From an uncultured Kangiella sp. (GTDB lineage Bacteria; Pseudomonadota; Gammaproteobacteria; Enterobacterales; Kangiellaceae): a stretch of 62,651 bases of DNA. The notes under the pieces are model-generated. The model did not search any database and had not been told where the DNA came from. It worked only from the letters and a program-made list of their open reading frames with translations. Location: the NCBI GenBank assembly GCA_950096615.1, contig CATNCP010000013.1, positions 1 to 62,651 of the forward strand. Direction: 5' to 3'. Positions 1-62,651 of this stretch are shown piece by piece; positions within the stretch are counted from its first letter, which is position 1, and every line of letters begins with the position of its first letter. A program made the position numbers and the translations under genes.

Positions 1-34
1 GTCTATTATTCACAATGACTGCTATTATTGGTGT

Positions 35-46
35 ATAGACGTCTAT
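35..46. promoter_or_regulatory. MetJ-box-like palindrome at left edge
   Basis: The 12 bp perfect palindrome ATAGACGTCTAT contains the exact MetJ box consensus AGACGTCT (37-44). A second GTCTATT begins at base 1, so a further copy may be cut by the window edge. The target gene would lie left of the window. The neighbouring 8-mers match the box poorly, and MetJ normally needs at least two adjacent boxes, so this is tentative. The rest of 1-140 shows no gene. Confidence 0.4.
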
Positions 47-140
47 TCTCTACAAATTAACCACTATAAATGTATGCGATCTGGTTATATCAAATGGGGT
101 TGCTGATATTTATCATTGCAGGATAAGACGCTCTAATACG

Positions 141-163
141 AAAAAGCCCCGAAATACGGGGCT
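141..163 (-). terminator. Intrinsic terminator of fpr
   Basis: AGCCCCG (145-151), a 5-nt loop and CGGGGCT (157-163) form a 7 bp GC-rich stem. Read on the minus strand it is followed by a run of T, so it ends the leftward fpr transcript. Confidence 0.8.
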
Positions 164-210
164 ATATAAAAACTAAATGTTATATCTTTTGGGAATTTAA
201 GTGATGAACA

Positions 211-987
211 CTACTCCACAAAGGCTCGCTCGATAACATAGTCACCTTGAATCCCCATTTTCTGACTAATCTCAAAGCCTTTATCGTTTAGCATCTGTGA
301 AAGGTCCTCAAGCATAGCAGGACTACCGCAAATCATCGCTCTATCATGTTTAGGATCAAGCTTGTCTAAACCTAAGGTTTCTTCTACCTGTCCATTTTCT
401 AGCGCGTGAGTTAAACGACCTTGGTTTTGATAAGGCTCACGGGTAACCGTTGGGTAATAAAGTAATTTTTCGGCAATAATGTCGCCTAGGTATTCATGGT
501 TCGGCAAATCTTGCATAATCATTTCTTGATAGCAAAGCTCGCTGACAAATCGAACACCATGACAAAGAATGACTTTATCAAACTTCTCATAAGTTTCAGG
601 GCATTGAACAATACTTAAGAAAGGTGCTAAGCCAGTACCAGTAGCTAACAAATATAAATTGCGACCTTGTTTAAGATCATCAACCACCAAAGTACCAGTC
701 GGCTTTTTACTCACCATGACTTCATCGCCAGGCTTCAAGTGCTGCAGGCGCGAAGTCAGTTTCCCATCAGGAACTTTAATACTAAAAAACTCAAGGTTTT
801 CTTCGTAATTAGGGCTAGCGATACTATAAGCACGCATGACCTTTTTACCGTCTTCTAGCGGCAAACCTATCATGATGAATTCGCCATTACGGAACCGTAG
901 GCTTTGATCACGCGTGGTTTGGAAAGTGAATAAGGTGTCGTTCCAGTGTTTTACTGACAATACTTTTTCAATATTTAAATTACTCAT
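211..987 (-). CDS. fpr: Ferredoxin/flavodoxin-NADP+ reductase
   Basis: Cytosolic FAD enzyme passing electrons between NADPH and ferredoxin or flavodoxin, used in Fe-S repair and oxidative stress. The FAD motif RAYSIAS is at about residues 52-58, the nucleotide-binding GTGLAPF at 117-123 and CGSPAML near 225. It ends in YVIERAFVE, the tail of the Pseudomonas/Azotobacter FprA type rather than the E. coli type ending in Trp. Two starts are in frame. The ATG at 987 gives MSNLNIEKVL, the usual N-terminus, 258 aa, with GGTGG upstream. The ATG at 999 has no Shine-Dalgarno sequence. The gene looks monocistronic, with its own terminator downstream. Confidence 0.93.
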   Translation of the reverse strand: MSNLNIEKVLSVKHWNDTLFTFQTTRDQSLRFRNGEFIMIGLPLEDGKKVMRAYSIASPNYEENLEFFSIKVPDGKLTSRLQHLKPGDEVMVSKKPTGTLVVDDLKQGRNLYLLATGTGLAPFLSIVQCPETYEKFDKVILCHGVRFVSELCYQEMIMQDLPNHEYLGDIIAEKLLYYPTVTREPYQNQGRLTHALENGQVEETLGLDKLDPKHDRAMICGSPAMLEDLSQMLNDKGFEISQKMGIQGDYVIERAFVE

Positions 988-1104
988 GAGTTCCACCATT
1001 CGGAGGATTTAGCCGAATTATATAAGAATAAATTCTATTTGCAAACGATTCTCAATAAAGAGAAAGCTACAGTTGGATAAGTATTTATAATCCGAACTAA
1101 TTTC

Positions 1105-1133
1105 GTCTGCTACTCTAAAGCTGAGCAGCAGAC
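1105..1133. repeat. Inverted repeat downstream of metF
   Basis: GTCTGCT (1105-1111) and AGCAGAC (1127-1133) can form a 7 bp hairpin with a 15-nt loop. It lies between the end of metF and the fpr promoter region. It has no T-run on the minus strand, so it may be a weak or Rho-assisted end of the met operon or an mRNA-stabilising hairpin. Confidence 0.35.
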
Positions 1134-1167
1134 TTTATAGCATTTATATTGCCATTGCAACAATATG

Positions 1168-2106
1168 TTACGCGGCAGAAGTTAGACACCTTTTACCTAG
1201 ACTATGGCAAATTGCATAAGTCAGGTCTGCACGATTTAAGGTATAAAAGTGGAAGTCGCTAACACCTTCTTTAACCAACAACTTGACCTGCTCAATAGCG
1301 ATATGTGAAGCGATTAAGCGACTGGTTTCAGGATCATCTTGGAGTCCGTCATAAACTTTGTACATCCAGTCAGGAATATCTACCTGAGTAAACTTTGCGA
1401 ACTTTTGCAGCTGAGTAAAATTTGTCACCGGCAAAATCCCAGGCGTTAAGTCTATCTGTAAACCTTCCCTCTGACATTGATCACGAAACCTTAAAAACTT
1501 TTCCGCACTAAAGAAGAATTGACTGATAGCACGACTGGCGCCAGCATCTACTTTTCGTTTTAGATTTTCTAAGTCAGCTTTAGCCGTTTCTGCCTCAGGG
1601 TGTATCTCCGGGTACGCAGCAACGCTAATTTCAAAGTCATGGAGCTGCTTTAGTTTATAAACTAAATCAGTTGCATACTTAAAATCGCCTTGTTCCGTTC
1701 CTTGCCCCAGATCACCTCGTAGAGCCACAATATGACGCACTCCCTTTGACCAGTAATCTTCTGCGATATGCTCAATTTCAGCTTCCGATGAGCCGATACA
1801 GGTCAAGTGTGGCACAGCAGTCAGTTCGGTCTCTCGAATGATCTTCGTGATCACGTCATGGGTCCTAGAGCGTGTGCTTGCGGCCGCACCATAGGTTACT
1901 GAGACAAAATCAGGGTTTAACGGCTCAAGCTTTTTGATACTCGACCATAAAGTGTTTTGCATTTCAGGTGTATTTGGAGGAAAGAACTCGAAAGACACAT
2001 TAACTTTTCCGTCTAAATCCGCAATTTGTTGATTGAGAAATTCTGCTATTCGCGCTTCTTCATAAGAAGGCTTTCCTTTGCTAGGTGGAGTCACTGAGCC
2101 GGACAT
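1168..2106 (-). CDS. metF: 5,10-methylenetetrahydrofolate reductase
   Basis: Reduces methylene-THF to methyl-THF, the methyl donor for homocysteine in methionine synthesis. The 312 aa protein has the TIM-barrel landmarks SFEFFPP with Glu40 (equivalent to E. coli Glu28) and ALRGD with Asp132 (equivalent to Asp120 near FAD). It is slightly longer than the enteric enzyme because of about 12 extra N-terminal residues. Its ATG shares one base with the stop of metL (TAATG), and GAGGGGG lies 5 nt upstream, so translation is coupled. It is the last gene of the metX-metB-metL-metF operon and probably under MetJ control. Confidence 0.95.
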   Translation of the reverse strand: MSGSVTPPSKGKPSYEEARIAEFLNQQIADLDGKVNVSFEFFPPNTPEMQNTLWSSIKKLEPLNPDFVSVTYGAAASTRSRTHDVITKIIRETELTAVPHLTCIGSSEAEIEHIAEDYWSKGVRHIVALRGDLGQGTEQGDFKYATDLVYKLKQLHDFEISVAAYPEIHPEAETAKADLENLKRKVDAGASRAISQFFFSAEKFLRFRDQCQREGLQIDLTPGILPVTNFTQLQKFAKFTQVDIPDWMYKVYDGLQDDPETSRLIASHIAIEQVKLLVKEGVSDFHFYTLNRADLTYAICHSLGKRCLTSAA

Positions 2107-4496
2107 TAGTGCCCCCTCAACAAATCACATAAATCATTCAATACACCACCAGCAGTCACTTCTCTTCCTGCGCCCGGGCCCTGAATAATTAAAGGGTTAT
2201 CGCTATACCAGCCACTAATGACTTGGAAAACATTATCGCAGGGATTTAGCGATGCAAAAGGATGTGATTTATCAATAAACTCTAATTTTAACGACAGCTT
2301 TTGGGGCGTCAGAGTAGCGATATATCGAAGTAGCCCACCGTTCTCATTCGCTTGGTCGAGTAAATCTTTATAATACGCATTAATGGCCTCGCTCTTTTGC
2401 CAAAACTCTTCAAGCTCCCCCTCTAAAAGCTCATCTGAAATCGCTGGCTCGAAATCCTCTGGAGCGTCCTCGAAGCCTAATTGCTGTGCCAAAATTCTAA
2501 TTTTACGAATCACATCGTTTCCCGATAAGTCTTCTCTCGGATCAGGCTCAGTGTATGCATTATCCTTAGCGACTTTCAGTAAATCCGTAAATGGCTTAGA
2601 GCCATCGAACTCGCTAAACAACCAGGACAAGGATCCTGAAAAAATACCACTCACTTCCTCAATCTGATCACCTGCTTCATGTAGATTCTTGATTGATGCT
2701 TGTATCGGTAATCCAGCTCCAGCCGTGGTGTTCTTTTTCCACGTTCGACGGTTATCGTTAAGTATCAATTCAACTTGATTTGAGTAGTTTTTATCAGAAG
2801 CAGCTATTTTATTGGCTGAAATAATGTGCCACTTATTCTCAGCAAAAGTTTTATAACGCTCAGAGATACTGTTACTCGCCGTAACATCAACAACAATCAA
2901 CTCACGTCCTGCATAGCGCTCTAGCCAACTGAATATTTGGTCATCGGTGTTATCACTGCCATCAGTTAATAATTCATCAACCTCAGATAAGCTCAAGCCA
3001 TTCGCATCGCTTATAAAGCGCTTACTGTTAGCCACAGCAAGAACCTGTATCGAACGATTGAGCTCTTTACCTAAGCGCTCGTAACCGTTATGAATCAAAT
3101 CAATGAACTTTTTTCCAATGTTGCCGTAACCCAGCACAACGATAGGCACTGTTGGTTCTTGACAGAAAAAGCTTGTGTGCAAATCTCTCAACAAACCTTC
3201 AGCATGTTCGTCATCAATAATAACCGATAAACTATGACTGTTATTCGGATAGTGAATCTCTTGGGTATCGAACGAGCTGAGTCGTCGAATGAAACGCTCA
3301 ATGATCCGTTTGTCTTGACGAATATTCTGACCGACTAGGGAAATTAAGGTCATGTTTGATAGCAACACTGATGGGTAATGTTGCATCGCTTTGATGGTTG
3401 AGGTCACGCTAAAGACATCACTTTTTTCAATATAAAACGTCAGCTTATGCTGGGTAATATCATAGCCATTCACATAACTAGCGATGTTCTTCTCAGCTAT
3501 TTTCTTCTGAATACGACGAGCCTGTAGTTCATCAATCGAGTGAACGCATACCTTGTGTAACTTTGGTTTGAAAGTAATAGTCTTAACTCGGTTGGTGGGA
3601 GCAACTTCCTGAGAAACAATTGTTCCTGGTTCATTCGGTCGATCAAAGCTTTTGATGTGAACACTCCCTTTATAAGCCAACAAAGGAAGAACCGTTTTTT
3701 CATGTAACACATTCGCCCCAAGCTCTGACAAAGCCTGAGCTTCGCACAAGGTTAAGCTATCAACCAACAAAGGTTTACGAATGATTTTTGGATCAGCGGT
3801 ATAAATACCGTTTACATCAGTCCAAATGGTGATGCTTGGTGAGTTTATAAGATTACCTAACGCCGTGGCGGAAAAATCACTACCATTTCTGCCTAGCGTT
3901 GTTTTTCGAAATTCATTATCTAAGGCAATATACCCCGTAACCACAAAAACCGAGTCTGTCTCTGACGAATACAACTTGCCTAATGCCTCGTCAGCAAAGT
4001 GTTGGTCAAAAGGATATTGATACGTTTCTGTATTGAGTTTTAAACATCGACAGCTGTCGATGGCTTGAGCTTTGCAGCCCTTAAGGCTCAACACATCCGA
4101 TAGAATAAGCGATGACCATGCTTCACCATAAGCCAAAACCTCACTTTGAGAGTAATGGCTCTGATCAATAAGTGATTCAATGTCTTTAATTTCAGACTGA
4201 ATCTGCTCTAATATTTCCCTGCCAAAGCCAACACTAGCCTGAAGGTCAGTAAAATATTCCAGCAAAATATTACCGTTGGAAATACCGCCCTCTATTAGCG
4301 CTAGCAACCAGTTGGTGACATTACCGTTTGCAGACACCACTACTACGTCACCCGGAGATGCTTGAGATTTAACGATATCCGACACCGAATTAATGGAGTC
4401 AGCGGTTGCTAAACAAGTGCCACCAAATTTATGAACTCTGTGGCCACCAGCTTTGTAGTTCTTTGCTGTACCGACAGCATAGTTTTCATCAGCCAT
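2106..4496 (-). CDS. metL: Bifunctional aspartokinase / homoserine dehydrogenase (MetL-like)
   Basis: Catalyses the first and third steps from aspartate to homoserine. The 796 aa protein has an N-terminal aspartokinase (KFGGTC at 23-28, TLGRNGSDFSAT near 210), central regulatory ACT-like sequence, an NAD(P) motif GYGNIG near 457 and homoserine dehydrogenase motifs (VSGIFSGSLSW; DPREDLSGNDV). It could be ThrA by sequence. The met operon position, as in enteric metBL, supports the MetL assignment. The kinase motif ends in Cys where KFGGTS or KFGGSS is usual. The ATG overlaps the end of metB by 8 nt and has GAGGTG just upstream. Probably repressed by MetJ. Confidence 0.92.
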   Translation of the reverse strand: MADENYAVGTAKNYKAGGHRVHKFGGTCLATADSINSVSDIVKSQASPGDVVVVSANGNVTNWLLALIEGGISNGNILLEYFTDLQASVGFGREILEQIQSEIKDIESLIDQSHYSQSEVLAYGEAWSSLILSDVLSLKGCKAQAIDSCRCLKLNTETYQYPFDQHFADEALGKLYSSETDSVFVVTGYIALDNEFRKTTLGRNGSDFSATALGNLINSPSITIWTDVNGIYTADPKIIRKPLLVDSLTLCEAQALSELGANVLHEKTVLPLLAYKGSVHIKSFDRPNEPGTIVSQEVAPTNRVKTITFKPKLHKVCVHSIDELQARRIQKKIAEKNIASYVNGYDITQHKLTFYIEKSDVFSVTSTIKAMQHYPSVLLSNMTLISLVGQNIRQDKRIIERFIRRLSSFDTQEIHYPNNSHSLSVIIDDEHAEGLLRDLHTSFFCQEPTVPIVVLGYGNIGKKFIDLIHNGYERLGKELNRSIQVLAVANSKRFISDANGLSLSEVDELLTDGSDNTDDQIFSWLERYAGRELIVVDVTASNSISERYKTFAENKWHIISANKIAASDKNYSNQVELILNDNRRTWKKNTTAGAGLPIQASIKNLHEAGDQIEEVSGIFSGSLSWLFSEFDGSKPFTDLLKVAKDNAYTEPDPREDLSGNDVIRKIRILAQQLGFEDAPEDFEPAISDELLEGELEEFWQKSEAINAYYKDLLDQANENGGLLRYIATLTPQKLSLKLEFIDKSHPFASLNPCDNVFQVISGWYSDNPLIIQGPGAGREVTAGGVLNDLCDLLRGH

Positions 4497-5676
4497 TGCT
4501 CACCTCTTTCTCTACTGCGGTTGTGTGCAACGATACTTTCTGAAACGCTTGGGTGAGATCAGCGAGCAAGTCATCAAGCTCCTCAATCCCAACAGAAACA
4601 CGCAATAATCTTGGCGTAATACCCGCCTCAATTTGCGCAGCCTCATCCATAGCGGCATGAGTCATGGTCGCTGGGTGACAAATCAAACTTTCGACACCGC
4701 CTAATGACTCTGCTAATGAAAATAGTTTTAATTCTTTAATAAACAACGCCAAGGTTTCTTGGTTAAACCTTGTAGTGAACGATAGCATTGCACCGAAACC
4801 TTTCTGTTGCTTACGAGCAATTAAATGACCTGGGTGATGCTCTAAGCCCGGATAATACACGTTATCGACCAATGAGTGCTTATCTAGAAAGTCAGCGATG
4901 GCTTGTGCATTTTCTTCGTGTTTTTTAATACGAATACCTAAGGTACGAACTCCGCGAGTAGTGATAAAACTATCGAAAGGCGACGCGGTAATACCGATAC
5001 AGTTTGCCCACCAAGAAACCTGTTCTAACAACTCTTCAGTTTTAGCAACAGCTGCGCCGCCCACCACATCGCTATGGCCATTAATGTACTTAGTCGTTGA
5101 ATGAATGACTAAGTCAGCCCCAAGCTCTAAAGGTTTTTGCTGAATAGGCGATAAGAAAGTATTATCGACCACCTTAATAACCTCATTGCCTGCTTGCGTA
5201 CAAAGCTTTTCAACATCCACGATACGCAACAAAGGATTACTAGGTGTTTCAATCCATACAATTTTCGGCTTTTCAGCTAACGCTTCTTGGTACGCTTCAT
5301 CGCTCCCCTGATCGACAAACTTTACTCGACAACCGCCTTTCTTCGCTAGGGATGTAAATAAACGATAGGTTCCACCGTAACAATCGTGAGGAACAATCAC
5401 TAAATCCCCCGGCTCAAGCAACTGTGTAACCAAGTGAACAGCTGACATGCCACTTGATGTGACTACCGCTCCTGCACCCCCCTCTAGTTCAGCTAGGCAG
5501 TCCGCCAAGACATCGCGTGTAGGATTACCTGAGCGGCTATAATCATATTTTCTAGGGCTACCTAACCCCTCAAACGTATAATTACTCGACAAATATAATG
5601 CTGGAGTTACGGCACCATACTGCTCGTCAGTTTCGATCCCTGCTCTAACAGCTTGCGTAGCTGGTTGATGACTCAT
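4489..5676 (-). CDS. metB: Cystathionine gamma-synthase
   Basis: PLP enzyme joining O-acylhomoserine and cysteine into cystathionine. The 395 aa protein has the substrate and PLP segments DYSRSGNPTRD, SSGMSAVHLV and VDNTFLSP. The PLP Lys is at about 196 in STTKYINGHSD, and ESLGGVESL is present. It follows E. coli MetB closely from LAELEGGAGAV through PHDCYGG. A GTG at 5679 precedes the ATG, but the ATG at 5676 has AGGAGA 6 nt upstream and is preferred. It overlaps the 3' end of metX by about 32 nt. O-acetylhomoserine sulfhydrylases are related, but the residue pattern is MetB-like. Confidence 0.92.
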   Translation of the reverse strand: MSHQPATQAVRAGIETDEQYGAVTPALYLSSNYTFEGLGSPRKYDYSRSGNPTRDVLADCLAELEGGAGAVVTSSGMSAVHLVTQLLEPGDLVIVPHDCYGGTYRLFTSLAKKGGCRVKFVDQGSDEAYQEALAEKPKIVWIETPSNPLLRIVDVEKLCTQAGNEVIKVVDNTFLSPIQQKPLELGADLVIHSTTKYINGHSDVVGGAAVAKTEELLEQVSWWANCIGITASPFDSFITTRGVRTLGIRIKKHEENAQAIADFLDKHSLVDNVYYPGLEHHPGHLIARKQQKGFGAMLSFTTRFNQETLALFIKELKLFSLAESLGGVESLICHPATMTHAAMDEAAQIEAGITPRLLRVSVGIEELDDLLADLTQAFQKVSLHTTAVEKEVSNG

Positions 5677-6745
5677 CACTTTCTCCTAAAATCTTTTTCA
5701 ATAATTTATTTAATTGCTCAAATTCTTTTAAAAATGCGTCGTGACCATAAATTGATTCAAGACGATAAAATTCTGATTTTCCTTTAACATTCTGCGCAAG
5801 CCTGCGCATAGACTCGTAACTGACCAGTCGATCATTCGGGACTGCAATGAAGTTACAGGCGCATTGAATGTTTTCTGGATTGACGCTATGCGCGTCGATT
5901 GAGTCTAATAATGCTTCGTAGTTGCCAATGCTGGTTTTGTTGGCAAACTTCTGACCCTGGTGGTTTAAATAGCTGTAGATGGTTTGATCAAAGTTAATCA
6001 CTTTGCCTAAGGGTGATTGAATCGCGGGATCAATAAACTGCGTATCGAAAACGTCATCCGTGCGGTAAAATAAAACCGATAGTTGTCGCGCTAAAGACAA
6101 TGCCTGATGCTTTTGTAAGGAATTATCTGCTAATTCAAAAATGCCTTTCTGGATAGCTCTAATTGCTCGCGCTGTGTGAGTACTACGATCACTGGCAGAA
6201 ATGCAGGTGAGCTGCTCAGTACTGTCATTAAATTGTTCGGCAAAGCTAAGGCCAACCATACCGCCATAAGAACTACCGATAATCTTGATTCGCTTGCTTA
6301 CGCCCAAAGCATCTAATAAATGCTTCAACACAATAGCTTGATCTAATGGGGTGAGATTATATTCGAGGCTGTTACCCGCAGATGATTTAAGGTTTACACG
6401 GCTTATGTAATTAAAAGATACAATACAGTGCTCATCAGTGCTCAATGCATTGTTCGCTCCAGCTAACTGCCCCCACCAACCTGAATATTGACTCTTCTTT
6501 TCATTACTAGCAGGCTTTTCGACGTAATGTTCCTTCGTGCCTAAGACATACCTATCGGCAGTGATTCCGCCTAAAACTACAATCACAGGACGAGCTAAAT
6601 GACCATAAATTGAATACTCAATATCAAAAGGTTCGGAGGTATTGCCTAGGCTTAAACCAAGATTGTCTTTTACTACAATAGAACCATGCACCGCTTCAGA
6701 CGGTAAATGTGAGCTATTCTGTATCTCAGTTGTTGCTATTGCCAT
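5645..6745 (-). CDS. metX: Homoserine O-acyltransferase (MetX family)
   Basis: Activates homoserine by acylation, giving the substrate for MetB. The 366 aa alpha/beta-hydrolase has the nucleophile elbow GSSYGG at 157-162 (Ser159), the acidic residue in PNDRLV and the His in YGHDAF. GGITADRY near 59-66 is an oxyanion-region motif. Family knowledge warns that MetX proteins may use acetyl- or succinyl-CoA, and sequence alone does not settle which. The first gene of the met operon; its ATG at 6745 has AGGT upstream. A TATAAT at 6845-6850 on the minus strand lies directly beside three MetJ boxes, so repression by promoter occlusion is likely. Confidence 0.88.
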   Translation of the reverse strand: MAIATTEIQNSSHLPSEAVHGSIVVKDNLGLSLGNTSEPFDIEYSIYGHLARPVIVVLGGITADRYVLGTKEHYVEKPASNEKKSQYSGWWGQLAGANNALSTDEHCIVSFNYISRVNLKSSAGNSLEYNLTPLDQAIVLKHLLDALGVSKRIKIIGSSYGGMVGLSFAEQFNDSTEQLTCISASDRSTHTARAIRAIQKGIFELADNSLQKHQALSLARQLSVLFYRTDDVFDTQFIDPAIQSPLGKVINFDQTIYSYLNHQGQKFANKTSIGNYEALLDSIDAHSVNPENIQCACNFIAVPNDRLVSYESMRRLAQNVKGKSEFYRLESIYGHDAFLKEFEQLNKLLKKILGESDESSTSYASC

Positions 6746-6849
6746 GATATTTACCTGTTATAAACATATAACCTTATGGAATATAAGTACTTTTTGGCTT
6801 ATGATATGCACCTGTTGTAGGCAACACATCGTCAAGCATCTAAAATTAT

Positions 6850-6873
6850 AAACGTTTAGACGTCCAAGCGTCT
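6850..6873. promoter_or_regulatory. MetJ operator, three tandem boxes (metX side)
   Basis: Three contiguous 8-mers match AGACGTCT: 6850-6857 (6 of 8), 6858-6865 (7 of 8) and 6866-6873 (6 of 8). The cluster abuts a minus-strand TATAAT at 6845-6850, the probable -10 of the metX operon. MetJ binds as adjacent dimers with S-adenosylmethionine as corepressor. Confidence 0.85.
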
Positions 6874-6904
6874 GGATATAATAACCTCATGACTATAAAA
6901 GTCA

Positions 6905-6920
6905 AGATGTTTAGGCGTCT
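6905..6920. promoter_or_regulatory. MetJ operator, two tandem boxes (metJ side)
   Basis: 8-mers 6905-6912 (6 of 8) and 6913-6920 (7 of 8) match AGACGTCT. They sit over the -35 region of a plus-strand promoter whose TATAAT is at 6930-6935. This arrangement implies autorepression of metJ. Confidence 0.8.
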
Positions 6921-6964
6921 GAATATGTGTATAATTTCGATGACTAACTAATTTCGAGGTGAAC

Positions 6965-7267
6965 ATGAGTAAAAAGTGGAATGGGGAATTTATTAATCCC
7001 TACGTAGAGCACGGTGAGAAAAAAGATAAAGTAAAGAAAATTACTGTTTCTATTCCCTTTTCTGTATTAAAAGTATTAACTGATGAGAGAACAAGACGTC
7101 AAATCAATAACTTAAGACACGCCACAAACAGTGAGCTTCTGTGCGAGGCATTTCTACATGCTTATACGGGCCAGCCTCTTCCGACAGACGAAGATCTTCA
7201 GAAAGACAAGGATGACTATGTCAAAGAAATGATCGAGTTAAGTAAAAAGGTTTCTGAAGCGGAATAA
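6965..7267 (+). CDS. metJ: Methionine repressor MetJ
   Basis: Ribbon-helix-helix repressor that binds met boxes with S-adenosylmethionine. The 100 aa protein carries the family block [15 protein letters not shown] and then [18 protein letters not shown], with [18 protein letters not shown] after it. KKITVSIP is the DNA-contacting beta strand. An upstream in-frame GTG exists at 6959, but the ATG at 6965 has GAGGTG 4-5 nt before it and gives the usual N-terminus. The C-terminal tail after PLPTDEDL differs from E. coli, which is common. Divergent from metX with five MetJ boxes between, so it should control itself and the operon. Confidence 0.96.
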
Positions 7268-7394
7268 AGTTTGTGATTGGTTATAAGTTAGCAGACTATA
7301 AAAAACTGCGATTAACTGAAAAGAGTATTGAGACTAACATGCGTCGACTTTAAGCCATGTTTATGCGACTCGACAGTCAGTTTTGACTCTCCAT

Positions 7395-7423
7395 TAAAAA
7401 AGGCTCCTTGAGGAGCCTTTTTT
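7395..7423. terminator. Bidirectional terminator between metJ and the methyltransferase gene
   Basis: GGCTCC (7402-7407), a 4-nt loop and GGAGCC (7412-7417), flanked by A-run and T-run, work for both converging transcripts. The stretch 7268-7394 shows no gene. Confidence 0.88.
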
Positions 7424-7440
7424 AATATCGACAATTATTG

Positions 7441-8358
7441 TTAATTTTTAGGTTTAACAAACTTTAATGTCATTCGGTCGCTTTCACCAATCTCAAGATA
7501 TTTGTCTTGGTTTTCTTCACCTAACCTTAAGCTTGGTGGTAACGTCCAAACACCTTTAGGATGGTTCGCTGTGTCTTTAGGGTTTGCGTTAATTTCTGAG
7601 CTCGCGACTAACTTAAACCCAGCATCCTGAGCCACATCAATCACAAATTGTTGATGCATATAACCGCTCGATGCTTTCTCGTCCTGCTGTTGTGACTCAG
7701 GCAAACGATGCTCCACAACACCAAGCACACCACCAGGTTTTAATGCTTTATGCATTGCTTTGAAACTGTCGACCGTGGCTTCACGCCCACCTCGCAACCA
7801 GTTATGAACATTGCGGAAGGTTACCACAGCATCTGCTGAACCTGCCGGTGCAATATCAAGCATCTCTGGTGGCTGAAATGTCGTGATTTCGACGTTGCCG
7901 TAGACATCAGACTCAACGTCCATTTTGCGCTCAAACTTAGCTCGACCGTTGCGATAATATTCAACCTCGCTGTTAGGATCGAAGTGAGCGGCATAAAGCG
8001 TTCCGTTTGGCCCTAATAACGGCGATAAAATTTCAGTGTACCAACCGCCACCAGGTGCTATTTCAACCACGGTCATTCCAGGCTTGATGCCAAAGAACTC
8101 TAAAGTCTCTTGTGGATGACGGTATTGATCGCGCTGCTTATTCTTTTCTGAGCGATGACCAGCGGTCAGCAACTCTTCCCACAGGCTAATTCCATCGGAC
8201 TTTTCAACCACAGCCTCGACGTTTGCTTCAACTTCCTGCTCAACACTCGTTTTAGCTTTAGCTTCGGCGTTAACTTGAGCTTTTGTTTCCGTATCTGCTG
8301 CATCAGAACAACCTGCCGCTAGCACTAATGCTAAAGCGCTGAATGTCAGTTTTTGCAT
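7441..8358 (-). CDS. Lipoprotein-type class I SAM methyltransferase-like protein
   Basis: The 305 aa product begins with a lipoprotein signal, with the lipobox LAAGC placing the lipidated Cys at 17. An Ala/Glu/Val-rich linker (about 20-55) follows, then a Rossmann methyltransferase fold with motif I VVEIAPGGGW (96-105) and the later motif KPGGVLGVVEH. It resembles the predicted-methyltransferase group COG4798, many members of which carry signal peptides although S-adenosylmethionine is cytoplasmic. The substrate is unknown. It lies 37 nt downstream of nadA on the same strand and may be cotranscribed. A strong terminator follows. The enzymatic role is inference from the fold only. Confidence 0.75.
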   Translation of the reverse strand: MQKLTFSALALVLAAGCSDAADTETKAQVNAEAKAKTSVEQEVEANVEAVVEKSDGISLWEELLTAGHRSEKNKQRDQYRHPQETLEFFGIKPGMTVVEIAPGGGWYTEILSPLLGPNGTLYAAHFDPNSEVEYYRNGRAKFERKMDVESDVYGNVEITTFQPPEMLDIAPAGSADAVVTFRNVHNWLRGGREATVDSFKAMHKALKPGGVLGVVEHRLPESQQQDEKASSGYMHQQFVIDVAQDAGFKLVASSEINANPKDTANHPKGVWTLPPSLRLGEENQDKYLEIGESDRMTLKFVKPKN

Positions 8359-8395
8359 GATTTGACTCCTAGTGACTTCTTAAAAGATGTATTAA

Positions 8396-9451
8396 CTAGA
8401 TATTACTTTTTACTTCTGACTGTATAGTCTTAGCGAAGTTGACCATCTTTTCAAGGGGAATCAATGCTTTTTCTGCCAACGCTTCGTCAACAAAAATTTC
8501 TTTATCACTGCCTTCGAAAACTTCAGACAAGACATGCAAGGCATTCATCTTCATCCAAGGGCAATGTGCACAGCTACGGCAAGTCGCCCCCTCACCCGCA
8601 GTAGGAGCGATGATCAGCTCTTTGTCCGGCGCCTGCTGTTGCATCTTATAGAAAATCCCTTTGTCAGTAGCGACAATCATTTTACTCTGAGGCAACTCGT
8701 TCGCAGCTTTGATAATTTGTGAGGTAGAGCCCACAAAGTCGGCTAAGTCTACAATTTCTTGAGGTGATTCTGGGTGGACCAATACTGCTGCATCTGGATG
8801 CAACGCCATGGTCTGTTTTAAGGCATTCGTTTTAAACTCATCATGCACAATACAAGCTCCTTGCCATAACAGCATGTCGGCACCTGTTTTTTGCTGAATA
8901 TAACGACCAAGGTGCTTATCTGGCCCCCAGATAATTTTCTTTCCTTCGTCTGCTAGGTGCTCTAAGACATCTACAGCAATACTCGAAGTCACTACCCAGT
9001 CAGCACGAGCCTTGACTGCCGCAGAAGTATTGGCATAAACCACGACTTCTCTGTCTGGATGCTGATCGCAGAACTCACTAAACTCTTTAATCGGGCACCC
9101 TAAATCTAATGAGCAGGTTGCTTCTAATGTTGGCATTAAAATCCGCTTTTCGGGGCTTAAGATCTTTGCCGTTTCTCCCATGAACTTTACGCCAGCAATA
9201 ATGATAGTTTCTGCATCATGACGGGCGCCAAATTTTGCCATTTCAAGCGAATCACCAACAAAGCCGCCGGTTTCCTCAGCTAATGCCTGAATATCAGGAT
9301 CAGTATAGTAATGGGCAATTAACACCGCATTATGCTGCTCTAGCAAAGCTTTGACTTTTGCTATATGGTTATCTTTTTGTTCAGGGCTTAATTCAAGCGG
9401 TGGTTTCGGGAATGGAACATCAATGTCCATTGAGGTAATTACGTTGGTCAT
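8396..9451 (-). CDS. nadA: Quinolinate synthase
   Basis: Condenses iminoaspartate with dihydroxyacetone phosphate to quinolinate in NAD synthesis, using a [4Fe-4S] cluster. From the ATG at 9451 the protein is 351 aa, and its cysteines fall at 113, 200 and 297, the E. coli cluster ligand positions, with C291-xx-C294-xx-C297 intact. [10 protein letters not shown] and [11 protein letters not shown] are family landmarks. A TTG at 9460 would add three residues, but ATG matches the family numbering. The Shine-Dalgarno sequence is weak. The upstream region holds two copies of a 12-bp sequence that may be an operator. Confidence 0.95.
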
Positions 9452-9464
9452 CGCTACCAATAAG

Positions 9465-9528
9465 TCTTAGATCGTTAGAGCATTATATAACACTTACTGG
9501 ATAACTGATAAGTAATTCTTAGATCGTT
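9465..9528. promoter_or_regulatory. Pair of 12-bp direct repeats upstream of nadA
   Basis: TCTTAGATCGTT occurs at 9465-9476 and again at 9517-9528, 52 bp apart start to start, about five helical turns. The first copy lies 14 bp before the nadA ATG. The position suggests an operator pair. No known NAD regulator site is assigned. Confidence 0.4.
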
Positions 9529-9552
9529 GATTTATAAAGCATAATGTTAGTG

Positions 9553-9590
9553 AAAAAACTATGCCACTCTTAACTCGGTAGAGAGTGGCA
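9553..9590 (-). terminator. Intrinsic terminator of the giant repeat protein gene
   Basis: TGCCACTCT (9562-9570) and AGAGTGGCA (9582-9590) give a 9 bp stem with an 11-nt loop. On the minus strand it is followed after three bases by TTTTTT. Confidence 0.82.
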
Positions 9591-9607
9591 CAATCTCGCC
9601 ATTTCTT

Positions 9608-12600
9608 TTAAAAGCGATATCCATAACTAAGAGTCATCGCTCTTAAGTCTTCTGATAAACTCTCAAACTCAAAGCGTAAATGGCCACTTTCGGTTAATTG
9701 CCAATCCACCCCAGCACCTATGGATAGTTGTATGGAGCCTTCATCTGATAAGTTTATCAAATTACTTGTGGCCTCTGTATTTATATTTGAGCCACCTACT
9801 TTAATAAAGAAGTCACCCCCACCCTCTAACTGTAATAACCTATAATTTATGTAGAAACTTGATGCCTTATACTCAATATTCGGAGCAGCGAAAAGTGTCG
9901 TAAAAACTGGGTTATCATGGGTTGTACGAACATGACCAGCATCGGTATAGTTGCCTTCTAGGATCCAGTCATCACTTAAAATGTAACCTAAAACAACTTT
10001 ATAACCCTCTCCTTGTTTATCCGATGCATACCAACCGTTCGAGCTGCCTTGAGGTTCAAACATAGCTTTTGTATAACCGACATAGGCTAAGAAGTTATCC
10101 TCTGCTTTTACCGGCATCAACATGAAACTTAGACAAAAAAGCAATAGAGCTTTTTGCCCAACCATCCCTTTTCTAATGAGGACTAACGTCATTAAAGTCA
10201 CAAGGAGCATTAAGCCTGTACTACCGCCACCCGTTGACGTTTCAATTGAATTACCATCAGCTCGCTCTAAATGGTCTGACACCCCATTCCCGTCAAAATC
10301 ACCGTTTTCGTCAGAGTCTGCAATTCCATCGTTATCGCTATCAGAGTCTTGGAAATCTTTTTGTGAGTCTCCATCGGTATCGGGCACAGGCAAAGCTTGT
10401 CCATTGACGCCACCTTGAACAAATGCATCAACCGAGTCTAATAACCCATCATTGTCTATATCAACTAGAAGGTCTATGACACCGTCTGTATTTGCATCAA
10501 GAGAAGCGCTAGCCCCTGCTTCAATGATATCTAATATAGTGTCATTGTCACTATCCAGATCATGGTAATCATACTCAGAGTCACCGTCGGTATTGGTTAC
10601 ATTGATATCAACGACATCGTCATATCCATTACCATCGTTATCAATGAAGTTATCGATCATACCGTTTGAGTCAATATCATCGCCTTCAGACTCGATAACA
10701 TCTGGGATACCATCATTATCACTATCAAGATCTAGGTGGTCATAAACGCCGTCAGAATCATAATCTAGAGGTGCGATAACTAAGTCATCTACTAAGCCAT
10801 TGCTATCCACATCAGAAAACACCTCAAGAACGCCATCATTATTTGAATCTAAGCCGGTAGCCTCAAAAGCATCGGACATACTATCGTTATCGCTGTCTAA
10901 GTCTAAATAATCACTAACGCCATCGCCATCGGTGTCTAGCAGGTCGGTCATAGCATCATCATGATGTCCATCATTATTCCAGTCAGAATAATTATCAACC
11001 AAACCGTCTAAGTCCTCGTCAGCGTGGCCAGATTCCACAGCATCCGTCACACTATCATTATCACTATCGAGGTCTAATCGGTTAGCGATCCCGTCGTCAT
11101 CAGTATCAACAGCTGTTTCTGTTTCATCAAGAACCCCATCGTTATCACTATCCAAGTCTATGAAATCAGAATGACCATCATTATCTGTATCTACCACACC
11201 TTCTTCAGTATCACTGATACCATCATCGTCAGAGTCAGTATCAAGATAGTTAGGTAAGGCGTCACCATCAAAATCTGCATTGGTTTCAGCCTGATCATCA
11301 ATTCCATCACCATCAGAGTCGGCATCTAAGTAGTCTGGAATACCATCATTATCGAAGTCTGTTGAGCCCTCAAACTCATCAGAAATCCCATCACCGTCGC
11401 TATCATCGTCTAAATGGTTTGGAACTCCATCGTTATCACTATCACTAGGCTCAAACTGGTCATCGACACCATTATTATTATGGTCCAAACCACCAGTTTC
11501 ATCGACATCAATCGCATCATCAATGCCGTCGCCATCACTGTCTAGCCCTGAGCTTGGGATATCGGTCAAGTTCTCGTCACTGTCTGAGATACCATCGCCA
11601 TCAGAGTCTGTATCTAGTGAGTCAGGGATACCGTCGTTGTCAGTATCACCATTGCCCTCTAAGACATCAGGAATGCCGTCATCATCACTATCGTTAATAA
11701 TAAGCAGAGTGAAATTAGCTTGACTCATATTACCAGCCAAGTCTGTAGTGCTTGCCGTTAAGCTATAGCTACCATCTGTAAACGAGGCAGTAGCTGTACA
11801 ACTCCATACCCCACCAGCAACCACTGCATTACACACTAACGATGCTCCACTTCTTGTAACAGCAACCGTGCTGCCATCAGGCTGGTCAGTTGTTCCTGAG
11901 AAGGTAGGTATAAAACTTGCCACAGGACCGATATTATTAGCAGTTAATATCGGTGCGGTTAAATCAATAATAAACTCACTGATTACTAATGCTGAAGAGT
12001 CATTTCCTGCCGCATCGGTAACCAATATACTGCAACTGTTGTAGGTTCCTTCAGCTAGAGAATCAAAAGTTAAACTGTTGTCACCAACGGTCGCATTTGC
12101 AGATGTCGAATTACAAGCGCCATTGTAAGTAATAGCTCCAGACTCATTAGTGTTGAAAGTATAGCTTGGCGCTTGGATATTGCTAGGGGTGGGTACTGCC
12201 AACACTTCAGTCAAACTTGGAGCGGTTACATCAATTGTGAATGTAGAAATTCTCAGCACGTTTGAAGCGTTACCCGCTGTATCAGTCACAGTAACCCCAC
12301 AATCACTGTACTCCCCTTCAGTCAGAGCTGTTAACGTAATAAGGTTATCACCAGCAGTTGCGTTAGCTGTAGCGGAGCTACAAGCTCCTGAGTAACTAAT
12401 TGAGCCTGCTTCATCAGAATTAAAAGTATAGCTTGGTGATGTGTTATTGGTCGGCGTTGGAATTGCAGTAACTTCGGATAAACTTGGTGCTTGCCCGTCA
12501 TAATTCACCGAAATTACGTTTGATGCCAAGGTGCCGTTACCATTACCATCTCTAGCGCTATTTTCGGGAAGTTCAACGGTCACAAGCCCAGTGCTTACAG

Positions 12601-15600
12601 GTGATATTGTGGCGATATAAGAATCACCTGTACCTGTTAAGCTGGTAACCACCCCATTTGCAACAATAACATCAGATATATCAAAATCACTGACATTAGC
12701 ACTAAATTCAATGTCTACTGAAAAGCTAGTTGCATTAGTCGGAGATATCACAGACGTCGTTATATCTGTAGTGGTCAATGGGACAACTGGCGGCGTAACA
12801 ATTGCTAAAGTATCTACAGCATCTTGCGAATCAATAGCTACTCCAGATACTGTTGCTGAAGCATCCTGTGTATCGTTATAACTACCATCCGCAGCCCCAA
12901 CTGGTACCTGTAAAGCTACTGTGAAGCTACACGTTGCACCAGGAGTTAAACTCCCACCACTTAAAGTAACATCATTTCCAGAAACATTAGTAAGGCTTGA
13001 GCCAGTTCCACAAACGTCATTCAAAGGAAGTCCGATAGGAGTTAAAGAACTTAGTGTGTTGTTAAGATCATCTGTCAGAGAAATAGCTGACATATTGTTA
13101 ACCAGATCATTATTAGTCACTGTATAATTAAGGTTAACAATATCTCCCGGCGCTACTGGATCATTTTGGTAGTCTATCTCTAACACTAGCGGTGTGAAAA
13201 TTTCTAGCAGGTCTATAGCTGGTGGTAATGAAACCCCAGAGCCATTAATTGATGCAGAAAGGTTGCTCGTCACATTTGTATACCCTCCAATATCTGCGCT
13301 TGCAGGTATACTCAATGTCAGCTCAAATGAGCAACTAGCTCCGGCATTTACTGTTCCACCACTGTAGAACAAGAAACCAGCTCCAAAAGCATTTAAGCTA
13401 CCACCACAAGCACTAATAGGAAGAGCTGATGACGGAACCATTCCTGGTATAACTCTGTTTAAATCATCGGAAAAAGAGATGTTGGTAGCATCATCAGTTG
13501 GGGACTGGTTATCCAGAGTAAACCTCAAAATGGTTTCACCACCTGCAATAGCAGGGTCATCAATAAATTCTTTACTGAAGATCAAACCAGCGACAGTAAT
13601 ATCTGCAGTCGCAGAGTTTGTACGTGTAGAAGAACCAGCAACGTCTGCAGTGACCTCTGATGTGGTGCTGGAATAAACTCCAGCATTCGCTGTTCCTGGA
13701 ACACTAACGGTCACACCAAAAGTACACGAATCACCCGAAGCTAACGAAGCTCCCGTCAGGCTCAACGTTGAAGTACCTGATAAAACTGAGCCAGTTCCAC
13801 AAACATCATTCAATGGCAAACCAGCAGCAGTCATACCCGGTAAAACAAGGTCCAAGTCATTCGAAAAGGCGATATTAGAGGCTGCCTGGCTTTGCTCCCC
13901 GAGGTTAGATAATACGAATTCAAGAGTAACCGTGTCACCTGGCAACACAGGCGAGTCGCTGAAGCTCATCGACAAACTTGGGCCAGCAACAACTGCCATA
14001 GGCTCAGTAAGTGTAGAAGCTTGCCTAGTAGACCCATCAACTGTCGCAGAAAGAGTCTTTTGCTCAAAGTTATAAGTCCCTGACGAAAAGTCCAACGGTA
14101 TATCAACTTCAATTGTGAAGGTACAAGAGTCACCAGCCGCACCTTCGGGAGCTAAAGTGCCACCTGCCATCATCATGCCTTGCTCGTTAAAGCCCGTTGA
14201 CACCAAACTAAATGTAGAGCCTGCACCACAGGAGTCGTTAGCTGGCAGGGTTGCCGAAACTGGGAATGGGAAAACAGCAGATAAGTTTTCGGTGAAAGTC
14301 ACATCAGTAGCAGACGACGTTGCGCTGCTGTTTGTCACAGTATATTCAATACTAGCAACACCACCTGTTGTTACAGGTTGGTTCAATACACCCCCAGCCA
14401 TTACTGGAACAGGCGAAACCGCTAGAATATCAGAGCTAGCATCTGAGCTAATACTGTTTCCGTCTAGTTCGAAGGAGACGGTGCTAGTCGTATTTAAGTA
14501 TTGCCCAGGAGTAGCTCCAGCGGGTACTTGAAGCTCCGCGGTGACCAAGCAGTCAGCCCCAGGAGACAAAGTCCCACCAGAAAATATAAGCGTCGATGTT
14601 CCTATTCCGCTAGCCGAACCTGAGCAATTGTTCGTGATACCAGTAATGGTCAATCCAGCAAGAGAAGCATTTAAATCATTATTAAAACTGATGTTAGTGG
14701 CTACAGCGGAGCGCTCAAGGTTAGTTAACTTATAATCTAAGGTTACTGAGCTTCCTGGGGCTACGGGATCATCTTTAAAGTTGATGTCTAAAACACTTTT
14801 TTCAACTGATAAAACAGCATTGGCCTTACCTGACGGCAAATTGTTAGCGTTTAACGCTGCAGAATTAGAAAAGCGTTTAGTCGCTGTAGAGGTTACGTCA
14901 ACTGAAACGGTACATACTGCGCCAGCAGCTAGAGCTGGGAATGTGCCAAAACCATTGGCAAACAAATTTATAGAAGTACTATTAGGCTCTGCCGTCAGAT
15001 TCGGCGGAATGGTTGCAGTACCACAATCTGTTGTGGCATTAGGAGTGCTAGCAATCAATAAAGCGTTTGGTAAAGTGTTTCTAAAATCTAAACTATTAAC
15101 ACTTGCTGGGTTTAAACTATTGTCAATGGTGTAAGTCAATGTCGAGGTCTGCCCAGGCTCTATAACTGAAGGGCTAAAGCTCATCAAAAAACCAGGTCTT
15201 TCAGCATGCACTGTCAAATCACTCGAAGCAGTACCGCTATTACCAAGACTAGAGTTTAAGTCACCTGAAACAAACATATGGGTTTCTGGTGTACCTGCAG
15301 CAGGCGATAAGCTTGTTATTACGTCAACGCTAATAGTACAACTTCTATTACTCCCTAAACGTCCATTCTCAAAACTAAGAGAGCTCCCTCCACTAACTGC
15401 CGTAACGATACCATTATTACAAGTGTTCGTAAGGTTAATACCATCAGCAAATGTCAAACCAGAAGGAAGCGTAGCAGTGAAGTTCAACTCCTCAGCAAGC
15501 TCTTGATCGGTTTGAATTATAAAAGTCAGTGTCGATCCGCTTTGGGGACCGATGGCATTCGGAGTGAAATTTGCATCGAAGGTTGGTGGAGCAGCATGTG

Positions 15601-15712
15601 CATTGAGTGTGAAGAAGCAAAAAAAGATAAAAGATAAGGATAAAAGGTTGAATTTACGTCCACCAAACCAACCTGAAAAGTTTTTTTGTATGTATTGCAC
15701 AGTGCTAAACAT
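9608..15712 (-). CDS. Giant secreted repeat protein with anchor-like segment and in-frame outer-membrane beta-barrel
   Basis: About 2034 aa from the ATG at 15712, which has GGGGA upstream; an ATG at 15724 lacks one. Domain order: signal peptide ending LNAHA; seven DUF11-like repeats of about 130 aa (openings such as DPVAPG and SPVLPGDTVTLEF), to about residue 980; a Bap-type Ig-like domain; two near-identical Ig-like repeats; a further Ig-like domain; then about 1335-1830 of Asp-rich thrombospondin type 3 repeats (DSDGDGI, DSDNDGI) that should bind calcium. Next comes TGGGSTG plus a hydrophobic helix and RK, like a GlyGly-CTERM anchor. Without a stop this continues into a signal-like segment (cleavage after PVKA) and an 8-strand-like barrel of about 165 aa ending YGYRF. 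Probably surface-exposed; adhesion is inference. Confidence 0.8.
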   Translation of the reverse strand: MFSTVQYIQKNFSGWFGGRKFNLLSLSFIFFCFFTLNAHAAPPTFDANFTPNAIGPQSGSTLTFIIQTDQELAEELNFTATLPSGLTFADGINLTNTCNNGIVTAVSGGSSLSFENGRLGSNRSCTISVDVITSLSPAAGTPETHMFVSGDLNSSLGNSGTASSDLTVHAERPGFLMSFSPSVIEPGQTSTLTYTIDNSLNPASVNSLDFRNTLPNALLIASTPNATTDCGTATIPPNLTAEPNSTSINLFANGFGTFPALAAGAVCTVSVDVTSTATKRFSNSAALNANNLPSGKANAVLSVEKSVLDINFKDDPVAPGSSVTLDYKLTNLERSAVATNISFNNDLNASLAGLTITGITNNCSGSASGIGTSTLIFSGGTLSPGADCLVTAELQVPAGATPGQYLNTTSTVSFELDGNSISSDASSDILAVSPVPVMAGGVLNQPVTTGGVASIEYTVTNSSATSSATDVTFTENLSAVFPFPVSATLPANDSCGAGSTFSLVSTGFNEQGMMMAGGTLAPEGAAGDSCTFTIEVDIPLDFSSGTYNFEQKTLSATVDGSTRQASTLTEPMAVVAGPSLSMSFSDSPVLPGDTVTLEFVLSNLGEQSQAASNIAFSNDLDLVLPGMTAAGLPLNDVCGTGSVLSGTSTLSLTGASLASGDSCTFGVTVSVPGTANAGVYSSTTSEVTADVAGSSTRTNSATADITVAGLIFSKEFIDDPAIAGGETILRFTLDNQSPTDDATNISFSDDLNRVIPGMVPSSALPISACGGSLNAFGAGFLFYSGGTVNAGASCSFELTLSIPASADIGGYTNVTSNLSASINGSGVSLPPAIDLLEIFTPLVLEIDYQNDPVAPGDIVNLNYTVTNNDLVNNMSAISLTDDLNNTLSSLTPIGLPLNDVCGTGSSLTNVSGNDVTLSGGSLTPGATCSFTVALQVPVGAADGSYNDTQDASATVSGVAIDSQDAVDTLAIVTPPVVPLTTTDITTSVISPTNATSFSVDIEFSANVSDFDISDVIVANGVVTSLTGTGDSYIATISPVSTGLVTVELPENSARDGNGNGTLASNVISVNYDGQAPSLSEVTAIPTPTNNTSPSYTFNSDEAGSISYSGACSSATANATAGDNLITLTALTEGEYSDCGVTVTDTAGNASNVLRISTFTIDVTAPSLTEVLAVPTPSNIQAPSYTFNTNESGAITYNGACNSTSANATVGDNSLTFDSLAEGTYNSCSILVTDAAGNDSSALVISEFIIDLTAPILTANNIGPVASFIPTFSGTTDQPDGSTVAVTRSGASLVCNAVVAGGVWSCTATASFTDGSYSLTASTTDLAGNMSQANFTLLIINDSDDDGIPDVLEGNGDTDNDGIPDSLDTDSDGDGISDSDENLTDIPSSGLDSDGDGIDDAIDVDETGGLDHNNNGVDDQFEPSDSDNDGVPNHLDDDSDGDGISDEFEGSTDFDNDGIPDYLDADSDGDGIDDQAETNADFDGDALPNYLDTDSDDDGISDTEEGVVDTDNDGHSDFIDLDSDNDGVLDETETAVDTDDDGIANRLDLDSDNDSVTDAVESGHADEDLDGLVDNYSDWNNDGHHDDAMTDLLDTDGDGVSDYLDLDSDNDSMSDAFEATGLDSNNDGVLEVFSDVDSNGLVDDLVIAPLDYDSDGVYDHLDLDSDNDGIPDVIESEGDDIDSNGMIDNFIDNDGNGYDDVVDINVTNTDGDSEYDYHDLDSDNDTILDIIEAGASASLDANTDGVIDLLVDIDNDGLLDSVDAFVQGGVNGQALPVPDTDGDSQKDFQDSDSDNDGIADSDENGDFDGNGVSDHLERADGNSIETSTGGGSTGLMLLVTLMTLVLIRKGMVGQKALLLFCLSFMLMPVKAEDNFLAYVGYTKAMFEPQGSSNGWYASDKQGEGYKVVLGYILSDDWILEGNYTDAGHVRTTHDNPVFTTLFAAPNIEYKASSFYINYRLLQLEGGGDFFIKVGGSNINTEATSNLINLSDEGSIQLSIGAGVDWQLTESGHLRFEFESLSEDLRAMTLSYGYRF

Positions 15713-15837
15713 TGGAGTCCCCATTTAATGATATTACTTCCTAGCGAGTCAAATTGTGTATATAAAAATTATTCTTATAGCCAACAACGTAAAATTGGCG
15801 CGCAATGTGAAGTGTACCTCTTTTTTTGGCAAAACAT

Positions 15838-15869
15838 CAATTCTTAATTGGTTGACAAAAAAGTCAACC
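15838..15869. repeat. Two adjacent inverted repeats
   Basis: CAATT-ctt-AATTG (15838-15850) is followed at once by GGTTGAC-aaaaaa-GTCAACC (15850-15869), sharing one G. They lie about 125-150 bp upstream of the giant protein start and just beside the terminator of the carboxypeptidase. No T-run follows, so an operator is more likely than a terminator. The function is unknown. Confidence 0.4.
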
Positions 15870-15870
15870 A

Positions 15871-15895
15871 TAAAAAAAGCGCCCGAAGGCGCTTT
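15871..15895 (-). terminator. Intrinsic terminator of the M14 carboxypeptidase gene
   Basis: AAAGCGCC (15876-15883), a TTCG loop on the minus strand and GGCGCTTT (15888-15895), followed on the minus strand by T-run. Confidence 0.85.
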
Positions 15896-15916
15896 ATAAA
15901 TCTAACACCCGGTGGC

Positions 15917-17044
15917 CTACCGTAACTTATCAATCAGCTGATAAAGTGGGTTCAGCAAGGTTTGTCCTAACACATAACTACGCTCACCTGACCACCCAGT
16001 TTCCGGATTAGGTAGATTAGCGTTCTCTTTAAAAGGCATTTCCAGCGTATATGACAAGCAATTAAACTCTTCACCTACCCATGCATTAGCAACGGTTAGG
16101 TTGGCTTTGCCAGGCTCATCTTTGTCGTAGCCAAACTTATCCTGAAAGTCTGGATTTACTGCCATTAAGATTGACTTAAACTCGTCTTCAAGTTCCTTGA
16201 TTTTTGAAGAGTAGCTTGGCACGCCCTCAGTACCAGCAACAAATACGTACGGTAGCGCTTCATCGCCATGTAAATCTAAATAGGCGTCAACGCCTGTCTG
16301 TTGCATTGTTTGGCGAACGTGATAAACCTCTGGGCTCTTCTCCAATGAAGGATTTTGCCACTCCCGATTTAAGTTAGCGCCGGCAGCATTCGAACGAAGG
16401 TTTCCACGATAACTACCGTCAACATTCATGTTTGGTACCACGTAAAAAACAGCTTTTTCAAGCAGGCTGCGTGATAGCGCATCGGTTGGATCAAGCAAAC
16501 GCTCAATCAAACCTTCAGCACACCACTCTGCCATAGTCTCTCCAGGGTGCTGGCGTGCGGTTATCCAGATTTTGCGCTCTTTAGACTCGTTGCCGATAAC
16601 CAACAAATCCATATCACGTCCATCTACCGTTTCGCCAATAATGCGTTGTTCACAGTCCTCTGATAGCTGAGCTACTTGAATCAAGTTTTGATGGCGCTCG
16701 TACGAATAAGGCTCAAAATATGAGAAGTATACGGTCGCTTGCTCAAACTGATGCTTGAACTTCAATGTTTTATCAGCAGTCAGCTCAGTTTCAACCCGAA
16801 ACCAGTACTGCCTATCGTATGAAGCCACTGCTTGGTAGTTTTCCCAGCCATCAACATAAGAACAGTCTTTAGCATTGAGAATTTCAAAGCCGTATTCTTT
16901 GCCAGCTTCGCCGTGAGCCTTGAAGTGAAACCACTGCTTGAACTCACTATTAGAGTCAGCTGGGATATTAAGTGTGATATTTGATGCATCATCTGTTGAT
17001 ACGACTTCGATATTACCGCTATCAAATGAACTATTTATTTTCAT
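15917..17044 (-). CDS. M14 family zinc carboxypeptidase, cytosolic carboxypeptidase type
   Basis: The 375 aa protein has an N-terminal beta-sandwich (about 1-125) followed by a metallocarboxypeptidase domain. Zinc ligands are His166 and Glu169 in HPGE and His259 in LDLHGDE. Asn/Arg substrate contacts are in GANLNREW near 223-229, and the catalytic Glu335 is in TLEMPF. This two-domain layout and the motif set match the M14B cytosolic carboxypeptidase group, whose bacterial members include a structurally studied Pseudomonas protein. No signal peptide is seen, so it is cytoplasmic. The physiological substrate is unknown; eukaryotic relatives trim C-terminal glutamates. It stands alone with its own terminator. 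Confidence 0.88.
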   Translation of the reverse strand: MKINSSFDSGNIEVVSTDDASNITLNIPADSNSEFKQWFHFKAHGEAGKEYGFEILNAKDCSYVDGWENYQAVASYDRQYWFRVETELTADKTLKFKHQFEQATVYFSYFEPYSYERHQNLIQVAQLSEDCEQRIIGETVDGRDMDLLVIGNESKERKIWITARQHPGETMAEWCAEGLIERLLDPTDALSRSLLEKAVFYVVPNMNVDGSYRGNLRSNAAGANLNREWQNPSLEKSPEVYHVRQTMQQTGVDAYLDLHGDEALPYVFVAGTEGVPSYSSKIKELEDEFKSILMAVNPDFQDKFGYDKDEPGKANLTVANAWVGEEFNCLSYTLEMPFKENANLPNPETGWSGERSYVLGQTLLNPLYQLIDKLR

Positions 17045-17107
17045 AGATCCTCAATATGCTTGTGCAAACCATTGAACATTAATGGAATATAATAACAATA
17101 TATTAAC

Positions 17108-17131
17108 AAAAAAGGGGCCAGCAGGCCCCTT
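17108..17131 (-). terminator. Intrinsic terminator of the TonB-C fusion gene
   Basis: GGGGCC (17114-17119), loop agca and GGCCCC (17124-17129) extend to AAGGGGCC/GGCCCCTT, with a T-run on the minus strand. Confidence 0.88.
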
Positions 17132-17150
17132 CCAGACTTAAACAGTTATT

Positions 17151-18416
17151 CTACATTTGCGGTGCAGGAATTGAAATACTCACCGTTGTCTTAAATGTTT
17201 CGCCGGGTAATTCTTCTGGCATCGCTGGGAATGGTACTGAATCAAATAGTGCATTCATCACAGCATCATCTAAAATCTTTTCTCCAGAACTATTAACTAA
17301 GCTACCACCGACCAATTGGCCATCTCTATCAACCTCAATACTGATGGAAACATCACCATGAGTCTTGCCTTTACGCGGCCTCATTAAGGCTGATTTACCA
17401 TGTCGACGTAGAATATCTTTCTGAGGGTACTCGAAATATGGTACATAATGAGCTCCAAGTTCACCAGAATACTGATCTCTCATTCTAGCAATCTCTGCGG
17501 GTGTAGGCCCTTGTGCTTTCTGTGCTGCCTCAGCAGCTTTCTGTTGTTCAGCAAGCTGCCTTTTTGCTTCTTCCAGCTCACGACGCAAGCGTTCTGCCTC
17601 AGCCTCTTCTTCAGCCTGCTGTTCAGCTTCTGCTTGTTTCTTTTGCTCTTCTAACTGCTTCTCTTGCTCAGCAATTTTTTCTTGCTCTTCAAGAATTCGT
17701 TGTTGCTCTAACTCTTGTTGTTTACGTTGTTCCTCTTCACGCTGTTTACGCTCTTCCTCTTCACGCGCTGCAATTGCAGCTTGGTCAAACTTAGCGATAC
17801 GAGAAGAAGATGGCTGTATCTCTGCAAAACGAGTTACTAAATCAGCACGTTGAGCACCAGAAATATCGCCTAAAATAGCATCTTTAAACTCAGAGCTTGG
17901 TGGTCGGTCGCCAATCCATGTTCTTAGAATTAGTGCAAATGCTTCTGGGGCAGTGCGGCCTACTTCAGAACCATTGATACTGATTACCGTGGCTACCGAA
18001 GGCAACAAATCAACAGTAACGACATCTCCACTGACTAAATCTTGATCCATAAATGTTGCGAAGTCTCGTACTGATTTAGCATTAGCCAATACACTACTAG
18101 CTTCATTGTTATTTTTGATACGCTCAATCCAGAAACGCTTTAAACGTCTACCAGATAAATTGTCAGCAAGAACCTTAATCTCCATCCTTTTAGAGCCGGA
18201 TGAATTAATAGCATCATCTGCATCATCCGTTTTGCTTACTAGATACAGTCCGTTAAGAAACCACTCGTTTCTTAATTCACTATGAACCCCTAGTCCATTT
18301 AATTCTAAAGTCGTTCCTGAAACAGTTGTTTGTTCAGCAGCAACCAATAGCTTAGGCGCAATAGTAAGCACCAAAACAGCAAAGGAGTAAGAAATAATTT
18401 GAGTTAGTTTTTTCAT
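17151..18416 (-). CDS. Chalcone-isomerase-like / coiled-coil / TonB C-terminal fusion protein
   Basis: The 421 aa product starts with a signal peptide (hydrophobic to about 27, Ala-Ala at the end). Residues about 30-180 resemble the bacterial chalcone-isomerase-like family (GLGVHSELRNEWFLNGLYL; FMDQDLVSGDVVTVD). Residues about 205-310 are a Glu/Gln/Lys/Arg/Ala-rich helix like the rod of TolA. Residues about 330-421 are a TonB-type C-terminal domain (GDVSISIEVDRDGQLVGGSLV, VPFPAMPEEL). The TonB part would contact outer-membrane proteins or the envelope. There is no proline-rich spacer and no ExbB/ExbD gene nearby. The gene is divergent from the RstAB-like pair. The role is unknown. Confidence 0.75.
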   Translation of the reverse strand: MKKLTQIISYSFAVLVLTIAPKLLVAAEQTTVSGTTLELNGLGVHSELRNEWFLNGLYLVSKTDDADDAINSSGSKRMEIKVLADNLSGRRLKRFWIERIKNNNEASSVLANAKSVRDFATFMDQDLVSGDVVTVDLLPSVATVISINGSEVGRTAPEAFALILRTWIGDRPPSSEFKDAILGDISGAQRADLVTRFAEIQPSSSRIAKFDQAAIAAREEEERKQREEEQRKQQELEQQRILEEQEKIAEQEKQLEEQKKQAEAEQQAEEEAEAERLRRELEEAKRQLAEQQKAAEAAQKAQGPTPAEIARMRDQYSGELGAHYVPYFEYPQKDILRRHGKSALMRPRKGKTHGDVSISIEVDRDGQLVGGSLVNSSGEKILDDAVMNALFDSVPFPAMPEELPGETFKTTVSISIPAPQM

Positions 18417-18691
18417 CTAAATGCAGCCATTATTAGTCGAGAAACATCATTATTGTCAAAAATTATGACACAGTTCATATTGTAAGAGTTTAGCATTTAA
18501 TTGCAAGTTTGAATTACACCTGTAACACCCTGATTTTTATGGGTTTTAATTTAGCGCCATAAATTATACCGTTTATTAATTTGTAAAGTTATTGTCGCTT
18601 TAGGAGCTTTAGTTCACTTAAAACATTGACCTTAGCACAGAAATCAGGCAATTTATCTCACCTCCGAGGTATATTCAGATAAGTTGAGTTT
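18417..18691. other. Divergent intergenic region
   Basis: 275 bp between the TonB-C fusion and the response regulator. It is AT-rich and should hold both promoters. TTGAGTTT before the regulator ATG gives a weak Shine-Dalgarno sequence. I could not fix either promoter. Confidence 0.5.
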
Positions 18692-19381
18692 ATGAACGAT
18701 ATAATTCTTCTGGTTGAAGATGATGAAAAGCTTTCAAGCATGATCGCCGACTTCCTTCGCTCACATAGTTTCAATGTGGTGGTTGAAGGTCATGGCAACC
18801 GTGCTATTGAGTTCATAGAACAAAACCAACCTCGTGCAGTCGTACTGGACGTCATGCTTCCGGGTACAGATGGCTTCACTATCTGCCGCACGGTTCGCCC
18901 CAAGTACCAAGGTCCTATTTTGATGCTAACCTCACTTAGTGACGAGATTGACGAAATTGCGGGGCTTGAGAATGGTGCTGATGATTACCTCTCAAAACCC
19001 GTTAAATCGCATGTCCTACTAGCTCATTTGCGCGCCTTGTTACGACGAGTCGAGTCTGATGAGCCTGTACAAAACCAAGATAAGATCATCAATGCTGGAA
19101 ACATTGCCATTAATGCCCAGAATCGAAGCGTCATGTGTGACTCTAAAGAGATTCATCTGACTACCGCTGAATACAACTTATTGTGGCTTTTAGCTGAACG
19201 TTCTGGAGAAGTGGTTAGTCGTGAAGAACTGCATCGCAAAACATTCAAGTTAGAATATGACGGTACCGATAGAAGTATTGACCTAAGAATTTCAAGACTT
19301 AGACGAAAGCTTGGAGATGACCCTAAATTGCCTTATATTATTAAGACAATTCGGGGTGAAGGATATCTTCTCGCCATATAA
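18692..19381 (+). CDS. OmpR/PhoB-family response regulator, RstA-like
   Basis: 229 aa transcription regulator. The receiver domain has acidic residues at 10-11, the phosphoacceptor Asp53 in VVLDVMLPG, Thr80 in MLTSL and Lys102 in LSKPVK. A winged-helix domain occupies about 130-229 with DRSIDLRISRLRRKL and IKTIRGEGYLL. The receiver reads much like E. coli RstA (MLPG-DG-TICR). The last base of the stop is shared with the ATG of the kinase (TAATG), so the two are coupled. Targets are unknown. The divergent TonB-C fusion gene is a natural candidate by position only. Confidence 0.9.
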   Translation: MNDIILLVEDDEKLSSMIADFLRSHSFNVVVEGHGNRAIEFIEQNQPRAVVLDVMLPGTDGFTICRTVRPKYQGPILMLTSLSDEIDEIAGLENGADDYLSKPVKSHVLLAHLRALLRRVESDEPVQNQDKIINAGNIAINAQNRSVMCDSKEIHLTTAEYNLLWLLAERSGEVVSREELHRKTFKLEYDGTDRSIDLRISRLRRKLGDDPKLPYIIKTIRGEGYLLAI

Positions 19382-20805
19382 TGAAACGAAGTTTAGCCCT
19401 ACTGGTCATTCTAATAGCAGTAAACCTTTGCGGTTTTATAGCTATGTACTATGTCTATTTTCCGTGGATGGAAAAAGTAGACAATCAAGAACAGCAAGAG
19501 TCAATTTTGTCGGATATTCGATTTCTTAACTTTCGTTTATCTCTATTAGACTACAGCTACTCACCACAAACCATTGCCAAAGCCGAGCATGAACTCAATG
19601 CTAAGATCACTGCCACCACGCGTGAGCAGCTTGGAATGGAGCCAACGAACTTTCAAACCTTACAAGAAAATCGTTATGGCATAAATATGGCCCGCCCTGA
19701 AGGCCCACTCGCCTATTTACTGTTAAATGATGATCAAACTATTTTGGCAGTCGGTCCCTATCCCAAGCATGATGACTCTATCAATCTTCGAGATTGGTTC
19801 TTCTATTTAATCATCCTCTTGATATTCAATGCGATTGCTGTGCTTATCGTTTACCGACATGTAAATGAGTACCTCAATGTCGCCATCAGAGCGATTCGCG
19901 AATTAGATTTAACTGGACTGCGCCTCAAGCCCATAAAATCGCCTCTTACAAATATTGCGGTTAACACGCCAAGAGTTGTTAATCATATCAATGGGCTTAG
20001 CAAGCAACATCAGCAAAGCCTTTACAACCAAAGAGACTTGATGCATGCCGTGGCGCACGAGTTTCGAGGCCCCATGGCAAGATTGAGTTTTGCACTGGAC
20101 TTGTTTGCGCAAACAGACTCAGAGAGTCGCCAAAAAGAACTCAGCAATGATATGGATGAAGCACTGCAAGAACTCGACGACCTGGTCAAAGAAGTGCTCG
20201 GGTATTCACGGTTAAAGGATGGTCGTTTTCCTTTAAGTTTAGAGCATTTCGATCTCAAGAAAGTCTGCGCTGAAACTATTGAAAAAGTCGAAACTATTTA
20301 TCCAGAAAAGCAATTTGTACTCTATTCAGATCCTGCAAAATCTATCCCACTTTACGCTGACTGTAACCTTATCGAGCGCGTGATGATAAACTTAATCCGT
20401 AACGCAGCGCGCTTCTCTAATAAACGCGTCAAAATTGCGCTCATACGCTTTAAAAACAGTATAGAAATAAGAGTTGAAGATGATGGTCCAGGAATACCAC
20501 CCGGCAAAAGAACCCGTATATTCGAGCCTTTCACCCGTCTCGACTTTAGCCGGAACCGCGATTCAGGCGGCGCTGGACTCGGTCTTGCAATCGCCAAAGG
20601 TATCGTCAATCGCCATCAGGGAACCATTTGGGCTGAAGATAGCAGAGAATTAGGTGGTGCTGTATTTACAATACACATGCCGTTAAAACAAAAGTCGCCA
20701 ATTATCGAAGCAGAAGATGCATTGAAAAAAGCTTCTAAAAAGAAGTCAAAGAAGAGTTCCGCTTTTGATAAGTTTAGGAAAAAAAGACGAAGCCAAGACG
20801 TATAA
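19381..20805 (+). CDS. Sensor histidine kinase, RstB-like
   Basis: 474 aa inner-membrane kinase. TM1 is at about 5-27, a periplasmic sensor at about 30-138, TM2 at about 141-160, then a HAMP-like linker. The dimerisation box AHEFRGPMARL holds His226. The ATP-binding domain has the N-box NLIRNAARF, G1 DDGPGIPP and G2 GGAGLGLAIAKGI. The H-box reads HEFRGP instead of the common HELRTP. The C-terminus adds a very basic tail of about 40 residues (KKASKKKSKKSS) not usual for the family. The gene ends 12 bp from the convergent MBL hydrolase gene. The signal sensed is unknown. Confidence 0.9.
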   Translation: MKRSLALLVILIAVNLCGFIAMYYVYFPWMEKVDNQEQQESILSDIRFLNFRLSLLDYSYSPQTIAKAEHELNAKITATTREQLGMEPTNFQTLQENRYGINMARPEGPLAYLLLNDDQTILAVGPYPKHDDSINLRDWFFYLIILLIFNAIAVLIVYRHVNEYLNVAIRAIRELDLTGLRLKPIKSPLTNIAVNTPRVVNHINGLSKQHQQSLYNQRDLMHAVAHEFRGPMARLSFALDLFAQTDSESRQKELSNDMDEALQELDDLVKEVLGYSRLKDGRFPLSLEHFDLKKVCAETIEKVETIYPEKQFVLYSDPAKSIPLYADCNLIERVMINLIRNAARFSNKRVKIALIRFKNSIEIRVEDDGPGIPPGKRTRIFEPFTRLDFSRNRDSGGAGLGLAIAKGIVNRHQGTIWAEDSRELGGAVFTIHMPLKQKSPIIEAEDALKKASKKKSKKSSAFDKFRKKRRSQDV

Positions 20806-20817
20806 AATTAACAAGAA

Positions 20818-21582
20818 CTAACTGATCGAGTACCAGCCAAAACCTTCATCTTGACCTGCTATAATCACATTATCCTGTGGCCAGCTAATCGCTTCCGCAA
20901 CCGATTTTTGCACTAAGTCTTGGCAGTTATTCTGCTCGCTAATATGACTAGCGATAAGCAATTCCAGTTCATCGCTGATAATACTTTGCAGTAATTTTAT
21001 CGCCTGTTTATTACTCATGTGACCCAGAGGCCCACCAACTCGCTGTTTAAGCGAATAAGGATAAGGTCCATTCCACAACATCTCTTCATCGTGATTGCAC
21101 TCTAGCAAAATGCCATGACAAGATTTTAAGGTGTCAATAATTTCTGGGGTATAAGATCCTAAGTCCGTCAAAATAGCTAAACGCTTTTGAGAAGCTTTGA
21201 ATAAGTACTGACAAGGCTCACGAGCGTCGTGAGGAACAGAAATAGGTAGGATATCAAGATCACCAATTTGAAATGCTTCAAAGCCTTCAATAATTGAATA
21301 TTGAGTTAATTTTCCGCATTTCCCAGACAGCAAGGAGCCGCGTGTAGACCAAACGGGAATATCAAACTTCCTGCTTAATGGCCCGACACCACTAATATGA
21401 TCTTGATGCTCGTGCGTTACTAAGACAGCGTCAATATCGTGAGCTGAAACTTCTAAACGCTCAAGACGTTTTAAAGTCTCTTTAAGCGTAAAGCCACAAT
21501 CAACCATGACTGTGGCTTTATCCGTTGCTATCAGTGTTGCATTACCTTTGCTTCCAGAACCCAGCGAAGCGACTTTTAGCAC
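20818..21582 (-). CDS. MBL-fold metallo-hydrolase, YycJ/WalJ-like
   Basis: 254 aa, soluble. The metal-binding motif is THEHQDH (His57, His59, Asp61, His62), with further ligands in SVPHD, LTDLG and SHIS. Opening with SLGSGSKGN and having a late LGHMSN, it matches the YycJ family, members of which are reported as 5' to 3' exonucleases. The start is GTG, placed directly after the bamC stop (TAAGTG), with GAGG about 9 nt upstream, so it is translated by coupling with bamC. Nuclease activity here is inference. Confidence 0.85.
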   Translation of the reverse strand: MLKVASLGSGSKGNATLIATDKATVMVDCGFTLKETLKRLERLEVSAHDIDAVLVTHEHQDHISGVGPLSRKFDIPVWSTRGSLLSGKCGKLTQYSIIEGFEAFQIGDLDILPISVPHDAREPCQYLFKASQKRLAILTDLGSYTPEIIDTLKSCHGILLECNHDEEMLWNGPYPYSLKQRVGGPLGHMSNKQAIKLLQSIISDELELLIASHISEQNNCQDLVQKSVAEAISWPQDNVIIAGQDEGFGWYSIS

Positions 21583-22674
21583 TTAATTATCGCCTCGCTC
21601 ACCTTTACCCCGCTTAAACTCTGCAGAAAACTCAGGATATATGCGAGTAACAGTACTTGAGTCCAGAGGCTCACCTTCAGCCCCATAAAAGCTCAAACTT
21701 ACACCGCCAGCGTTAAGCTCTGAAAGCTTAATTTGGTAATCACCAGGCTCAAGATCAATTTTGGCTTCGTTTTCATCGCTACCAAACCACGACCAGAAAC
21801 CATCATCAGGCTCATTAACCCTAAAGTAATAAGTTTTCTCAGAGCGATCACGGTCAGTAATTTCTAGGTTCAATGCTCCCAAAACTCGAGGCATCTGATC
21901 CCAAACAGCTAAAAATTCACGCTCAGATACTAAAGCTAAAGCTCCTTGATCGTTATAGCCAAGCTCAACATTAATTTTAGCTTGCTGCAGGATACGCTCA
22001 CGAGCTTCACGAGTGCGCTCTGAATCGTAATATCCGATAAAGTAATTCAGGAACTGCTTAGCCATGCGGCTTGACGTTTCAACATCAACCCACTGGTCAT
22101 CTTTATTTTGTTGGTACGCTAAATGGTCTGCCTGAAGCGCCACTTCATTAGGTTTAGTATCGACAACATTCAAGCTAAATTTATGGCGTTCACCCTCGAA
22201 CGAATAAGTACCTAAATGCTCAGAAACTTGACTCTCATCAGTATCGCTTATCCAGTCTGTACTCACTGAACCAGCACCAGACTCTTGATAACTGATGTTT
22301 TGAGACGTCATAAACCGCTCAATATACTGAACCAGCTCCTCGCTGTTACCGCGAACCCACACCGTAGGTTGTTGCCGCTCAGTGTCTTCCCAAATACCAT
22401 CACCAGCCACTAATAGTAGTTGAGGTGGCTCAAGGGTCAGTTGCTTGCCCTTTGCTTCACGATTCGTGATCACCGTACCTTCTGGGACTCTGTAACCGTC
22501 GGTCACATTGACTTCCGTAGTACCCGGTGGAAGTTGTAATTCAGGACCTTTACCGCTATTCATGTAGCGATCATCAATATCTTCAGTGCCATCTGTCGTC
22601 GCGCAAGCAGACAGCACAACGACCGCGCTTACTGCCAAAGAAATAGTTTTAATTGTTTTATGGTAATTCAACAT
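21583..22674 (-). CDS. bamC: Outer membrane assembly lipoprotein BamC
   Basis: Accessory lipoprotein of the BAM beta-barrel assembly complex. The 363 aa precursor has a signal peptide and lipobox LSAC (lipidated Cys near 23). An extended N-terminal segment that contacts BamD in E. coli follows (YMNSGKGPELQLPPG), then two helix-grip domains; GDYQIKLSEL and YPEFSAEF lie near the end. Order dapA-bamC is as in E. coli. The ATG lies inside the end of dapA (17 nt overlap). Confidence 0.87.
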   Translation of the reverse strand: MLNYHKTIKTISLAVSAVVVLSACATTDGTEDIDDRYMNSGKGPELQLPPGTTEVNVTDGYRVPEGTVITNREAKGKQLTLEPPQLLLVAGDGIWEDTERQQPTVWVRGNSEELVQYIERFMTSQNISYQESGAGSVSTDWISDTDESQVSEHLGTYSFEGERHKFSLNVVDTKPNEVALQADHLAYQQNKDDQWVDVETSSRMAKQFLNYFIGYYDSERTREARERILQQAKINVELGYNDQGALALVSEREFLAVWDQMPRVLGALNLEITDRDRSEKTYYFRVNEPDDGFWSWFGSDENEAKIDLEPGDYQIKLSELNAGGVSLSFYGAEGEPLDSSTVTRIYPEFSAEFKRGKGERGDN

Positions 22675-23539
22675 TTGCCTGTTCCAGTGCTTGTGTAACT
22701 TGTTCGTGAAAGCGCGACTCTAACTCGGTCAGTGGTAAGCGAATACCACGGCCCATTTTACTCATTCGATAAAGCGCCCACTTCACAGGGATGGGGTTTG
22801 CCTCAAGAAATAGCTTTTCATTCAACCCCATAAGTTTGTCATTAATAAGTGCTGCCTGTTTCCAGTTTTGAGCATCTGCTAACTCACACATTTTGCTCAT
22901 TAATCCCGGTGCAACATTTGCCGTAACAGATATTACCCCGTGACCACCGAGTTTCATGAAGTCGTACGCAGTTGCGTCATCACCACTTAATATGGTGATT
23001 GGAGTTTCAAGTAAGCGATTTAGTTCCGTAACTCGAGTTACATCACCTGTCGCTTCTTTAATTGCCACGATATTGTCCAGTTTAGCTAACTCAGCCACTG
23101 TTTGTGGTAATAAGTCAACTGCTGTTCTGCCTGGCACATTATACAGAATAATGGGCAAGTCACAGTTTTCAGCAACCGCCGTAAAATGTGCCAAAAGCCC
23201 TTGTTGAGAAGGTTTACAGTAATAAGGTGTTACAACTAAAGCGCCATCAACGCCAAGTTTCATAACTTCGTTGGTCAATGTAATGGTTTTATCTGTGCTC
23301 ATTGCACCGCTACCAGCAATTACTTGTATCTTCCCTGCCGCCTGTTCAACAACGGTCTTAATAGCCAAGAAATACTCTTGCTCTGTCACGGTTCCCGACT
23401 CACCAGTCGTTCCCATCACCACAATACCAGAAGTGCCTTGCTCAATGTGCCAATCAACCAGCTGGCGTAAAGCCTCTAAATCAAGCTGACCTTCATCAGT
23501 CATCGGTGTCACAATTGCTACAATACTGCCTGAAAACAT
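22658..23539 (-). CDS. dapA: 4-hydroxy-tetrahydrodipicolinate synthase
   Basis: Condenses pyruvate with aspartate semialdehyde, first committed step to lysine and diaminopimelate for the cell wall. The 293 aa TIM barrel has the Schiff-base Lys161 (AIKEATGD), Tyr133 (YNVPGRT), Tyr107 (TPYYCKPSQ) and GTTGES at 43-48, all at the E. coli positions. First gene of dapA-bamC-MBL hydrolase. The intergenic region to bcp holds its promoter. Confidence 0.96.
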   Translation of the reverse strand: MFSGSIVAIVTPMTDEGQLDLEALRQLVDWHIEQGTSGIVVMGTTGESGTVTEQEYFLAIKTVVEQAAGKIQVIAGSGAMSTDKTITLTNEVMKLGVDGALVVTPYYCKPSQQGLLAHFTAVAENCDLPIILYNVPGRTAVDLLPQTVAELAKLDNIVAIKEATGDVTRVTELNRLLETPITILSGDDATAYDFMKLGGHGVISVTANVAPGLMSKMCELADAQNWKQAALINDKLMGLNEKLFLEANPIPVKWALYRMSKMGRGIRLPLTELESRFHEQVTQALEQANVELP

Positions 23540-23668
23540 CTCTAATTCCTCTAATTACGCGTCGCTATGTTAGCCAGCAATAGCGCTAAAAACAACCTAA
23601 AACGGAAAAATCGCTGGGATAACTTGCGACAATAAAAATTCTAACGTAAAGTGATATTAAACGATGCT

Positions 23669-23699
23669 AACGTTCATATTAGTTCAATAAAAGAACGTT
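23669..23699. repeat. Inverted repeat in the dapA-bcp intergenic region
   Basis: AACGTTC (23669-23675) and GAACGTT (23693-23699), 17-nt gap. It could be an operator for one of the divergent genes. The rest of 23540-23790 shows no gene. Confidence 0.35.
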
Positions 23700-23790
23700 A
23701 CTCTAGTTTCATATAACCCATTGATGTGCTTGGCATGACAAGTGCTCAATAAACAGACAAATAGTATAAAAAGCATACAGGAGGCTGAGC

Positions 23791-24258
23791 TTGAGCCAAC
23801 CGCAGCTGAATAAGAAAGCACCACATTTTGATCTACCCGCGACAGGGGAACAAAACCTCTCCCTTAAAGACTTCAAAGATAAAAATCTCGTTATCTATTT
23901 CTACCCTAAAGACAACACACCTGGCTGTACCACTGAAGGCCAAAACTTTCGTGATCTTTTCCAAGAGTTTCAAAGTCATGACACCGAAATACTAGGCGTA
24001 TCTCGCGATAGTGTTCGTGTCCACGAGAATTTCAAGAAAAAGCATGAATTTCCTTTTGAATTACTGAGCGACAAAGAAGAAGAAATGTGCAATGCCTACG
24101 ATGTCATCAAGCTCAAAAAGATGTACGGTAAAGAGTATATGGGGATTGAGCGCAGCACTTTCTTGATTGATAAAAATGGCAAGTTACGTCAAGAGTGGCG
24201 CAAGGTAAAAGTAAAGGGTCATGCCGATGAAGTATTAGACGCAGTGAAATCACTGTAA
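23791..24258 (+). CDS. bcp: Thioredoxin-dependent peroxiredoxin, Bcp/PrxQ type
   Basis: Cytosolic thiol peroxidase reducing hydrogen and organic peroxides. 155 aa. The peroxidatic Cys46 is in PKDNTPGCTTEG. The Cys five residues later that resolves in E. coli Bcp is replaced (EGQNFRD); the only other Cys is Cys100, so it may act as a 1-Cys enzyme. The start is TTG, supported by a perfect AGGAGG at 23779-23784 with 6 nt spacing and the normal family N-terminus. Followed after 39 bp by the phoH-like gene. Confidence 0.93.
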   Translation: MSQPQLNKKAPHFDLPATGEQNLSLKDFKDKNLVIYFYPKDNTPGCTTEGQNFRDLFQEFQSHDTEILGVSRDSVRVHENFKKKHEFPFELLSDKEEEMCNAYDVIKLKKMYGKEYMGIERSTFLIDKNGKLRQEWRKVKVKGHADEVLDAVKSL

Positions 24259-24297
24259 CTTCAGTCTTTCCCAAAGGAGCCTATAGAAGGAGCCCAA

Positions 24298-25722
24298 ATG
24301 GTAAAACCGAAAATTGCTGGTAAACGTCTTTTTGTTTTAGACACAAACGTGCTGATGCACGATCCTACCGCCCTATTTCGCTTCGAGGAACACGACATAT
24401 TAATCCCTATGGTTGTCCTCGAAGAATTAGATGCCGGGAAAAAGGGGCTCTCGGAGGTGGCCCGAAATGTTCGGCAAGTAAGCAGATACCTTGATGACCT
24501 TCTCTCTATCGCTGAAGATGATAAAGATCCTATGAAAGAAGGTATTCCTATTGGAATGCTCCAACAAATACAAGACCCATCGAAACACGGCAAAATTTAT
24601 TTCCAAACCAAAGATCATATCGACCGCCTGCCAGACTCACTACCTAGTAGTAAAGCTGACAATACCATTCTAAACGTAGCCTTAGCCCTACAAACCAAAA
24701 ACGATGACAAAACCGTTACCTTGGTTTCTAAAGACATCAATCTTCGTATAAAAGCTAACATTGTTGGTGTTCATTCAGAGGACTACTTCAACGACAAAGT
24801 CCTCGACGACGTTGAGCAGCTCCATACCGGCTTTTACGAACTCCCCGAGGATTTCTGGGATACCCACAGTCGTGATATTGACTCATGGCAGGAAGAAGGC
24901 CATACCTTCTATAAGATCAAGGGGCCATTGGTAAAAGAATGGTTCATCAATCAGTGTCTTTACCAACCTCAAGATAAGTTTGAAGCTATCGTTCGAGACA
25001 TTGATGATGCCGACAGCGACAGCCCTACCGCACTTATTGAGTTGCTTGTCGATTACCGTAATGATAGCCATAACATCTGGGGAATTACCGCCCGAAATCG
25101 AGAGCAAAGCTTTGCCTTAAATCAGTTGATGGATCCCAATATCGACTTCGTCACTTTACAAGGCCCCGCAGGCACGGGTAAGACATTGCTTGCGTTAGCT
25201 GCGGCCCTCGAACAAGCTATCGAAATGAAGCGGTATAAAGAAATCATCGTCACCCGTGTCACGGTCTCTGTAGGTGAAGATATTGGTTTCTTGCCGGGCA
25301 CTGAAGAGGAAAAAATGACGCCGTGGATGGGCGCTCTGATGGATAACCTCGAAGTCCTCTCGCCCACCGATAATGATGAATGGGGTGTAGCTGCAACCCA
25401 TGATCTTTTGCGTAAATGGATCAAGGTTCGTTCGTTAAACTTTATGCGCGGCAGGACCTTCCTCAACAAATTCATTATTATTGATGAAGCTCAAAACTTA
25501 ACCTCTAAGCAAATGAAGACTCTAATCACACGCGCAGGGCCAGGAACGAAGGTGGTTTGCATGGGTAACGTCGCACAAATTGACACCCCTTATCTTACGG
25601 AAACCACGTCAGGCATCACCTTTGTGGTCGATCGGTTTAAAAATTGGAAACACTCTGGACATATCACGCTGAAACGTGGTGAGCGTTCTCGTTTGGCCGA
25701 CTATGCATCGGAACTACTTTAA
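24298..25722 (+). CDS. PIN-PhoH family ATPase
   Basis: 474 aa. An N-terminal PIN RNase-like domain (about 8-150; LDTNVLMHDP, VVLEELDAGKKG, ALALQTKN) is joined to a PhoH ATPase domain with Walker A GPAGTGKT near 287 and Walker B FIIIDEAQNL near 395. This PhoH2 layout is associated with RNA unwinding and cleavage in toxin-antitoxin settings in mycobacteria; here no antitoxin gene is visible. The ATG has AGAAGGAG upstream. Lies 39 bp after bcp on the same strand and is closed by a bidirectional terminator. Confidence 0.9.
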   Translation: MVKPKIAGKRLFVLDTNVLMHDPTALFRFEEHDILIPMVVLEELDAGKKGLSEVARNVRQVSRYLDDLLSIAEDDKDPMKEGIPIGMLQQIQDPSKHGKIYFQTKDHIDRLPDSLPSSKADNTILNVALALQTKNDDKTVTLVSKDINLRIKANIVGVHSEDYFNDKVLDDVEQLHTGFYELPEDFWDTHSRDIDSWQEEGHTFYKIKGPLVKEWFINQCLYQPQDKFEAIVRDIDDADSDSPTALIELLVDYRNDSHNIWGITARNREQSFALNQLMDPNIDFVTLQGPAGTGKTLLALAAALEQAIEMKRYKEIIVTRVTVSVGEDIGFLPGTEEEKMTPWMGALMDNLEVLSPTDNDEWGVAATHDLLRKWIKVRSLNFMRGRTFLNKFIIIDEAQNLTSKQMKTLITRAGPGTKVVCMGNVAQIDTPYLTETTSGITFVVDRFKNWKHSGHITLKRGERSRLADYASELL

Positions 25723-25738
25723 CCATAACTTGAGAAAC

Positions 25739-25765
25739 CAAAAAGGCTCCCTTGGGAGCCTTTTT
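25739..25765. terminator. Bidirectional terminator
   Basis: GGCTCCC (25745-25751) and GGGAGCC (25754-25760) with A-run and T-run on either side. Serves the phoH-like gene and the convergent transporter gene. Confidence 0.88.
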
Positions 25766-25782
25766 CATAACAGATGTTTGCC

Positions 25783-26889
25783 TTACTCAGTTTCAGCTTG
25801 ATGTTCTAACTCTAGTGTCTCATCATCCTCAGCGCCTTGCTTTTTATGCTCCTTAACCGCGTCTAGCGTTGCATTGACCAGCACCGCTAATGGAATAGCA
25901 AAGAACACGCCCCAGAAGCCCCACAAGCCGCCAAACAGTAGTATGGCACCGATAATAGCTACAGGATGAAGATTAACCGCTTCAGAGAAAATTAACGGCA
26001 CTAACACATTACCGTCTAAAATTTGGATAATGAAATAAGCCACCATCAAGATATAGAAGTCTTGGGTAAGCCCCCACTGAAAGAAAGCTATTAAAGCCAC
26101 AGGGATCGTCACCAACGCCGCGCCTACGTATGGTATCAACACCGATAAGCCAACACACACGCTGAGTAAAAGTGCGTAATTTAACCCCATAATGGCAAAG
26201 GTAATGTAAGAAACCACACCAACAATGATGATTTCCACCACTTTACCGCGGATATAATTACCAATTTGGCGGTTTACTTCTGACCAAACGCGCTCCGCTA
26301 AGTGACGATCTTGCGGTAACCATTGACTACACCACCCAAAAATCTTATGGCGGTCTTTCAAGAAAAAGAATACTAGCAGTGGCACCAGAATAATATAAAC
26401 CAGCAAGCTGGCAATACTAATTAAAGAACTGAAAGATGCACTAAGCAAAGCCTCGCCCAAACTCCCCAGCTCAGAATTCAAGCTGTTGATGAAACCATTC
26501 ACCTGCTCAGTAGAGACGAAGTTTGGGTATTTACTTGGAAGTTCTAGCACCTGCTCTTTGAGCTTTAGCATAATGTTCGGTAATTCAGCAATCAGCCTTG
26601 AGCCCTGCTTCCAAATCAAAGGCACTAGTCCTAAAAAGATGACAATCGATATGCCTACAAAAGCTGCAAACACAATCAGAACCGAGGTTAAGCGCCCCAG
26701 CCCTCTTTTCTGCAACGCTGTAACGCCCCACTCCAGCAGGTAAGCGATAACCAAAGCCCATAGTATGGGCGCCAGAATATCCCCGACCGTTAAAATAATG
26801 AAGAAACCAACAATGATAAGCATTGTTAGGACAATAGTCGCAGGGCTGGAAAAGTTGCGTCTAAACCAACGAGTAAAGATAGATGTCAT
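25783..26889 (-). CDS. AI-2E/PerM family transporter
   Basis: 368 aa integral inner-membrane protein with about eight hydrophobic helices: a pair near 18-60, one near 70-90, then clusters near 150-180 and 215-345. The loop at 105-145 is amphipathic. PYVGAALVTIPVALIAFFQW and NLHPVAIIGAILLFGG are family landmarks. Members have been proposed as autoinducer-2 exporters, permeases or Na+/H+ antiporters, so the substrate is not assigned. Acidic C-terminal tail. Divergent from bepA. Confidence 0.85.
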   Translation of the reverse strand: MTSIFTRWFRRNFSSPATIVLTMLIIVGFFIILTVGDILAPILWALVIAYLLEWGVTALQKRGLGRLTSVLIVFAAFVGISIVIFLGLVPLIWKQGSRLIAELPNIMLKLKEQVLELPSKYPNFVSTEQVNGFINSLNSELGSLGEALLSASFSSLISIASLLVYIILVPLLVFFFLKDRHKIFGWCSQWLPQDRHLAERVWSEVNRQIGNYIRGKVVEIIIVGVVSYITFAIMGLNYALLLSVCVGLSVLIPYVGAALVTIPVALIAFFQWGLTQDFYILMVAYFIIQILDGNVLVPLIFSEAVNLHPVAIIGAILLFGGLWGFWGVFFAIPLAVLVNATLDAVKEHKKQGAEDDETLELEHQAETE

Positions 26890-27040
26890 GAGCTACTCAC
26901 GAGTTCTTATATTGATAAACAAGCACTAATGCTTACTTTTTATACTAGCTGAAAGTGTACTCAGCTAAATCAGACTTGTGATTGAACTTTTACCACACAA
27001 GCCCCATCATATACAGTAACTTAACATTTATTTTAGCATA

Positions 27041-28519
27041 ATGAGCATAAGCCCCATGAAACCAATATTAACCTTCATTGCCAGTAGCATTCTTACGGCC
27101 GGGGTTACTTTTACCGCTCATTCGGCTCAAAGCAGCAGGATAGACCTGCCTAAAATAGGTGAAACAGCCGGTTCGACATTATCTATTGCCCAAGAACAGC
27201 AAATTGGCGATGACATCATGCGTCAAATTCGCCGCAGCGAATTCCTGATGAAGGACCCCATTGTCACTGAATATATTCAACACCTCGGTTATAAACTGGT
27301 CGCGGCAAACCCTGATGCCTTAGGCCGTCAGTTTCGTTTTTTCGTTATCCAAGAAAACTCGATCAACGCTTTTGCCCTACCTGGTGGCTATATCGGCCTA
27401 CACTCTGGGCTGATTAACGCATCTCGTAGCGAAAGTGAATTAGCATCCGTAGTAGGTCACGAGGTAGCACACGTCACTCAACGTCACCTAGCAAGGCGCT
27501 TAGAGAAACAAAGCGAGCTATCTCTACCAAGCATACTAGGGCTTATCGCTTCAGTATTGGCCGCTACCCAAGATCCCGAGGCCGGTATGGCAGGTGTTGC
27601 GGCTACTCAAGCCGCTGGACAACAAAGCATTATCAACCACACTCGGGATAATGAAAAAGAAGCCGACCGCATTGGTATTACCATGCTTTCTGCCGCTGGT
27701 TTTGATGTTAGAGCGGCAGCTGACTTCTTTGAAACTCTACAACAGTCGAGCCGATACACGTTCAAGCCGCCTGAAATTTTACTAACGCACCCACTGTCAC
27801 GAAACCGTATTGCTGCTGCTAGAGAACGCGCAGAGCTTTACCCGAAAGTTGAACACGAGGATTCGCTGGATTATACACTTGTAAAGTCACGAATTCGGAG
27901 TAAGACCTTAATTAATGATAAAGAAGCATTTCGCGACTTATTGAGTAAGTATCAAAATAGTAAGCTTAAAACCATAGAAGAGCACTACCTTCTGGCGGAA
28001 CTGCTTAAAAGTAAAAACAGAAATGAGCCAGCCATTGATATTCTAACTGAGCTGTATAATGACCATCCGGGCAACCAACTGTTGCTGTTCACTCTCGCAG
28101 AGGCACACTTAGCCCATGGGTCTGGTCGAAAAATGCTGCCCATGTTGGAAGAGCAGTTATCCAAAACACCCGATTCGACTAAACTAATTCTCGCTACTTC
28201 AGAAATTTATCTCAATGCGGACCAGCCCGAAAAAGCAGAATCACTGCTGCTTCGCTATGCCGATCTTAATCAAAAGAACCCAACCTACTTGAGTCTTCTT
28301 GCTAAAGCTCAAGCTGATGCGGGACACACGCCCGAAATGTATGAGACAACCGGGCAGTATTTGTTATTACTGGGAGACTTGAGGACAGCCAAAAAGCATT
28401 TTGAGTTAGCGCTACACGCCACCTCTGAAGATCCTTATGCTCAAACTCGCATTCAGGCACGTTTAGAAGACGTTAGATTAAAGATACGCGCCATGATTGA
28501 GGAAGGCTCAATGCGCTAA
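27041..28519 (+). CDS. bepA: Periplasmic metalloprotease/chaperone BepA
   Basis: M48 peptidase that helps LptD assembly and degrades misassembled barrel proteins in E. coli. The 492 aa precursor has a signal peptide (ending HSA near 30), the zinc motif HEVAH near 140, the third ligand Glu in EKEADRIG near 204 and C-terminal TPR helices (about 290-485). Two in-frame starts, ATG 27041 and 27056, both lack a good Shine-Dalgarno sequence; the second gives a more typical signal peptide (MKPILTFIASS). Ends with a 4-nt tail-to-tail overlap with the next, convergent gene. Confidence 0.9.
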   Translation: MSISPMKPILTFIASSILTAGVTFTAHSAQSSRIDLPKIGETAGSTLSIAQEQQIGDDIMRQIRRSEFLMKDPIVTEYIQHLGYKLVAANPDALGRQFRFFVIQENSINAFALPGGYIGLHSGLINASRSESELASVVGHEVAHVTQRHLARRLEKQSELSLPSILGLIASVLAATQDPEAGMAGVAATQAAGQQSIINHTRDNEKEADRIGITMLSAAGFDVRAAADFFETLQQSSRYTFKPPEILLTHPLSRNRIAAARERAELYPKVEHEDSLDYTLVKSRIRSKTLINDKEAFRDLLSKYQNSKLKTIEEHYLLAELLKSKNRNEPAIDILTELYNDHPGNQLLLFTLAEAHLAHGSGRKMLPMLEEQLSKTPDSTKLILATSEIYLNADQPEKAESLLLRYADLNQKNPTYLSLLAKAQADAGHTPEMYETTGQYLLLLGDLRTAKKHFELALHATSEDPYAQTRIQARLEDVRLKIRAMIEEGSMR

Positions 28520-28983
28520 GGCTTTTGTTGCCCTTCTACCTTCTCAATAATTTCTAAGATTTTAGAGCGATCTATTTTCCCCAAAATGGGGCCCATCGTC
28601 TGCCCACTAGGACTGATTAAATAGGTCCCAGGCAAGCTTTGTGGCTTTGCAACAGGCAGGTATGGCATCGGCTCCGTTGCCACAATTGGATATTTAATAT
28701 CAAGCTTTTCAACCAACCCTTCAAGCTCAGCATTCGACAACTTATCAAAGCTTACTCCAACAACCGCAATCTCTGGGTTTTCATCAACCAACTTTCCTAA
28801 CTCTGGGATCTCCTCCAAACAGGGTGGACACCACTCAGCCCAAAAGTTAATCACTAACCATTGCCCTCGATAGTCCTCAACGGTCTTTTCTTCTCCCGAA
28901 AGAAAATGAAAACTGTTTTGGTTCGAACAAGCGGTTAGGAAACTTAGCGCAAGCAGCAAGCATAGGACAATAATTTTTCTCAT
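28516..28983 (-). CDS. TlpA-like thioredoxin-fold lipoprotein
   Basis: 155 aa. Lipobox LTAC gives a lipidated Cys19. The active site is WCPPC (51-55) in FWAEWCPPCLEEIPEL, with the cis-Pro loop SLPGTYLI. Probably anchored in the envelope as a reductant for periplasmic thiols. WCPPC is common in TlpA/ResA proteins. Its partner is unknown; the convergent neighbour is bepA. Confidence 0.88.
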   Translation of the reverse strand: MRKIIVLCLLLALSFLTACSNQNSFHFLSGEEKTVEDYRGQWLVINFWAEWCPPCLEEIPELGKLVDENPEIAVVGVSFDKLSNAELEGLVEKLDIKYPIVATEPMPYLPVAKPQSLPGTYLISPSGQTMGPILGKIDRSKILEIIEKVEGQQKP

Positions 28984-29127
28984 GAGATATCAACTTAAAT
29001 CAATCACTTAAACCAGATACAGCCCACAAAAAAGTGGACTATGTCACATAATTTGGGCATTATTATACAGACAAAGGTTTGTAAGCCGAAAGTAGTTTAC
29101 AACAGATTTATTGGTCAAGGACTCTTA

Positions 29128-30726
29128 ATGGAATCGATACAGTTAACTTATCCTTCAACCCAGCATGGACAAGAGTTTATGATGGATCATAAGCCGAGTT
29201 CTGTTAAAAGCTGGTTATCCAACTTATCGTTTACTGATATTACTAAGTCTCTTGATCAGCTTCTTCAGGCCGCTCGCACCCTAAACCGCACCGAACAAAA
29301 GCTCAGCCAACGCGAGGAAAACCTTATCACGCTTGAGCAGGGCTACCTCCGAATGAGTCGTCACTTTCGTCAACATAACGACCAACGGCTCGTTATCGCT
29401 ACTGAGCACCAAGCGAAGTTACTCAGCAATTTAACGGCTGAAATGGCCTATGGTTATAAACGCATCGTCCATGAGCTTGCTGAACAAAAAATTCTTCTGA
29501 AGAAGCAACGCAGAATGGCCAACGCTATAAACCAAGCTCAGCACTACCTTGGGCTGCACTTAATCGAGCATTACCAGCAATATTCACCAGTACCAAGTTA
29601 CATATGGCATGAATTGCACAAGCTTTTCCACTTTGCGGAGCTACTCAAGCTGCAAACGCTGAAAATTAAAGAACAAACCGATAGCTTGTTATCTCTGGAT
29701 ACTATAGAGAACACTTACAAAAGAAACTGCTTGATGTCCGTGATTAATCCTTATCACGTTGAAGGCAATCAGCACTGGCATTTATTTAAATACTTCAGTC
29801 ACTGGGCGAAGAGCACCATTCTTTCTTCTGACCTAAAAAAGTTTGCCCAAAGTGAGTGCTTTGTGATCGATCTAACGAGTGGCAAGCGGCCTGAATACGC
29901 AGCTTCAGATAATGAGTACGAAGAGCATGCCTTTTATCGCTTGCTAATTACGTCTGAACTTCTAGAGCGGTTGCATAAACAACTTCAACACTTTTCGAGC
30001 CATCACACTTTGCCCAACCCTGGATTTTATTCAGTTATTGAGCCGAGTATTGGGCAAAAGTTATTACAACAAATTTATGCCTACTGCGATCATCACATCG
30101 AACGTAAAGACGCCCGCTACCCTGTTATTAGTAACGTTAACTTGGTTTGGGGGCTGGCGAATATCGTGAAAGTCTTACAGTCGACCTCCCCTGCTAGCAC
30201 CAATAGTGATGAGCTGGAAACGTCTCTGAAAAAACTGCTGGGTAAAAACTATAAGCAGATGCTGCACTGGCAGGCCGTTAATTATAGTAACGGTGGAATT
30301 TGCGTTCGCCAGCCTAAAGAAGATATTACTCAGCTTAATGTTGGAAACCTGGTGCTGCTAAAACGTCATATCAACAATCAACCACAAAAAACCTGGCAGC
30401 TGGGCATCGTACGCTGGTTAAATGGTAACAGGAACACTGGTGCTACCATGGGGCTTGAGTATTTGCATGGCCAAAAAACTCCAGCACATTACTTAACCAA
30501 GAATAACCATGGTGAAGTGCTGAAGCATAATATTTTACTGGTGGCCCCTTTCGATAACCATGAAACGTTACTCATAGCCCCTAAGCACCTTATTGGCAAT
30601 CGAAAGAAGATTCGCTTAGAGCTCAACGGGAAACCCGTTGAGCATCACATTATCTCGACTAAGGAATCGAATTCGTTAATCGCTATCTTTGAGGTTACGA
30701 CTGTCATTGACGATGGAGACGTCTAA
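29128..30726 (+). CDS. Uncharacterised protein with helical N-terminus and PilZ-like C-terminal barrel
   Basis: I do not recognise a named family with certainty. From the ATG at 29128 (AAGGA 6 nt upstream) it is 532 aa; an ATG at 29041 has no Shine-Dalgarno sequence and adds an atypical 29 residues. Residues about 35-150 are highly helical, possibly coiled coil (LNRTEQKLSQREENLITLEQ). Residues about 390-500 look like a beta barrel of PilZ type: WQAVNYSNGGICVRQ, VGNLVLLKR, WQLGIVRWLNG and GLEYLHG follow the usual strand pattern, though the RxxxR motif is not clear. Possibly a c-di-GMP-related or degenerate PilZ protein. The 3' end overlaps the convergent yihY-like gene by 51 bp. Confidence 0.55.
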   Translation: MESIQLTYPSTQHGQEFMMDHKPSSVKSWLSNLSFTDITKSLDQLLQAARTLNRTEQKLSQREENLITLEQGYLRMSRHFRQHNDQRLVIATEHQAKLLSNLTAEMAYGYKRIVHELAEQKILLKKQRRMANAINQAQHYLGLHLIEHYQQYSPVPSYIWHELHKLFHFAELLKLQTLKIKEQTDSLLSLDTIENTYKRNCLMSVINPYHVEGNQHWHLFKYFSHWAKSTILSSDLKKFAQSECFVIDLTSGKRPEYAASDNEYEEHAFYRLLITSELLERLHKQLQHFSSHHTLPNPGFYSVIEPSIGQKLLQQIYAYCDHHIERKDARYPVISNVNLVWGLANIVKVLQSTSPASTNSDELETSLKKLLGKNYKQMLHWQAVNYSNGGICVRQPKEDITQLNVGNLVLLKRHINNQPQKTWQLGIVRWLNGNRNTGATMGLEYLHGQKTPAHYLTKNNHGEVLKHNILLVAPFDNHETLLIAPKHLIGNRKKIRLELNGKPVEHHIISTKESNSLIAIFEVTTVIDDGDV

Positions 30727-31881
30727 TATCTCATCAATTGATGCGTTTGCACTTTCAACATATTCTGCAAAATAGTTGGTTTTATCAACTTCTAAAGCCT
30801 GATTATTATTGGGTAGGCGCCACGGTCCTTCTCGATAGACTCGACCAACCGTTAGCTCCATAGCATTAACCTTCAAGCAGTACTGACTGCCCTCAAGCTT
30901 AGCAACGTAATTTAGGTTCAGTAGCTGCTCCACCAAATGTCTTAAGGTTTGTCCATGTAAGTAAGGAAACTTACTTCTCAACTGATCGATAGTTAATGAG
31001 CTTTCATTAGATTGAGCTTGGGCGAAGATCTGCAATATCTTCAGAATGGATATAAAGTCATGCTCAGTCTTCTCACGCTTCATTTCAAAGCGATGGAGCG
31101 CGAAACATAACACCGCGCCTAGCAATAAAATTATCCACGACAGGAACACCCACAAGAAAAATAATGGAATGGCCGTAATAGCTCCGTAGATAACTTCATA
31201 GGTTGAAAACTTTGCCACGAACAGTGCGAATGCATACTTCGCTATTTCGAACAATAACGCTGTAATGGTTGCCGCGATAATAGCTTTGCGAAATCTAACA
31301 TGGCTAAACGGCGCAACCATATAGAGTGCGCTGAACGCCAAAACAATCAACACAAATGGCAAGCCAAAAGTTAGGACACCACTAATACTTGACACTAAAG
31401 GCAATGCCGCGAAATAAGATGAAGCAGCTAAACTGGCTGCAATCAATATTGGCGCCATTGTCAGCATGGCCCAGTAAGAAATCCACTTTTGAATACCGCG
31501 ACGCCGATTCTTAGTTTCCCAAATCGTATTAATCGCGCGATCAATAGCGCGCATTAACATCATTGACGTGAGGAATAAGAACGCAAAACCAACCGCAGAC
31601 AAATTCTTAGACTTGGCCACATATTCATTGAGATGATCTTGAACCGCTAAGCCAGTCTCAGGCAAAAAGTTTTTAAAAATTAGCTCCTGAACTTCAACAT
31701 TGAGCTTTTCAAAAGCTGGGAAAATCGCCATCAAGCTAACTGCAACCGTCATCAGAGGTACTAAAGCCAACATCGTATTTAAGGTTAGCTCAGCCGCCAT
31801 AGAACTGCTGTTTTTCTTAGCAAACTCACCAAACACAAATTTAGTGAACGCTTTTAACCATTTAATCCTTTTTTCTAACAT
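30676..31881 (-). CDS. YihY/BrkB family inner-membrane protein
   Basis: 401 aa from the ATG at 31881; a TTG precedes it. Six or so hydrophobic helices between about 35 and 260, with the family signatures SSSMAAELTLNTMLALVPLM near 27-46 and RAIDRAINTIWETKNRRRG near 112. A soluble C-terminal domain (about 265-401) resembles a winged helix (LTIDQLRSKFPYLHGQTLRHL). Once annotated as RNase BN, which is no longer accepted for this family. The function is unknown. The last 51 bp are antisense to the end of the PilZ-like gene. Confidence 0.87.
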   Translation of the reverse strand: MLEKRIKWLKAFTKFVFGEFAKKNSSSMAAELTLNTMLALVPLMTVAVSLMAIFPAFEKLNVEVQELIFKNFLPETGLAVQDHLNEYVAKSKNLSAVGFAFLFLTSMMLMRAIDRAINTIWETKNRRRGIQKWISYWAMLTMAPILIAASLAASSYFAALPLVSSISGVLTFGLPFVLIVLAFSALYMVAPFSHVRFRKAIIAATITALLFEIAKYAFALFVAKFSTYEVIYGAITAIPLFFLWVFLSWIILLLGAVLCFALHRFEMKREKTEHDFISILKILQIFAQAQSNESSLTIDQLRSKFPYLHGQTLRHLVEQLLNLNYVAKLEGSQYCLKVNAMELTVGRVYREGPWRLPNNNQALEVDKTNYFAEYVESANASIDEILDVSIVNDSRNLKDSD

Positions 31882-31928
31882 CAATTATGCCTAGAATAGT
31901 CGCATGAATTTATAAAACTGACACTATT

Positions 31929-32282
31929 ATGAGCGATTTTAACATTTTACATAACCCTCGTTGTTCAAAATCTCGTCAAACTTTAGAATTACTTCAAGAA
32001 AACGGTGTAGAGCCAAACATCATTAAATACCTTGAAATCCCGCCTTCTGAGGCGCAAATCAACGACATCGTTACATTATTAGGCGTTAGCCCTCGCGATA
32101 TTTTGCGCAAAAAAGAAGCCGAGTACAAAGAGTCAGGGCTTGATAATCAAGACTTAAGTGATAAAGAAGTGATAGCGCTTATGGTCAAATATCCTAAAGT
32201 TATCGAACGTCCCATTGTATTCAGTGAGAAAGCAGCGGCTGTTGGTCGCCCGCCAGAAAACGTTCTTGATATCATCAAGTAA
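31929..32282 (+). CDS. ArsC-family protein, YfgD type
   Basis: 117 aa thioredoxin-fold arsenate-reductase-like protein with Cys12 in HNPRCSKSR and the later RPIVF loop, both family landmarks (glutaredoxin-coupled type). Arsenate reduction is possible, but no other ars genes are present and the YfgD subgroup lacks a proven substrate. First of three same-strand genes with wrbA and a DUF2069 gene, an order also seen in Pseudomonas. Confidence 0.9.
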   Translation: MSDFNILHNPRCSKSRQTLELLQENGVEPNIIKYLEIPPSEAQINDIVTLLGVSPRDILRKKEAEYKESGLDNQDLSDKEVIALMVKYPKVIERPIVFSEKAAAVGRPPENVLDIIK

Positions 32283-32915
<633 letters not shown>

Positions 32916-32950
32916 CCTTAGCCACAACACCTTCTATTTGCGATTAGTAT

Positions 32951-33352
32951 ATGAATGTCCATTTAAAAAAAGCCCTTAGAGCCAGATTGATAGCCGTAGC
33001 CAGCTTCCTAGCCATCGCCCTTATTCTACCTATATTTATTTGGTTGAATCATGAGAACCCTGCTCTGCGCTGGGTATCGCTGGTTGTTTGGTGGTTACCT
33101 TTATTGTTCGCTGTACCTGGAATGTTTAAAGGCAAGACCTATACCTATGGTTGGACAGGCTTTGTGATCTTACTACCCTTCTTCTATGCTTTCTTCTATA
33201 TTACAGAGCCAGAAAAAATCGTATGGTCATCGGTCATCGTAGTGCTATCGATAATATACTTTTTGATGTCCGTCAGTTACGTCAAACAGTTCGCCTTATC
33301 GCAAGGGGTAAAAACTAATGCTGAGGCAAAAAAAGCTAAAGGAATAGAGTGA
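32951..33352 (+). CDS. DUF2069 family inner-membrane protein
   Basis: 133 aa with four hydrophobic helices (about 12-32, 39-56, 66-84 and 90-108) and a cytoplasmic Lys/Ala-rich tail. The pairing with wrbA and an arsC-like gene is recurrent in gammaproteobacteria. Function unknown. Confidence 0.82.
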   Translation: MNVHLKKALRARLIAVASFLAIALILPIFIWLNHENPALRWVSLVVWWLPLLFAVPGMFKGKTYTYGWTGFVILLPFFYAFFYITEPEKIVWSSVIVVLSIIYFLMSVSYVKQFALSQGVKTNAEAKKAKGIE

Positions 33353-33373
33353 TTGATATAAGAAGTTTTAACG

Positions 33374-33402
33374 AAAAGGCTGGTTACTCCCCAGCCTTTT
33401 TT
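33374..33402. terminator. Bidirectional terminator
   Basis: GGCTGG (33378-33383), 7-nt loop, CCAGCC (33391-33396), flanked by AAAA and TTTTTT. Ends the wrbA/DUF2069 transcript and the convergent aroC transcript. Confidence 0.88.
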
Positions 33403-33428
33403 ATTGTTTGAATGATACTAAGTATAAA

Positions 33429-34523
33429 TTATTGATCGAATAAGTTTTTATAGGCTCGAAAACGTAAGAAGTGATCGCATAAAACCAGCGCAGCCATAGC
33501 CTCAACTATGGGTACTGCTCTTGGCAACACACATGGGTCATGTCGCCCACGCCCATGAAATACCACGTCCTCACCCTCTAAGTTAACCGTTTCCTGCTCA
33601 CGTATAATGGTTGGTGTTGGCTTAAAAGCGACTCGAAAAATTATCGGCATACCATTCGAAATGCCACCCTGTACACCTCCGGAGTAGTTAGTCTTGGTAC
33701 TAACCGAGCCATTATCATCGAAGAAAACATCATTGTGAGTAGAGCCCTGCATCAGGGTTCCAGCAAAGCCAGAACCAATCTCAAAACCTTTACTTGCGTT
33801 TATCGACAGCATTGCTTTTGCCAAGTCTGCTTCAAGTTTATCGAAAACAGGCTCCCCTAATCCTACAGGGACCTTACGCAGCTGACACTCAACGACACCA
33901 CCAAGAGAGTCTCCAGATTTACGAGCAGCTTCAATCTTCTTCACCATCTTCTCAGCCAGCTCAGGGTCTGGACAGCGCACAAGATTGGTCTCGATAAATT
34001 CTGAATTCACATCCTCTGGGGATGTCTGCAACTCTAAATCTTGCACACTTTTGACATAGCCCAAGATGTCTACACCCAGCGCTTCGCTTAGGACTTTGCG
34101 CGCGACAGCCCCAGCAGCAACGTGACCAGCCGTTACACGAGCAGAACTTCTGCCGCCGCCAGCCACGTCTCGAATGCCGTATTTCTTCTGATACGTGTAA
34201 TCAGCATGACTAGGACGATAGAGCTTAGCCATTTCTGAGTAATCTTTGCTCTTTTGGTCTTTGTTACGAATAAATAATGTCAGCGGTGTCCCGGTAGTTA
34301 TGCCATCTACCGTTCCAGACAAAATTTCTACTGCATCGGCTTCATCTCGACGCGTAGTGATAGAGCTTTGTCCAGGTCGGCGCTTATCCAGATAAGGTTG
34401 AATATCTTCTTCGTTCAGCTTCAAACCAGCTGGGCAGCCTTCGACAACGACGCCAATGCCCTTTCCGTGGGACTCGCCCCAGTTACTGATTTTAAATAAT
34501 TTTCCGAAGCTATCGCCCGCCAT
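33429..34523 (-). CDS. aroC: Chorismate synthase
   Basis: Last shikimate pathway step, EPSP to chorismate, needs reduced FMN. 364 aa with all signatures: [18 protein letters not shown] near 17-34, [47 protein letters not shown] and [18 protein letters not shown]. Follows aroA by 25 bp. Supplies chorismate to the Trp operon located just upstream on the same strand. Confidence 0.96.
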
Positions 34524-34548
34524 TTACCCTTCTCCAAATCTGTTTAGT

Positions 34549-35847
34549 TTAAGAGGCATCCACAACCCGTGTTTCGATACCAATATGCTCTAAAAACTCC
34601 CAGTATCTCGGGAATGATTTTTCTACAGCCTGAGCATCCGTTACAACAATACCAGGCATTTTAATACCTAATAGCGCGAAGCTCATCGCCAGCCTATGGT
34701 CATGACAGCTCGATACTTTGTGCAATGAAAGCTTCTGCGCACCAGTCACTCGAATGCTGTCGTCGTCATACTCGATATTGGCACCGAGTTTGTTGAGCTC
34801 ATCACAAAGGTCTACGATGCGGTTCGATTCCTTGAACGCCAAGTGGGCAATATTCGTAATGTGAGTTTGCCCCTCAGCGAACATCGCAAGCACCACCAAA
34901 GTAGGCACCACATCGGGCATATCGCCCATATCAACTGCAATGCCTTTCAATCGATGCTGATAGCTTAGCGTCAATTGACTGTCCGTGCGCTCGACATCAG
35001 CACCCATCTGCTGCAACACTTGGTAAAACTTGGACTCGCCCTGTGGGGAATTAAAGTCAAAAGCATTTAAAGTGACGCTAGTTTCAGCCAGAAGCCCCGC
35101 CGCCATGAAGTAACTACTACTCACCACATCACTGGCGATATCAATACTTGCTGCATTAATCGACTGCTCGGCAGGAATCTTGAGTTCGGTACTGGAAACC
35201 TCTTCAACAACACCACCAAACAATGAAATAGCATTTTTAGTGAGCTGGATATAACTTGAAGAAACCGTTTTACCCTTTAGTTTAAGCATCGTGTCAGACT
35301 TCGCTTTTAAACAAGCAATTAACAGACCACTTAAATATTGGCTACTGCGACTGGTATCCAATTCAACATACCCGCCCTGAATGGGCCCTTTAAGTTTAAT
35401 GGGCAAAGTATCACTATCCACTTCTACACCCAGTTCACGAAGGCTTTGAGAAACTTCTTGCATAGGACGCTGACGCATTTGTTGACTAGCATCAATCACA
35501 ACTTCAGAGTCCAAGTTGCTAGCTACCGCAGTAATAAACCGGCTAAGTGTGCCACTATCGCGACAATTAACTTTGGCAGTTTGAGCAAGGCTATAATGTT
35601 TGACCCCTTCAATATCCACAACACCAGGCTCTATTTCAGTCACTTCAGCACCAAGCTGAGTGATTGCATCAAGAGCCGCTTCGATATCATCGTTCTGCGG
35701 TAAGTTACGCAGCTGAGTTGTGCCAGTAGCCATAGCGGCTAACGCAATATAACGGTTAGCTAGGTACTTGCTCCCTGGAACAGTCACGGCTGGAGACTTG
35801 ATGTTATGGGTAATAACTTGTCTATTTGACATACTTTGCATACTCAC
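34549..35847 (-). CDS. aroA: 5-enolpyruvylshikimate-3-phosphate synthase (divergent)
   Basis: Makes EPSP from shikimate 3-phosphate and PEP. Up to 432 aa. In-frame starts are GTG 35847, ATG 35841 and ATG 35832, none with a strong Shine-Dalgarno sequence; the last gives E. coli numbering. Conserved: PGSK with Lys22, Arg27, DSGTLSRF, RQRPM, SRSSQYLSGLL, GDMPDVVPT, KESNRIVDL, HDHRLAMSFAL and EKSFPRYWEFL. Divergent: Ser23 of the E. coli PGSKS motif is Tyr, and NAGTAMRP is replaced by RDSGTLSRF. Second gene of yfcL-aroA-aroC. Confidence 0.9.
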   Translation of the reverse strand: MSMQSMSNRQVITHNIKSPAVTVPGSKYLANRYIALAAMATGTTQLRNLPQNDDIEAALDAITQLGAEVTEIEPGVVDIEGVKHYSLAQTAKVNCRDSGTLSRFITAVASNLDSEVVIDASQQMRQRPMQEVSQSLRELGVEVDSDTLPIKLKGPIQGGYVELDTSRSSQYLSGLLIACLKAKSDTMLKLKGKTVSSSYIQLTKNAISLFGGVVEEVSSTELKIPAEQSINAASIDIASDVVSSSYFMAAGLLAETSVTLNAFDFNSPQGESKFYQVLQQMGADVERTDSQLTLSYQHRLKGIAVDMGDMPDVVPTLVVLAMFAEGQTHITNIAHLAFKESNRIVDLCDELNKLGANIEYDDDSIRVTGAQKLSLHKVSSCHDHRLAMSFALLGIKMPGIVVTDAQAVEKSFPRYWEFLEHIGIETRVVDAS

Positions 35848-35877
35848 AGACCATAAGAGCCTATTAGTCTTAAGATC

Positions 35878-36120
35878 CTAAGGTTGTAACTCTTCGATTA
35901 ATTCAGACAGCAATTCAATATCGCGATCACTTAAACCATCTGACTCCACAGCATCCTCAACAAATAGCGCAAATTCGGCAAACCACTGTTCATCGGTTAA
36001 GTCATCCACAGGGATTAAATCCACCATTGGAATTAAATACCCGACTAAGAATAACTTTTCTTCTTCAACGGTTTGTTCTAACTCTAGTAATTGTTGCTTA
36101 ATTTGCTCGGCAATCGGCAT
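35878..36120 (-). CDS. Small acidic protein, YfcL-like
   Basis: 80 aa, acidic, mostly helical. EEKLFLVGYL near 20-29 and GLSDRDIELLSELIEELQ at the end resemble E. coli YfcL (ELFASGYL; ELSPRD), and yfcL also lies close to aroC in E. coli. The match is by eye and short. The gene lies 30 bp before aroA and probably begins that transcript. Function unknown. Confidence 0.6.
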   Translation of the reverse strand: MPIAEQIKQQLLELEQTVEEEKLFLVGYLIPMVDLIPVDDLTDEQWFAEFALFVEDAVESDGLSDRDIELLSELIEELQP

Positions 36121-36133
36121 AACCCACTCTCTT

Positions 36134-36180
36134 CTTCAAAAAATAGTCCCCCATGCTAACACTAAGCAGTGTCAGCATGG
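36134..36180 (-). terminator. Probable terminator of the trp operon
   Basis: CCATGCT-a-ACACT-aagc-AGTGT-c-AGCATGG (36151-36180) forms a 12 bp stem with one mismatch that includes the trpA stop. On the minus strand a T-run follows about 7 nt later, so it may be leaky, letting some transcripts enter yfcL-aroA-aroC. Confidence 0.5.
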
Positions 36181-36995
36181 TTTGTGTGTGCAGCTTGAGC
36201 GATTGAACGAACATAGTCGCCAATCTTCTCCAGCATAATTTGAGGGTTATTATAGTGTTGATTGATTAAGTTAACTATGGCTGAGCCCGTAATAATTCCA
36301 TCAACCCCAGCATTTGCCGCATCAAAGACATGTTTTGGTTCAGAAATACCGAAGCCTTGTACCAATGGCGGACTATTAAACTCTCTTAATTTACCTAGAA
36401 AGCCAGTTTTAGCCTTCGTTGCCGCTACTTCAGTGCCGGTAATACCCTTCCGACTTAACACATAGGTGTAACCTTTACTGTTATCAGCAATCTGTTTCAA
36501 CGTTTCGTCACTGGCATCAGGCGGAGCAATAAACACCAACTGCAAACCACTATTCTCAGCTGTTTTAGCGAATAACTGTGATTCTTTTACCGGACAGTCA
36601 GCGACCAGCACCGAATCAATACCAACGTTGCGACATTTATTAAAAAAGGTTTCAATGCCCTGAGCAAAGACTAAATTGGCATAAGTCAGTAGCCCGATCG
36701 GTAATTGAGGATACTTTGCCCGGACTTTACCAATAAGGTTAAGCCCTGCCTCGATGGAAAAACTATTAGCCATAGGTCTTAATGCTGCCTGCTGGATGAC
36801 GGGACCATCCGCCACAGGATCAGAAAAAGCCAAGCCCAGTTCAAGACCATCAGCTCCACTCTCGACTAACTGGTCAATGATTTGCAAGGACAGCTCCTCA
36901 TTGGGATCCCCAACGATCACAAAAGGGATATAAGCTAGATGGTTATTCGATGAAGTCTTATCGAACATAGTTTGATAACGCATACTCGCTTCCAT
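36162..36995 (-). CDS. trpA: Tryptophan synthase alpha subunit
   Basis: Cleaves indole-3-glycerol phosphate to indole, channelled to TrpB. 277 aa TIM barrel with catalytic Glu52 and Asp63 (Salmonella Glu49, Asp60) in LELGLAFSDPVADGP, the phosphate-binding GFGISEP and ITGSAIV near 240, and LTYANLVF. ATG one base after the trpB stop with GGAG about 9 nt upstream; a second in-frame ATG four codons on is also possible. Last gene of the operon. Confidence 0.95.
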   Translation of the reverse strand: MEASMRYQTMFDKTSSNNHLAYIPFVIVGDPNEELSLQIIDQLVESGADGLELGLAFSDPVADGPVIQQAALRPMANSFSIEAGLNLIGKVRAKYPQLPIGLLTYANLVFAQGIETFFNKCRNVGIDSVLVADCPVKESQLFAKTAENSGLQLVFIAPPDASDETLKQIADNSKGYTYVLSRKGITGTEVAATKAKTGFLGKLREFNSPPLVQGFGISEPKHVFDAANAGVDGIITGSAIVNLINQHYNNPQIMLEKIGDYVRSIAQAAHTNHADTA

Positions 36996-36996
36996 C

Positions 36997-38214
36997 CTAA
37001 ATGTCTCCGCCTTTTTCTAAAACACTCATCACATGACTCAAGTCTTTATCCCCTCGTCCCGATAAATTAACCAACAACACCGTCGGTTGCTTAACGCCTT
37101 GACTCACTTTCTTTGCATAAGCAAGTGCGTGCGACGACTCCAAAGCAGGGATGATTCCTTCTGCGTGTGATAGCTCCTGAAAAGCCTCTAATGCCTCTTC
37201 ATCAGTAATTCCCACATATTCCGCTCGCCCACTGGTCATGAGGTGTACATGCTCAGGCCCCACGGCAGGATAGTCTAAACCAGCTGAAATTGAGTGCGAC
37301 TCTATGATTTGCCCCTCATCGGTTTGTAACGTGTGTGTCCTTGCCCCATGAATGATGCCTTCAGTACCTTTTAGTAAGGTTGCACCATGAGCATCAGAGT
37401 CTAAGCCATGCCCAGCAGGCTCAACGCCAATAAGCTTCACTTGCTCCTCTTTAATAAAGTCAGCAAAGATTCCTATAGCATTAGAACCGCCGCCAACACA
37501 AGCAATGACCGCATCAGGAAGTTGTCCTGTTTGCTCCAACATCTGTTTTTTGGCTTCTTCTCCGATCACTTGTTGGAACCTCTTCACCATTTTCGGGAAA
37601 GGATGTGGCCCAGCAGCCGTACCCAGTAGGTAGTGCGTATCATCATAACTTGATGCCCAGTCGCGCAAAGCTTCATTGATCGCGTCTTTGAGACTTGCGC
37701 TACCATTATCAACGGGAATAACTTCAGCGCCCATTAGACGCATTCTGAAAACATTAGGGGCTTGGCGATCGCAGTCTTTCTTCCCCATATAAACGGTCAC
37801 TTTCAAACCTAGCAGAGCACACGCCAATGCCGTCGCCACTCCATGCTGACCCGCGCCAGTTTCCGCAATAATACGAGTTTTTCCCATGCGCTTAGCCAGT
37901 AAGGCCTGCGCCAGTACTTGGTTAGTCTTGTGAGCACCGCCATGGAGCAAGTCTTCGCGCTTTAAAAACACTCGACAGTTTTCAGTGCGCCCAAAAGTTT
38001 TACACTCGGTTAATGGCGTAGGTCTGCCCGCATAATTATTCAGTAGCGAATTGAGTTCGCTTAAAAACTCATCATCAGTAATAGCATTTTCGAAGGCCTC
38101 TTCTAGTTGCTCTAGTGCAGGTACTAGGATCTGAGGGACGAACTGCCCTCCGTATTGCCCAATATAAGCACCGTCGTATTCAAATTTGCTTGAACTAGTA
38201 TCATTCAATGACAT
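36997..38214 (-). CDS. trpB: Tryptophan synthase beta subunit
   Basis: PLP enzyme joining indole and serine to tryptophan. 405 aa. PLP Lys96 is in [11 protein letters not shown], with the GGGSNAIG phosphate cradle near 240, [13 protein letters not shown] near 120-132 and Glu in VGVEPAG. Two bases after trpCF and one before trpA, so tightly coupled with both. Confidence 0.97.
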
Positions 38215-38216
38215 GA

Positions 38217-39617
38217 CTAACCTCTATGATCGTTTCTAGGTGTTTGCCCTAGATGACTTCTACCAGACAATGCTCTGGCATTAGCAAATAATTGTTCAAT
38301 TCTTTCTGGAGACTTAACGCCCGGTGAAGTCTCAGTGCCACCACACACGTCAACCGCGCTGACGCCAAAAGATTTTAATTGCCTAATATTATCAGGAGTG
38401 ACACCACCTGCGACCCTAAACTTAAACTGCGGGTATTGTATCCTTAGTTCGTTAATGATCGACCAATCAAAAGGCTGACCAGTTCCTCCTTTGACGCTAC
38501 CAACCTGAGTATCCAGCAAAATCTCATCAACTGAATACTCAGGAATTACTGGTAGGCTACCCCCTTCTCGGATAGAAATAACCTTTGATATAAAGCAGGA
38601 AGCTGGAAGCGCCGCCCTCAAAGTCTCAACGTACTCAGCACTTTCATCACCATGCAACTGCACTCCAGAAAGTTGATGCTGAATAACCGAGTCTTTAATC
38701 TCTTCAATGCTATGATTCTGAAACACGCCAACAGTAGAATTTTTTGTATCGAAACCTTCCGGAACAACTCTGCGAGGCGAAGCGTCTACAAAAATCATGC
38801 CAACGGATGATGCAGGAGATTCAACCAATAGGTCAGCTGAAGGCTGATCTTTCACGCCACAAACTTTTATATCACCGTAGACTAACTGCTTCGCCGCCAA
38901 TGCTAAATCTTTCTGGCTCATTAAACTGCTTCCGACCAAACAGGCATCTGCCAATGGTGATAGCGTTAACACATCGTCGTGGGTAGAAATTCCCGACTCT
39001 GTAACCACCACCGTATCACTCGGAATTGCAGCTACTAGTCGCTCTGTGTGAGTAAGGTCAATACTCAAGTCTTTTAGATTACGATTGTTGATGCCAATAA
39101 TCTTAGCGTTTAGATTCAAAGCTCTCTCAAGTTCTTCCTCATTATGAACTTCTGTCAAAATATCCAAGTCATACTTTTCAGCTTCTGTCTGGCACGCTTT
39201 GTACTCTTGGTCATTCAACACCGATAGCATTAATAAAATAGCATCAGCACCATAAAAGCGAGCCTGACGAACTTGCTTGGGCTCCAGAATAAAGTCTTTG
39301 CACAAAACTGGTTTGTCAGTATTCTCGCTCACATACTTTAAATTAGCGAAGCTGCCACGGAAGAAACGGTCTTCGGTGAGTACCGAAATTGCATCCGCGT
39401 ATTGGTTATAGATCGGCACTATTTCTTCTAAATTAAAATCTTCGCGGATTAACCCCTTTGATGGCGATGCCATTTTACATTCCATGATAAAGCCGAAATG
39501 AGTTTTCTTTAATGCCTCAAAAAAACTTTTTTTACTGGCAACTAGGCCTGTGACGTCTGGGCTGTTAGCGAGTGTTTCCCGACGATGCTCAACAATGGCT
39601 TGTAATACATTAACCAT
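38217..39617 (-). CDS. trpC: Bifunctional indole-3-glycerol phosphate synthase / phosphoribosylanthranilate isomerase
   Basis: 466 aa TrpC-TrpF fusion. IGPS covers about 1-255 ([58 protein letters not shown]). PRAI covers about 255-450 ([56 protein letters not shown]). This fused form is the enteric arrangement; Pseudomonas has separate genes. Start overlaps trpD by 8 nt. The C-terminus carries about 15 extra basic residues. Confidence 0.95.
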
Positions 39618-40617
39618 TTGATAGCTCCTTAATCTTGTTCAAATGATTCAAACCTCGACCACTTTGAATAATATTCTTGGCAATACCATAACCTTCTTTG
39701 TAATCAGCTGCCAAACCATTAAGCACCAATAACGCAGAGCAATTAACAGCGACCATATCAACATGCGCTTCAGGCGCTTCGCCACTGAGTAATTGAAGAG
39801 CTGCTGTTTTGTTATCGACGCCATCACCAACTTGTATCGCGCTTAAGTCATGGCGTCTAGCAGAGAAGTCCTCTGGGGAAAATTCAAGTTTTTCAATAGC
39901 ACCATTATTAAGCATGACCGCTTTTGTTGGCCCGTGCACAGCGATTTCGTCTAGGCCTGCCCCATGAACAATCAAGGCTCTCTTAGTACCCAATAGCTCT
40001 AGGATTCTAGCGAAAGGTTCTAAATATTGCTCATCATACACGCCTAACAACTGAGTATCAGGCAAGGCAGGATTTGCTAAAGGGCCAATAAGATTAAAAA
40101 TCGTACGAGTTTTTAGTGAACGGCGTACAGGCATCACATGTTTTACGCCTTGATGATAATCAGGAGCATATAAAAAGCAGAAATTTGCCTGATCGAGTAA
40201 TGATTTACTCCTTGTTGCATTTAAGTCAATCGTAACCCCTAATTGCTCCATTAAGTCTGCAGAGCCACATTTAGAAGACACCGAGCGATTACCATGCTTA
40301 ACGATCTTCACGCCAGCCGCCGCCGCAACAATGGCCACTAGAGTGGAAACATTGATGGTATTTAAGCCATCGCCTCCAGTTCCACAGCAATCGCTGACAG
40401 AGTATTCGGCTGGTGGAAAATATTGCGCTTCTTGCCTTAACGCCGCTGCAGCTCCGGCAATTTCTTCAACTGTCTCGCCTTTTGTTTTAAGCGCTGCCAA
40501 CATGGCTGCCACCACAGGAAGCTCTACATCACCCTGCAACACTTGACGGAAAGAGCCACTGGCTTGTTCGAAGTTAAGGTTTTGGCCTTGGTAAACATTT
40601 TCAAGCAAATTCAGCAT
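39610..40617 (-). CDS. trpD: Anthranilate phosphoribosyltransferase
   Basis: Transfers phosphoribose from PRPP to anthranilate. 335 aa. CCGTGGDGLNTINVST near 78-93 binds pyrophosphate; KHGNRSVSSKCGSADLME and RTIFNLIGPLANPA are signatures. Stand-alone, not fused to TrpG as in E. coli. Start overlaps the end of trpG by 17 nt. Confidence 0.96.
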   Translation of the reverse strand: MLNLLENVYQGQNLNFEQASGSFRQVLQGDVELPVVAAMLAALKTKGETVEEIAGAAAALRQEAQYFPPAEYSVSDCCGTGGDGLNTINVSTLVAIVAAAAGVKIVKHGNRSVSSKCGSADLMEQLGVTIDLNATRSKSLLDQANFCFLYAPDYHQGVKHVMPVRRSLKTRTIFNLIGPLANPALPDTQLLGVYDEQYLEPFARILELLGTKRALIVHGAGLDEIAVHGPTKAVMLNNGAIEKLEFSPEDFSARRHDLSAIQVGDGVDNKTAALQLLSGEAPEAHVDMVAVNCSALLVLNGLAADYKEGYGIAKNIIQSGRGLNHLNKIKELSNG

Positions 40618-41215
40618 AAGACACTCCTTCTTTTTTACTCTTCTTATTCAGTGCCAATTCGATATAGTTCTTCAGTATTTTTGTACCATCACGAGTCATA
40701 ATACTTTCAGGGTGAAACTGTAAACCAAACACAGGATATTCTATGTGTGAAATTGCCATAACCTCATCATCTTCAGTCACCGCATCCACGCGTAAGTCTT
40801 TAGTTAGATGCGTCGCTGCTAAAGAGTGGTATCGTGCAACCGTGATTTTTGAGCTTAAAACATCCAATAACCCTGACTGGTACGAATAAACATTAGCAGC
40901 CTTTCCGTGCACAATGCTTTTTGCTGTACCAACTTTTCCACCGAATGCTTCAACAATGACCTGGTGACCTAAGCAAACGCCAAGAATAGGCTTTTCAGAA
41001 AACAGTTCTCTGACCAGCTTAATGCAGTGCCCTGCTTCTTTCGGAGCCCCTGGACCAGGAGACAGCACAATTGAATCAACTGATTTAGTCAATTTCTTTA
41101 ACTCTTCGTAAGGAACGTCATTACGACACACAGTCACTTCAACACCAGCAAGCTCTAGCTCATACTTTAAGTTGTAGATAAAGGAATCATAGTTATCAAT
41201 CAGTAACGTTTTCAT
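40601..41215 (-). CDS. trpG: Anthranilate synthase component II, glutamine amidotransferase
   Basis: Releases ammonia from glutamine for TrpE. 204 aa class I amidotransferase with the nucleophile Cys in GVCLGHQVIVEAFGG near 78-92, LSPGPGAPKEAG near 51-62 and the His/Glu pair in FGLQFHPESIMT. ATG overlaps the trpE stop by 4 nt (ATGA). PabA is closely related, but the operon settles it as TrpG. Confidence 0.95.
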   Translation of the reverse strand: MKTLLIDNYDSFIYNLKYELELAGVEVTVCRNDVPYEELKKLTKSVDSIVLSPGPGAPKEAGHCIKLVRELFSEKPILGVCLGHQVIVEAFGGKVGTAKSIVHGKAANVYSYQSGLLDVLSSKITVARYHSLAATHLTKDLRVDAVTEDDEVMAISHIEYPVFGLQFHPESIMTRDGTKILKNYIELALNKKSKKEGVSYAEFA

Positions 41216-42777
41216 GATAGTAGCTCCGAACTTGGTGGATTATTGCGACAAGCATCAATCACAGCTTTAGCCTTGTTGACCGTTTCTAATGCCTCAAGAC
41301 TGGGTTCAGAGTCATGAACAATACCTGCACCAGCAGATATTTTTGCAACGCCATCGCTCACCACAGCTGAGCGAATAATGATGGCACTATCAAATTCATC
41401 ATTGGCATTGAGCACACATACCGCGCCACCATAATAGCCTCGACCTTCAGACTCCTGCTCACGGATGATTTCCATCGCTTTAATCTTAGGTGCGCCGGTT
41501 AAGGTTCCCATATTGGCGCAGGCTCGATAGGCAACCAGTGAATCAATGTCGGTTTTTAACACACCCTTAATTTCTGACACCATATGCTGTACGTGCGAAT
41601 ACTTCACAATGCGCTTTAATTGAATAACTTCGCGGCTGCCAGGAACAACCACCTTGGCCAAATCGTTTCGAGCAAGATCTACCAACATCATATGCTCAGC
41701 TGACTCTTTTTTGTCCTCAATTAATTCGAACTCTACTCGAGAATCATGATCGTGATTAATCTCACCAGTAAGTTCATCGATTGCGCGCTTACGAGTGCCA
41801 GCAATCGGATAGAGGTAAACCTCACGTTTCTTATTGACCTTGAGTGCGCTTTCGGGGCTCGCACCAAAGAGCTCTTTATCGCCAAAGTTTAGAAAGTACA
41901 TATAAGGTGATGGATTGGTTAAACGTAACTTGCCATAAGCTTTGTACGCATTTGAGCAAGATACATTAAAGGTTCGAGCTAACACCACCTGAAAAATGTC
42001 GCCTTTAACAATACGTTCCTTGGCTCGATCCACAAACTGATAGTACTCATTATCAGAAATATTTAAGGCTATCGAAGAATTCTCGTTCTGCTCATCAAAG
42101 CTCAACAATTCATTCGATTGCTGACTCACAAGAATGTCATAAATGTTTTCTAACTCAACTCCTAGCCTGACAGTATTCTCAGCATTATTACCAAAACCTT
42201 TCACCACCACTTTAGCTGACTGACTTTCGCGATGTTGTATCACTAGTTGGTCTGCTACATAGAAGCAATAATCTTCCTGAGATTTGCTAATACTCGGTAA
42301 CTGTTCATATTGCTCAACAACTTCGTAACTGAAAGCACCTATAAGCATTGATGTTTCGTTATCAGCGGTATTATCTTTTAGTAAGTCTCTAAGGTATTGC
42401 AACACTGTCACTGTCGTGGTTTCGGACAAACGTTCCGCTTCATTGCTGACTGACGGGCTTTTCTCTAACACCAAATCTAGCTCTTGCCCCTTATCATTCA
42501 CGACAAAGCTTTGCTCTAAGAACTCTAATGATTTAATGGATTTTAGCAGTTCTTGGCCATTTGGATTTAAAGCTGTCAACGTTACAACGTGATCCAACGC
42601 TTTAATCTGAAGCGCTGCCGATACCATCACAACGCTACGTTGGTGCTCGTGAGTCCCTGCCTCTGCAGTCTCTAACAGTGCAGTATGCTTAACCTGCCCC
42701 TTATCGGCTAAAACACCATAGACCTGAAACGGGTTTAGACTCAAAGGCAGTTTACGGGTTAACGTTTTAACTCGCAT
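41212..42777 (-). CDS. trpE: Anthranilate synthase component I
   Basis: Converts chorismate and ammonia to anthranilate. 521 aa with the chorismate-binding core: FQVVLARTFNV, PSPYMYFLNFG, SPESALKV, PIAGTRKR, VDLARNDLAKV, GTLTGAPKIKAMEII and GAGIVHDSEP. The Trp feedback site motif LLES of enteric TrpE reads LLET at 34-37, a conservative change, so feedback inhibition is likely retained. Overlaps the end of the DAHP synthase gene by 11 nt. Confidence 0.95.
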   Translation of the reverse strand: MRVKTLTRKLPLSLNPFQVYGVLADKGQVKHTALLETAEAGTHEHQRSVVMVSAALQIKALDHVVTLTALNPNGQELLKSIKSLEFLEQSFVVNDKGQELDLVLEKSPSVSNEAERLSETTTVTVLQYLRDLLKDNTADNETSMLIGAFSYEVVEQYEQLPSISKSQEDYCFYVADQLVIQHRESQSAKVVVKGFGNNAENTVRLGVELENIYDILVSQQSNELLSFDEQNENSSIALNISDNEYYQFVDRAKERIVKGDIFQVVLARTFNVSCSNAYKAYGKLRLTNPSPYMYFLNFGDKELFGASPESALKVNKKREVYLYPIAGTRKRAIDELTGEINHDHDSRVEFELIEDKKESAEHMMLVDLARNDLAKVVVPGSREVIQLKRIVKYSHVQHMVSEIKGVLKTDIDSLVAYRACANMGTLTGAPKIKAMEIIREQESEGRGYYGGAVCVLNANDEFDSAIIIRSAVVSDGVAKISAGAGIVHDSEPSLEALETVNKAKAVIDACRNNPPSSELLS

Positions 42778-43801
42778 TGAGCGCCTCCTGATAAGTTCGG
42801 CCGCTAGCTTTAATAAACGGAACCAGCTGTTGCATCAATTGCGAAAAATCGTCCGCTGACAGCGCTTGCGCTGCATCAGACACAGATTCGCGGGGATTAC
42901 GGTGTGACTCAATGATCAAACCATCAGCGCCGCATGCGACCCCTGCCTTTGCCATAGGTCCGACTAATGTTCGTACTCCAGTGCCGTGTGAAGGGTCAAC
43001 GATAACAGGCAAGTGACTTTTCTCTTTAATAAACGCTACCGCATTTAAGTCCAAGGTATTTCGTGTAGCTGTCTCAAATGTACGAATACCTCGCTCGCAG
43101 ATCATAACGTTAGGGTTGCCGGTCGCTACAATATACTCAGCTGCCAACAGTAACTCTTCGATAGTTGCTGATAAGCCACGCTTCAGAAGCACTGGGTGCT
43201 TTGTTTCACCAACTGCTTTTAAAAGCGTATAATTCTGCATGTTACGTGCACCGATTTGGAAAGCAGACGTATAACGAGCAACATCATCAAGATCATTAAC
43301 ATCCATAATCTCAGTTATCGTATCCATTCCAACTTCTTTGCCCACCTGCTCCATAATTTTTAAACCTTCGACCCCTAACCCTTGAAATGAATACGGGCTA
43401 GTTCTAGGTTTGAAAGCACCGCCTCGTAGCACTGTTGCGCCTGAAGACTTAACCTGCTGAGCAGTTTCAAGTAACTGCTCATAACTCTCGATAGCACATG
43501 GTCCCGCCATAATGGTGAACTGATCACCACCGACAGGGGTGTTACCTACATCTATAACCGTATCGTGTGGGTAAATTTCACGACTAACCAACTTATACTT
43601 GCTCAACACAGGCTTTAAGTGCTCGACTTGTGGATGATTATCAAAGTGTAGAGACTGCAAAATACGTTCATCGCCTAACGCGCCAATAACAGTCCGCTCG
43701 ACACCAGGCATATGTAATGGCTTTAATCCAGCCTCTTCAATCTGCGTTAAAATTTCCTGTGCATCTGCTTCGGTCGCTGTAGGCTTTAAAATAATAATCA
43801 T
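42767..43801 (-). CDS. DAHP synthase, type I-beta with N-terminal ferredoxin-like domain
   Basis: First shikimate step: PEP plus erythrose 4-phosphate to DAHP. From the ATG at 43801 (AAGGAAA, 6 nt spacing) the protein is 344 aa; the longer frame to 43849 runs toward the attenuator and is not credible. Residues 1-70 are the ferredoxin-like regulatory domain (IIILKPTATEADAQEI; GALGDE). The barrel has MAGPCAIES, LRGGAFKPRTSPYSFQGLG, QIGARNMQNY, LLKRGLSAT, ICERGIRTFE and IVDPSHGTG with the metal-binding Cys and His. First gene of the trp operon, thus under Trp attenuation. Which amino acid inhibits it cannot be read from sequence. Confidence 0.93.
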   Translation of the reverse strand: MIIILKPTATEADAQEILTQIEEAGLKPLHMPGVERTVIGALGDERILQSLHFDNHPQVEHLKPVLSKYKLVSREIYPHDTVIDVGNTPVGGDQFTIMAGPCAIESYEQLLETAQQVKSSGATVLRGGAFKPRTSPYSFQGLGVEGLKIMEQVGKEVGMDTITEIMDVNDLDDVARYTSAFQIGARNMQNYTLLKAVGETKHPVLLKRGLSATIEELLLAAEYIVATGNPNVMICERGIRTFETATRNTLDLNAVAFIKEKSHLPVIVDPSHGTGVRTLVGPMAKAGVACGADGLIIESHRNPRESVSDAAQALSADDFSQLMQQLVPFIKASGRTYQEALNAS

Positions 43802-43852
43802 GGTTGTTTCCTTAAGTTTAAAATCGTTAAATTCAAATTCTGTAGACACAAA

Positions 43853-43876
43853 AAAACCCGCTCAATGGCGGGTTTT
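43853..43876 (-). terminator. Attenuator 2 terminator (3:4 hairpin), promoter-distal
   Basis: AAAACCCGC (43853-43861), loop tcaatg, GCGGGTTTT (43868-43876). On the minus strand it is followed by a T-run and lies about 50 bp before the DAHP synthase ATG. The segment 43867-43880 can instead pair with 43890-43903 right after the leader 2 stop: GGCGGG/CCCGCC plus TTGTC/GACAA, the antiterminator. Confidence 0.93.
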
Positions 43877-43903
43877 GTCATTTCACATAGACAATAGCCC
43901 GCC

Positions 43904-43963
43904 CTAGCAGCTCCACCACCATTGATGTTGAGTCATATCTGTTGCTAAGTTGATGATTGTCAT
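43904..43963 (-). CDS. Trp leader peptide 2
   Basis: 19-codon ORF reading MTIINLATDMTQHQWWWSC, with three consecutive TGG codons at positions 15-17 and a stop directly before the antiterminator segment. AAGGT lies 9 nt upstream of the ATG at 43963. An internal in-frame ATG at 43936 would give a 10-residue leader. CAATGG, which includes the first Trp codon, can pair with CTATTG downstream as a 1:2 hairpin. Ribosome stalling at TGG under Trp shortage would favour the antiterminator and let RNA polymerase reach the DAHP synthase gene. Confidence 0.9.
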   Translation of the reverse strand: MTIINLATDMTQHQWWWSC

Positions 43964-44005
43964 GTTGCTATTACCTTGGTTAATCAATTAATTTTATTTA
44001 CGCAT

Positions 44006-44032
44006 AAAAAAAGCCCGCACAGTGCGGGCTTT
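44006..44032 (-). terminator. Attenuator 1 terminator (3:4 hairpin), promoter-proximal
   Basis: AAGCCCGC (44011-44018), short loop and GCGGGCTT (44024-44031), extendable to 11 bp, with TTTTTTT following on the minus strand. On the RNA, segment 2 directly after leader 1 (44067-44074) is GCGGGCTT, identical to segment 4 (44011-44018), so both compete for segment 3 AAGCCCGC (44024-44031). This is the classic attenuator switch. Confidence 0.93.
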
Positions 44033-44077
44033 AAAATTCTTTTTTCGCTTTATACCAAACGTCAAGAAGCCCGCTAC

Positions 44078-44125
44078 TTAAGTAACGTGCCACCACCAGA
44101 TATTTTTTACGTATAAAGTTTTCAT
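44078..44125 (-). CDS. Trp leader peptide 1
   Basis: 15-codon ORF reading MKTLYVKNIWWWHVT, with three consecutive TGG codons at positions 10-12. The stop is four bases before the antiterminator segment GCGGGCTT. No Shine-Dalgarno sequence is visible before the ATG. A candidate promoter (-35 TTGACC, -10 TAACTT) would start transcription almost at the ATG, so the mRNA may be leaderless. Stop-proximal GTTACTTAAGTAGC is near-palindromic and may form the 1:2 structure. Confidence 0.9.
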   Translation of the reverse strand: MKTLYVKNIWWWHVT

Positions 44126-44132
44126 GTGAGCT

Positions 44133-44161
44133 AAGTTAATTCAATTCTAAATCTAGGTCAA
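44133..44161 (-). promoter_or_regulatory. Candidate trp operon promoter
   Basis: On the minus strand -35 TTGACC (44156-44161), 17-bp spacer, -10 TAACTT (44133-44138; 3 of 6 matches). It is just downstream of the ParA gene stop. Its start point would be within a few bases of the leader 1 ATG at 44125. Confidence 0.45.
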
Positions 44162-44175
44162 GTGTTTATTCGAAC

Positions 44176-44886
44176 TTATTTTTCTCTTACGAATTTCTCA
44201 ACTTGAGCCTCGGTCTTCAACCGAGAGCCGGCTTGTGATGACAGCAAACGTTCGATGCTAGACGTTAAAGCCCAAATTTCAAGTTTAGCTGCTGGATCAT
44301 GCCACTCAGCAACAGTTAACCCATCCGCAAAAGAGTCTAAATATGCCACTCGGTTACCTAGCTTTGTTGGGAAATCTTCTAAATTTAGCTCTTTTTTCGC
44401 CTTAGAAACCACATCTTCAGCCGAGTTGGTTCTTACGCGGTATCGATTCCAACAAATTCTAGCCTCTAGGCTTTTGTTAACCTGCTTGGCCTCTCCGACG
44501 ATCTCAGCCAAATGCTTAGTAGACCAGACCTCAACTTGAGACGGCGCCATAGGAATTAAAACCAAATCGGAAAGTAGAATAACTGCGCGGGTTAAGTTCG
44601 TGATTCGGGGGTGACCATCGATTAGTATGTAATCATAATCTTTAACGTTATCGCGCACCAGTTTTTGTAAGTGTGCAACGTTTTTGGCGACTAAAACATC
44701 TAGGTTTTCAATAACATAGTTCTCGCTTCGAATCTCAAACCATGTTTTAAGGGAGCACTGAGGAACATCCGTATCAATAATGAGAACTTTACCTGAATCG
44801 GACAAGGTAGAAGCAATGTTAGAGCATAGAGTCGTCTTACCGGCACCACCCTTCATCTGAACAAAACTTAATACTTTTGCGCGCAT
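44176..44886 (-). CDS. Orphan ParA/MinD-family ATPase
   Basis: 236 aa from the ATG at 44886 (a TTG at 44901 adds five residues). Deviant Walker A KGGAGKTT near 12-19, Walker A' IIDTDVPQCSLKTW near 40-53 and Walker B DYDYILIDGHPR near 87-98. This is the short ParA type without an N-terminal DNA-binding domain. No parB, plasmid or chemotaxis gene is adjacent; it sits between the trp leader and the pilin operon. Relatives position plasmids, chromosomes or protein complexes, including polar pili and chemoreceptors. Its cargo is unknown. No terminator is visible between it and the trp promoter, so some readthrough into the trp leader is possible. Confidence 0.85.
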   Translation of the reverse strand: MRAKVLSFVQMKGGAGKTTLCSNIASTLSDSGKVLIIDTDVPQCSLKTWFEIRSENYVIENLDVLVAKNVAHLQKLVRDNVKDYDYILIDGHPRITNLTRAVILLSDLVLIPMAPSQVEVWSTKHLAEIVGEAKQVNKSLEARICWNRYRVRTNSAEDVVSKAKKELNLEDFPTKLGNRVAYLDSFADGLTVAEWHDPAAKLEIWALTSSIERLLSSQAGSRLKTEAQVEKFVREK

Positions 44887-44981
44887 AACAAACAGCCCCA
44901 AATTCCGTTATTTTGATTTAAGCATTCTACATGAGGTAGGTTATTGATTCTAGTTACTTTATCTGCAAAGGCCACATGCAT

Positions 44982-45007
44982 AAAAAAGCCGCTTTAAAGC
45001 GGCTTTT
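44982..45007. terminator. Bidirectional terminator at the end of the pilin operon
   Basis: AAGCCGC (44986-44992), loop tttaaa, GCGGCTT (44999-45005) with A-run and T-run on either side. Ends the minor pilin operon on the minus strand. Confidence 0.85.
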
Positions 45008-45023
45008 ACAGACAAGATAAATA

Positions 45024-45452
45024 TTAGCAAGTATTTCCAGACTCAGGCCAACAGTTGTTACCATTCCAAGTTTTGGCACCCGACTCATTAATGGTCAATG
45101 TTCCATCGCCATCTTGAGAACTTCCAGCTACGGGTGTAGCTGTGATCGTATAGGTTCTAGCCGTGGGAGTAACGATACCTAAGGTATAATAAGCAGTTCC
45201 TCCATCAGCTGGAACTTGAAGAAACGGCAGAGCTGCGCCTTGATAACTAAAGTTATTTGCTGCTTTATAACGCTCTACAGCTTGTGCTGCAGACAACAAA
45301 GCCCCCATCGCATCACCGCGCTTTGAGCGTATGACATAATTTTGATACGAAGGTATAGCAATAGCGGCTAATATCGCCACGATTGCTACAACAATCATCA
45401 CTTCCATCAAGGTAAAACCCCGAGAAGACCTCTTCATTTTAGGTGTTTTCAT
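45024..45452 (-). CDS. pilE: Type IV pilin-like protein, PilE
   Basis: 142 aa prepilin with class III signal: basic leader, cleavage at Gly12 before [17 protein letters not shown], Glu at mature +5. Downstream [19 protein letters not shown] and a C-terminal disulphide pair (CWPESGNTC), the D-loop. In P. aeruginosa the equivalent gene pilE closes the fimU-pilV-W-X-Y1-E operon; order here is identical. Minor pilin priming pilus assembly at the inner membrane. Confidence 0.9.
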
Positions 45453-45454
45453 TA

Positions 45455-48400
45455 TTACTTATCCTGCTTCCACTTAATTGTTGTTAACGTATCTTTTAAT
45501 CCAAGCTCTTCAGCCCAGTCATCGCCAGCACCAATAGTTTCAGTACCAACCAATGCCGCAGCAGACGTATCATCGGGGAACAACAAGGTAATACCCGGGG
45601 CAATACCTATATAATCTAACTCAGCATAACGGTCAAAACCATCTAAAGTACCATCGTTATTATTGAAACGATCAATAATTGGTGCTCCGTCTAAGATATT
45701 GATACCGTATAACTTATTCGAACCTGTAGCTGGAGAGCAAGCATCCTCTGCATCTCCAGGGCTATAGGTGGTGAAGAACGATCGGTAATTAATCGTGGTT
45801 GAGTCCGAAAGTACTTTCTCACCTTTTGGTAAAGTGATATACCAACCTTCATTATTGGGATAAATATCCGCAATTGAGGCAAAACCTTCAGCACCAGGAC
45901 CGGTAACATCTTTAAGTTCAGACTCTACGATACCCCCGTTGGGGAAGGTCCGAGAGTTGATATATTTATCATAGAACACATACATTCTGTCTGTAGTATC
46001 TTCATTTTTAGGATGTGCTCGATATCCACTACCTATCGCTATCAGGCCAAATTTTTGACCGGCATAGTTAGTAAACACTACATCAGGCTTGTTGAAGAAC
46101 TTACGATTTGAACCATTAGAGTTAACATTGGCAATCAACCCTGCTTGGAATTTAGAGTTATCGGTATCACCCTTTTGAGGTAAGTCGGCTCTATAAATTT
46201 TACCTCCTACATCGGCTACGTAAATGGTGTCTGCAATAGCGTCGTTATTCAAATCAATAATCGTCAGATTTGATGCGACAGCATTGGTTATGCCAGCGCT
46301 AGCCATTTTAGTTGCAAACCCAGTAATTGGAGCACCTGTGTCGGCATCTAGTGCATAAACTGTATTACCTTTTTGACCGATGGTATTAACTGCATAGTTT
46401 GGATTGTCATGCTTCTCATCATAACCGCCGCCAAAGAACAACACTCTACGCTCTGTGCCACCCCACCACATTTTAGCGACGAGAGGTTTTGACCAGGTTT
46501 GGCCTAAATTCGGTAAGATTGTAACCTTTTCATCGTTATAAAACTTAGTCATCGCCTTGCTGTAACCTGATCTAACCGTAAATTTGATTTTCGGAGATGC
46601 TGGGCTGGTGATATCTAACGCATAGTACTCATAACCACCACGTCTTTGGCCGACATATAAAGTTCGCGAATCACCATCAGCTGGCTCAATTTTGCCATCT
46701 CTGTCATTATCCACGACTGAAATGGTAATATCACCATCGAGACCGTAGTTGCGGTTATCAGCTGAAGCTAGAGGCAGGTTTGACTTCCAGTCAGGTACAT
46801 TGCGCATTAACTCTTTTGGAATAAAAGACCAGTTTAATTTACCAGTATCAGGGTTAACTGAATGCAAGAATCCCTGATTTGTGGCTATGTAAACAGTACG
46901 ACTATTAAATTCATCATAGTTAACAACGATTGGACGCGAATGTAGCGGGTCGCCAAAACGCTCTAGTGTCGTTTCTTCACGGTCGCCATCACCATCATAA
47001 TCGATTGGCATTGTTATATTTTTTGCGGAAAGCCAGGCGGTATAATCAATAGATTCAGACTCGGTTGTGCCTAACCCATATAACTCTTGATACTGGGACT
47101 CTTGTAGGTCACCCGTTGTACCAACATCTAGTGTATTTTTACCGTTTCCAGCTAAATCATCACTGAACAAGTTTGTATAAACCGGTGTTGAAAAACCATC
47201 TAAATCTTGTGCGGCACCACCTTTCAACATATTGTCGCCATCGTTGAAGCTTGTCCACGCACTACTTGCCGAAGGGAAGAACTCACCGGTATTTTCATTG
47301 ACAGCTTTGGTACCAATTTTATTTGGCTTCGAAGTATCCTCAGAATGAATTTTACCTTCTTTTAAATAATATTTTTTCAAGTTCCCAGGCCAGTAATTGT
47401 TACTCAATGGACGGAACATGGCTAAAAACACTTCGTTACCAGAACGTAAACGATTACTCTGACTTAAAGGAACACTTGGAGCAACTAGACTACCAGTATC
47501 AACAGTACTTGAGATAGAAGCTTTAAATGCTTCAACCAAAGAGTCCACATCCGTAGCTTCTGCATAACTACCTTCGGCTAGGATATTTCCATCCGCATCG
47601 TAACGTTTAGCTTTGTTAGCAACGTCTTTAAGATACTGCTGAGCTCGAGTATTGGCTAACGAAAAAGCAATGGTGCTTGTGATAACTTGCGACTCATCTA
47701 CATTTGATATTTGTTTATTATTAGCAAGGAATGCAGCCAAATCCATGCTACAGCGCTCACCATCATCATCGTCGCCCTGTCCGTTGTTACCAACATCATT
47801 ACCGATACTGGCGTTACCATTTTCGTCAAAGGTACCAACACAACTGTTCTTTCCAATCATGTCTTCGATGTCATTCTCATAACTATTATAGAATGTATTA
47901 GGCTCACCATCGGATAATAAGATCATATTGTTAGACAGGCTACAAGTATCCGTTATCGGTGACACATATTTGCCACCTACGGGCTTGCTTAACTCACCTC
48001 GGAAGTATTCTGCCCCCTTGAGTAATGCGCCAGCTGTTGGCGTCCCCGAATTGGGAGTCAGGGCTTCAATAGTAGCAAGTAATCGCTGCTTGTGAGTTAG
48101 TCCACTATAGCTATCGGACATTGGACGCACTTCTTGTCTCAAGCGAATATTACCAGTGGTATAACTCATAATACCAACACGAGTACTATCTTCTAAATCA
48201 TTGATAAAGATTTTCGCGGCCTGCTTTAGAACGCTCATTCTCGAAACGCCACTTCCGTCGTGCACCCAGCGATAATAGTAGCCACTTGGAGGGGTGTTGC
48301 CGGTATACCGATACCAACGTCGCGCATTAAATGAATACCATTGTAGGTAATCATCATCGTCTACTTTTGAAGGGAAGTTCCCTCCATTATAATAGAAATA

Positions 48401-48589
48401 ACTATGCGCTTGAGCTTGAACTGTATCCCAAGCCATCGAACCCGACTCATCCAGAACTAATAGAATGTTTGACGGCGTTGTACCACCAAAATAAACCTCA
48501 GTGTCATCACCGAGTACCGGTGAAGATACAAATGCTCCAGCTAATAATGCTGTAGCACCTACTGTAATTTTCCTGATTAATTGATTCAT
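45455..48589 (-). CDS. pilY1: Type IV pilus tip adhesin/assembly protein PilY1
   Basis: About 1044 aa from the ATG at 48589, preceded by GGGGA; a GTG at 48598 is possible. A signal peptide ends near VLG at 30. An N-terminal von Willebrand A region has the MIDAS DESGSM near 50-55 by the longer numbering. A C-terminal seven-bladed propeller covers about 520-1000 with the calcium-type loop DLNNDAIAD near 780, comparable with the Pseudomonas loop that controls retraction, and [12 protein letters not shown] near 640. Gene position between pilX and pilE is as expected. Shorter than the 1161 aa Pseudomonas protein. Confidence 0.92.
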
Positions 48590-48598
48590 AATCCCCAC

Positions 48599-49216
48599 CT
48601 ACTCGATTGAGTACTCACAAGCTTGTATAGCTTGTGACCACTGATTAATTTCTGTAACTGTATCTCCGGCTTCTGCATAATCGCCATCAACATCAATAAA
48701 ACCTTTACCTCGGTGCTCAAAAAAACTACACCCAAGGTTATTGTCATCGCCTATTCCTGATGACATTCCAGGACATGAAAAGCCGCCACTTGAGCAACCT
48801 CTGTAAAAATTTTCTGTTTGAGCAACCAAAACCCCATCAGCTCCATTGTTATCCATTGTAGGGCTGTTGGCACAATCAGCTATTTTTCCGTCTGCCCCAA
48901 TACATGTTGTGAAGCTATTTGTATGGGCTAATAGAGTTGGAATATGACCGGTATTCGGGGCTGGGAGCACTGTGCCACTCACAAAAGTCTGTTGAAAACC
49001 ACCTGGAAGACGGTCTCTATAAGATTGTGTAACGGCGTTATTTGATGTTTGTGCTATATGAAAAGATACACTTTTCTCATGAATGTTATTAGCTTGTTTC
49101 TGAGACAAAATACCTGAGCGCATTACTGCTAACCCCACAACTGTCAAAGCTACAAAGAACAACATGACTAATACTAGAGAAGCTCCATTTTGATTTCTTA
49201 ATAATTGGTAACTCAT
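48599..49216 (-). CDS. pilX: Minor pilin PilX
   Basis: 205 aa. Short leader with Gly before ASLVLVMLFFVALTVVGLAVM; like other PilX/GspK proteins it lacks the Glu at +5. The extracellular domain has several Cys and a DVDGDY loop. Encoded between pilW and pilY1, stop one base before the pilY1 GTG, so coupled. Component of the pilus-tip priming complex. Confidence 0.88.
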   Translation of the reverse strand: MSYQLLRNQNGASLVLVMLFFVALTVVGLAVMRSGILSQKQANNIHEKSVSFHIAQTSNNAVTQSYRDRLPGGFQQTFVSGTVLPAPNTGHIPTLLAHTNSFTTCIGADGKIADCANSPTMDNNGADGVLVAQTENFYRGCSSGGFSCPGMSSGIGDDNNLGCSFFEHRGKGFIDVDGDYAEAGDTVTEINQWSQAIQACEYSIE

Positions 49217-49220
49217 TCTA

Positions 49221-49916
49221 TTAACTACCTATTTCTGAAAGGTTGTGCGGTCTATTTAATATCGCTACAGTTGCAGAATAGACCTGTCGTATTTTTTTAT
49301 CGGTAAAACCAGTAAGGTTTTGATCAAGTACGACATAATCCTTACTAGCTGGCGCATCAGGGATAGATTTTTCTGAGCGCAACAGAACTCCAAAACGGAC
49401 ACTTTCTACGGCTGTTGGGTCAGAAATATTATCAGCAGTGACATACTTCACCCCACCACCAGCACCGGAATAACCATACAAGACTTGGAATGATTCAACA
49501 CCATCTATCATTGGCTGGCCATTACACATCAACGTATTGCCGTTAAGTGAGTAAGTGTTGATAACAACATTGGTTACAGCAGTACCGTTACAATCAAAGT
49601 CGCCCTCATATTGAATGGCAAGAGTATCAGAAGCAGCTCCACCACCATCTTTGAAACCCGCAGCTAAAGGCGTAGCCATCGACTGACTTTGCAGATCATT
49701 CCTCGTCCAACCTGCATGTCGAATATCATTTTTCAACACTTGCAATGCAAGCTGGCCATCGTTTTGTATATTCAAAATATTTTGGTTCACTGCATTCGTT
49801 TTCTTACTAGACAAATACACCGTTGCAGCCGCTGCTACCAAAAGCAATGACAGCGCTAAACCAACCATTAATTCGACAATTGTAAAACCTTTGTTATATC
49901 GCATCATCAACAGCAC
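49221..49916 (-). CDS. pilW: Minor pilin PilW
   Basis: 231 aa. Prepilin peptidase site NKG before FTIVELMVGLALSLLLVAA, Glu at +5; then SSKKTNAVNQNILNIQNDGQ and LKNDIRHAGW, which are PilW family sequences. The likely start is the Met four codons in (MRYNKG). Four bases before pilX. Confidence 0.9.
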   Translation of the reverse strand: MLLMMRYNKGFTIVELMVGLALSLLLVAAAATVYLSSKKTNAVNQNILNIQNDGQLALQVLKNDIRHAGWTRNDLQSQSMATPLAAGFKDGGGAASDTLAIQYEGDFDCNGTAVTNVVINTYSLNGNTLMCNGQPMIDGVESFQVLYGYSGAGGGVKYVTADNISDPTAVESVRFGVLLRSEKSIPDAPASKDYVVLDQNLTGFTDKKIRQVYSATVAILNRPHNLSEIGS

Positions 49917-49917
49917 C

Positions 49918-50499
49918 TTATGGAATCAACTCAATAAAAACACAGTCTTCTGAACTTTCATCTAAACCAAACTGGGTATGACAACGTGTTTTAGGACCAT
50001 TTAAGTTCGCAGAACCATCCGTATCTTCGCGAACGTCTGGACTCCAGGACGCATAGATAATATGCATTGAGCCTGGGCTACAGTTGTCTGCGTCCGTTGT
50101 TGGAACATCAATACATGCAGCGCCCATTTTTGGGTTAGGGATACCGGTAGCTATAAGAGCCTCGCAAGTTTGAGCAATGTTTGTTTGTGCTTGCTCTTCA
50201 GCAGTACAAGTTGTTGAGTTACACTTTGCTGGTGGATTTGTACACCAGTCATTTCCACTTGCGCTATAGGTATTATTGCCCGTTTCGTCAGAGTGAATAA
50301 ACTCATATTCCGTACGCATTAAATCGGCAACACCCTCTACGACTGCTACCGCCTGAGATTTCGAATAGCTTTCTTGAGATGTGTTCAATGACTTAACTTG
50401 AAGAGCCGCCACGCCCAGCATCCCAACCGCCATAACCAATATAGTAATTAAAACTTCTATTAAACTGATACCAGATATTTTATTCTTCATAATAAACAT
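49918..50499 (-). CDS. pilV: Minor pilin PilV
   Basis: 193 aa. Cleavage after KISG before ISLIEVLITILVMAVGMLGVA, Glu at +5, and AALQVKSLNTSQESYSKSQA as in PilV. The start may be the Met at codon 4. The soluble part is rich in Cys. Adjacent to pilW by one base. Confidence 0.9.
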   Translation of the reverse strand: MFIMKNKISGISLIEVLITILVMAVGMLGVAALQVKSLNTSQESYSKSQAVAVVEGVADLMRTEYEFIHSDETGNNTYSASGNDWCTNPPAKCNSTTCTAEEQAQTNIAQTCEALIATGIPNPKMGAACIDVPTTDADNCSPGSMHIIYASWSPDVREDTDGSANLNGPKTRCHTQFGLDESSEDCVFIELIP

Positions 50500-50505
50500 A
50501 CTCAG

Positions 50506-51003
50506 TTAGCAACTAGCATCAATGACTTTAATGCTACCAGCGGTGTTAACAGTGACAACTTTTGCCTTACCTTTACCATCACAAAACTTAACCCCATCTC
50601 CAGCCCCCCATGGATTATTCGTTGTAGCATAACCATTTGGCCCGAATGTGACGCTATCCTTATCAGCTTTGGTGGAAGCTTTAAAACCGTCAGCAATCGC
50701 TTTGCTTGTATCAAGCTCATTACCATTAGAAACCACTCGCCAACCATTACCCCAATTATTCCCGACTGGCTCAAGAGTCACATTCGTCTTGCGCTTTATT
50801 GCTTCGCTGCGAGCCATAGATATTGATGAGAAAAGATCATTAGATACAGCAGTTAATTTATTACTGCGCATTAAATTGCCAATAGATGGTACGGTCAGTG
50901 CTGCAATCACAGCCAATAATGCTATTGCTGTCATTAGCTCTACAATTGTAAATCCACGTGTTTTTAATATCATTGTATGTCCAGACATAATTAAACTACC
51001 CAC
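50506..51003 (-). CDS. Minor pilin FimU/FimT (GspH-type)
   Basis: Up to 165 aa. Three in-frame starts; the Met at codon 11 (MILKTRG) gives a normal short leader before FTIVELMTAIALLAVIAAL. GspH fold signature SMARSEAIKRKTNV follows; a C-terminal Cys pair is present (FCDGKGK; DASC). First gene of the pilin operon, as fimU is in Pseudomonas. The choice between FimU and FimT names is open. Confidence 0.87.
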   Translation of the reverse strand: MGSLIMSGHTMILKTRGFTIVELMTAIALLAVIAALTVPSIGNLMRSNKLTAVSNDLFSSISMARSEAIKRKTNVTLEPVGNNWGNGWRVVSNGNELDTSKAIADGFKASTKADKDSVTFGPNGYATTNNPWGAGDGVKFCDGKGKAKVVTVNTAGSIKVIDASC

Positions 51004-51058
51004 GGTTAGTTATACCTAACTACTATTAAATAAGCATACTATCTTAGACAAGCGGTAC

Positions 51059-51091
51059 AAAAAAGCCGATAAACGGTAATTTATCGGCTTT
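51059..51091 (-). terminator. Intrinsic terminator of the ribF-ileS-lspA-fkpB-ispH transcript
   Basis: AGCCGATAAA (51064-51073), loop cggtaa, TTTATCGGCT (51080-51089), with TTTTTT on the minus strand. Separates ispH from the pilin operon, which must have its own promoter in 51004-51058. Confidence 0.85.
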
Positions 51092-51129
51092 AAGTAATTA
51101 ATTTATAAGAATTTTAATGCAGAGTTGAC

Positions 51130-52065
51130 TTAACTGGGGCGTAACTCACTAGGCAGGACAAAAACGATATTTTCTTCAACGCCATCTGATTCTTTCGGAT
51201 TAATACCACCCTGAGACTCAAGGTATTTAATCACATCTTGAACTAATACTTCTGGAGCTGATGCTCCAGCAGTGACTCCAACTCTGTCAATATCTTTCAA
51301 CCAAGCTGGATCAATCTCGCCCGCATTATTAATAAGGAAAGAGCGAGTGCCTTCATTTTCAGAGAGTTCTTGTAAGCGACTTGAGTTAGAACTATTTTGC
51401 GCGCCAACAACCAAAATCAAGTCACAATCAGTAGCCAGCTGCTTTACAGCATCTTGACGGTTTTGAGTCGCATAACAAATATCATCTTTCTTAGGCCCTT
51501 GAATTTTAGGGAATTTTTCTTGAAGCGCTGCGACGAGACGCTGGGTATCATCGACTGACAAAGTCGTTTGAGTAACGTAAAACAACTGCTCAGGGTTCTT
51601 CACATCCAGCTTAGCCACGTCTTTCTCATCTTCGACTAAGTAAATACCAGAGTCTGGATTATCATACTGCCCCATAGTGCCCTCAACTTCTGGGTGACCT
51701 TTGTGGCCAATCAGAATGCACTCTTCATTGCGACGACTGTGGCGAGCCACCTCCATATGAACCTTAGTCACCAGTGGACATGTAGCGTCAAATACCTTCA
51801 AGTTGCGCTCTTCTGCATCACGGCGTACCTGTTGAGAAACACCATGCGCGCTAAATATTAGAGTCGAATCTCTTGGCACATCATTGAGGTCTTCAATGAA
51901 TACAGCGCCTTTTTCGCGCAAACCGTCGACTACAAACTTGTTGTGTACCACTTCATGCTTCACATAAATTGGCGCACCAAACAGCTCAATCGCACGATTC
52001 ACAATTTCAATCGCTCGATCAACGCCAGCACAGAAGCCACGGGGATTTGCTAATACTATTTCCAA
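51130..52065 (-). CDS. ispH: 4-hydroxy-3-methylbut-2-enyl diphosphate reductase
   Basis: Last step of the MEP isoprenoid pathway, HMBPP to IPP and DMAPP, with a [4Fe-4S] cluster. 311 aa; cluster cysteines Cys12, Cys96 and Cys197 fall exactly at E. coli positions ([28 protein letters not shown]). TAGASAPE and the substrate-binding His residues are present. Last of the ribF to ispH group. Confidence 0.97.
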
Positions 52066-52101
52066 GAGATTACCTACAGCAGTTCAGTATGGATAACGGC
52101 T

Positions 52102-52545
52102 CTATTGTCTCACTTCGACAATTTCAATTTCAAGGATTATATCTTGATCGGCCAGTGGGTGATTAAAATCTACTTTAACGGAATGTCCTTTAACTTCCCG
52201 AATCATGCCAGGAACAGTACCGCCCATCATGTCTTCAAAGGCAATAATCGAACCTTCTTCAATTTTTACGTCCGCAGAGAATTGATTAATATCCATAAAA
52301 TGCACGTCGTCGGGATTCGCAGGACCGAAAAAGTCAGAACCGTGGATGTCTAACTTTTTTTCATCGCCAGCTTTTAATCCCAGTAGCGACTTTTCAATCA
52401 CGTCCGTTAGGCTTCCATCGCCCATGATAAACCAAACGGGCTTACCATTGACGCGGGTGCTATCAGCCGCCGAGCCATCTTTCAACAAAACGTTGAAATG
52501 TACCAATGCTTTTGAGTCAGTAGTAACTGTATTGTCTGTTGTCAT
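52102..52545 (-). CDS. fkpB: FKBP-type peptidyl-prolyl isomerase, SlpA type
   Basis: 147 aa cytoplasmic prolyl isomerase/chaperone. Opens with VHFNVLLKDGSAADSTR, then GDGSLTDVIEKSLLGLKAGD, the inserted flap (FFGPANPDDVHFMD) and VDFNHPLADQDIILEIEIVEV, all of the SlpA/SlyD group. No His-rich tail, so FkpB rather than SlyD. Between lspA and ispH as in E. coli. Confidence 0.93.
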   Translation of the reverse strand: MTTDNTVTTDSKALVHFNVLLKDGSAADSTRVNGKPVWFIMGDGSLTDVIEKSLLGLKAGDEKKLDIHGSDFFGPANPDDVHFMDINQFSADVKIEEGSIIAFEDMMGGTVPGMIREVKGHSVKVDFNHPLADQDIILEIEIVEVRQ

Positions 52546-52575
52546 AAAATCTTATTAGGGGTTAGATTGAGAAGT

Positions 52576-53094
52576 CTAAGAAACTTTCTTCTCATCTTTT
52601 GATTCAGGATTCTTAAATGTGTCGATGATCAGCAAGCCAACGCCGATGAGAATCACACTATCCGCGATATTAAAGGTTGGCCAGTGATAGCCTTCTTTTG
52701 AGACGTACCAGTCGATAAAATCAATCACGTAGCCGTAAGCTAGCCGATCATAAAGATTACCTATAGCACCACTCAATATTAGAGCCATGCCAATATTGGC
52801 TAACTTATGGCTTTTTGGTGTTTTATACATCCAAACCAATAAAGCCACACTGATGCCGATGGCAATCACGGTAAACAACCAACGCTGCCAGCCGCCTGCA
52901 TCGCCTAGAAAGCTAAATGCAGCGCCATAGTTATAAGCTAGATTGAGATCAAAGTGAGGCATCACCTCAATAATAGGACCGCCATAAACTGGCGCTAAGT
53001 TAGCGTCGGCCCAAATTTTAGTTATCTGATCGATGACCAGAAAAATCACCGTAATCCATAACCATACTAAGCCTGACTGCTTGAATTTATCCAA
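52576..53094 (-). CDS. lspA: Lipoprotein signal peptidase
   Basis: 172 aa inner-membrane aspartic protease that removes lipoprotein signal peptides, so it is needed for the several lipoproteins encoded here (BamC, the TlpA-like protein and others). Four TM helices. The catalytic Asp pair is about Asp125 (VIDFID) and Asp145 (FNIADS); NYGAAFSFL and GAIGNLYDR are conserved. 23 bp after ileS. Confidence 0.95.
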   Translation of the reverse strand: MDKFKQSGLVWLWITVIFLVIDQITKIWADANLAPVYGGPIIEVMPHFDLNLAYNYGAAFSFLGDAGGWQRWLFTVIAIGISVALLVWMYKTPKSHKLANIGMALILSGAIGNLYDRLAYGYVIDFIDWYVSKEGYHWPTFNIADSVILIGVGLLIIDTFKNPESKDEKKVS

Positions 53095-53117
53095 TGCTAA
53101 GTTCCTCGCTATGATTC

Positions 53118-55925
53118 TTAAGCGTAATGACGGACTTCACCGTCACCCACGACATTTTCAACACAACGATTACAAATCGTCGGGTGGTCGCTATTAGAAC
53201 CAACGTCTTCACGATAATGCCAGCAACGCTCGCACTTTTCAGCGTCTGATGCATTGATGGTTAACTTTAAACCTTCGATATCGGTCGACTCGCCATCATC
53301 ATTGTTAACTAACTTGGCCTGAGACGTAATGAAAACAAAGCGTAATTCATCTTCCAGCTTACTCAACACGGCATAAAGCTTCTCATCAGCATGGATAGTA
53401 ACTTCCGCTTGTAGTGAGCCACCAATCACACCTTCTTTACGCTTTACTTCAATTGATTTGTTAATAGCATCTTTAACGTTCGATAAACGATCCCAATCTT
53501 CAGCCGTGATAGTAGCATTCTCCATTGGGAATAAGCCCTCATACCATTCTGAAATAAAGACCGTTTTCTCACGCTCGCCATTCGCTGGCTTTGGTAATAG
53601 TGGCCAGATTTCATTAGCCGTAAAGCTTAAAATAGGCGCCATCCAACGGGCCAGTGCTTCAACGATATGATACAAGGCCGTCTGACAAGAACGCTGCGCT
53701 TTGGAACCGCGCTTAGCCGTGTACTGACGATCTTTAATGATATCTAAGTAGAAGCTACCCATATCAATCGAGCAGAAATGGTGAATTTTCTGCGCGACAA
53801 CCCAGAAGTTATAGTTCTCGTAGGCGTCAATGATTGCAGACTGTGCTTGATAAGCGGCATCCACCGCCCAGCGGTCCAACGGCAACAATTCATCTTTAGC
53901 TAATAAGTCCGTCGATGGCTCGAAACCTTCAAGATTCGCTAATAAGAAGCGCGACGTATTGCGTAAACGGCGGTAAGTATCACCGGTACGCTTTAGAATT
54001 TCATCAGAAACCGCCATCTCGCCACGGTAGTCTGCTGAAGAAACCCATAAGCGCAATACATCAGCACCGAGCTTATTGATCACATCATTTGGCGCCATGA
54101 CGTTGCCTTTCGACTTCGACATTTTCTCGCCTTTACCATCAACCACAAAACCGTGGGTTAAGCAGTGCTTATAAGGTGCATGGCCATGGATACCCACCGA
54201 TGTTAATAATGACGACTGGAACCAACCACGGTGCTGATCTGAGCCTTCTAGATACAAATCTGCTGGTTGACGTAAATATTCTCTTGCGCTCAATACGCAG
54301 TAATGAGTCACACCCGAATCAAACCAAACGTCCAAAGTATCATCAATTTTTTCATACTTGTCTGCGTCAACATAATCAGCGGCATCTAAGTCATACCAGG
54401 CCTGAATACCCTTCTCTTCGATCAAGTTCGAAACTTTGTCCATCAACTCAGCGGCGTCTGGATGTGGCTGACCATCTTTCTTGTCGATAAATAAGCACAA
54501 AGGAACGCCCCAAGTACGCTGGCGCGAAATACACCAATCAGGACGATTCTCAACCATAGATTCGATTCGCGCTTGGCCCCAATCAGGAACCCACTTAACT
54601 TTTTTGATTTCCTGCATCGCCGTCGACTGCAAACCGTTTTGCGACATGGAAATAAACCACTGAGGAGTGGCGCGATAAATCAATGGGGTCTTAGTTCTCC
54701 AGCAATGTGGATAACTGTGACGAATTTTATCTTGGTGTAATAGCTTACCGTTCTCAACCAAATGCTCAACGATCGGCTGGTCGACTTTATAAACGTGCTG
54801 GCCATTGAAAATAGGCGTGTCGTCTGAGAAGACACCGTTCGCCATCACATAGTTCAATAAACCAATGCCGTACTTTTTCACCACCTGGAAGTCGTCTGGA
54901 CCATGATCCGGTGCCGTATGAACCAAACCAGTACCAGCATCCGTAGTCACATGCTCACCAACAATCACAGGCAATGTTTTGTCGTAGAACGGATGGTTAA
55001 TCTGTAAGTTTTCTAATTTCTCACCAGTGGTTGTAGCGATAACTTCGTAGTCGGTGATCTCAGCTTCTGCCATCACTTGCTTATACAAGTCTTCAGCCAG
55101 CACGAACTGCTCATCGCCCGCATCTGTTTTTGCTTTGACTAACACATAGCGGAAATCTGCATGAACTGTAACCGCTTGGCTTGAAGGGAGCGTCCAAGGC
55201 GTCGTCGTCCAAATAACGACCGAAGTGTTCTTACAATCAGCACCATCAAACGCTTTTTCAAAACCTTCTGTATCAGCCAGCGGATAGCGAACATAAATTG
55301 AGAACGAGGTCTTATCCTGATACTCAACTTCCGCTTCCGCCAACGAGGAACCACCAACCACACTCCAATAAACAGGCTTCTCGCCTTTGTGCATGTGGCC
55401 ATTTTTTACCAGCTTCGATAGCGCACGAACAATGTTCGCTTCAAAGCTAAAGTTCATGGTTTTATAAGGGTTGTCCCACTCGCCTAAAACGCCAAGACGT
55501 TCAAAGTCCTTCATCTGACCCTGAACCTGCTTTTCAGCATAGTCACGGCATTTCTGACGGAAATCAGCATGAGACACTTTCTGTCCCGCTTTACCGACCT
55601 TCTTTTCAACCACATTCTCAATCGGTAAACCGTGGCAATCCCAACCTGGTACGTATGGGCTATCATAACCACTGATGGTTTTGCTTTTTACCACGATATC
55701 TTTCAGAATTTTATTCACTGAGTGACCAATATGGATATTGCCGTTGGCGTACGGAGGGCCATCGTGCAAAATAAATTGCTCGCGCCCTGCTCGTGCTTTA
55801 CGAATTTCGCCATACAAATCGTTTTTGTCCCACTCCGCCAACATTTTTGGCTCACGATTAGGCAAGTTACCACGCATCTCAAACTTAGTTTTCGGTAAGT
55901 TTAGTGTGTCTTTATAGTCACTCAT
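53118..55925 (-). CDS. ileS: Isoleucyl-tRNA synthetase
   Basis: Charges tRNA-Ile. 935 aa class I synthetase. HIGH motif in [13 protein letters not shown] near 57-69, editing domain with [11 protein letters not shown] and [17 protein letters not shown] in [10 protein letters not shown] near 602, and a C-terminal zinc ribbon (CERCWHYR and CNRC near 897-922). Length and zinc domain are of the bacterial IleS1 type, normally mupirocin-sensitive. Follows ribF. Confidence 0.97.
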
Positions 55926-55988
55926 CGAAATGATTACTCTGTTTAGTTAATTCTGAAGGTTATGTTCTGTTAGCTACTTTATTAAAAA

Positions 55989-56969
55989 CTACAATCTATC
56001 AAAAATTTCTCTTGCTGCTTCGATATCATCAGCAATTTGCGCTTTTAGCTCTTCTACTGATGAGAATTTTTGCTCACCTCGCAGCTTCGCTATCGGCTCA
56101 ATATGAATCTGTTGCCCATACAAGTCGCCTTTAAAGTCCAAAACATGCACTTCCAAACGCTCTGGGCTTTGCTTCAATGTCGGCTTTTGTCCAACATTTG
56201 CAACGGCTTGGAAGCGTTTCGGAGACTGTTGAGAAGACTTATATTGGGGCGAACTAGCACTTATACCATACACCCAAACCGCATACACCCCCTTTAACGG
56301 ACTTTTCAGTCGTTTCAAAGGAATATTCGCAGTGGCAAACCCTATTTCGCGGCCCTGCTTATCTCCATGAGCAACCTTGCCACTTAATTGATATGCTCTA
56401 TTGAGGTAGCGCTCAGCCCGATCGAAACGGTTATTAGCGACAGCTTCACGCACCAAGCTACTACTAATGCGCTGCTGTTCTCCATCAATCTCAAGCGTCA
56501 CAGACTGGTTCGCTTCAACCGTAAAAAAGCCCTCGCCACGCTCTTTTAGCATCTCGAAGTCACCTTGGCGTTGATAGCCAAAGCGGAAGTCGTCACCGAT
56601 AAACAGGTGTTGAACATTTAAATGCTCAATCAGTACGCGCTGAATAAAGTCTTCTGCTCGTAACTCAGCAAACTCTTGGTTAAAGCGAAAGCACAGAACG
56701 TAATCAACGCCCAAAGCTTTGAGAGCTTGTATTTTATCAGTCAGCTTAAAGAGTCTTGCCGGCGCAGCATTTGGACGGAAATATTCTTGAGGATGAGGCT
56801 CGAACAATATCACCACACTAGGCAAGTCAAAATGGGCAGCCTTTTCGGTAAGTCGCTGAATAATCGTTTGATGACCGATGTGCACACCATCAAAGTTACC
56901 AATAGTTGCCACACAGCCCTGATTAAACAGTGCTTTAGGACAATTGTATAGGCCACGCAGTAAACGCAT
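55989..56969 (-). CDS. ribF: Bifunctional riboflavin kinase / FAD synthetase
   Basis: Makes FMN and FAD. 326 aa. The N-terminal nucleotidyl transferase has TIGNFDGVHIGHQ near 22-34 and FIGDDFRFGYQRQGD; the C-terminal kinase domain has GREIGFATANIPL, KGVYAVWV, and VANVGQKPTLK. First gene of the ribF-ileS-lspA-fkpB-ispH group. FMN and FAD supply AroC, WrbA, MetF and Fpr encoded here. Confidence 0.96.
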   Translation of the reverse strand: MRLLRGLYNCPKALFNQGCVATIGNFDGVHIGHQTIIQRLTEKAAHFDLPSVVILFEPHPQEYFRPNAAPARLFKLTDKIQALKALGVDYVLCFRFNQEFAELRAEDFIQRVLIEHLNVQHLFIGDDFRFGYQRQGDFEMLKERGEGFFTVEANQSVTLEIDGEQQRISSSLVREAVANNRFDRAERYLNRAYQLSGKVAHGDKQGREIGFATANIPLKRLKSPLKGVYAVWVYGISASSPQYKSSQQSPKRFQAVANVGQKPTLKQSPERLEVHVLDFKGDLYGQQIHIEPIAKLRGEQKFSSVEELKAQIADDIEAAREIFDRL

Positions 56970-57158
56970 CGTCGTCAGTAATTCCGTTGGGCTTATGCCA
57001 AAGGCGGCAATTATAGCGGACTATGGGCTAAGAATTAACCATAAATCATTGATTAAGCTTATAGAAAGACTAAATGTAATGATAATAATGACTTAGCAAC
57101 TTGATTAGCCCTTTAAAATCGAGGAGTATAAGAGCTCGTTTGAACCAAAGGCTTTGTC

Positions 57159-57746
57159 ATGAAATCAACAATAAAATTAATATCCAGCTTTACTCTGGCC
57201 ACTTTGATTACCGCTTGTGCTTGTAGTAGCTGCGCGCCAGCACCCAATCTCGACGAGATGATGTCAAAGCCTGAAGCAGACTTTTTCACCACGATGCAGG
57301 CCCTGTGCGGAAAAACATTTATCGGTAAAACAGTCTACCCGGAAGACCCAAACCACGACTTCGCTAATAAAAAGCTCGTGGCAACAGTCGATGAATGCAG
57401 TGACCGAGTCGTTCGTATTCCGTTTAGCGTTGGAGAGGATCATTCAAGAACTTGGATTATACGTCCTACTTACCAAGGCTTGTTATTTAAACACGACCAT
57501 AGACACGAAGATGGCACGCCCGATCGCATAACCAATTACGGTGGCTACTCTGGCAGTTATAAAGATGAAGCAGTGACCGGAACCAAGCAGTTTTTTCACG
57601 CCGACGACTTCACCGCCAACCTCATTCCTGATGCCGAAAGTAACGTCTGGATGATGGAGTTTAAACCAGATACCAAAGAACTGGTTTATTATTTGGAGAG
57701 ACACCAAAAACCGCGTTATAAAGCGATTCTAAAACTAGCAGACTAA
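57159..57746 (+). CDS. Conserved hypothetical lipoprotein
   Basis: 195 aa. Lipobox LITAC gives lipidated Cys20; two more Cys follow closely (ACACSSCAPAP) and two lie in the mature part near 50 and 79. The body is mostly beta (TWIIRPTYQGLLFKHDHRHE, WMMEFKPDTKELVYYLER). No family recognised with certainty. It stands between the divergent ribF gene and the convergent murJ gene, so it has its own promoter. Confidence 0.75.
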   Translation: MKSTIKLISSFTLATLITACACSSCAPAPNLDEMMSKPEADFFTTMQALCGKTFIGKTVYPEDPNHDFANKKLVATVDECSDRVVRIPFSVGEDHSRTWIIRPTYQGLLFKHDHRHEDGTPDRITNYGGYSGSYKDEAVTGTKQFFHADDFTANLIPDAESNVWMMEFKPDTKELVYYLERHQKPRYKAILKLAD

Positions 57747-57758
57747 GGGTTGTATTAT

Positions 57759-57775
57759 GCGCTAAATTTTAGCGC
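57759..57775. repeat. Hairpin at the murJ stop codon
   Basis: GCGCTAAA and TTTAGCGC around one base form an 8 bp palindrome overlapping the murJ stop. There is no T-run on either side, so at best it is a weak bidirectional terminator between murJ and the lipoprotein gene. Confidence 0.35.
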
Positions 57776-59304
57776 TGAATCTTAAAATCCCTTGGGCGCA
57801 AGCCTAGTATCACCAGTAAAGTAACGTAAGCGGCAATAGTCGCAGCTATAATTATGGTGATCATGCCGACAGCTTCAAAGCGCGTCCATGATTGCCATTG
57901 CTTAATACTGAAGTCGGTATACCAAAGACCGAGTAACAATAAGCCGCTGGCGACAATCAACTTTAAAATCCATAACTTGCTTTTACGTGACAACTGTAAA
58001 TGCTGTTCTTTGTACAAGTAGCGATAAAGGAAAATCGCGTTGATAAAAGCTGAAGCGCTGGTGGCTATGGCTAAGCCAACGTGCCCAAATGGCTTGAACA
58101 ACGCCAAGTTTAGAACGATGTTACTTACGATGGCGAACAACGCAATCTTAACGGGGGTCTTTGTGTCTTGGCGCGAGTAATAGCCGGTTAAAAAGACTTT
58201 CACCATCATAAACCCAATCAAGCCTATCGAGTACGCCTGCAAGCTCTGCCCTGCTTTGAATGAATCTTCGGCTGTAAAAGCACCATGCTGGAATACGGCT
58301 ATCATAATAGGCTCAGCTAACCAAAATAGACCGATCCCTGCAGGGATGCCGATCATAAGCACCATGCGCAAGCCCCAATCCAAGGTGCCTGAGAAGTGAG
58401 CCATATCTTTTTTCGAGAAGAACTTAGACAAGGTCGGCAATAACACTGTGGCAATAGCGATACCGAAAATGCCTAATGGAAACTCCATCATACGATCGGA
58501 ATAATAAAGCCAAGAAATACTGCCCTCTTCCAGAAACGAAGCAATTTGCGTATCGATCAATAAATTAATCTGGCTGGCTGATGCACCGATAATGACAGGA
58601 ACCATTAGTTTGATAATGCGCTGGACCGCTGAATCCTTCCAAGCCCATTGAGGTTTTGGTAAATAGCCAGCTTTCCATAAGAAAGGAAAGTGCAAAAATA
58701 ACTGCAAGGCACCAGCAATAAATATCGCCCAAGCCAACGCTACAGTAGGCTGCTCCATGTGTGGCGCCCAAATAATTGCAGCAGCAATAATTGATAGATT
58801 TAATAAGATTGGCGCAAAAGCTGGTACGGCAAATTTGTCCAACGTATTCAATACCGAACTATACATCGCTACCAGCGATATAAAGAATATATAAGGAAAG
58901 GTGATTTTTAATAAATCACTACCCAGTTGAAACTTTTCAGGATCACCAATAAAGCCGGCACCGAATAGCGCAATAACACCTTGAGAACCTAGCACGCCTA
59001 TTATGGTAATAATCGCTAGAAAACCGCCCAAGGTTCCCGAGACTTTGCTAAGAAGCGAAACCGTCTCAGCTTTAGTTCGGTTGGAGTAATATTCTGAAAA
59101 AACTGGTACAAATGCTGTGGCGAATGCGCCCTCACCAAATAAACGCCTTAGGAAATTAGGAATTTTTTGAGCAACGAGGAAGACATCCGCCTGACCACTA
59201 GCGCCGAGTAAGTTTGCCAATACAACATCTCTAGCTAATCCCATAAAGCGGGAAATCATGGTCCAAAAGCTGACTATCGTACTTGAGCGTAAAAGACTGG
59301 CCAT
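57769..59304 (-). CDS. murJ: Lipid II flippase MurJ
   Basis: Flips lipid II across the inner membrane for peptidoglycan synthesis. 511 aa, about 14 TM helices, MOP superfamily. Landmarks: TMISRFMGLARDVVLANLLGA near 16-36, FLRRLFGEGAFATAFVPVFSE near 51-71, GASASQINLLIDTQIASFL and SRQDTKTPVKIA. The essential Arg residues in the N-terminal part are present. Divergent from rpsT as in Pseudomonas. Confidence 0.96.
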   Translation of the reverse strand: MASLLRSSTIVSFWTMISRFMGLARDVVLANLLGASGQADVFLVAQKIPNFLRRLFGEGAFATAFVPVFSEYYSNRTKAETVSLLSKVSGTLGGFLAIITIIGVLGSQGVIALFGAGFIGDPEKFQLGSDLLKITFPYIFFISLVAMYSSVLNTLDKFAVPAFAPILLNLSIIAAAIIWAPHMEQPTVALAWAIFIAGALQLFLHFPFLWKAGYLPKPQWAWKDSAVQRIIKLMVPVIIGASASQINLLIDTQIASFLEEGSISWLYYSDRMMEFPLGIFGIAIATVLLPTLSKFFSKKDMAHFSGTLDWGLRMVLMIGIPAGIGLFWLAEPIMIAVFQHGAFTAEDSFKAGQSLQAYSIGLIGFMMVKVFLTGYYSRQDTKTPVKIALFAIVSNIVLNLALFKPFGHVGLAIATSASAFINAIFLYRYLYKEQHLQLSRKSKLWILKLIVASGLLLLGLWYTDFSIKQWQSWTRFEAVGMITIIIAATIAAYVTLLVILGLRPRDFKIQR

Positions 59305-59528
59305 AATGCTAAAAGTGTACCCTAAATAGTGTTAGAATATTGCTCTGATGGGTCGCAAGTTTAAGCCAAAATCAGGTTCGTCACCATAGATATGGTAGAA
59401 AAGCCCTAAAATTGACAGAATTCTTCGGTTTTTCGCTGTTTTCACTTGATACGTAACCTTAAAACAGGTATATTTCGCGACCTTAAATTTGTGATTTTTG
59501 TTTATTAACCAGTTGTTAGGAGTTCACC

Positions 59529-59789
59529 TTGGCTAACATTAAATCTGCCAAAAAACGTGCTCGTCAAGCTGAAGCTCGTCGCCAGCACAACGCTAGTCGC
59601 CGCTCAATGATGCGTAGCTATATTAAGAAAGTTATTTATGCCATTGATGCAGGCAACAAAAAAGACGCAGAAGCTGCGTTCGAACGTGCTGTATCTGTGA
59701 TTGATAAAGCCGCTAATAAGGGCCTTATCCACAAGAACAAAGCTGCACGTCATAAGAGCCGTTTAAACGCTCGAGTTCAAGCGCTTTAA
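59529..59789 (+). CDS. rpsT: 30S ribosomal protein S20
   Basis: 86 aa basic protein, binds 16S rRNA early. [20 protein letters not shown] at the start and [14 protein letters not shown]-like sequence at the end are typical. The start codon is TTG with AGGAG 6 nt upstream; E. coli rpsT also starts with TTG, which is tied to its autogenous control. Own terminator. Confidence 0.97.
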
Positions 59790-59817
59790 TTAGAGCTTGA
59801 AGTAGCACAGATTCTTG

Positions 59818-59845
59818 AAGCCGCTGCTGAAAAGTAGCGGCTTTT
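59818..59845 (+). terminator. Intrinsic terminator of rpsT
   Basis: AAGCCGCT (59818-59825) pairs with AGCGGCTT (59836-59843), followed by T residues. The loop can close further as CT-gaaa-AG. Confidence 0.85.
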
Positions 59846-59899
59846 CTGTGCTTGATATATAAGTTCTAACTTATTGAATTACCAGTAATTACTACTCTT

Positions 59900-60310
59900 C
59901 TAAAGAATCGCCTCTAAAGCTTTCGCCAATACATCAATATCGTCCTCATCGACACCCTGCAGTAGCTCATCAATATATTTCTGTTGCTGCAATCTTAATG
60001 CTTCAATCACTTGTAGACTTTTTCGCGTTGGCGCGACAAACACAACGCGTTGATCTGTTTTAGAACGAGACTTAATGACATACCCTTGCTTTTCGAGTCC
60101 CTTAATCGTCCGCGTAATAGCAGACGCACTAACCGCTTCTTGTTCTGCTAGTTGATTAATGGTTTTAGGGCCTAAATTTACTAACTGCTTGAGAATTTCT
60201 AGACGTTCTAAAGTTAACCCGGTCGCTTTCTCGAACTTTTTAGTTTTGTTATGGAAGTCATTAAGAATTTGGTAGAGCTTTTGGGCTGCATCTTGTTGAT
60301 AATTAATCAT
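59900..60310 (-). CDS. MarR-family transcriptional regulator
   Basis: 136 aa winged helix regulator: helix-turn-helix INQLAEQEAVSASAITRTIKGLEKQG near 56-82, wing SRSKTDQRVVFVAPT near 85-99, dimerising helices at both ends. Divergent from the DUF1329 gene with 150 bp between, so that gene and itself are the likely targets. Ligand unknown. Confidence 0.88.
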   Translation of the reverse strand: MINYQQDAAQKLYQILNDFHNKTKKFEKATGLTLERLEILKQLVNLGPKTINQLAEQEAVSASAITRTIKGLEKQGYVIKSRSKTDQRVVFVAPTRKSLQVIEALRLQQQKYIDELLQGVDEDDIDVLAKALEAIL

Positions 60311-60353
60311 TATTTCGTACTTTCTGTCTTACTAGTTATAATTTACACTTTGA

Positions 60354-60367
60354 TTAACATAAGTTAA
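60354..60367. promoter_or_regulatory. Candidate MarR operator
   Basis: TTAAC-ataa-GTTAA inverted repeat in the AT-rich space between the divergent marR-type gene and the DUF1329 gene. Position fits an operator; the sequence is too simple for certainty. Confidence 0.3.
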
Positions 60368-60516
60368 ACATTAACAAAGCTAAAGTATCATATTTCTAAC
60401 TATAAGTTCTACTATTGATTAAATTGTAAACTCTGGTTGTACCAGTTGACAGGAAGCAACCGATGTGTAAAATGCGCTCAATCTTAACTCTAGTGTATGT
60501 TATTGGAACCGTGATT

Positions 60517-61857
60517 ATGAACAAAAGTATCATCATACCAATCATTCTTGCAGGTGTTTTTAGCGCACCTCTATCTGCCAAAGTAAGCCCGAAAGAAGCA
60601 GCAAAGCTGCATGTTGAGCTGACGCCTATGGGTGCCGAGCGCGCAGGCAACAGCGATGGAAGTATTCCTGCATGGAGCGGTGGTATTCAGCAAATTCCAC
60701 AAGACTATAAGCCTGGCGAACATCACGTTGACCCTTATGCTGAAGAAGAACCTATTCTTACTATCACAGGCAAGAACTACCAGAATTACGCTGGGAAGTT
60801 ATCTGAAGGACAAATTGCGATGTTGAAGCAATATCCTGATTATAAGTTGAAAGTCTACCCGACTCACCGTAGTGCTTCCTTTCCTCAAAAAATCTATGAT
60901 TTTAGTGTTAAGAACGCAACTTCAGCAGAATTAACACAAGATGGCGCCGGTCTCAGTAACGCGGCTGTTGGCGTGCCATTCCCTATTCCAGCAAACGGCC
61001 TAGAAGCTATCTGGAACCACCTTACCCGTTACCGTGGCGAAGCCATCAAGCGTGAGTACGTACAAGTAAGCCCACAAGTGGATGGTAGCTTTAACCCGGT
61101 GAAGTTCGAACAAGAATCTTTGCAGTATTACGCACAAGAACATCCTGAAAAAGAAAACTTCTTGTTCCTATATAAGCAACGAATCACATCGCCTTCAAGC
61201 ATGGCTGGTGAAGTTCTTTTAGTGCATGAAACGTCAAACCAAGTGGTTGATCCACGTCGCGCTTGGCGTTATGACCCAGGTCGTCGTCGTGCCATGCGTA
61301 CACCAACAGTGGCTTACGACGCACCAGCACTAGCCTCAGATGGTTTATCAACGATCGACAACTTTGATATGTTCAGCGGCTCGCCAGATCGCTATAACTG
61401 GACACTTAAGGGCAAGAAGGAAATGTTCGTGCCTTATAATGCTTACCAGTTACACAGCGATAAACTAAGCTACGAAGACATTGTTAAACCAGGCCATATC
61501 AATCAAGACTATGCTCGCTACGAATTACACCGCGTTTGGGTGGTTGAAGCGACTTTGAAGGAAAATAAAGAAAATGTGTACAGCCGTCGTACCTTCTACT
61601 TAGACGAAGATAGCTGGCAAGCACTATTGGTTGACCACTACGATGATAAAGGTGAACTATGGCGCGTAGCAGAAGCGCATGCTTTAAACTACTACGAAGT
61701 TCCAGTGTTATGGTCAACTTTAGATGTTATTCATGACTTACGTGCTAAGCGCTATATCGCTTTCGGCCTCGATAACCAAGAAGACATGTATGACTTCTCT
61801 GAAAGAATGAACTACCGTCAATTTACCGCCTCAGCGCTACGCCGCGAAGGCCGTTAA
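60517..61857 (+). CDS. DUF1329 family envelope protein
   Basis: 446 aa from the ATG at 60517, which opens a normal signal peptide (ends LSAK near 22) and has GGAA upstream; an ATG at 60463 extends it by 18 unlikely residues. Contains the family landmarks LTPMGAERAGNSDGSIPAW near 35-53, TPVAYDAPALASDGLSTIDNFDMF, YDWTL-like RYNWTLKGKKEMFVPYNAY and the C-terminal HRVWVVEATLK and RTFYLDEDSW. DUF1329 proteins resemble LolA/LolB folds and often accompany RND permeases in hydrophobic compound export; no such partner is nearby. Confidence 0.88.
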   Translation: MNKSIIIPIILAGVFSAPLSAKVSPKEAAKLHVELTPMGAERAGNSDGSIPAWSGGIQQIPQDYKPGEHHVDPYAEEEPILTITGKNYQNYAGKLSEGQIAMLKQYPDYKLKVYPTHRSASFPQKIYDFSVKNATSAELTQDGAGLSNAAVGVPFPIPANGLEAIWNHLTRYRGEAIKREYVQVSPQVDGSFNPVKFEQESLQYYAQEHPEKENFLFLYKQRITSPSSMAGEVLLVHETSNQVVDPRRAWRYDPGRRRAMRTPTVAYDAPALASDGLSTIDNFDMFSGSPDRYNWTLKGKKEMFVPYNAYQLHSDKLSYEDIVKPGHINQDYARYELHRVWVVEATLKENKENVYSRRTFYLDEDSWQALLVDHYDDKGELWRVAEAHALNYYEVPVLWSTLDVIHDLRAKRYIAFGLDNQEDMYDFSERMNYRQFTASALRREGR

Positions 61858-61880
61858 ACGGAGCCGCATTGATACAAACT

Positions 61881-61906
61881 AAGCCACTCACTGAGTGGCT
61901 TTTTTT
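61881..61906 (+). terminator. Intrinsic terminator of the DUF1329 gene
   Basis: AGCCACTC (61882-61889) and GAGTGGCT (61893-61900) with a short loop, followed by TTTTTT. Confidence 0.88.
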
Positions 61907-61953
61907 ATGCCTATAATCTGCTAAGCTTTGTACAAACCAATGCGGAGTTCATT

Positions 61954-62490
61954 ATGCGCACACTAATACTCACTACCATTATTTTACTCTCAAGCTTATC
62001 TTCATTAGCTAAAGGCAAACCGCTTTATGGCCCAGTAATAGACAATTACGGCCCTTACTTTAAAATTGAGAACCGTGATGTTGAAGTCGTAAAAACTCAA
62101 AATTTCAAAGTTGTATTTGATGTCAAAAACACAGATAGCAACAAAGCCAACCATAATCGTTATATCGAAAGTGTTGCACGTTACATGAATATGCATGCCG
62201 CCAACGGTGTTGCTGTAGAGAATATGGAGATCGCTGTCGTACTGCATGGTGCTTCGACCAAAGACACCTTAAGCGATAAAGCCTATAAAGACCGTCACGG
62301 TGTAGATAACCCTAACAGTGAGTTGATAAAAGCTCTGAATAAAAAGGGTGTAAAGTTCTATCTATGCGGACAGTCTACGTCTTTTAGTGACATTGATAAA
62401 AAAGAGTTGATGCCAGAAGTCAGCTTGGCGTTATCAGCCATGACAATGTTGATCACGTTACAACAGGATGGTTATGCTTTATTACCTTAA
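61954..62490 (+). CDS. Secreted DsrE-like protein
   Basis: 178 aa with a signal peptide (ends SSLA near 19). The mature part has the DsrE/F-like fold: FKVVFDVKN, NMHAANGV, MEIAVVLHGAST near 90, then VKFYLCGQSTSF with a single conserved Cys near 138 and MLITLQQDGYALLP. Periplasmic DsrE-like proteins of this type have no proven role; sulphur handling is inference. ATG preceded by GCGGAG. Confidence 0.85.
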   Translation: MRTLILTTIILLSSLSSLAKGKPLYGPVIDNYGPYFKIENRDVEVVKTQNFKVVFDVKNTDSNKANHNRYIESVARYMNMHAANGVAVENMEIAVVLHGASTKDTLSDKAYKDRHGVDNPNSELIKALNKKGVKFYLCGQSTSFSDIDKKELMPEVSLALSAMTMLITLQQDGYALLP

Positions 62491-62528
62491 ATGGCACTGA
62501 GGTTACTGATTTTATCGTGGCTATAGAC

Positions 62529-62551
62529 AAAAAAGCCACTTTTCAGCGGCT
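62529..62551 (-). terminator. Terminator of the gene at the right edge
   Basis: GCGGCT (62546-62551) and AGCCAC (62534-62539) pair with one G-U; a T-run follows on the minus strand. Confidence 0.7.
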
Positions 62552-62576
62552 CTTTCAATTCAGTGTTGACCGAGAA

Positions 62577-62651
62577 TTACTTCTTGTCATCAGGCTCTTG
62601 GTTAGGGTCGACATAGACAACTTCCACGCCGTCATCTTCAAAATCCTCAAC
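62577..62651 (-). CDS. 3' end of a gene, probably Obg/CgtA GTPase
   Basis: Partial. The last 24 codons read VEDFEDDGVEVVYVDP and then NQEPDDKK, stop at 62577-62579. The acidic stretch ending in GVEVVYV is like the C-terminus of Obg/CgtA GTPases, and obg lies close to rpsT in Pseudomonas. The GTPase domain itself is outside the window, so the name is an inference. Confidence 0.5.
   Translation of the reverse strand, partial: VEDFEDDGVEVVYVDPNQEPDDKK

Follow-up and report, generated by a model that had tools for sequence, protein, structure and literature searches.

The best-known case of ribosome-mediated trp attenuation is trpL of Escherichia coli, in which a leader open reading frame (ORF) with adjacent Trp codons is followed by mutually exclusive 2:3 and 3:4 pairings and by a terminator with a T-run. 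This textbook attenuator is a single gate, paired with TrpR. Two RNA gates can act serially on one operon in the form of tandem T-boxes, and proteobacterial amino-acid attenuators were surveyed comparatively in 2004, in work that may mention tandem units.

Excerpts of work on the Salmonella mgtCBR leader mRNA describe two short ORFs, each governing transcription of the same operon. One ORF senses ATP and the other proline, an arrangement that the authors distinguish from a leader of two intrinsic terminators (PMC3641672); tandem riboswitches, with metE as the case named, appear in the same excerpts. For Sinorhizobium meliloti trpLE(G), the portions of PMC7298713 consulted describe a single trp attenuator in an operon without transcriptional repression; its RNA has the leader ATG as its 5' end, and both RNA and peptide also work in trans. 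A Shewanella survey lists a Trp_leader at trpE, and tandem units go unmentioned in the passages drawn from it (PMC2659441). A 2026 study, likewise consulted in excerpt, sets initiation-plus-attenuation against attenuation-only trp control (PMC13178558). Within the open-licence PMC literature, subscription journals being mostly outside its scope, we found no description of ribosome-mediated attenuators for the same amino acid in series. An earlier note on the DNA described below, made from its sequence, had likewise known of no such tandem form, in agreement with the open-licence PMC papers searched.

Two predicted Trp attenuators ahead of a tryptophan operon

The window, the whole 62,651-nucleotide stretch of DNA analyzed here, appears to carry two full ribosome-mediated Trp attenuators on its minus strand (44125-43853) ahead of a DAHP synthase-trpE-G-D-CF-B operon. 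From 5' to 3', the leader comprises a TTGACC-N17-TAACTT site, a 15-codon ORF, a terminator, a 19-codon ORF, and a second terminator. All elements that the earlier note had assigned to this tandem are present, and they were located by the terminator scan, a unit detector, and direct reading of the sequence. Leader ORF 1 (MKTLYVKNIWWWHVT; 44125-44078) begins with the ATG at 44125, contains three consecutive TGG codons (44098-44090), and ends at the stop codon 44080-44078. It is followed by segment 2, the antiterminator strand (GCGGGCTT; 44074-44067), and by segment 3 (AAGCCCGC; 44031-44024). Segment 4 (44018-44011) is the same 8-mer as segment 2, as the earlier note had pointed out; it forms the intrinsic terminator together with segment 3, and a T-run follows (44032-44010).

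Unit 2 has the same parts in a different sequence. Leader ORF 2 (MTIINLATDMTQHQWWWSC; 43963-43904) runs from the ATG at 43963 through three consecutive TGG codons (43921-43913) to the stop codon 43906-43904. Its segment 2 (43903-43890) consists of GGCGGG (43903-43898) and TTGTC (43894-43890), which lie opposite CCCGCC (43872-43867) and GACAA (43879-43875), the antiterminator originally proposed. The intrinsic terminator, followed by a T-run, spans 43876-43853, and the GACAA motif extends its segment 3. In both units, bases at or just past the leader stop are similar in sequence to the terminator's 3' arm and able to pair with its 5' arm, and the resulting choice is the 2:3 versus 3:4 pairing of classical attenuation.

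The first gene of the operon encodes a DAHP synthase (42767-43801, minus strand; PF00793 plus a ferredoxin-like domain, PF18152). It is followed on the same strand by trpE, for anthranilate synthase component I by its Pfam domains (41212-42777), and by trpG, trpD, trpCF, and trpB (36997-41215), named from Pfam domains and gene order. With TrpE, G, D, CF, and B domains in the operon, its product by Pfam assignment is Trp, the same amino acid that the leaders read. Two further PF00793 genes (343 aa and 291 aa, the latter presumably KdsA) and one class II gene are other DAHP synthase candidates in the genome of the window, and the operon's enzyme is probably not the only one in the cell. Tight Trp control of this copy would therefore be tolerable, as the Phe and Tyr branches need not starve. 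Upstream, a ParA-like ATPase gene (44176-44901, minus strand) ends 14 nt before the promoter-like site. A scan of 43700-44300 listed no terminator between the two, so other transcripts may enter the leader by read-through.

The unit detector, which combines a Trp-cluster ORF, a terminator, and a complementary segment, returned both units and two weaker matches from the two strands of the window, the latter inside long coding frames. When the 379-nt leader region was dinucleotide-shuffled 1500 times, a Trp-cluster ORF appeared in 95 of the shuffles, two terminators in none, and a complete unit in none; with 0/1500 shuffles yielding even one complete unit, a chance origin was rejected. The terminator scan of 43700-44300 gave three sites over two strands, both unit terminators included, against a shuffle mean of 0.4. 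Rfam at gathering scores produced zero matches in the window; below them, Trp_leader (RF00513) matches the units separately with 27.7 and 27.5 bits (E 0.001; gathering score 41). Each whole unit also has a better fold than the majority of its shuffled versions (z -2.1 and -2.4).

Conservation, competing pairings, and promoter layout

Every one of the 20 genus genomes searched (the window's own counted) has both complete units, and the DAHP synthases of these genomes show identities to that of the window as low as 81%. Neither unit has been lost across these close relatives, and the different leaders and spacings are kept throughout the genus, which fits the original view that the tandem is not a recent duplication. 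Leader 1 has three adjacent Trp codons in 15 genomes and two in 5, and its C-terminus reads WWHVT in 16 and WWHVA in 2, with other endings in L018 and L022. Its last Trp codon and segment 2 are 14-15 nt apart in 20/20 genomes, and its stop lies 2-3 nt ahead of segment 2 in 19/20. Leader 2 is more variable. Its stop is at most 1 nt from segment 2 in 13/20 genomes; in 7/20 the ORF runs on through segment 2, which is then located 19-36 nt before the ORF end and may stay uncovered when a ribosome reaches the stop.

The family search added 20 genomes, of which 18 were readable, L042 and L043 being left out for too little upstream sequence. Two complete units were present in 11 of the 18. L023 and L040 have two terminators and a second leader with one Trp codon, and a single unit was found in five genomes (L033, L035, L037, L039, and L041). 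Loss of a unit is therefore possible, which speaks for a reading in which one unit alone regulates the operon and its partner is a remnant that persists by chance or serves simply as a terminator. We nevertheless consider this unlikely for the locus at hand, because Trp codons, terminator, and a matching segment 2 are kept in each unit in all 20 genus genomes, and because segments pair with their own terminator arms above the permuted level (see below). As separate observations, L033, L035, and L039 carry, at the expected position of unit 2, copies of a repeat whose core resembles TGTCCAGGGATGGACTGTATG, upstream of the DAHP synthase gene, and this repeat may have displaced the unit there. The only leader of L041 (genome G031) has an in-frame TGA ahead of its Trp codons.

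Pairing between each segment 2 and its own terminator arm averaged 18.5, versus 16.6 with randomly dealt arms. In each of 20 draws, none of 200 permutations reached the observed value, a count that is not a probability, as the draws (29 units, one per genus and position) overlap and the genera are related. Of all 100 units, 82 scored higher in own pairing than in mean pairing with the arms of other genera, and 18 scored lower. Compensations are visible as AGGTGGGTT with AGCCCACTT in L046 and as ACGGGTTT with AAACCCGT in L038.

Folding was modeled for several ribosome positions. When the ribosome occupied the second Trp codon and the RNA extended up to segment 3, the antiterminator reached a median pair probability across the genus of 0.985 in unit 1 and 0.995 in unit 2. 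With the ribosome at the stop, the terminator was favored in 20/20 genus genomes for either unit, in a model that hides all RNA behind the ribosome and is too favorable for the seven genomes with segment 2 inside leader 2. Full-unit equilibrium with the ribosome at the second Trp codon favored the terminator in 16/20 genomes for unit 1 and 8/20 for unit 2, the window itself giving 0.50 and 0.32. Since the terminator is often favored at equilibrium despite a stalled ribosome, antitermination would have to be kinetic, depending on the order of synthesis. For RNA begun at the Trp codons with no ribosome, the median terminator probability was 1.0 in unit 1 and 0.045 in unit 2. We did not adopt a reading in which absence of a ribosome would turn unit 1 off and unit 2 on, as the fold from the start codon favors the terminator in 20/20 genomes for unit 1 and 12/20 for unit 2.

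The predicted promoter (TTGACC, 17-nt spacer, TAACTT; 44161-44133, minus strand) has 8 of 12 consensus bases, and its -10 element ends 7 nt before the leader 1 ATG. This score explains its absence from our scan list, for which the rule is 9/12. The pattern TTGAC(C/G)-N17-TANNNT precedes leader 1 in 20/20 genus genomes, 6-7 nt from the ATG and with 8 or 9 of 12 consensus bases. At the 9/12 rule, the window holds two sites (1.3 expected). The first lies within the gene upstream; the second, at 44065-44036, falls between leader 1 and terminator 1. Were each attenuator to have its own promoter, the two would act in parallel rather than in series. Off-consensus promoters do escape a simple scan, and the 44065-44036 site does lie within unit 1 of the window, though upstream of terminator 1. 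Against two promoters, that site was not seen in the other 19 genus genomes, the site before leader 1 is common to all 20, and after terminator 1, from which the leader 2 Trp codons are 59-116 nt away in the genus, no site of at least 9/12 was found in 19/20, the single one (L012) being inside leader 2. Parallel promoters were rejected on this comparison, and we rate them the least probable of the arrangements considered; the serial layout assumed in the earlier note, with no promoter between the units, holds at the 9/12 level across the genus.

A promoter-like site conserved at 6-7 nt from the ATG implies that the RNA would start at or beside the first codon of leader 1, which is probably leaderless, judging from the sequence. 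An SD-like sequence precedes leader 1 in 0/20 genus genomes and leader 2 in 14/20. The predicted 5' end recalls that of rnTrpL, given as the trpL ATG in the excerpts of PMC7298713, and within the genus leader 1 is more strongly conserved at its end (WWHVT in most) than leader 2 is. Both features would suit a unit 1 that mainly yields a short trans-acting RNA or peptide, as the S. meliloti trp attenuator does, leaving unit 2 alone to gate the operon. This division of labor seems to us very unlikely: the conserved pairing between segment 2 and the terminator is a requirement of cis attenuation, and a role of unit 1 in trans would be compatible with one in cis.

Taken together, the anatomy and chance test, the 20/20 conservation, the own-arm pairing, the positions of the segments, the folding before segment 4, the promoter layout, the Trp-making operon, and the correlation with TrpR described below are best explained by serial attenuation. 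We consider it very likely that the two ribosome-mediated Trp attenuators are transcribed serially from a single promoter, an arrangement that would multiply repression. The leaders, terminators, competing segments, single conserved candidate promoter, and their conservation are read directly from the genomes; from them we infer that the leaders are translated, that ribosomes stall, and that transcription terminates in the cell. With charged tRNA-Trp scarce, a ribosome would be held at the Trp codons, leaving segment 2 free to pair with segment 3, and no terminator would form. A ribosome reaching the leader stop would cover segment 2 and let the terminator form. RNA polymerase would have to pass both gates, with read-through as the product of two Trp-dependent probabilities, and serial gates could thus raise the repression ratio without a repressor protein. 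By simple arithmetic, a factor r per gate would become r squared for two, at the cost of a lower maximum.

Distribution across the order and relation to TrpR

The order sample comprised 394 genomes, of which 56 encode this DAHP synthase at E 1e-100; upstream sequence was read for all 22 outside the family. Two complete units were found in 5/5 genomes of f15, in 3/3 of f14, and in the one readable genome of f13 (L058), whose second ORF continues through its terminator; the other f13 locus (L206) offers 92 nt upstream only and is unreadable. The single f4 genome (1/1, L205) has two leaders with terminators, and no antiterminator was found for the first leader. All genomes of f7 (5/5) and f25 (2/2) have a complete first unit and then a Trp leader without a terminator, and one unit only was found in the three f6 genomes, as well as in Ferrimonas (L060) and Enterovibrio (L059) from the contig scan described below. 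On a tree of 60 DAHP synthases, the label "two" needs at least 6 changes, 4 of them forced by well-supported branches, whereas shuffled labels average 16.4. The tandem has therefore undergone repeated gains or losses, and the tree is silent on which.

Several variants deserve mention in their own right. The second Trp leader of f7 encodes a conserved peptide, KSWF(I/M)WWL(Q/L)P(I/L)YAG, without a terminator; it was read before the DAHP synthase gene in L045, L046, L052, L140, and L204 and before trpE in L151 and L154. In the loci read, it ends about 30-40 nt from the first gene, and it might work at the level of translation or have a function as a peptide. Behind a complete first attenuator, f11, f12, and f25 have a short second leader with TGGCGATGG (Trp-Arg-Trp), for which no terminator was seen in L170, L172, L174, L190, L198, L054, and L202. 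In f23 (L057), a leader rich in Phe and Tyr codons, MNLSHQYFYFFGWFCSHSGREGMVCG, stands before a terminator about 150 nt ahead of the DAHP synthase gene; perhaps the sensed amino acid has changed there. The Enterovibrio locus has ACTAGTTAACTAGTAC, which resembles the TrpR operator, in its promoter region ahead of the single attenuator. A scan of genome contigs kept 80 loci, mostly from distant organisms, and among the eight inspected upstream a Trp leader was seen only in Enterovibrio and Ferrimonas, with none in L062, L063, L066, L067, L076, and L078. Among 370 genomes, the class-wide search matched that of the window and a second one (L139), which shows no Trp leader.

At the curated cut-off, TrpR (PF01371) was found in none of the 40 family genomes searched, some of which are incomplete; in G000, a 25.1-bit match below the 27-bit cut-off falls in a 324-aa frame. 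Of 15 other genomes that encode this DAHP synthase, 14 likewise lack TrpR, and the exception (G067, f6) has one attenuator. A trpE hit was present in 129 genomes; for trpE-first loci, upstream sequence was read in 60 of them, chosen mostly one to four per genus, and TrpR was called on the same 148-genome sample as the trpE search. Leaders at these 60 loci were counted with an earlier version of the detector, to which unit 2 of the window and a number of terminators were invisible, and by hand curation, in which ORFs in L152, L153, L156, L162, L164, L167, L168, L175, L183, and L197 were removed as neighboring coding sequence or chance. Two leaders here means that each has two Trp codons close together, and only genomes with at least one Trp leader entered the count. 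On these hand-made lists, two leaders occur in 0 of 16 TrpR-positive and 57 of 83 TrpR-negative genomes, the latter including G031, whose Trp codons come after a stop. The 57 consist of 40 genomes with two complete units (20 in this genus), plus 4 genomes of the DAHP synthase set with a second leader that has no terminator, and 13 genomes of the trpE-first set. Left out were 11 TrpR-positive and 3 TrpR-negative genomes (G061, G077, and G078) for having no Trp leader, G024 and G026 for unreadable upstream sequence, and G588, G589, G615, G619, G695, G742, and G757, DAHP synthase genomes without a TrpR call.

Because the genomes are related, a family-level count is fairer. Two leaders were present in 0 of 6 TrpR-positive and 8 of 12 TrpR-negative families (Fisher p 0.013), with f1, f7, and f25 scored as two despite one-leader members and f11, which has both TrpR states, scored as TrpR-negative with two. 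Within f11, the second leader is down to one Trp codon in the TrpR-positive genome G071 (L171). TrpR is missing from families f3, f9, f16, and f20 as well, and the members read there carry one leader; lack of TrpR is therefore not enough. The link between two leaders and the absence of TrpR is a correlation, and perhaps two Trp gates in series stand in for TrpR. A tentative account, possible rather than probable in our estimate, is that a second Trp leader, downstream of an ancestral one, arose or was kept in TrpR-less lineages, with stacked attenuation replacing repression plus attenuation. Some families have a terminator behind the second leader; where there is none, this leader would need another mode of action. 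The first leader would be read from a leaderless RNA.

Comparison with known systems

Beside initiation-plus-attenuation and attenuation-only control, the two layouts set out in the excerpts of PMC13178558, serial attenuation would be a third layout for trp genes. Two gates for the same amino acid, kept in a genus and several families, would show RNA replacing a repressor, and the natural tandem design allows a test of whether serial attenuators multiply, sharpen, or alter the noise of a response.

The locus resembles E. coli trpL in its adjacent Trp codons, exclusive pairings, T-run terminator, and downstream trp genes; it differs in having two serial units, with no TrpR found, DAHP synthase as the first gene, and both units below the RF00513 gathering score. 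Tandem riboswitches and T-boxes also place two RNA gates in series, but these respond to ligand or tRNA binding rather than to ribosome stalling at codons. As far as the excerpts of PMC3641672 describe it, the Salmonella mgtCBR leader likewise has two short ORFs ahead of one operon, whereas here each ORF has, by its sequence, three adjacent Trp codons and its own terminator. With S. meliloti trpLE(G), as portrayed in the portions of PMC7298713 consulted, the locus shares a Trp attenuator and an RNA start, predicted here, at the leader ATG; there, one attenuator precedes the genes, and here there are two.
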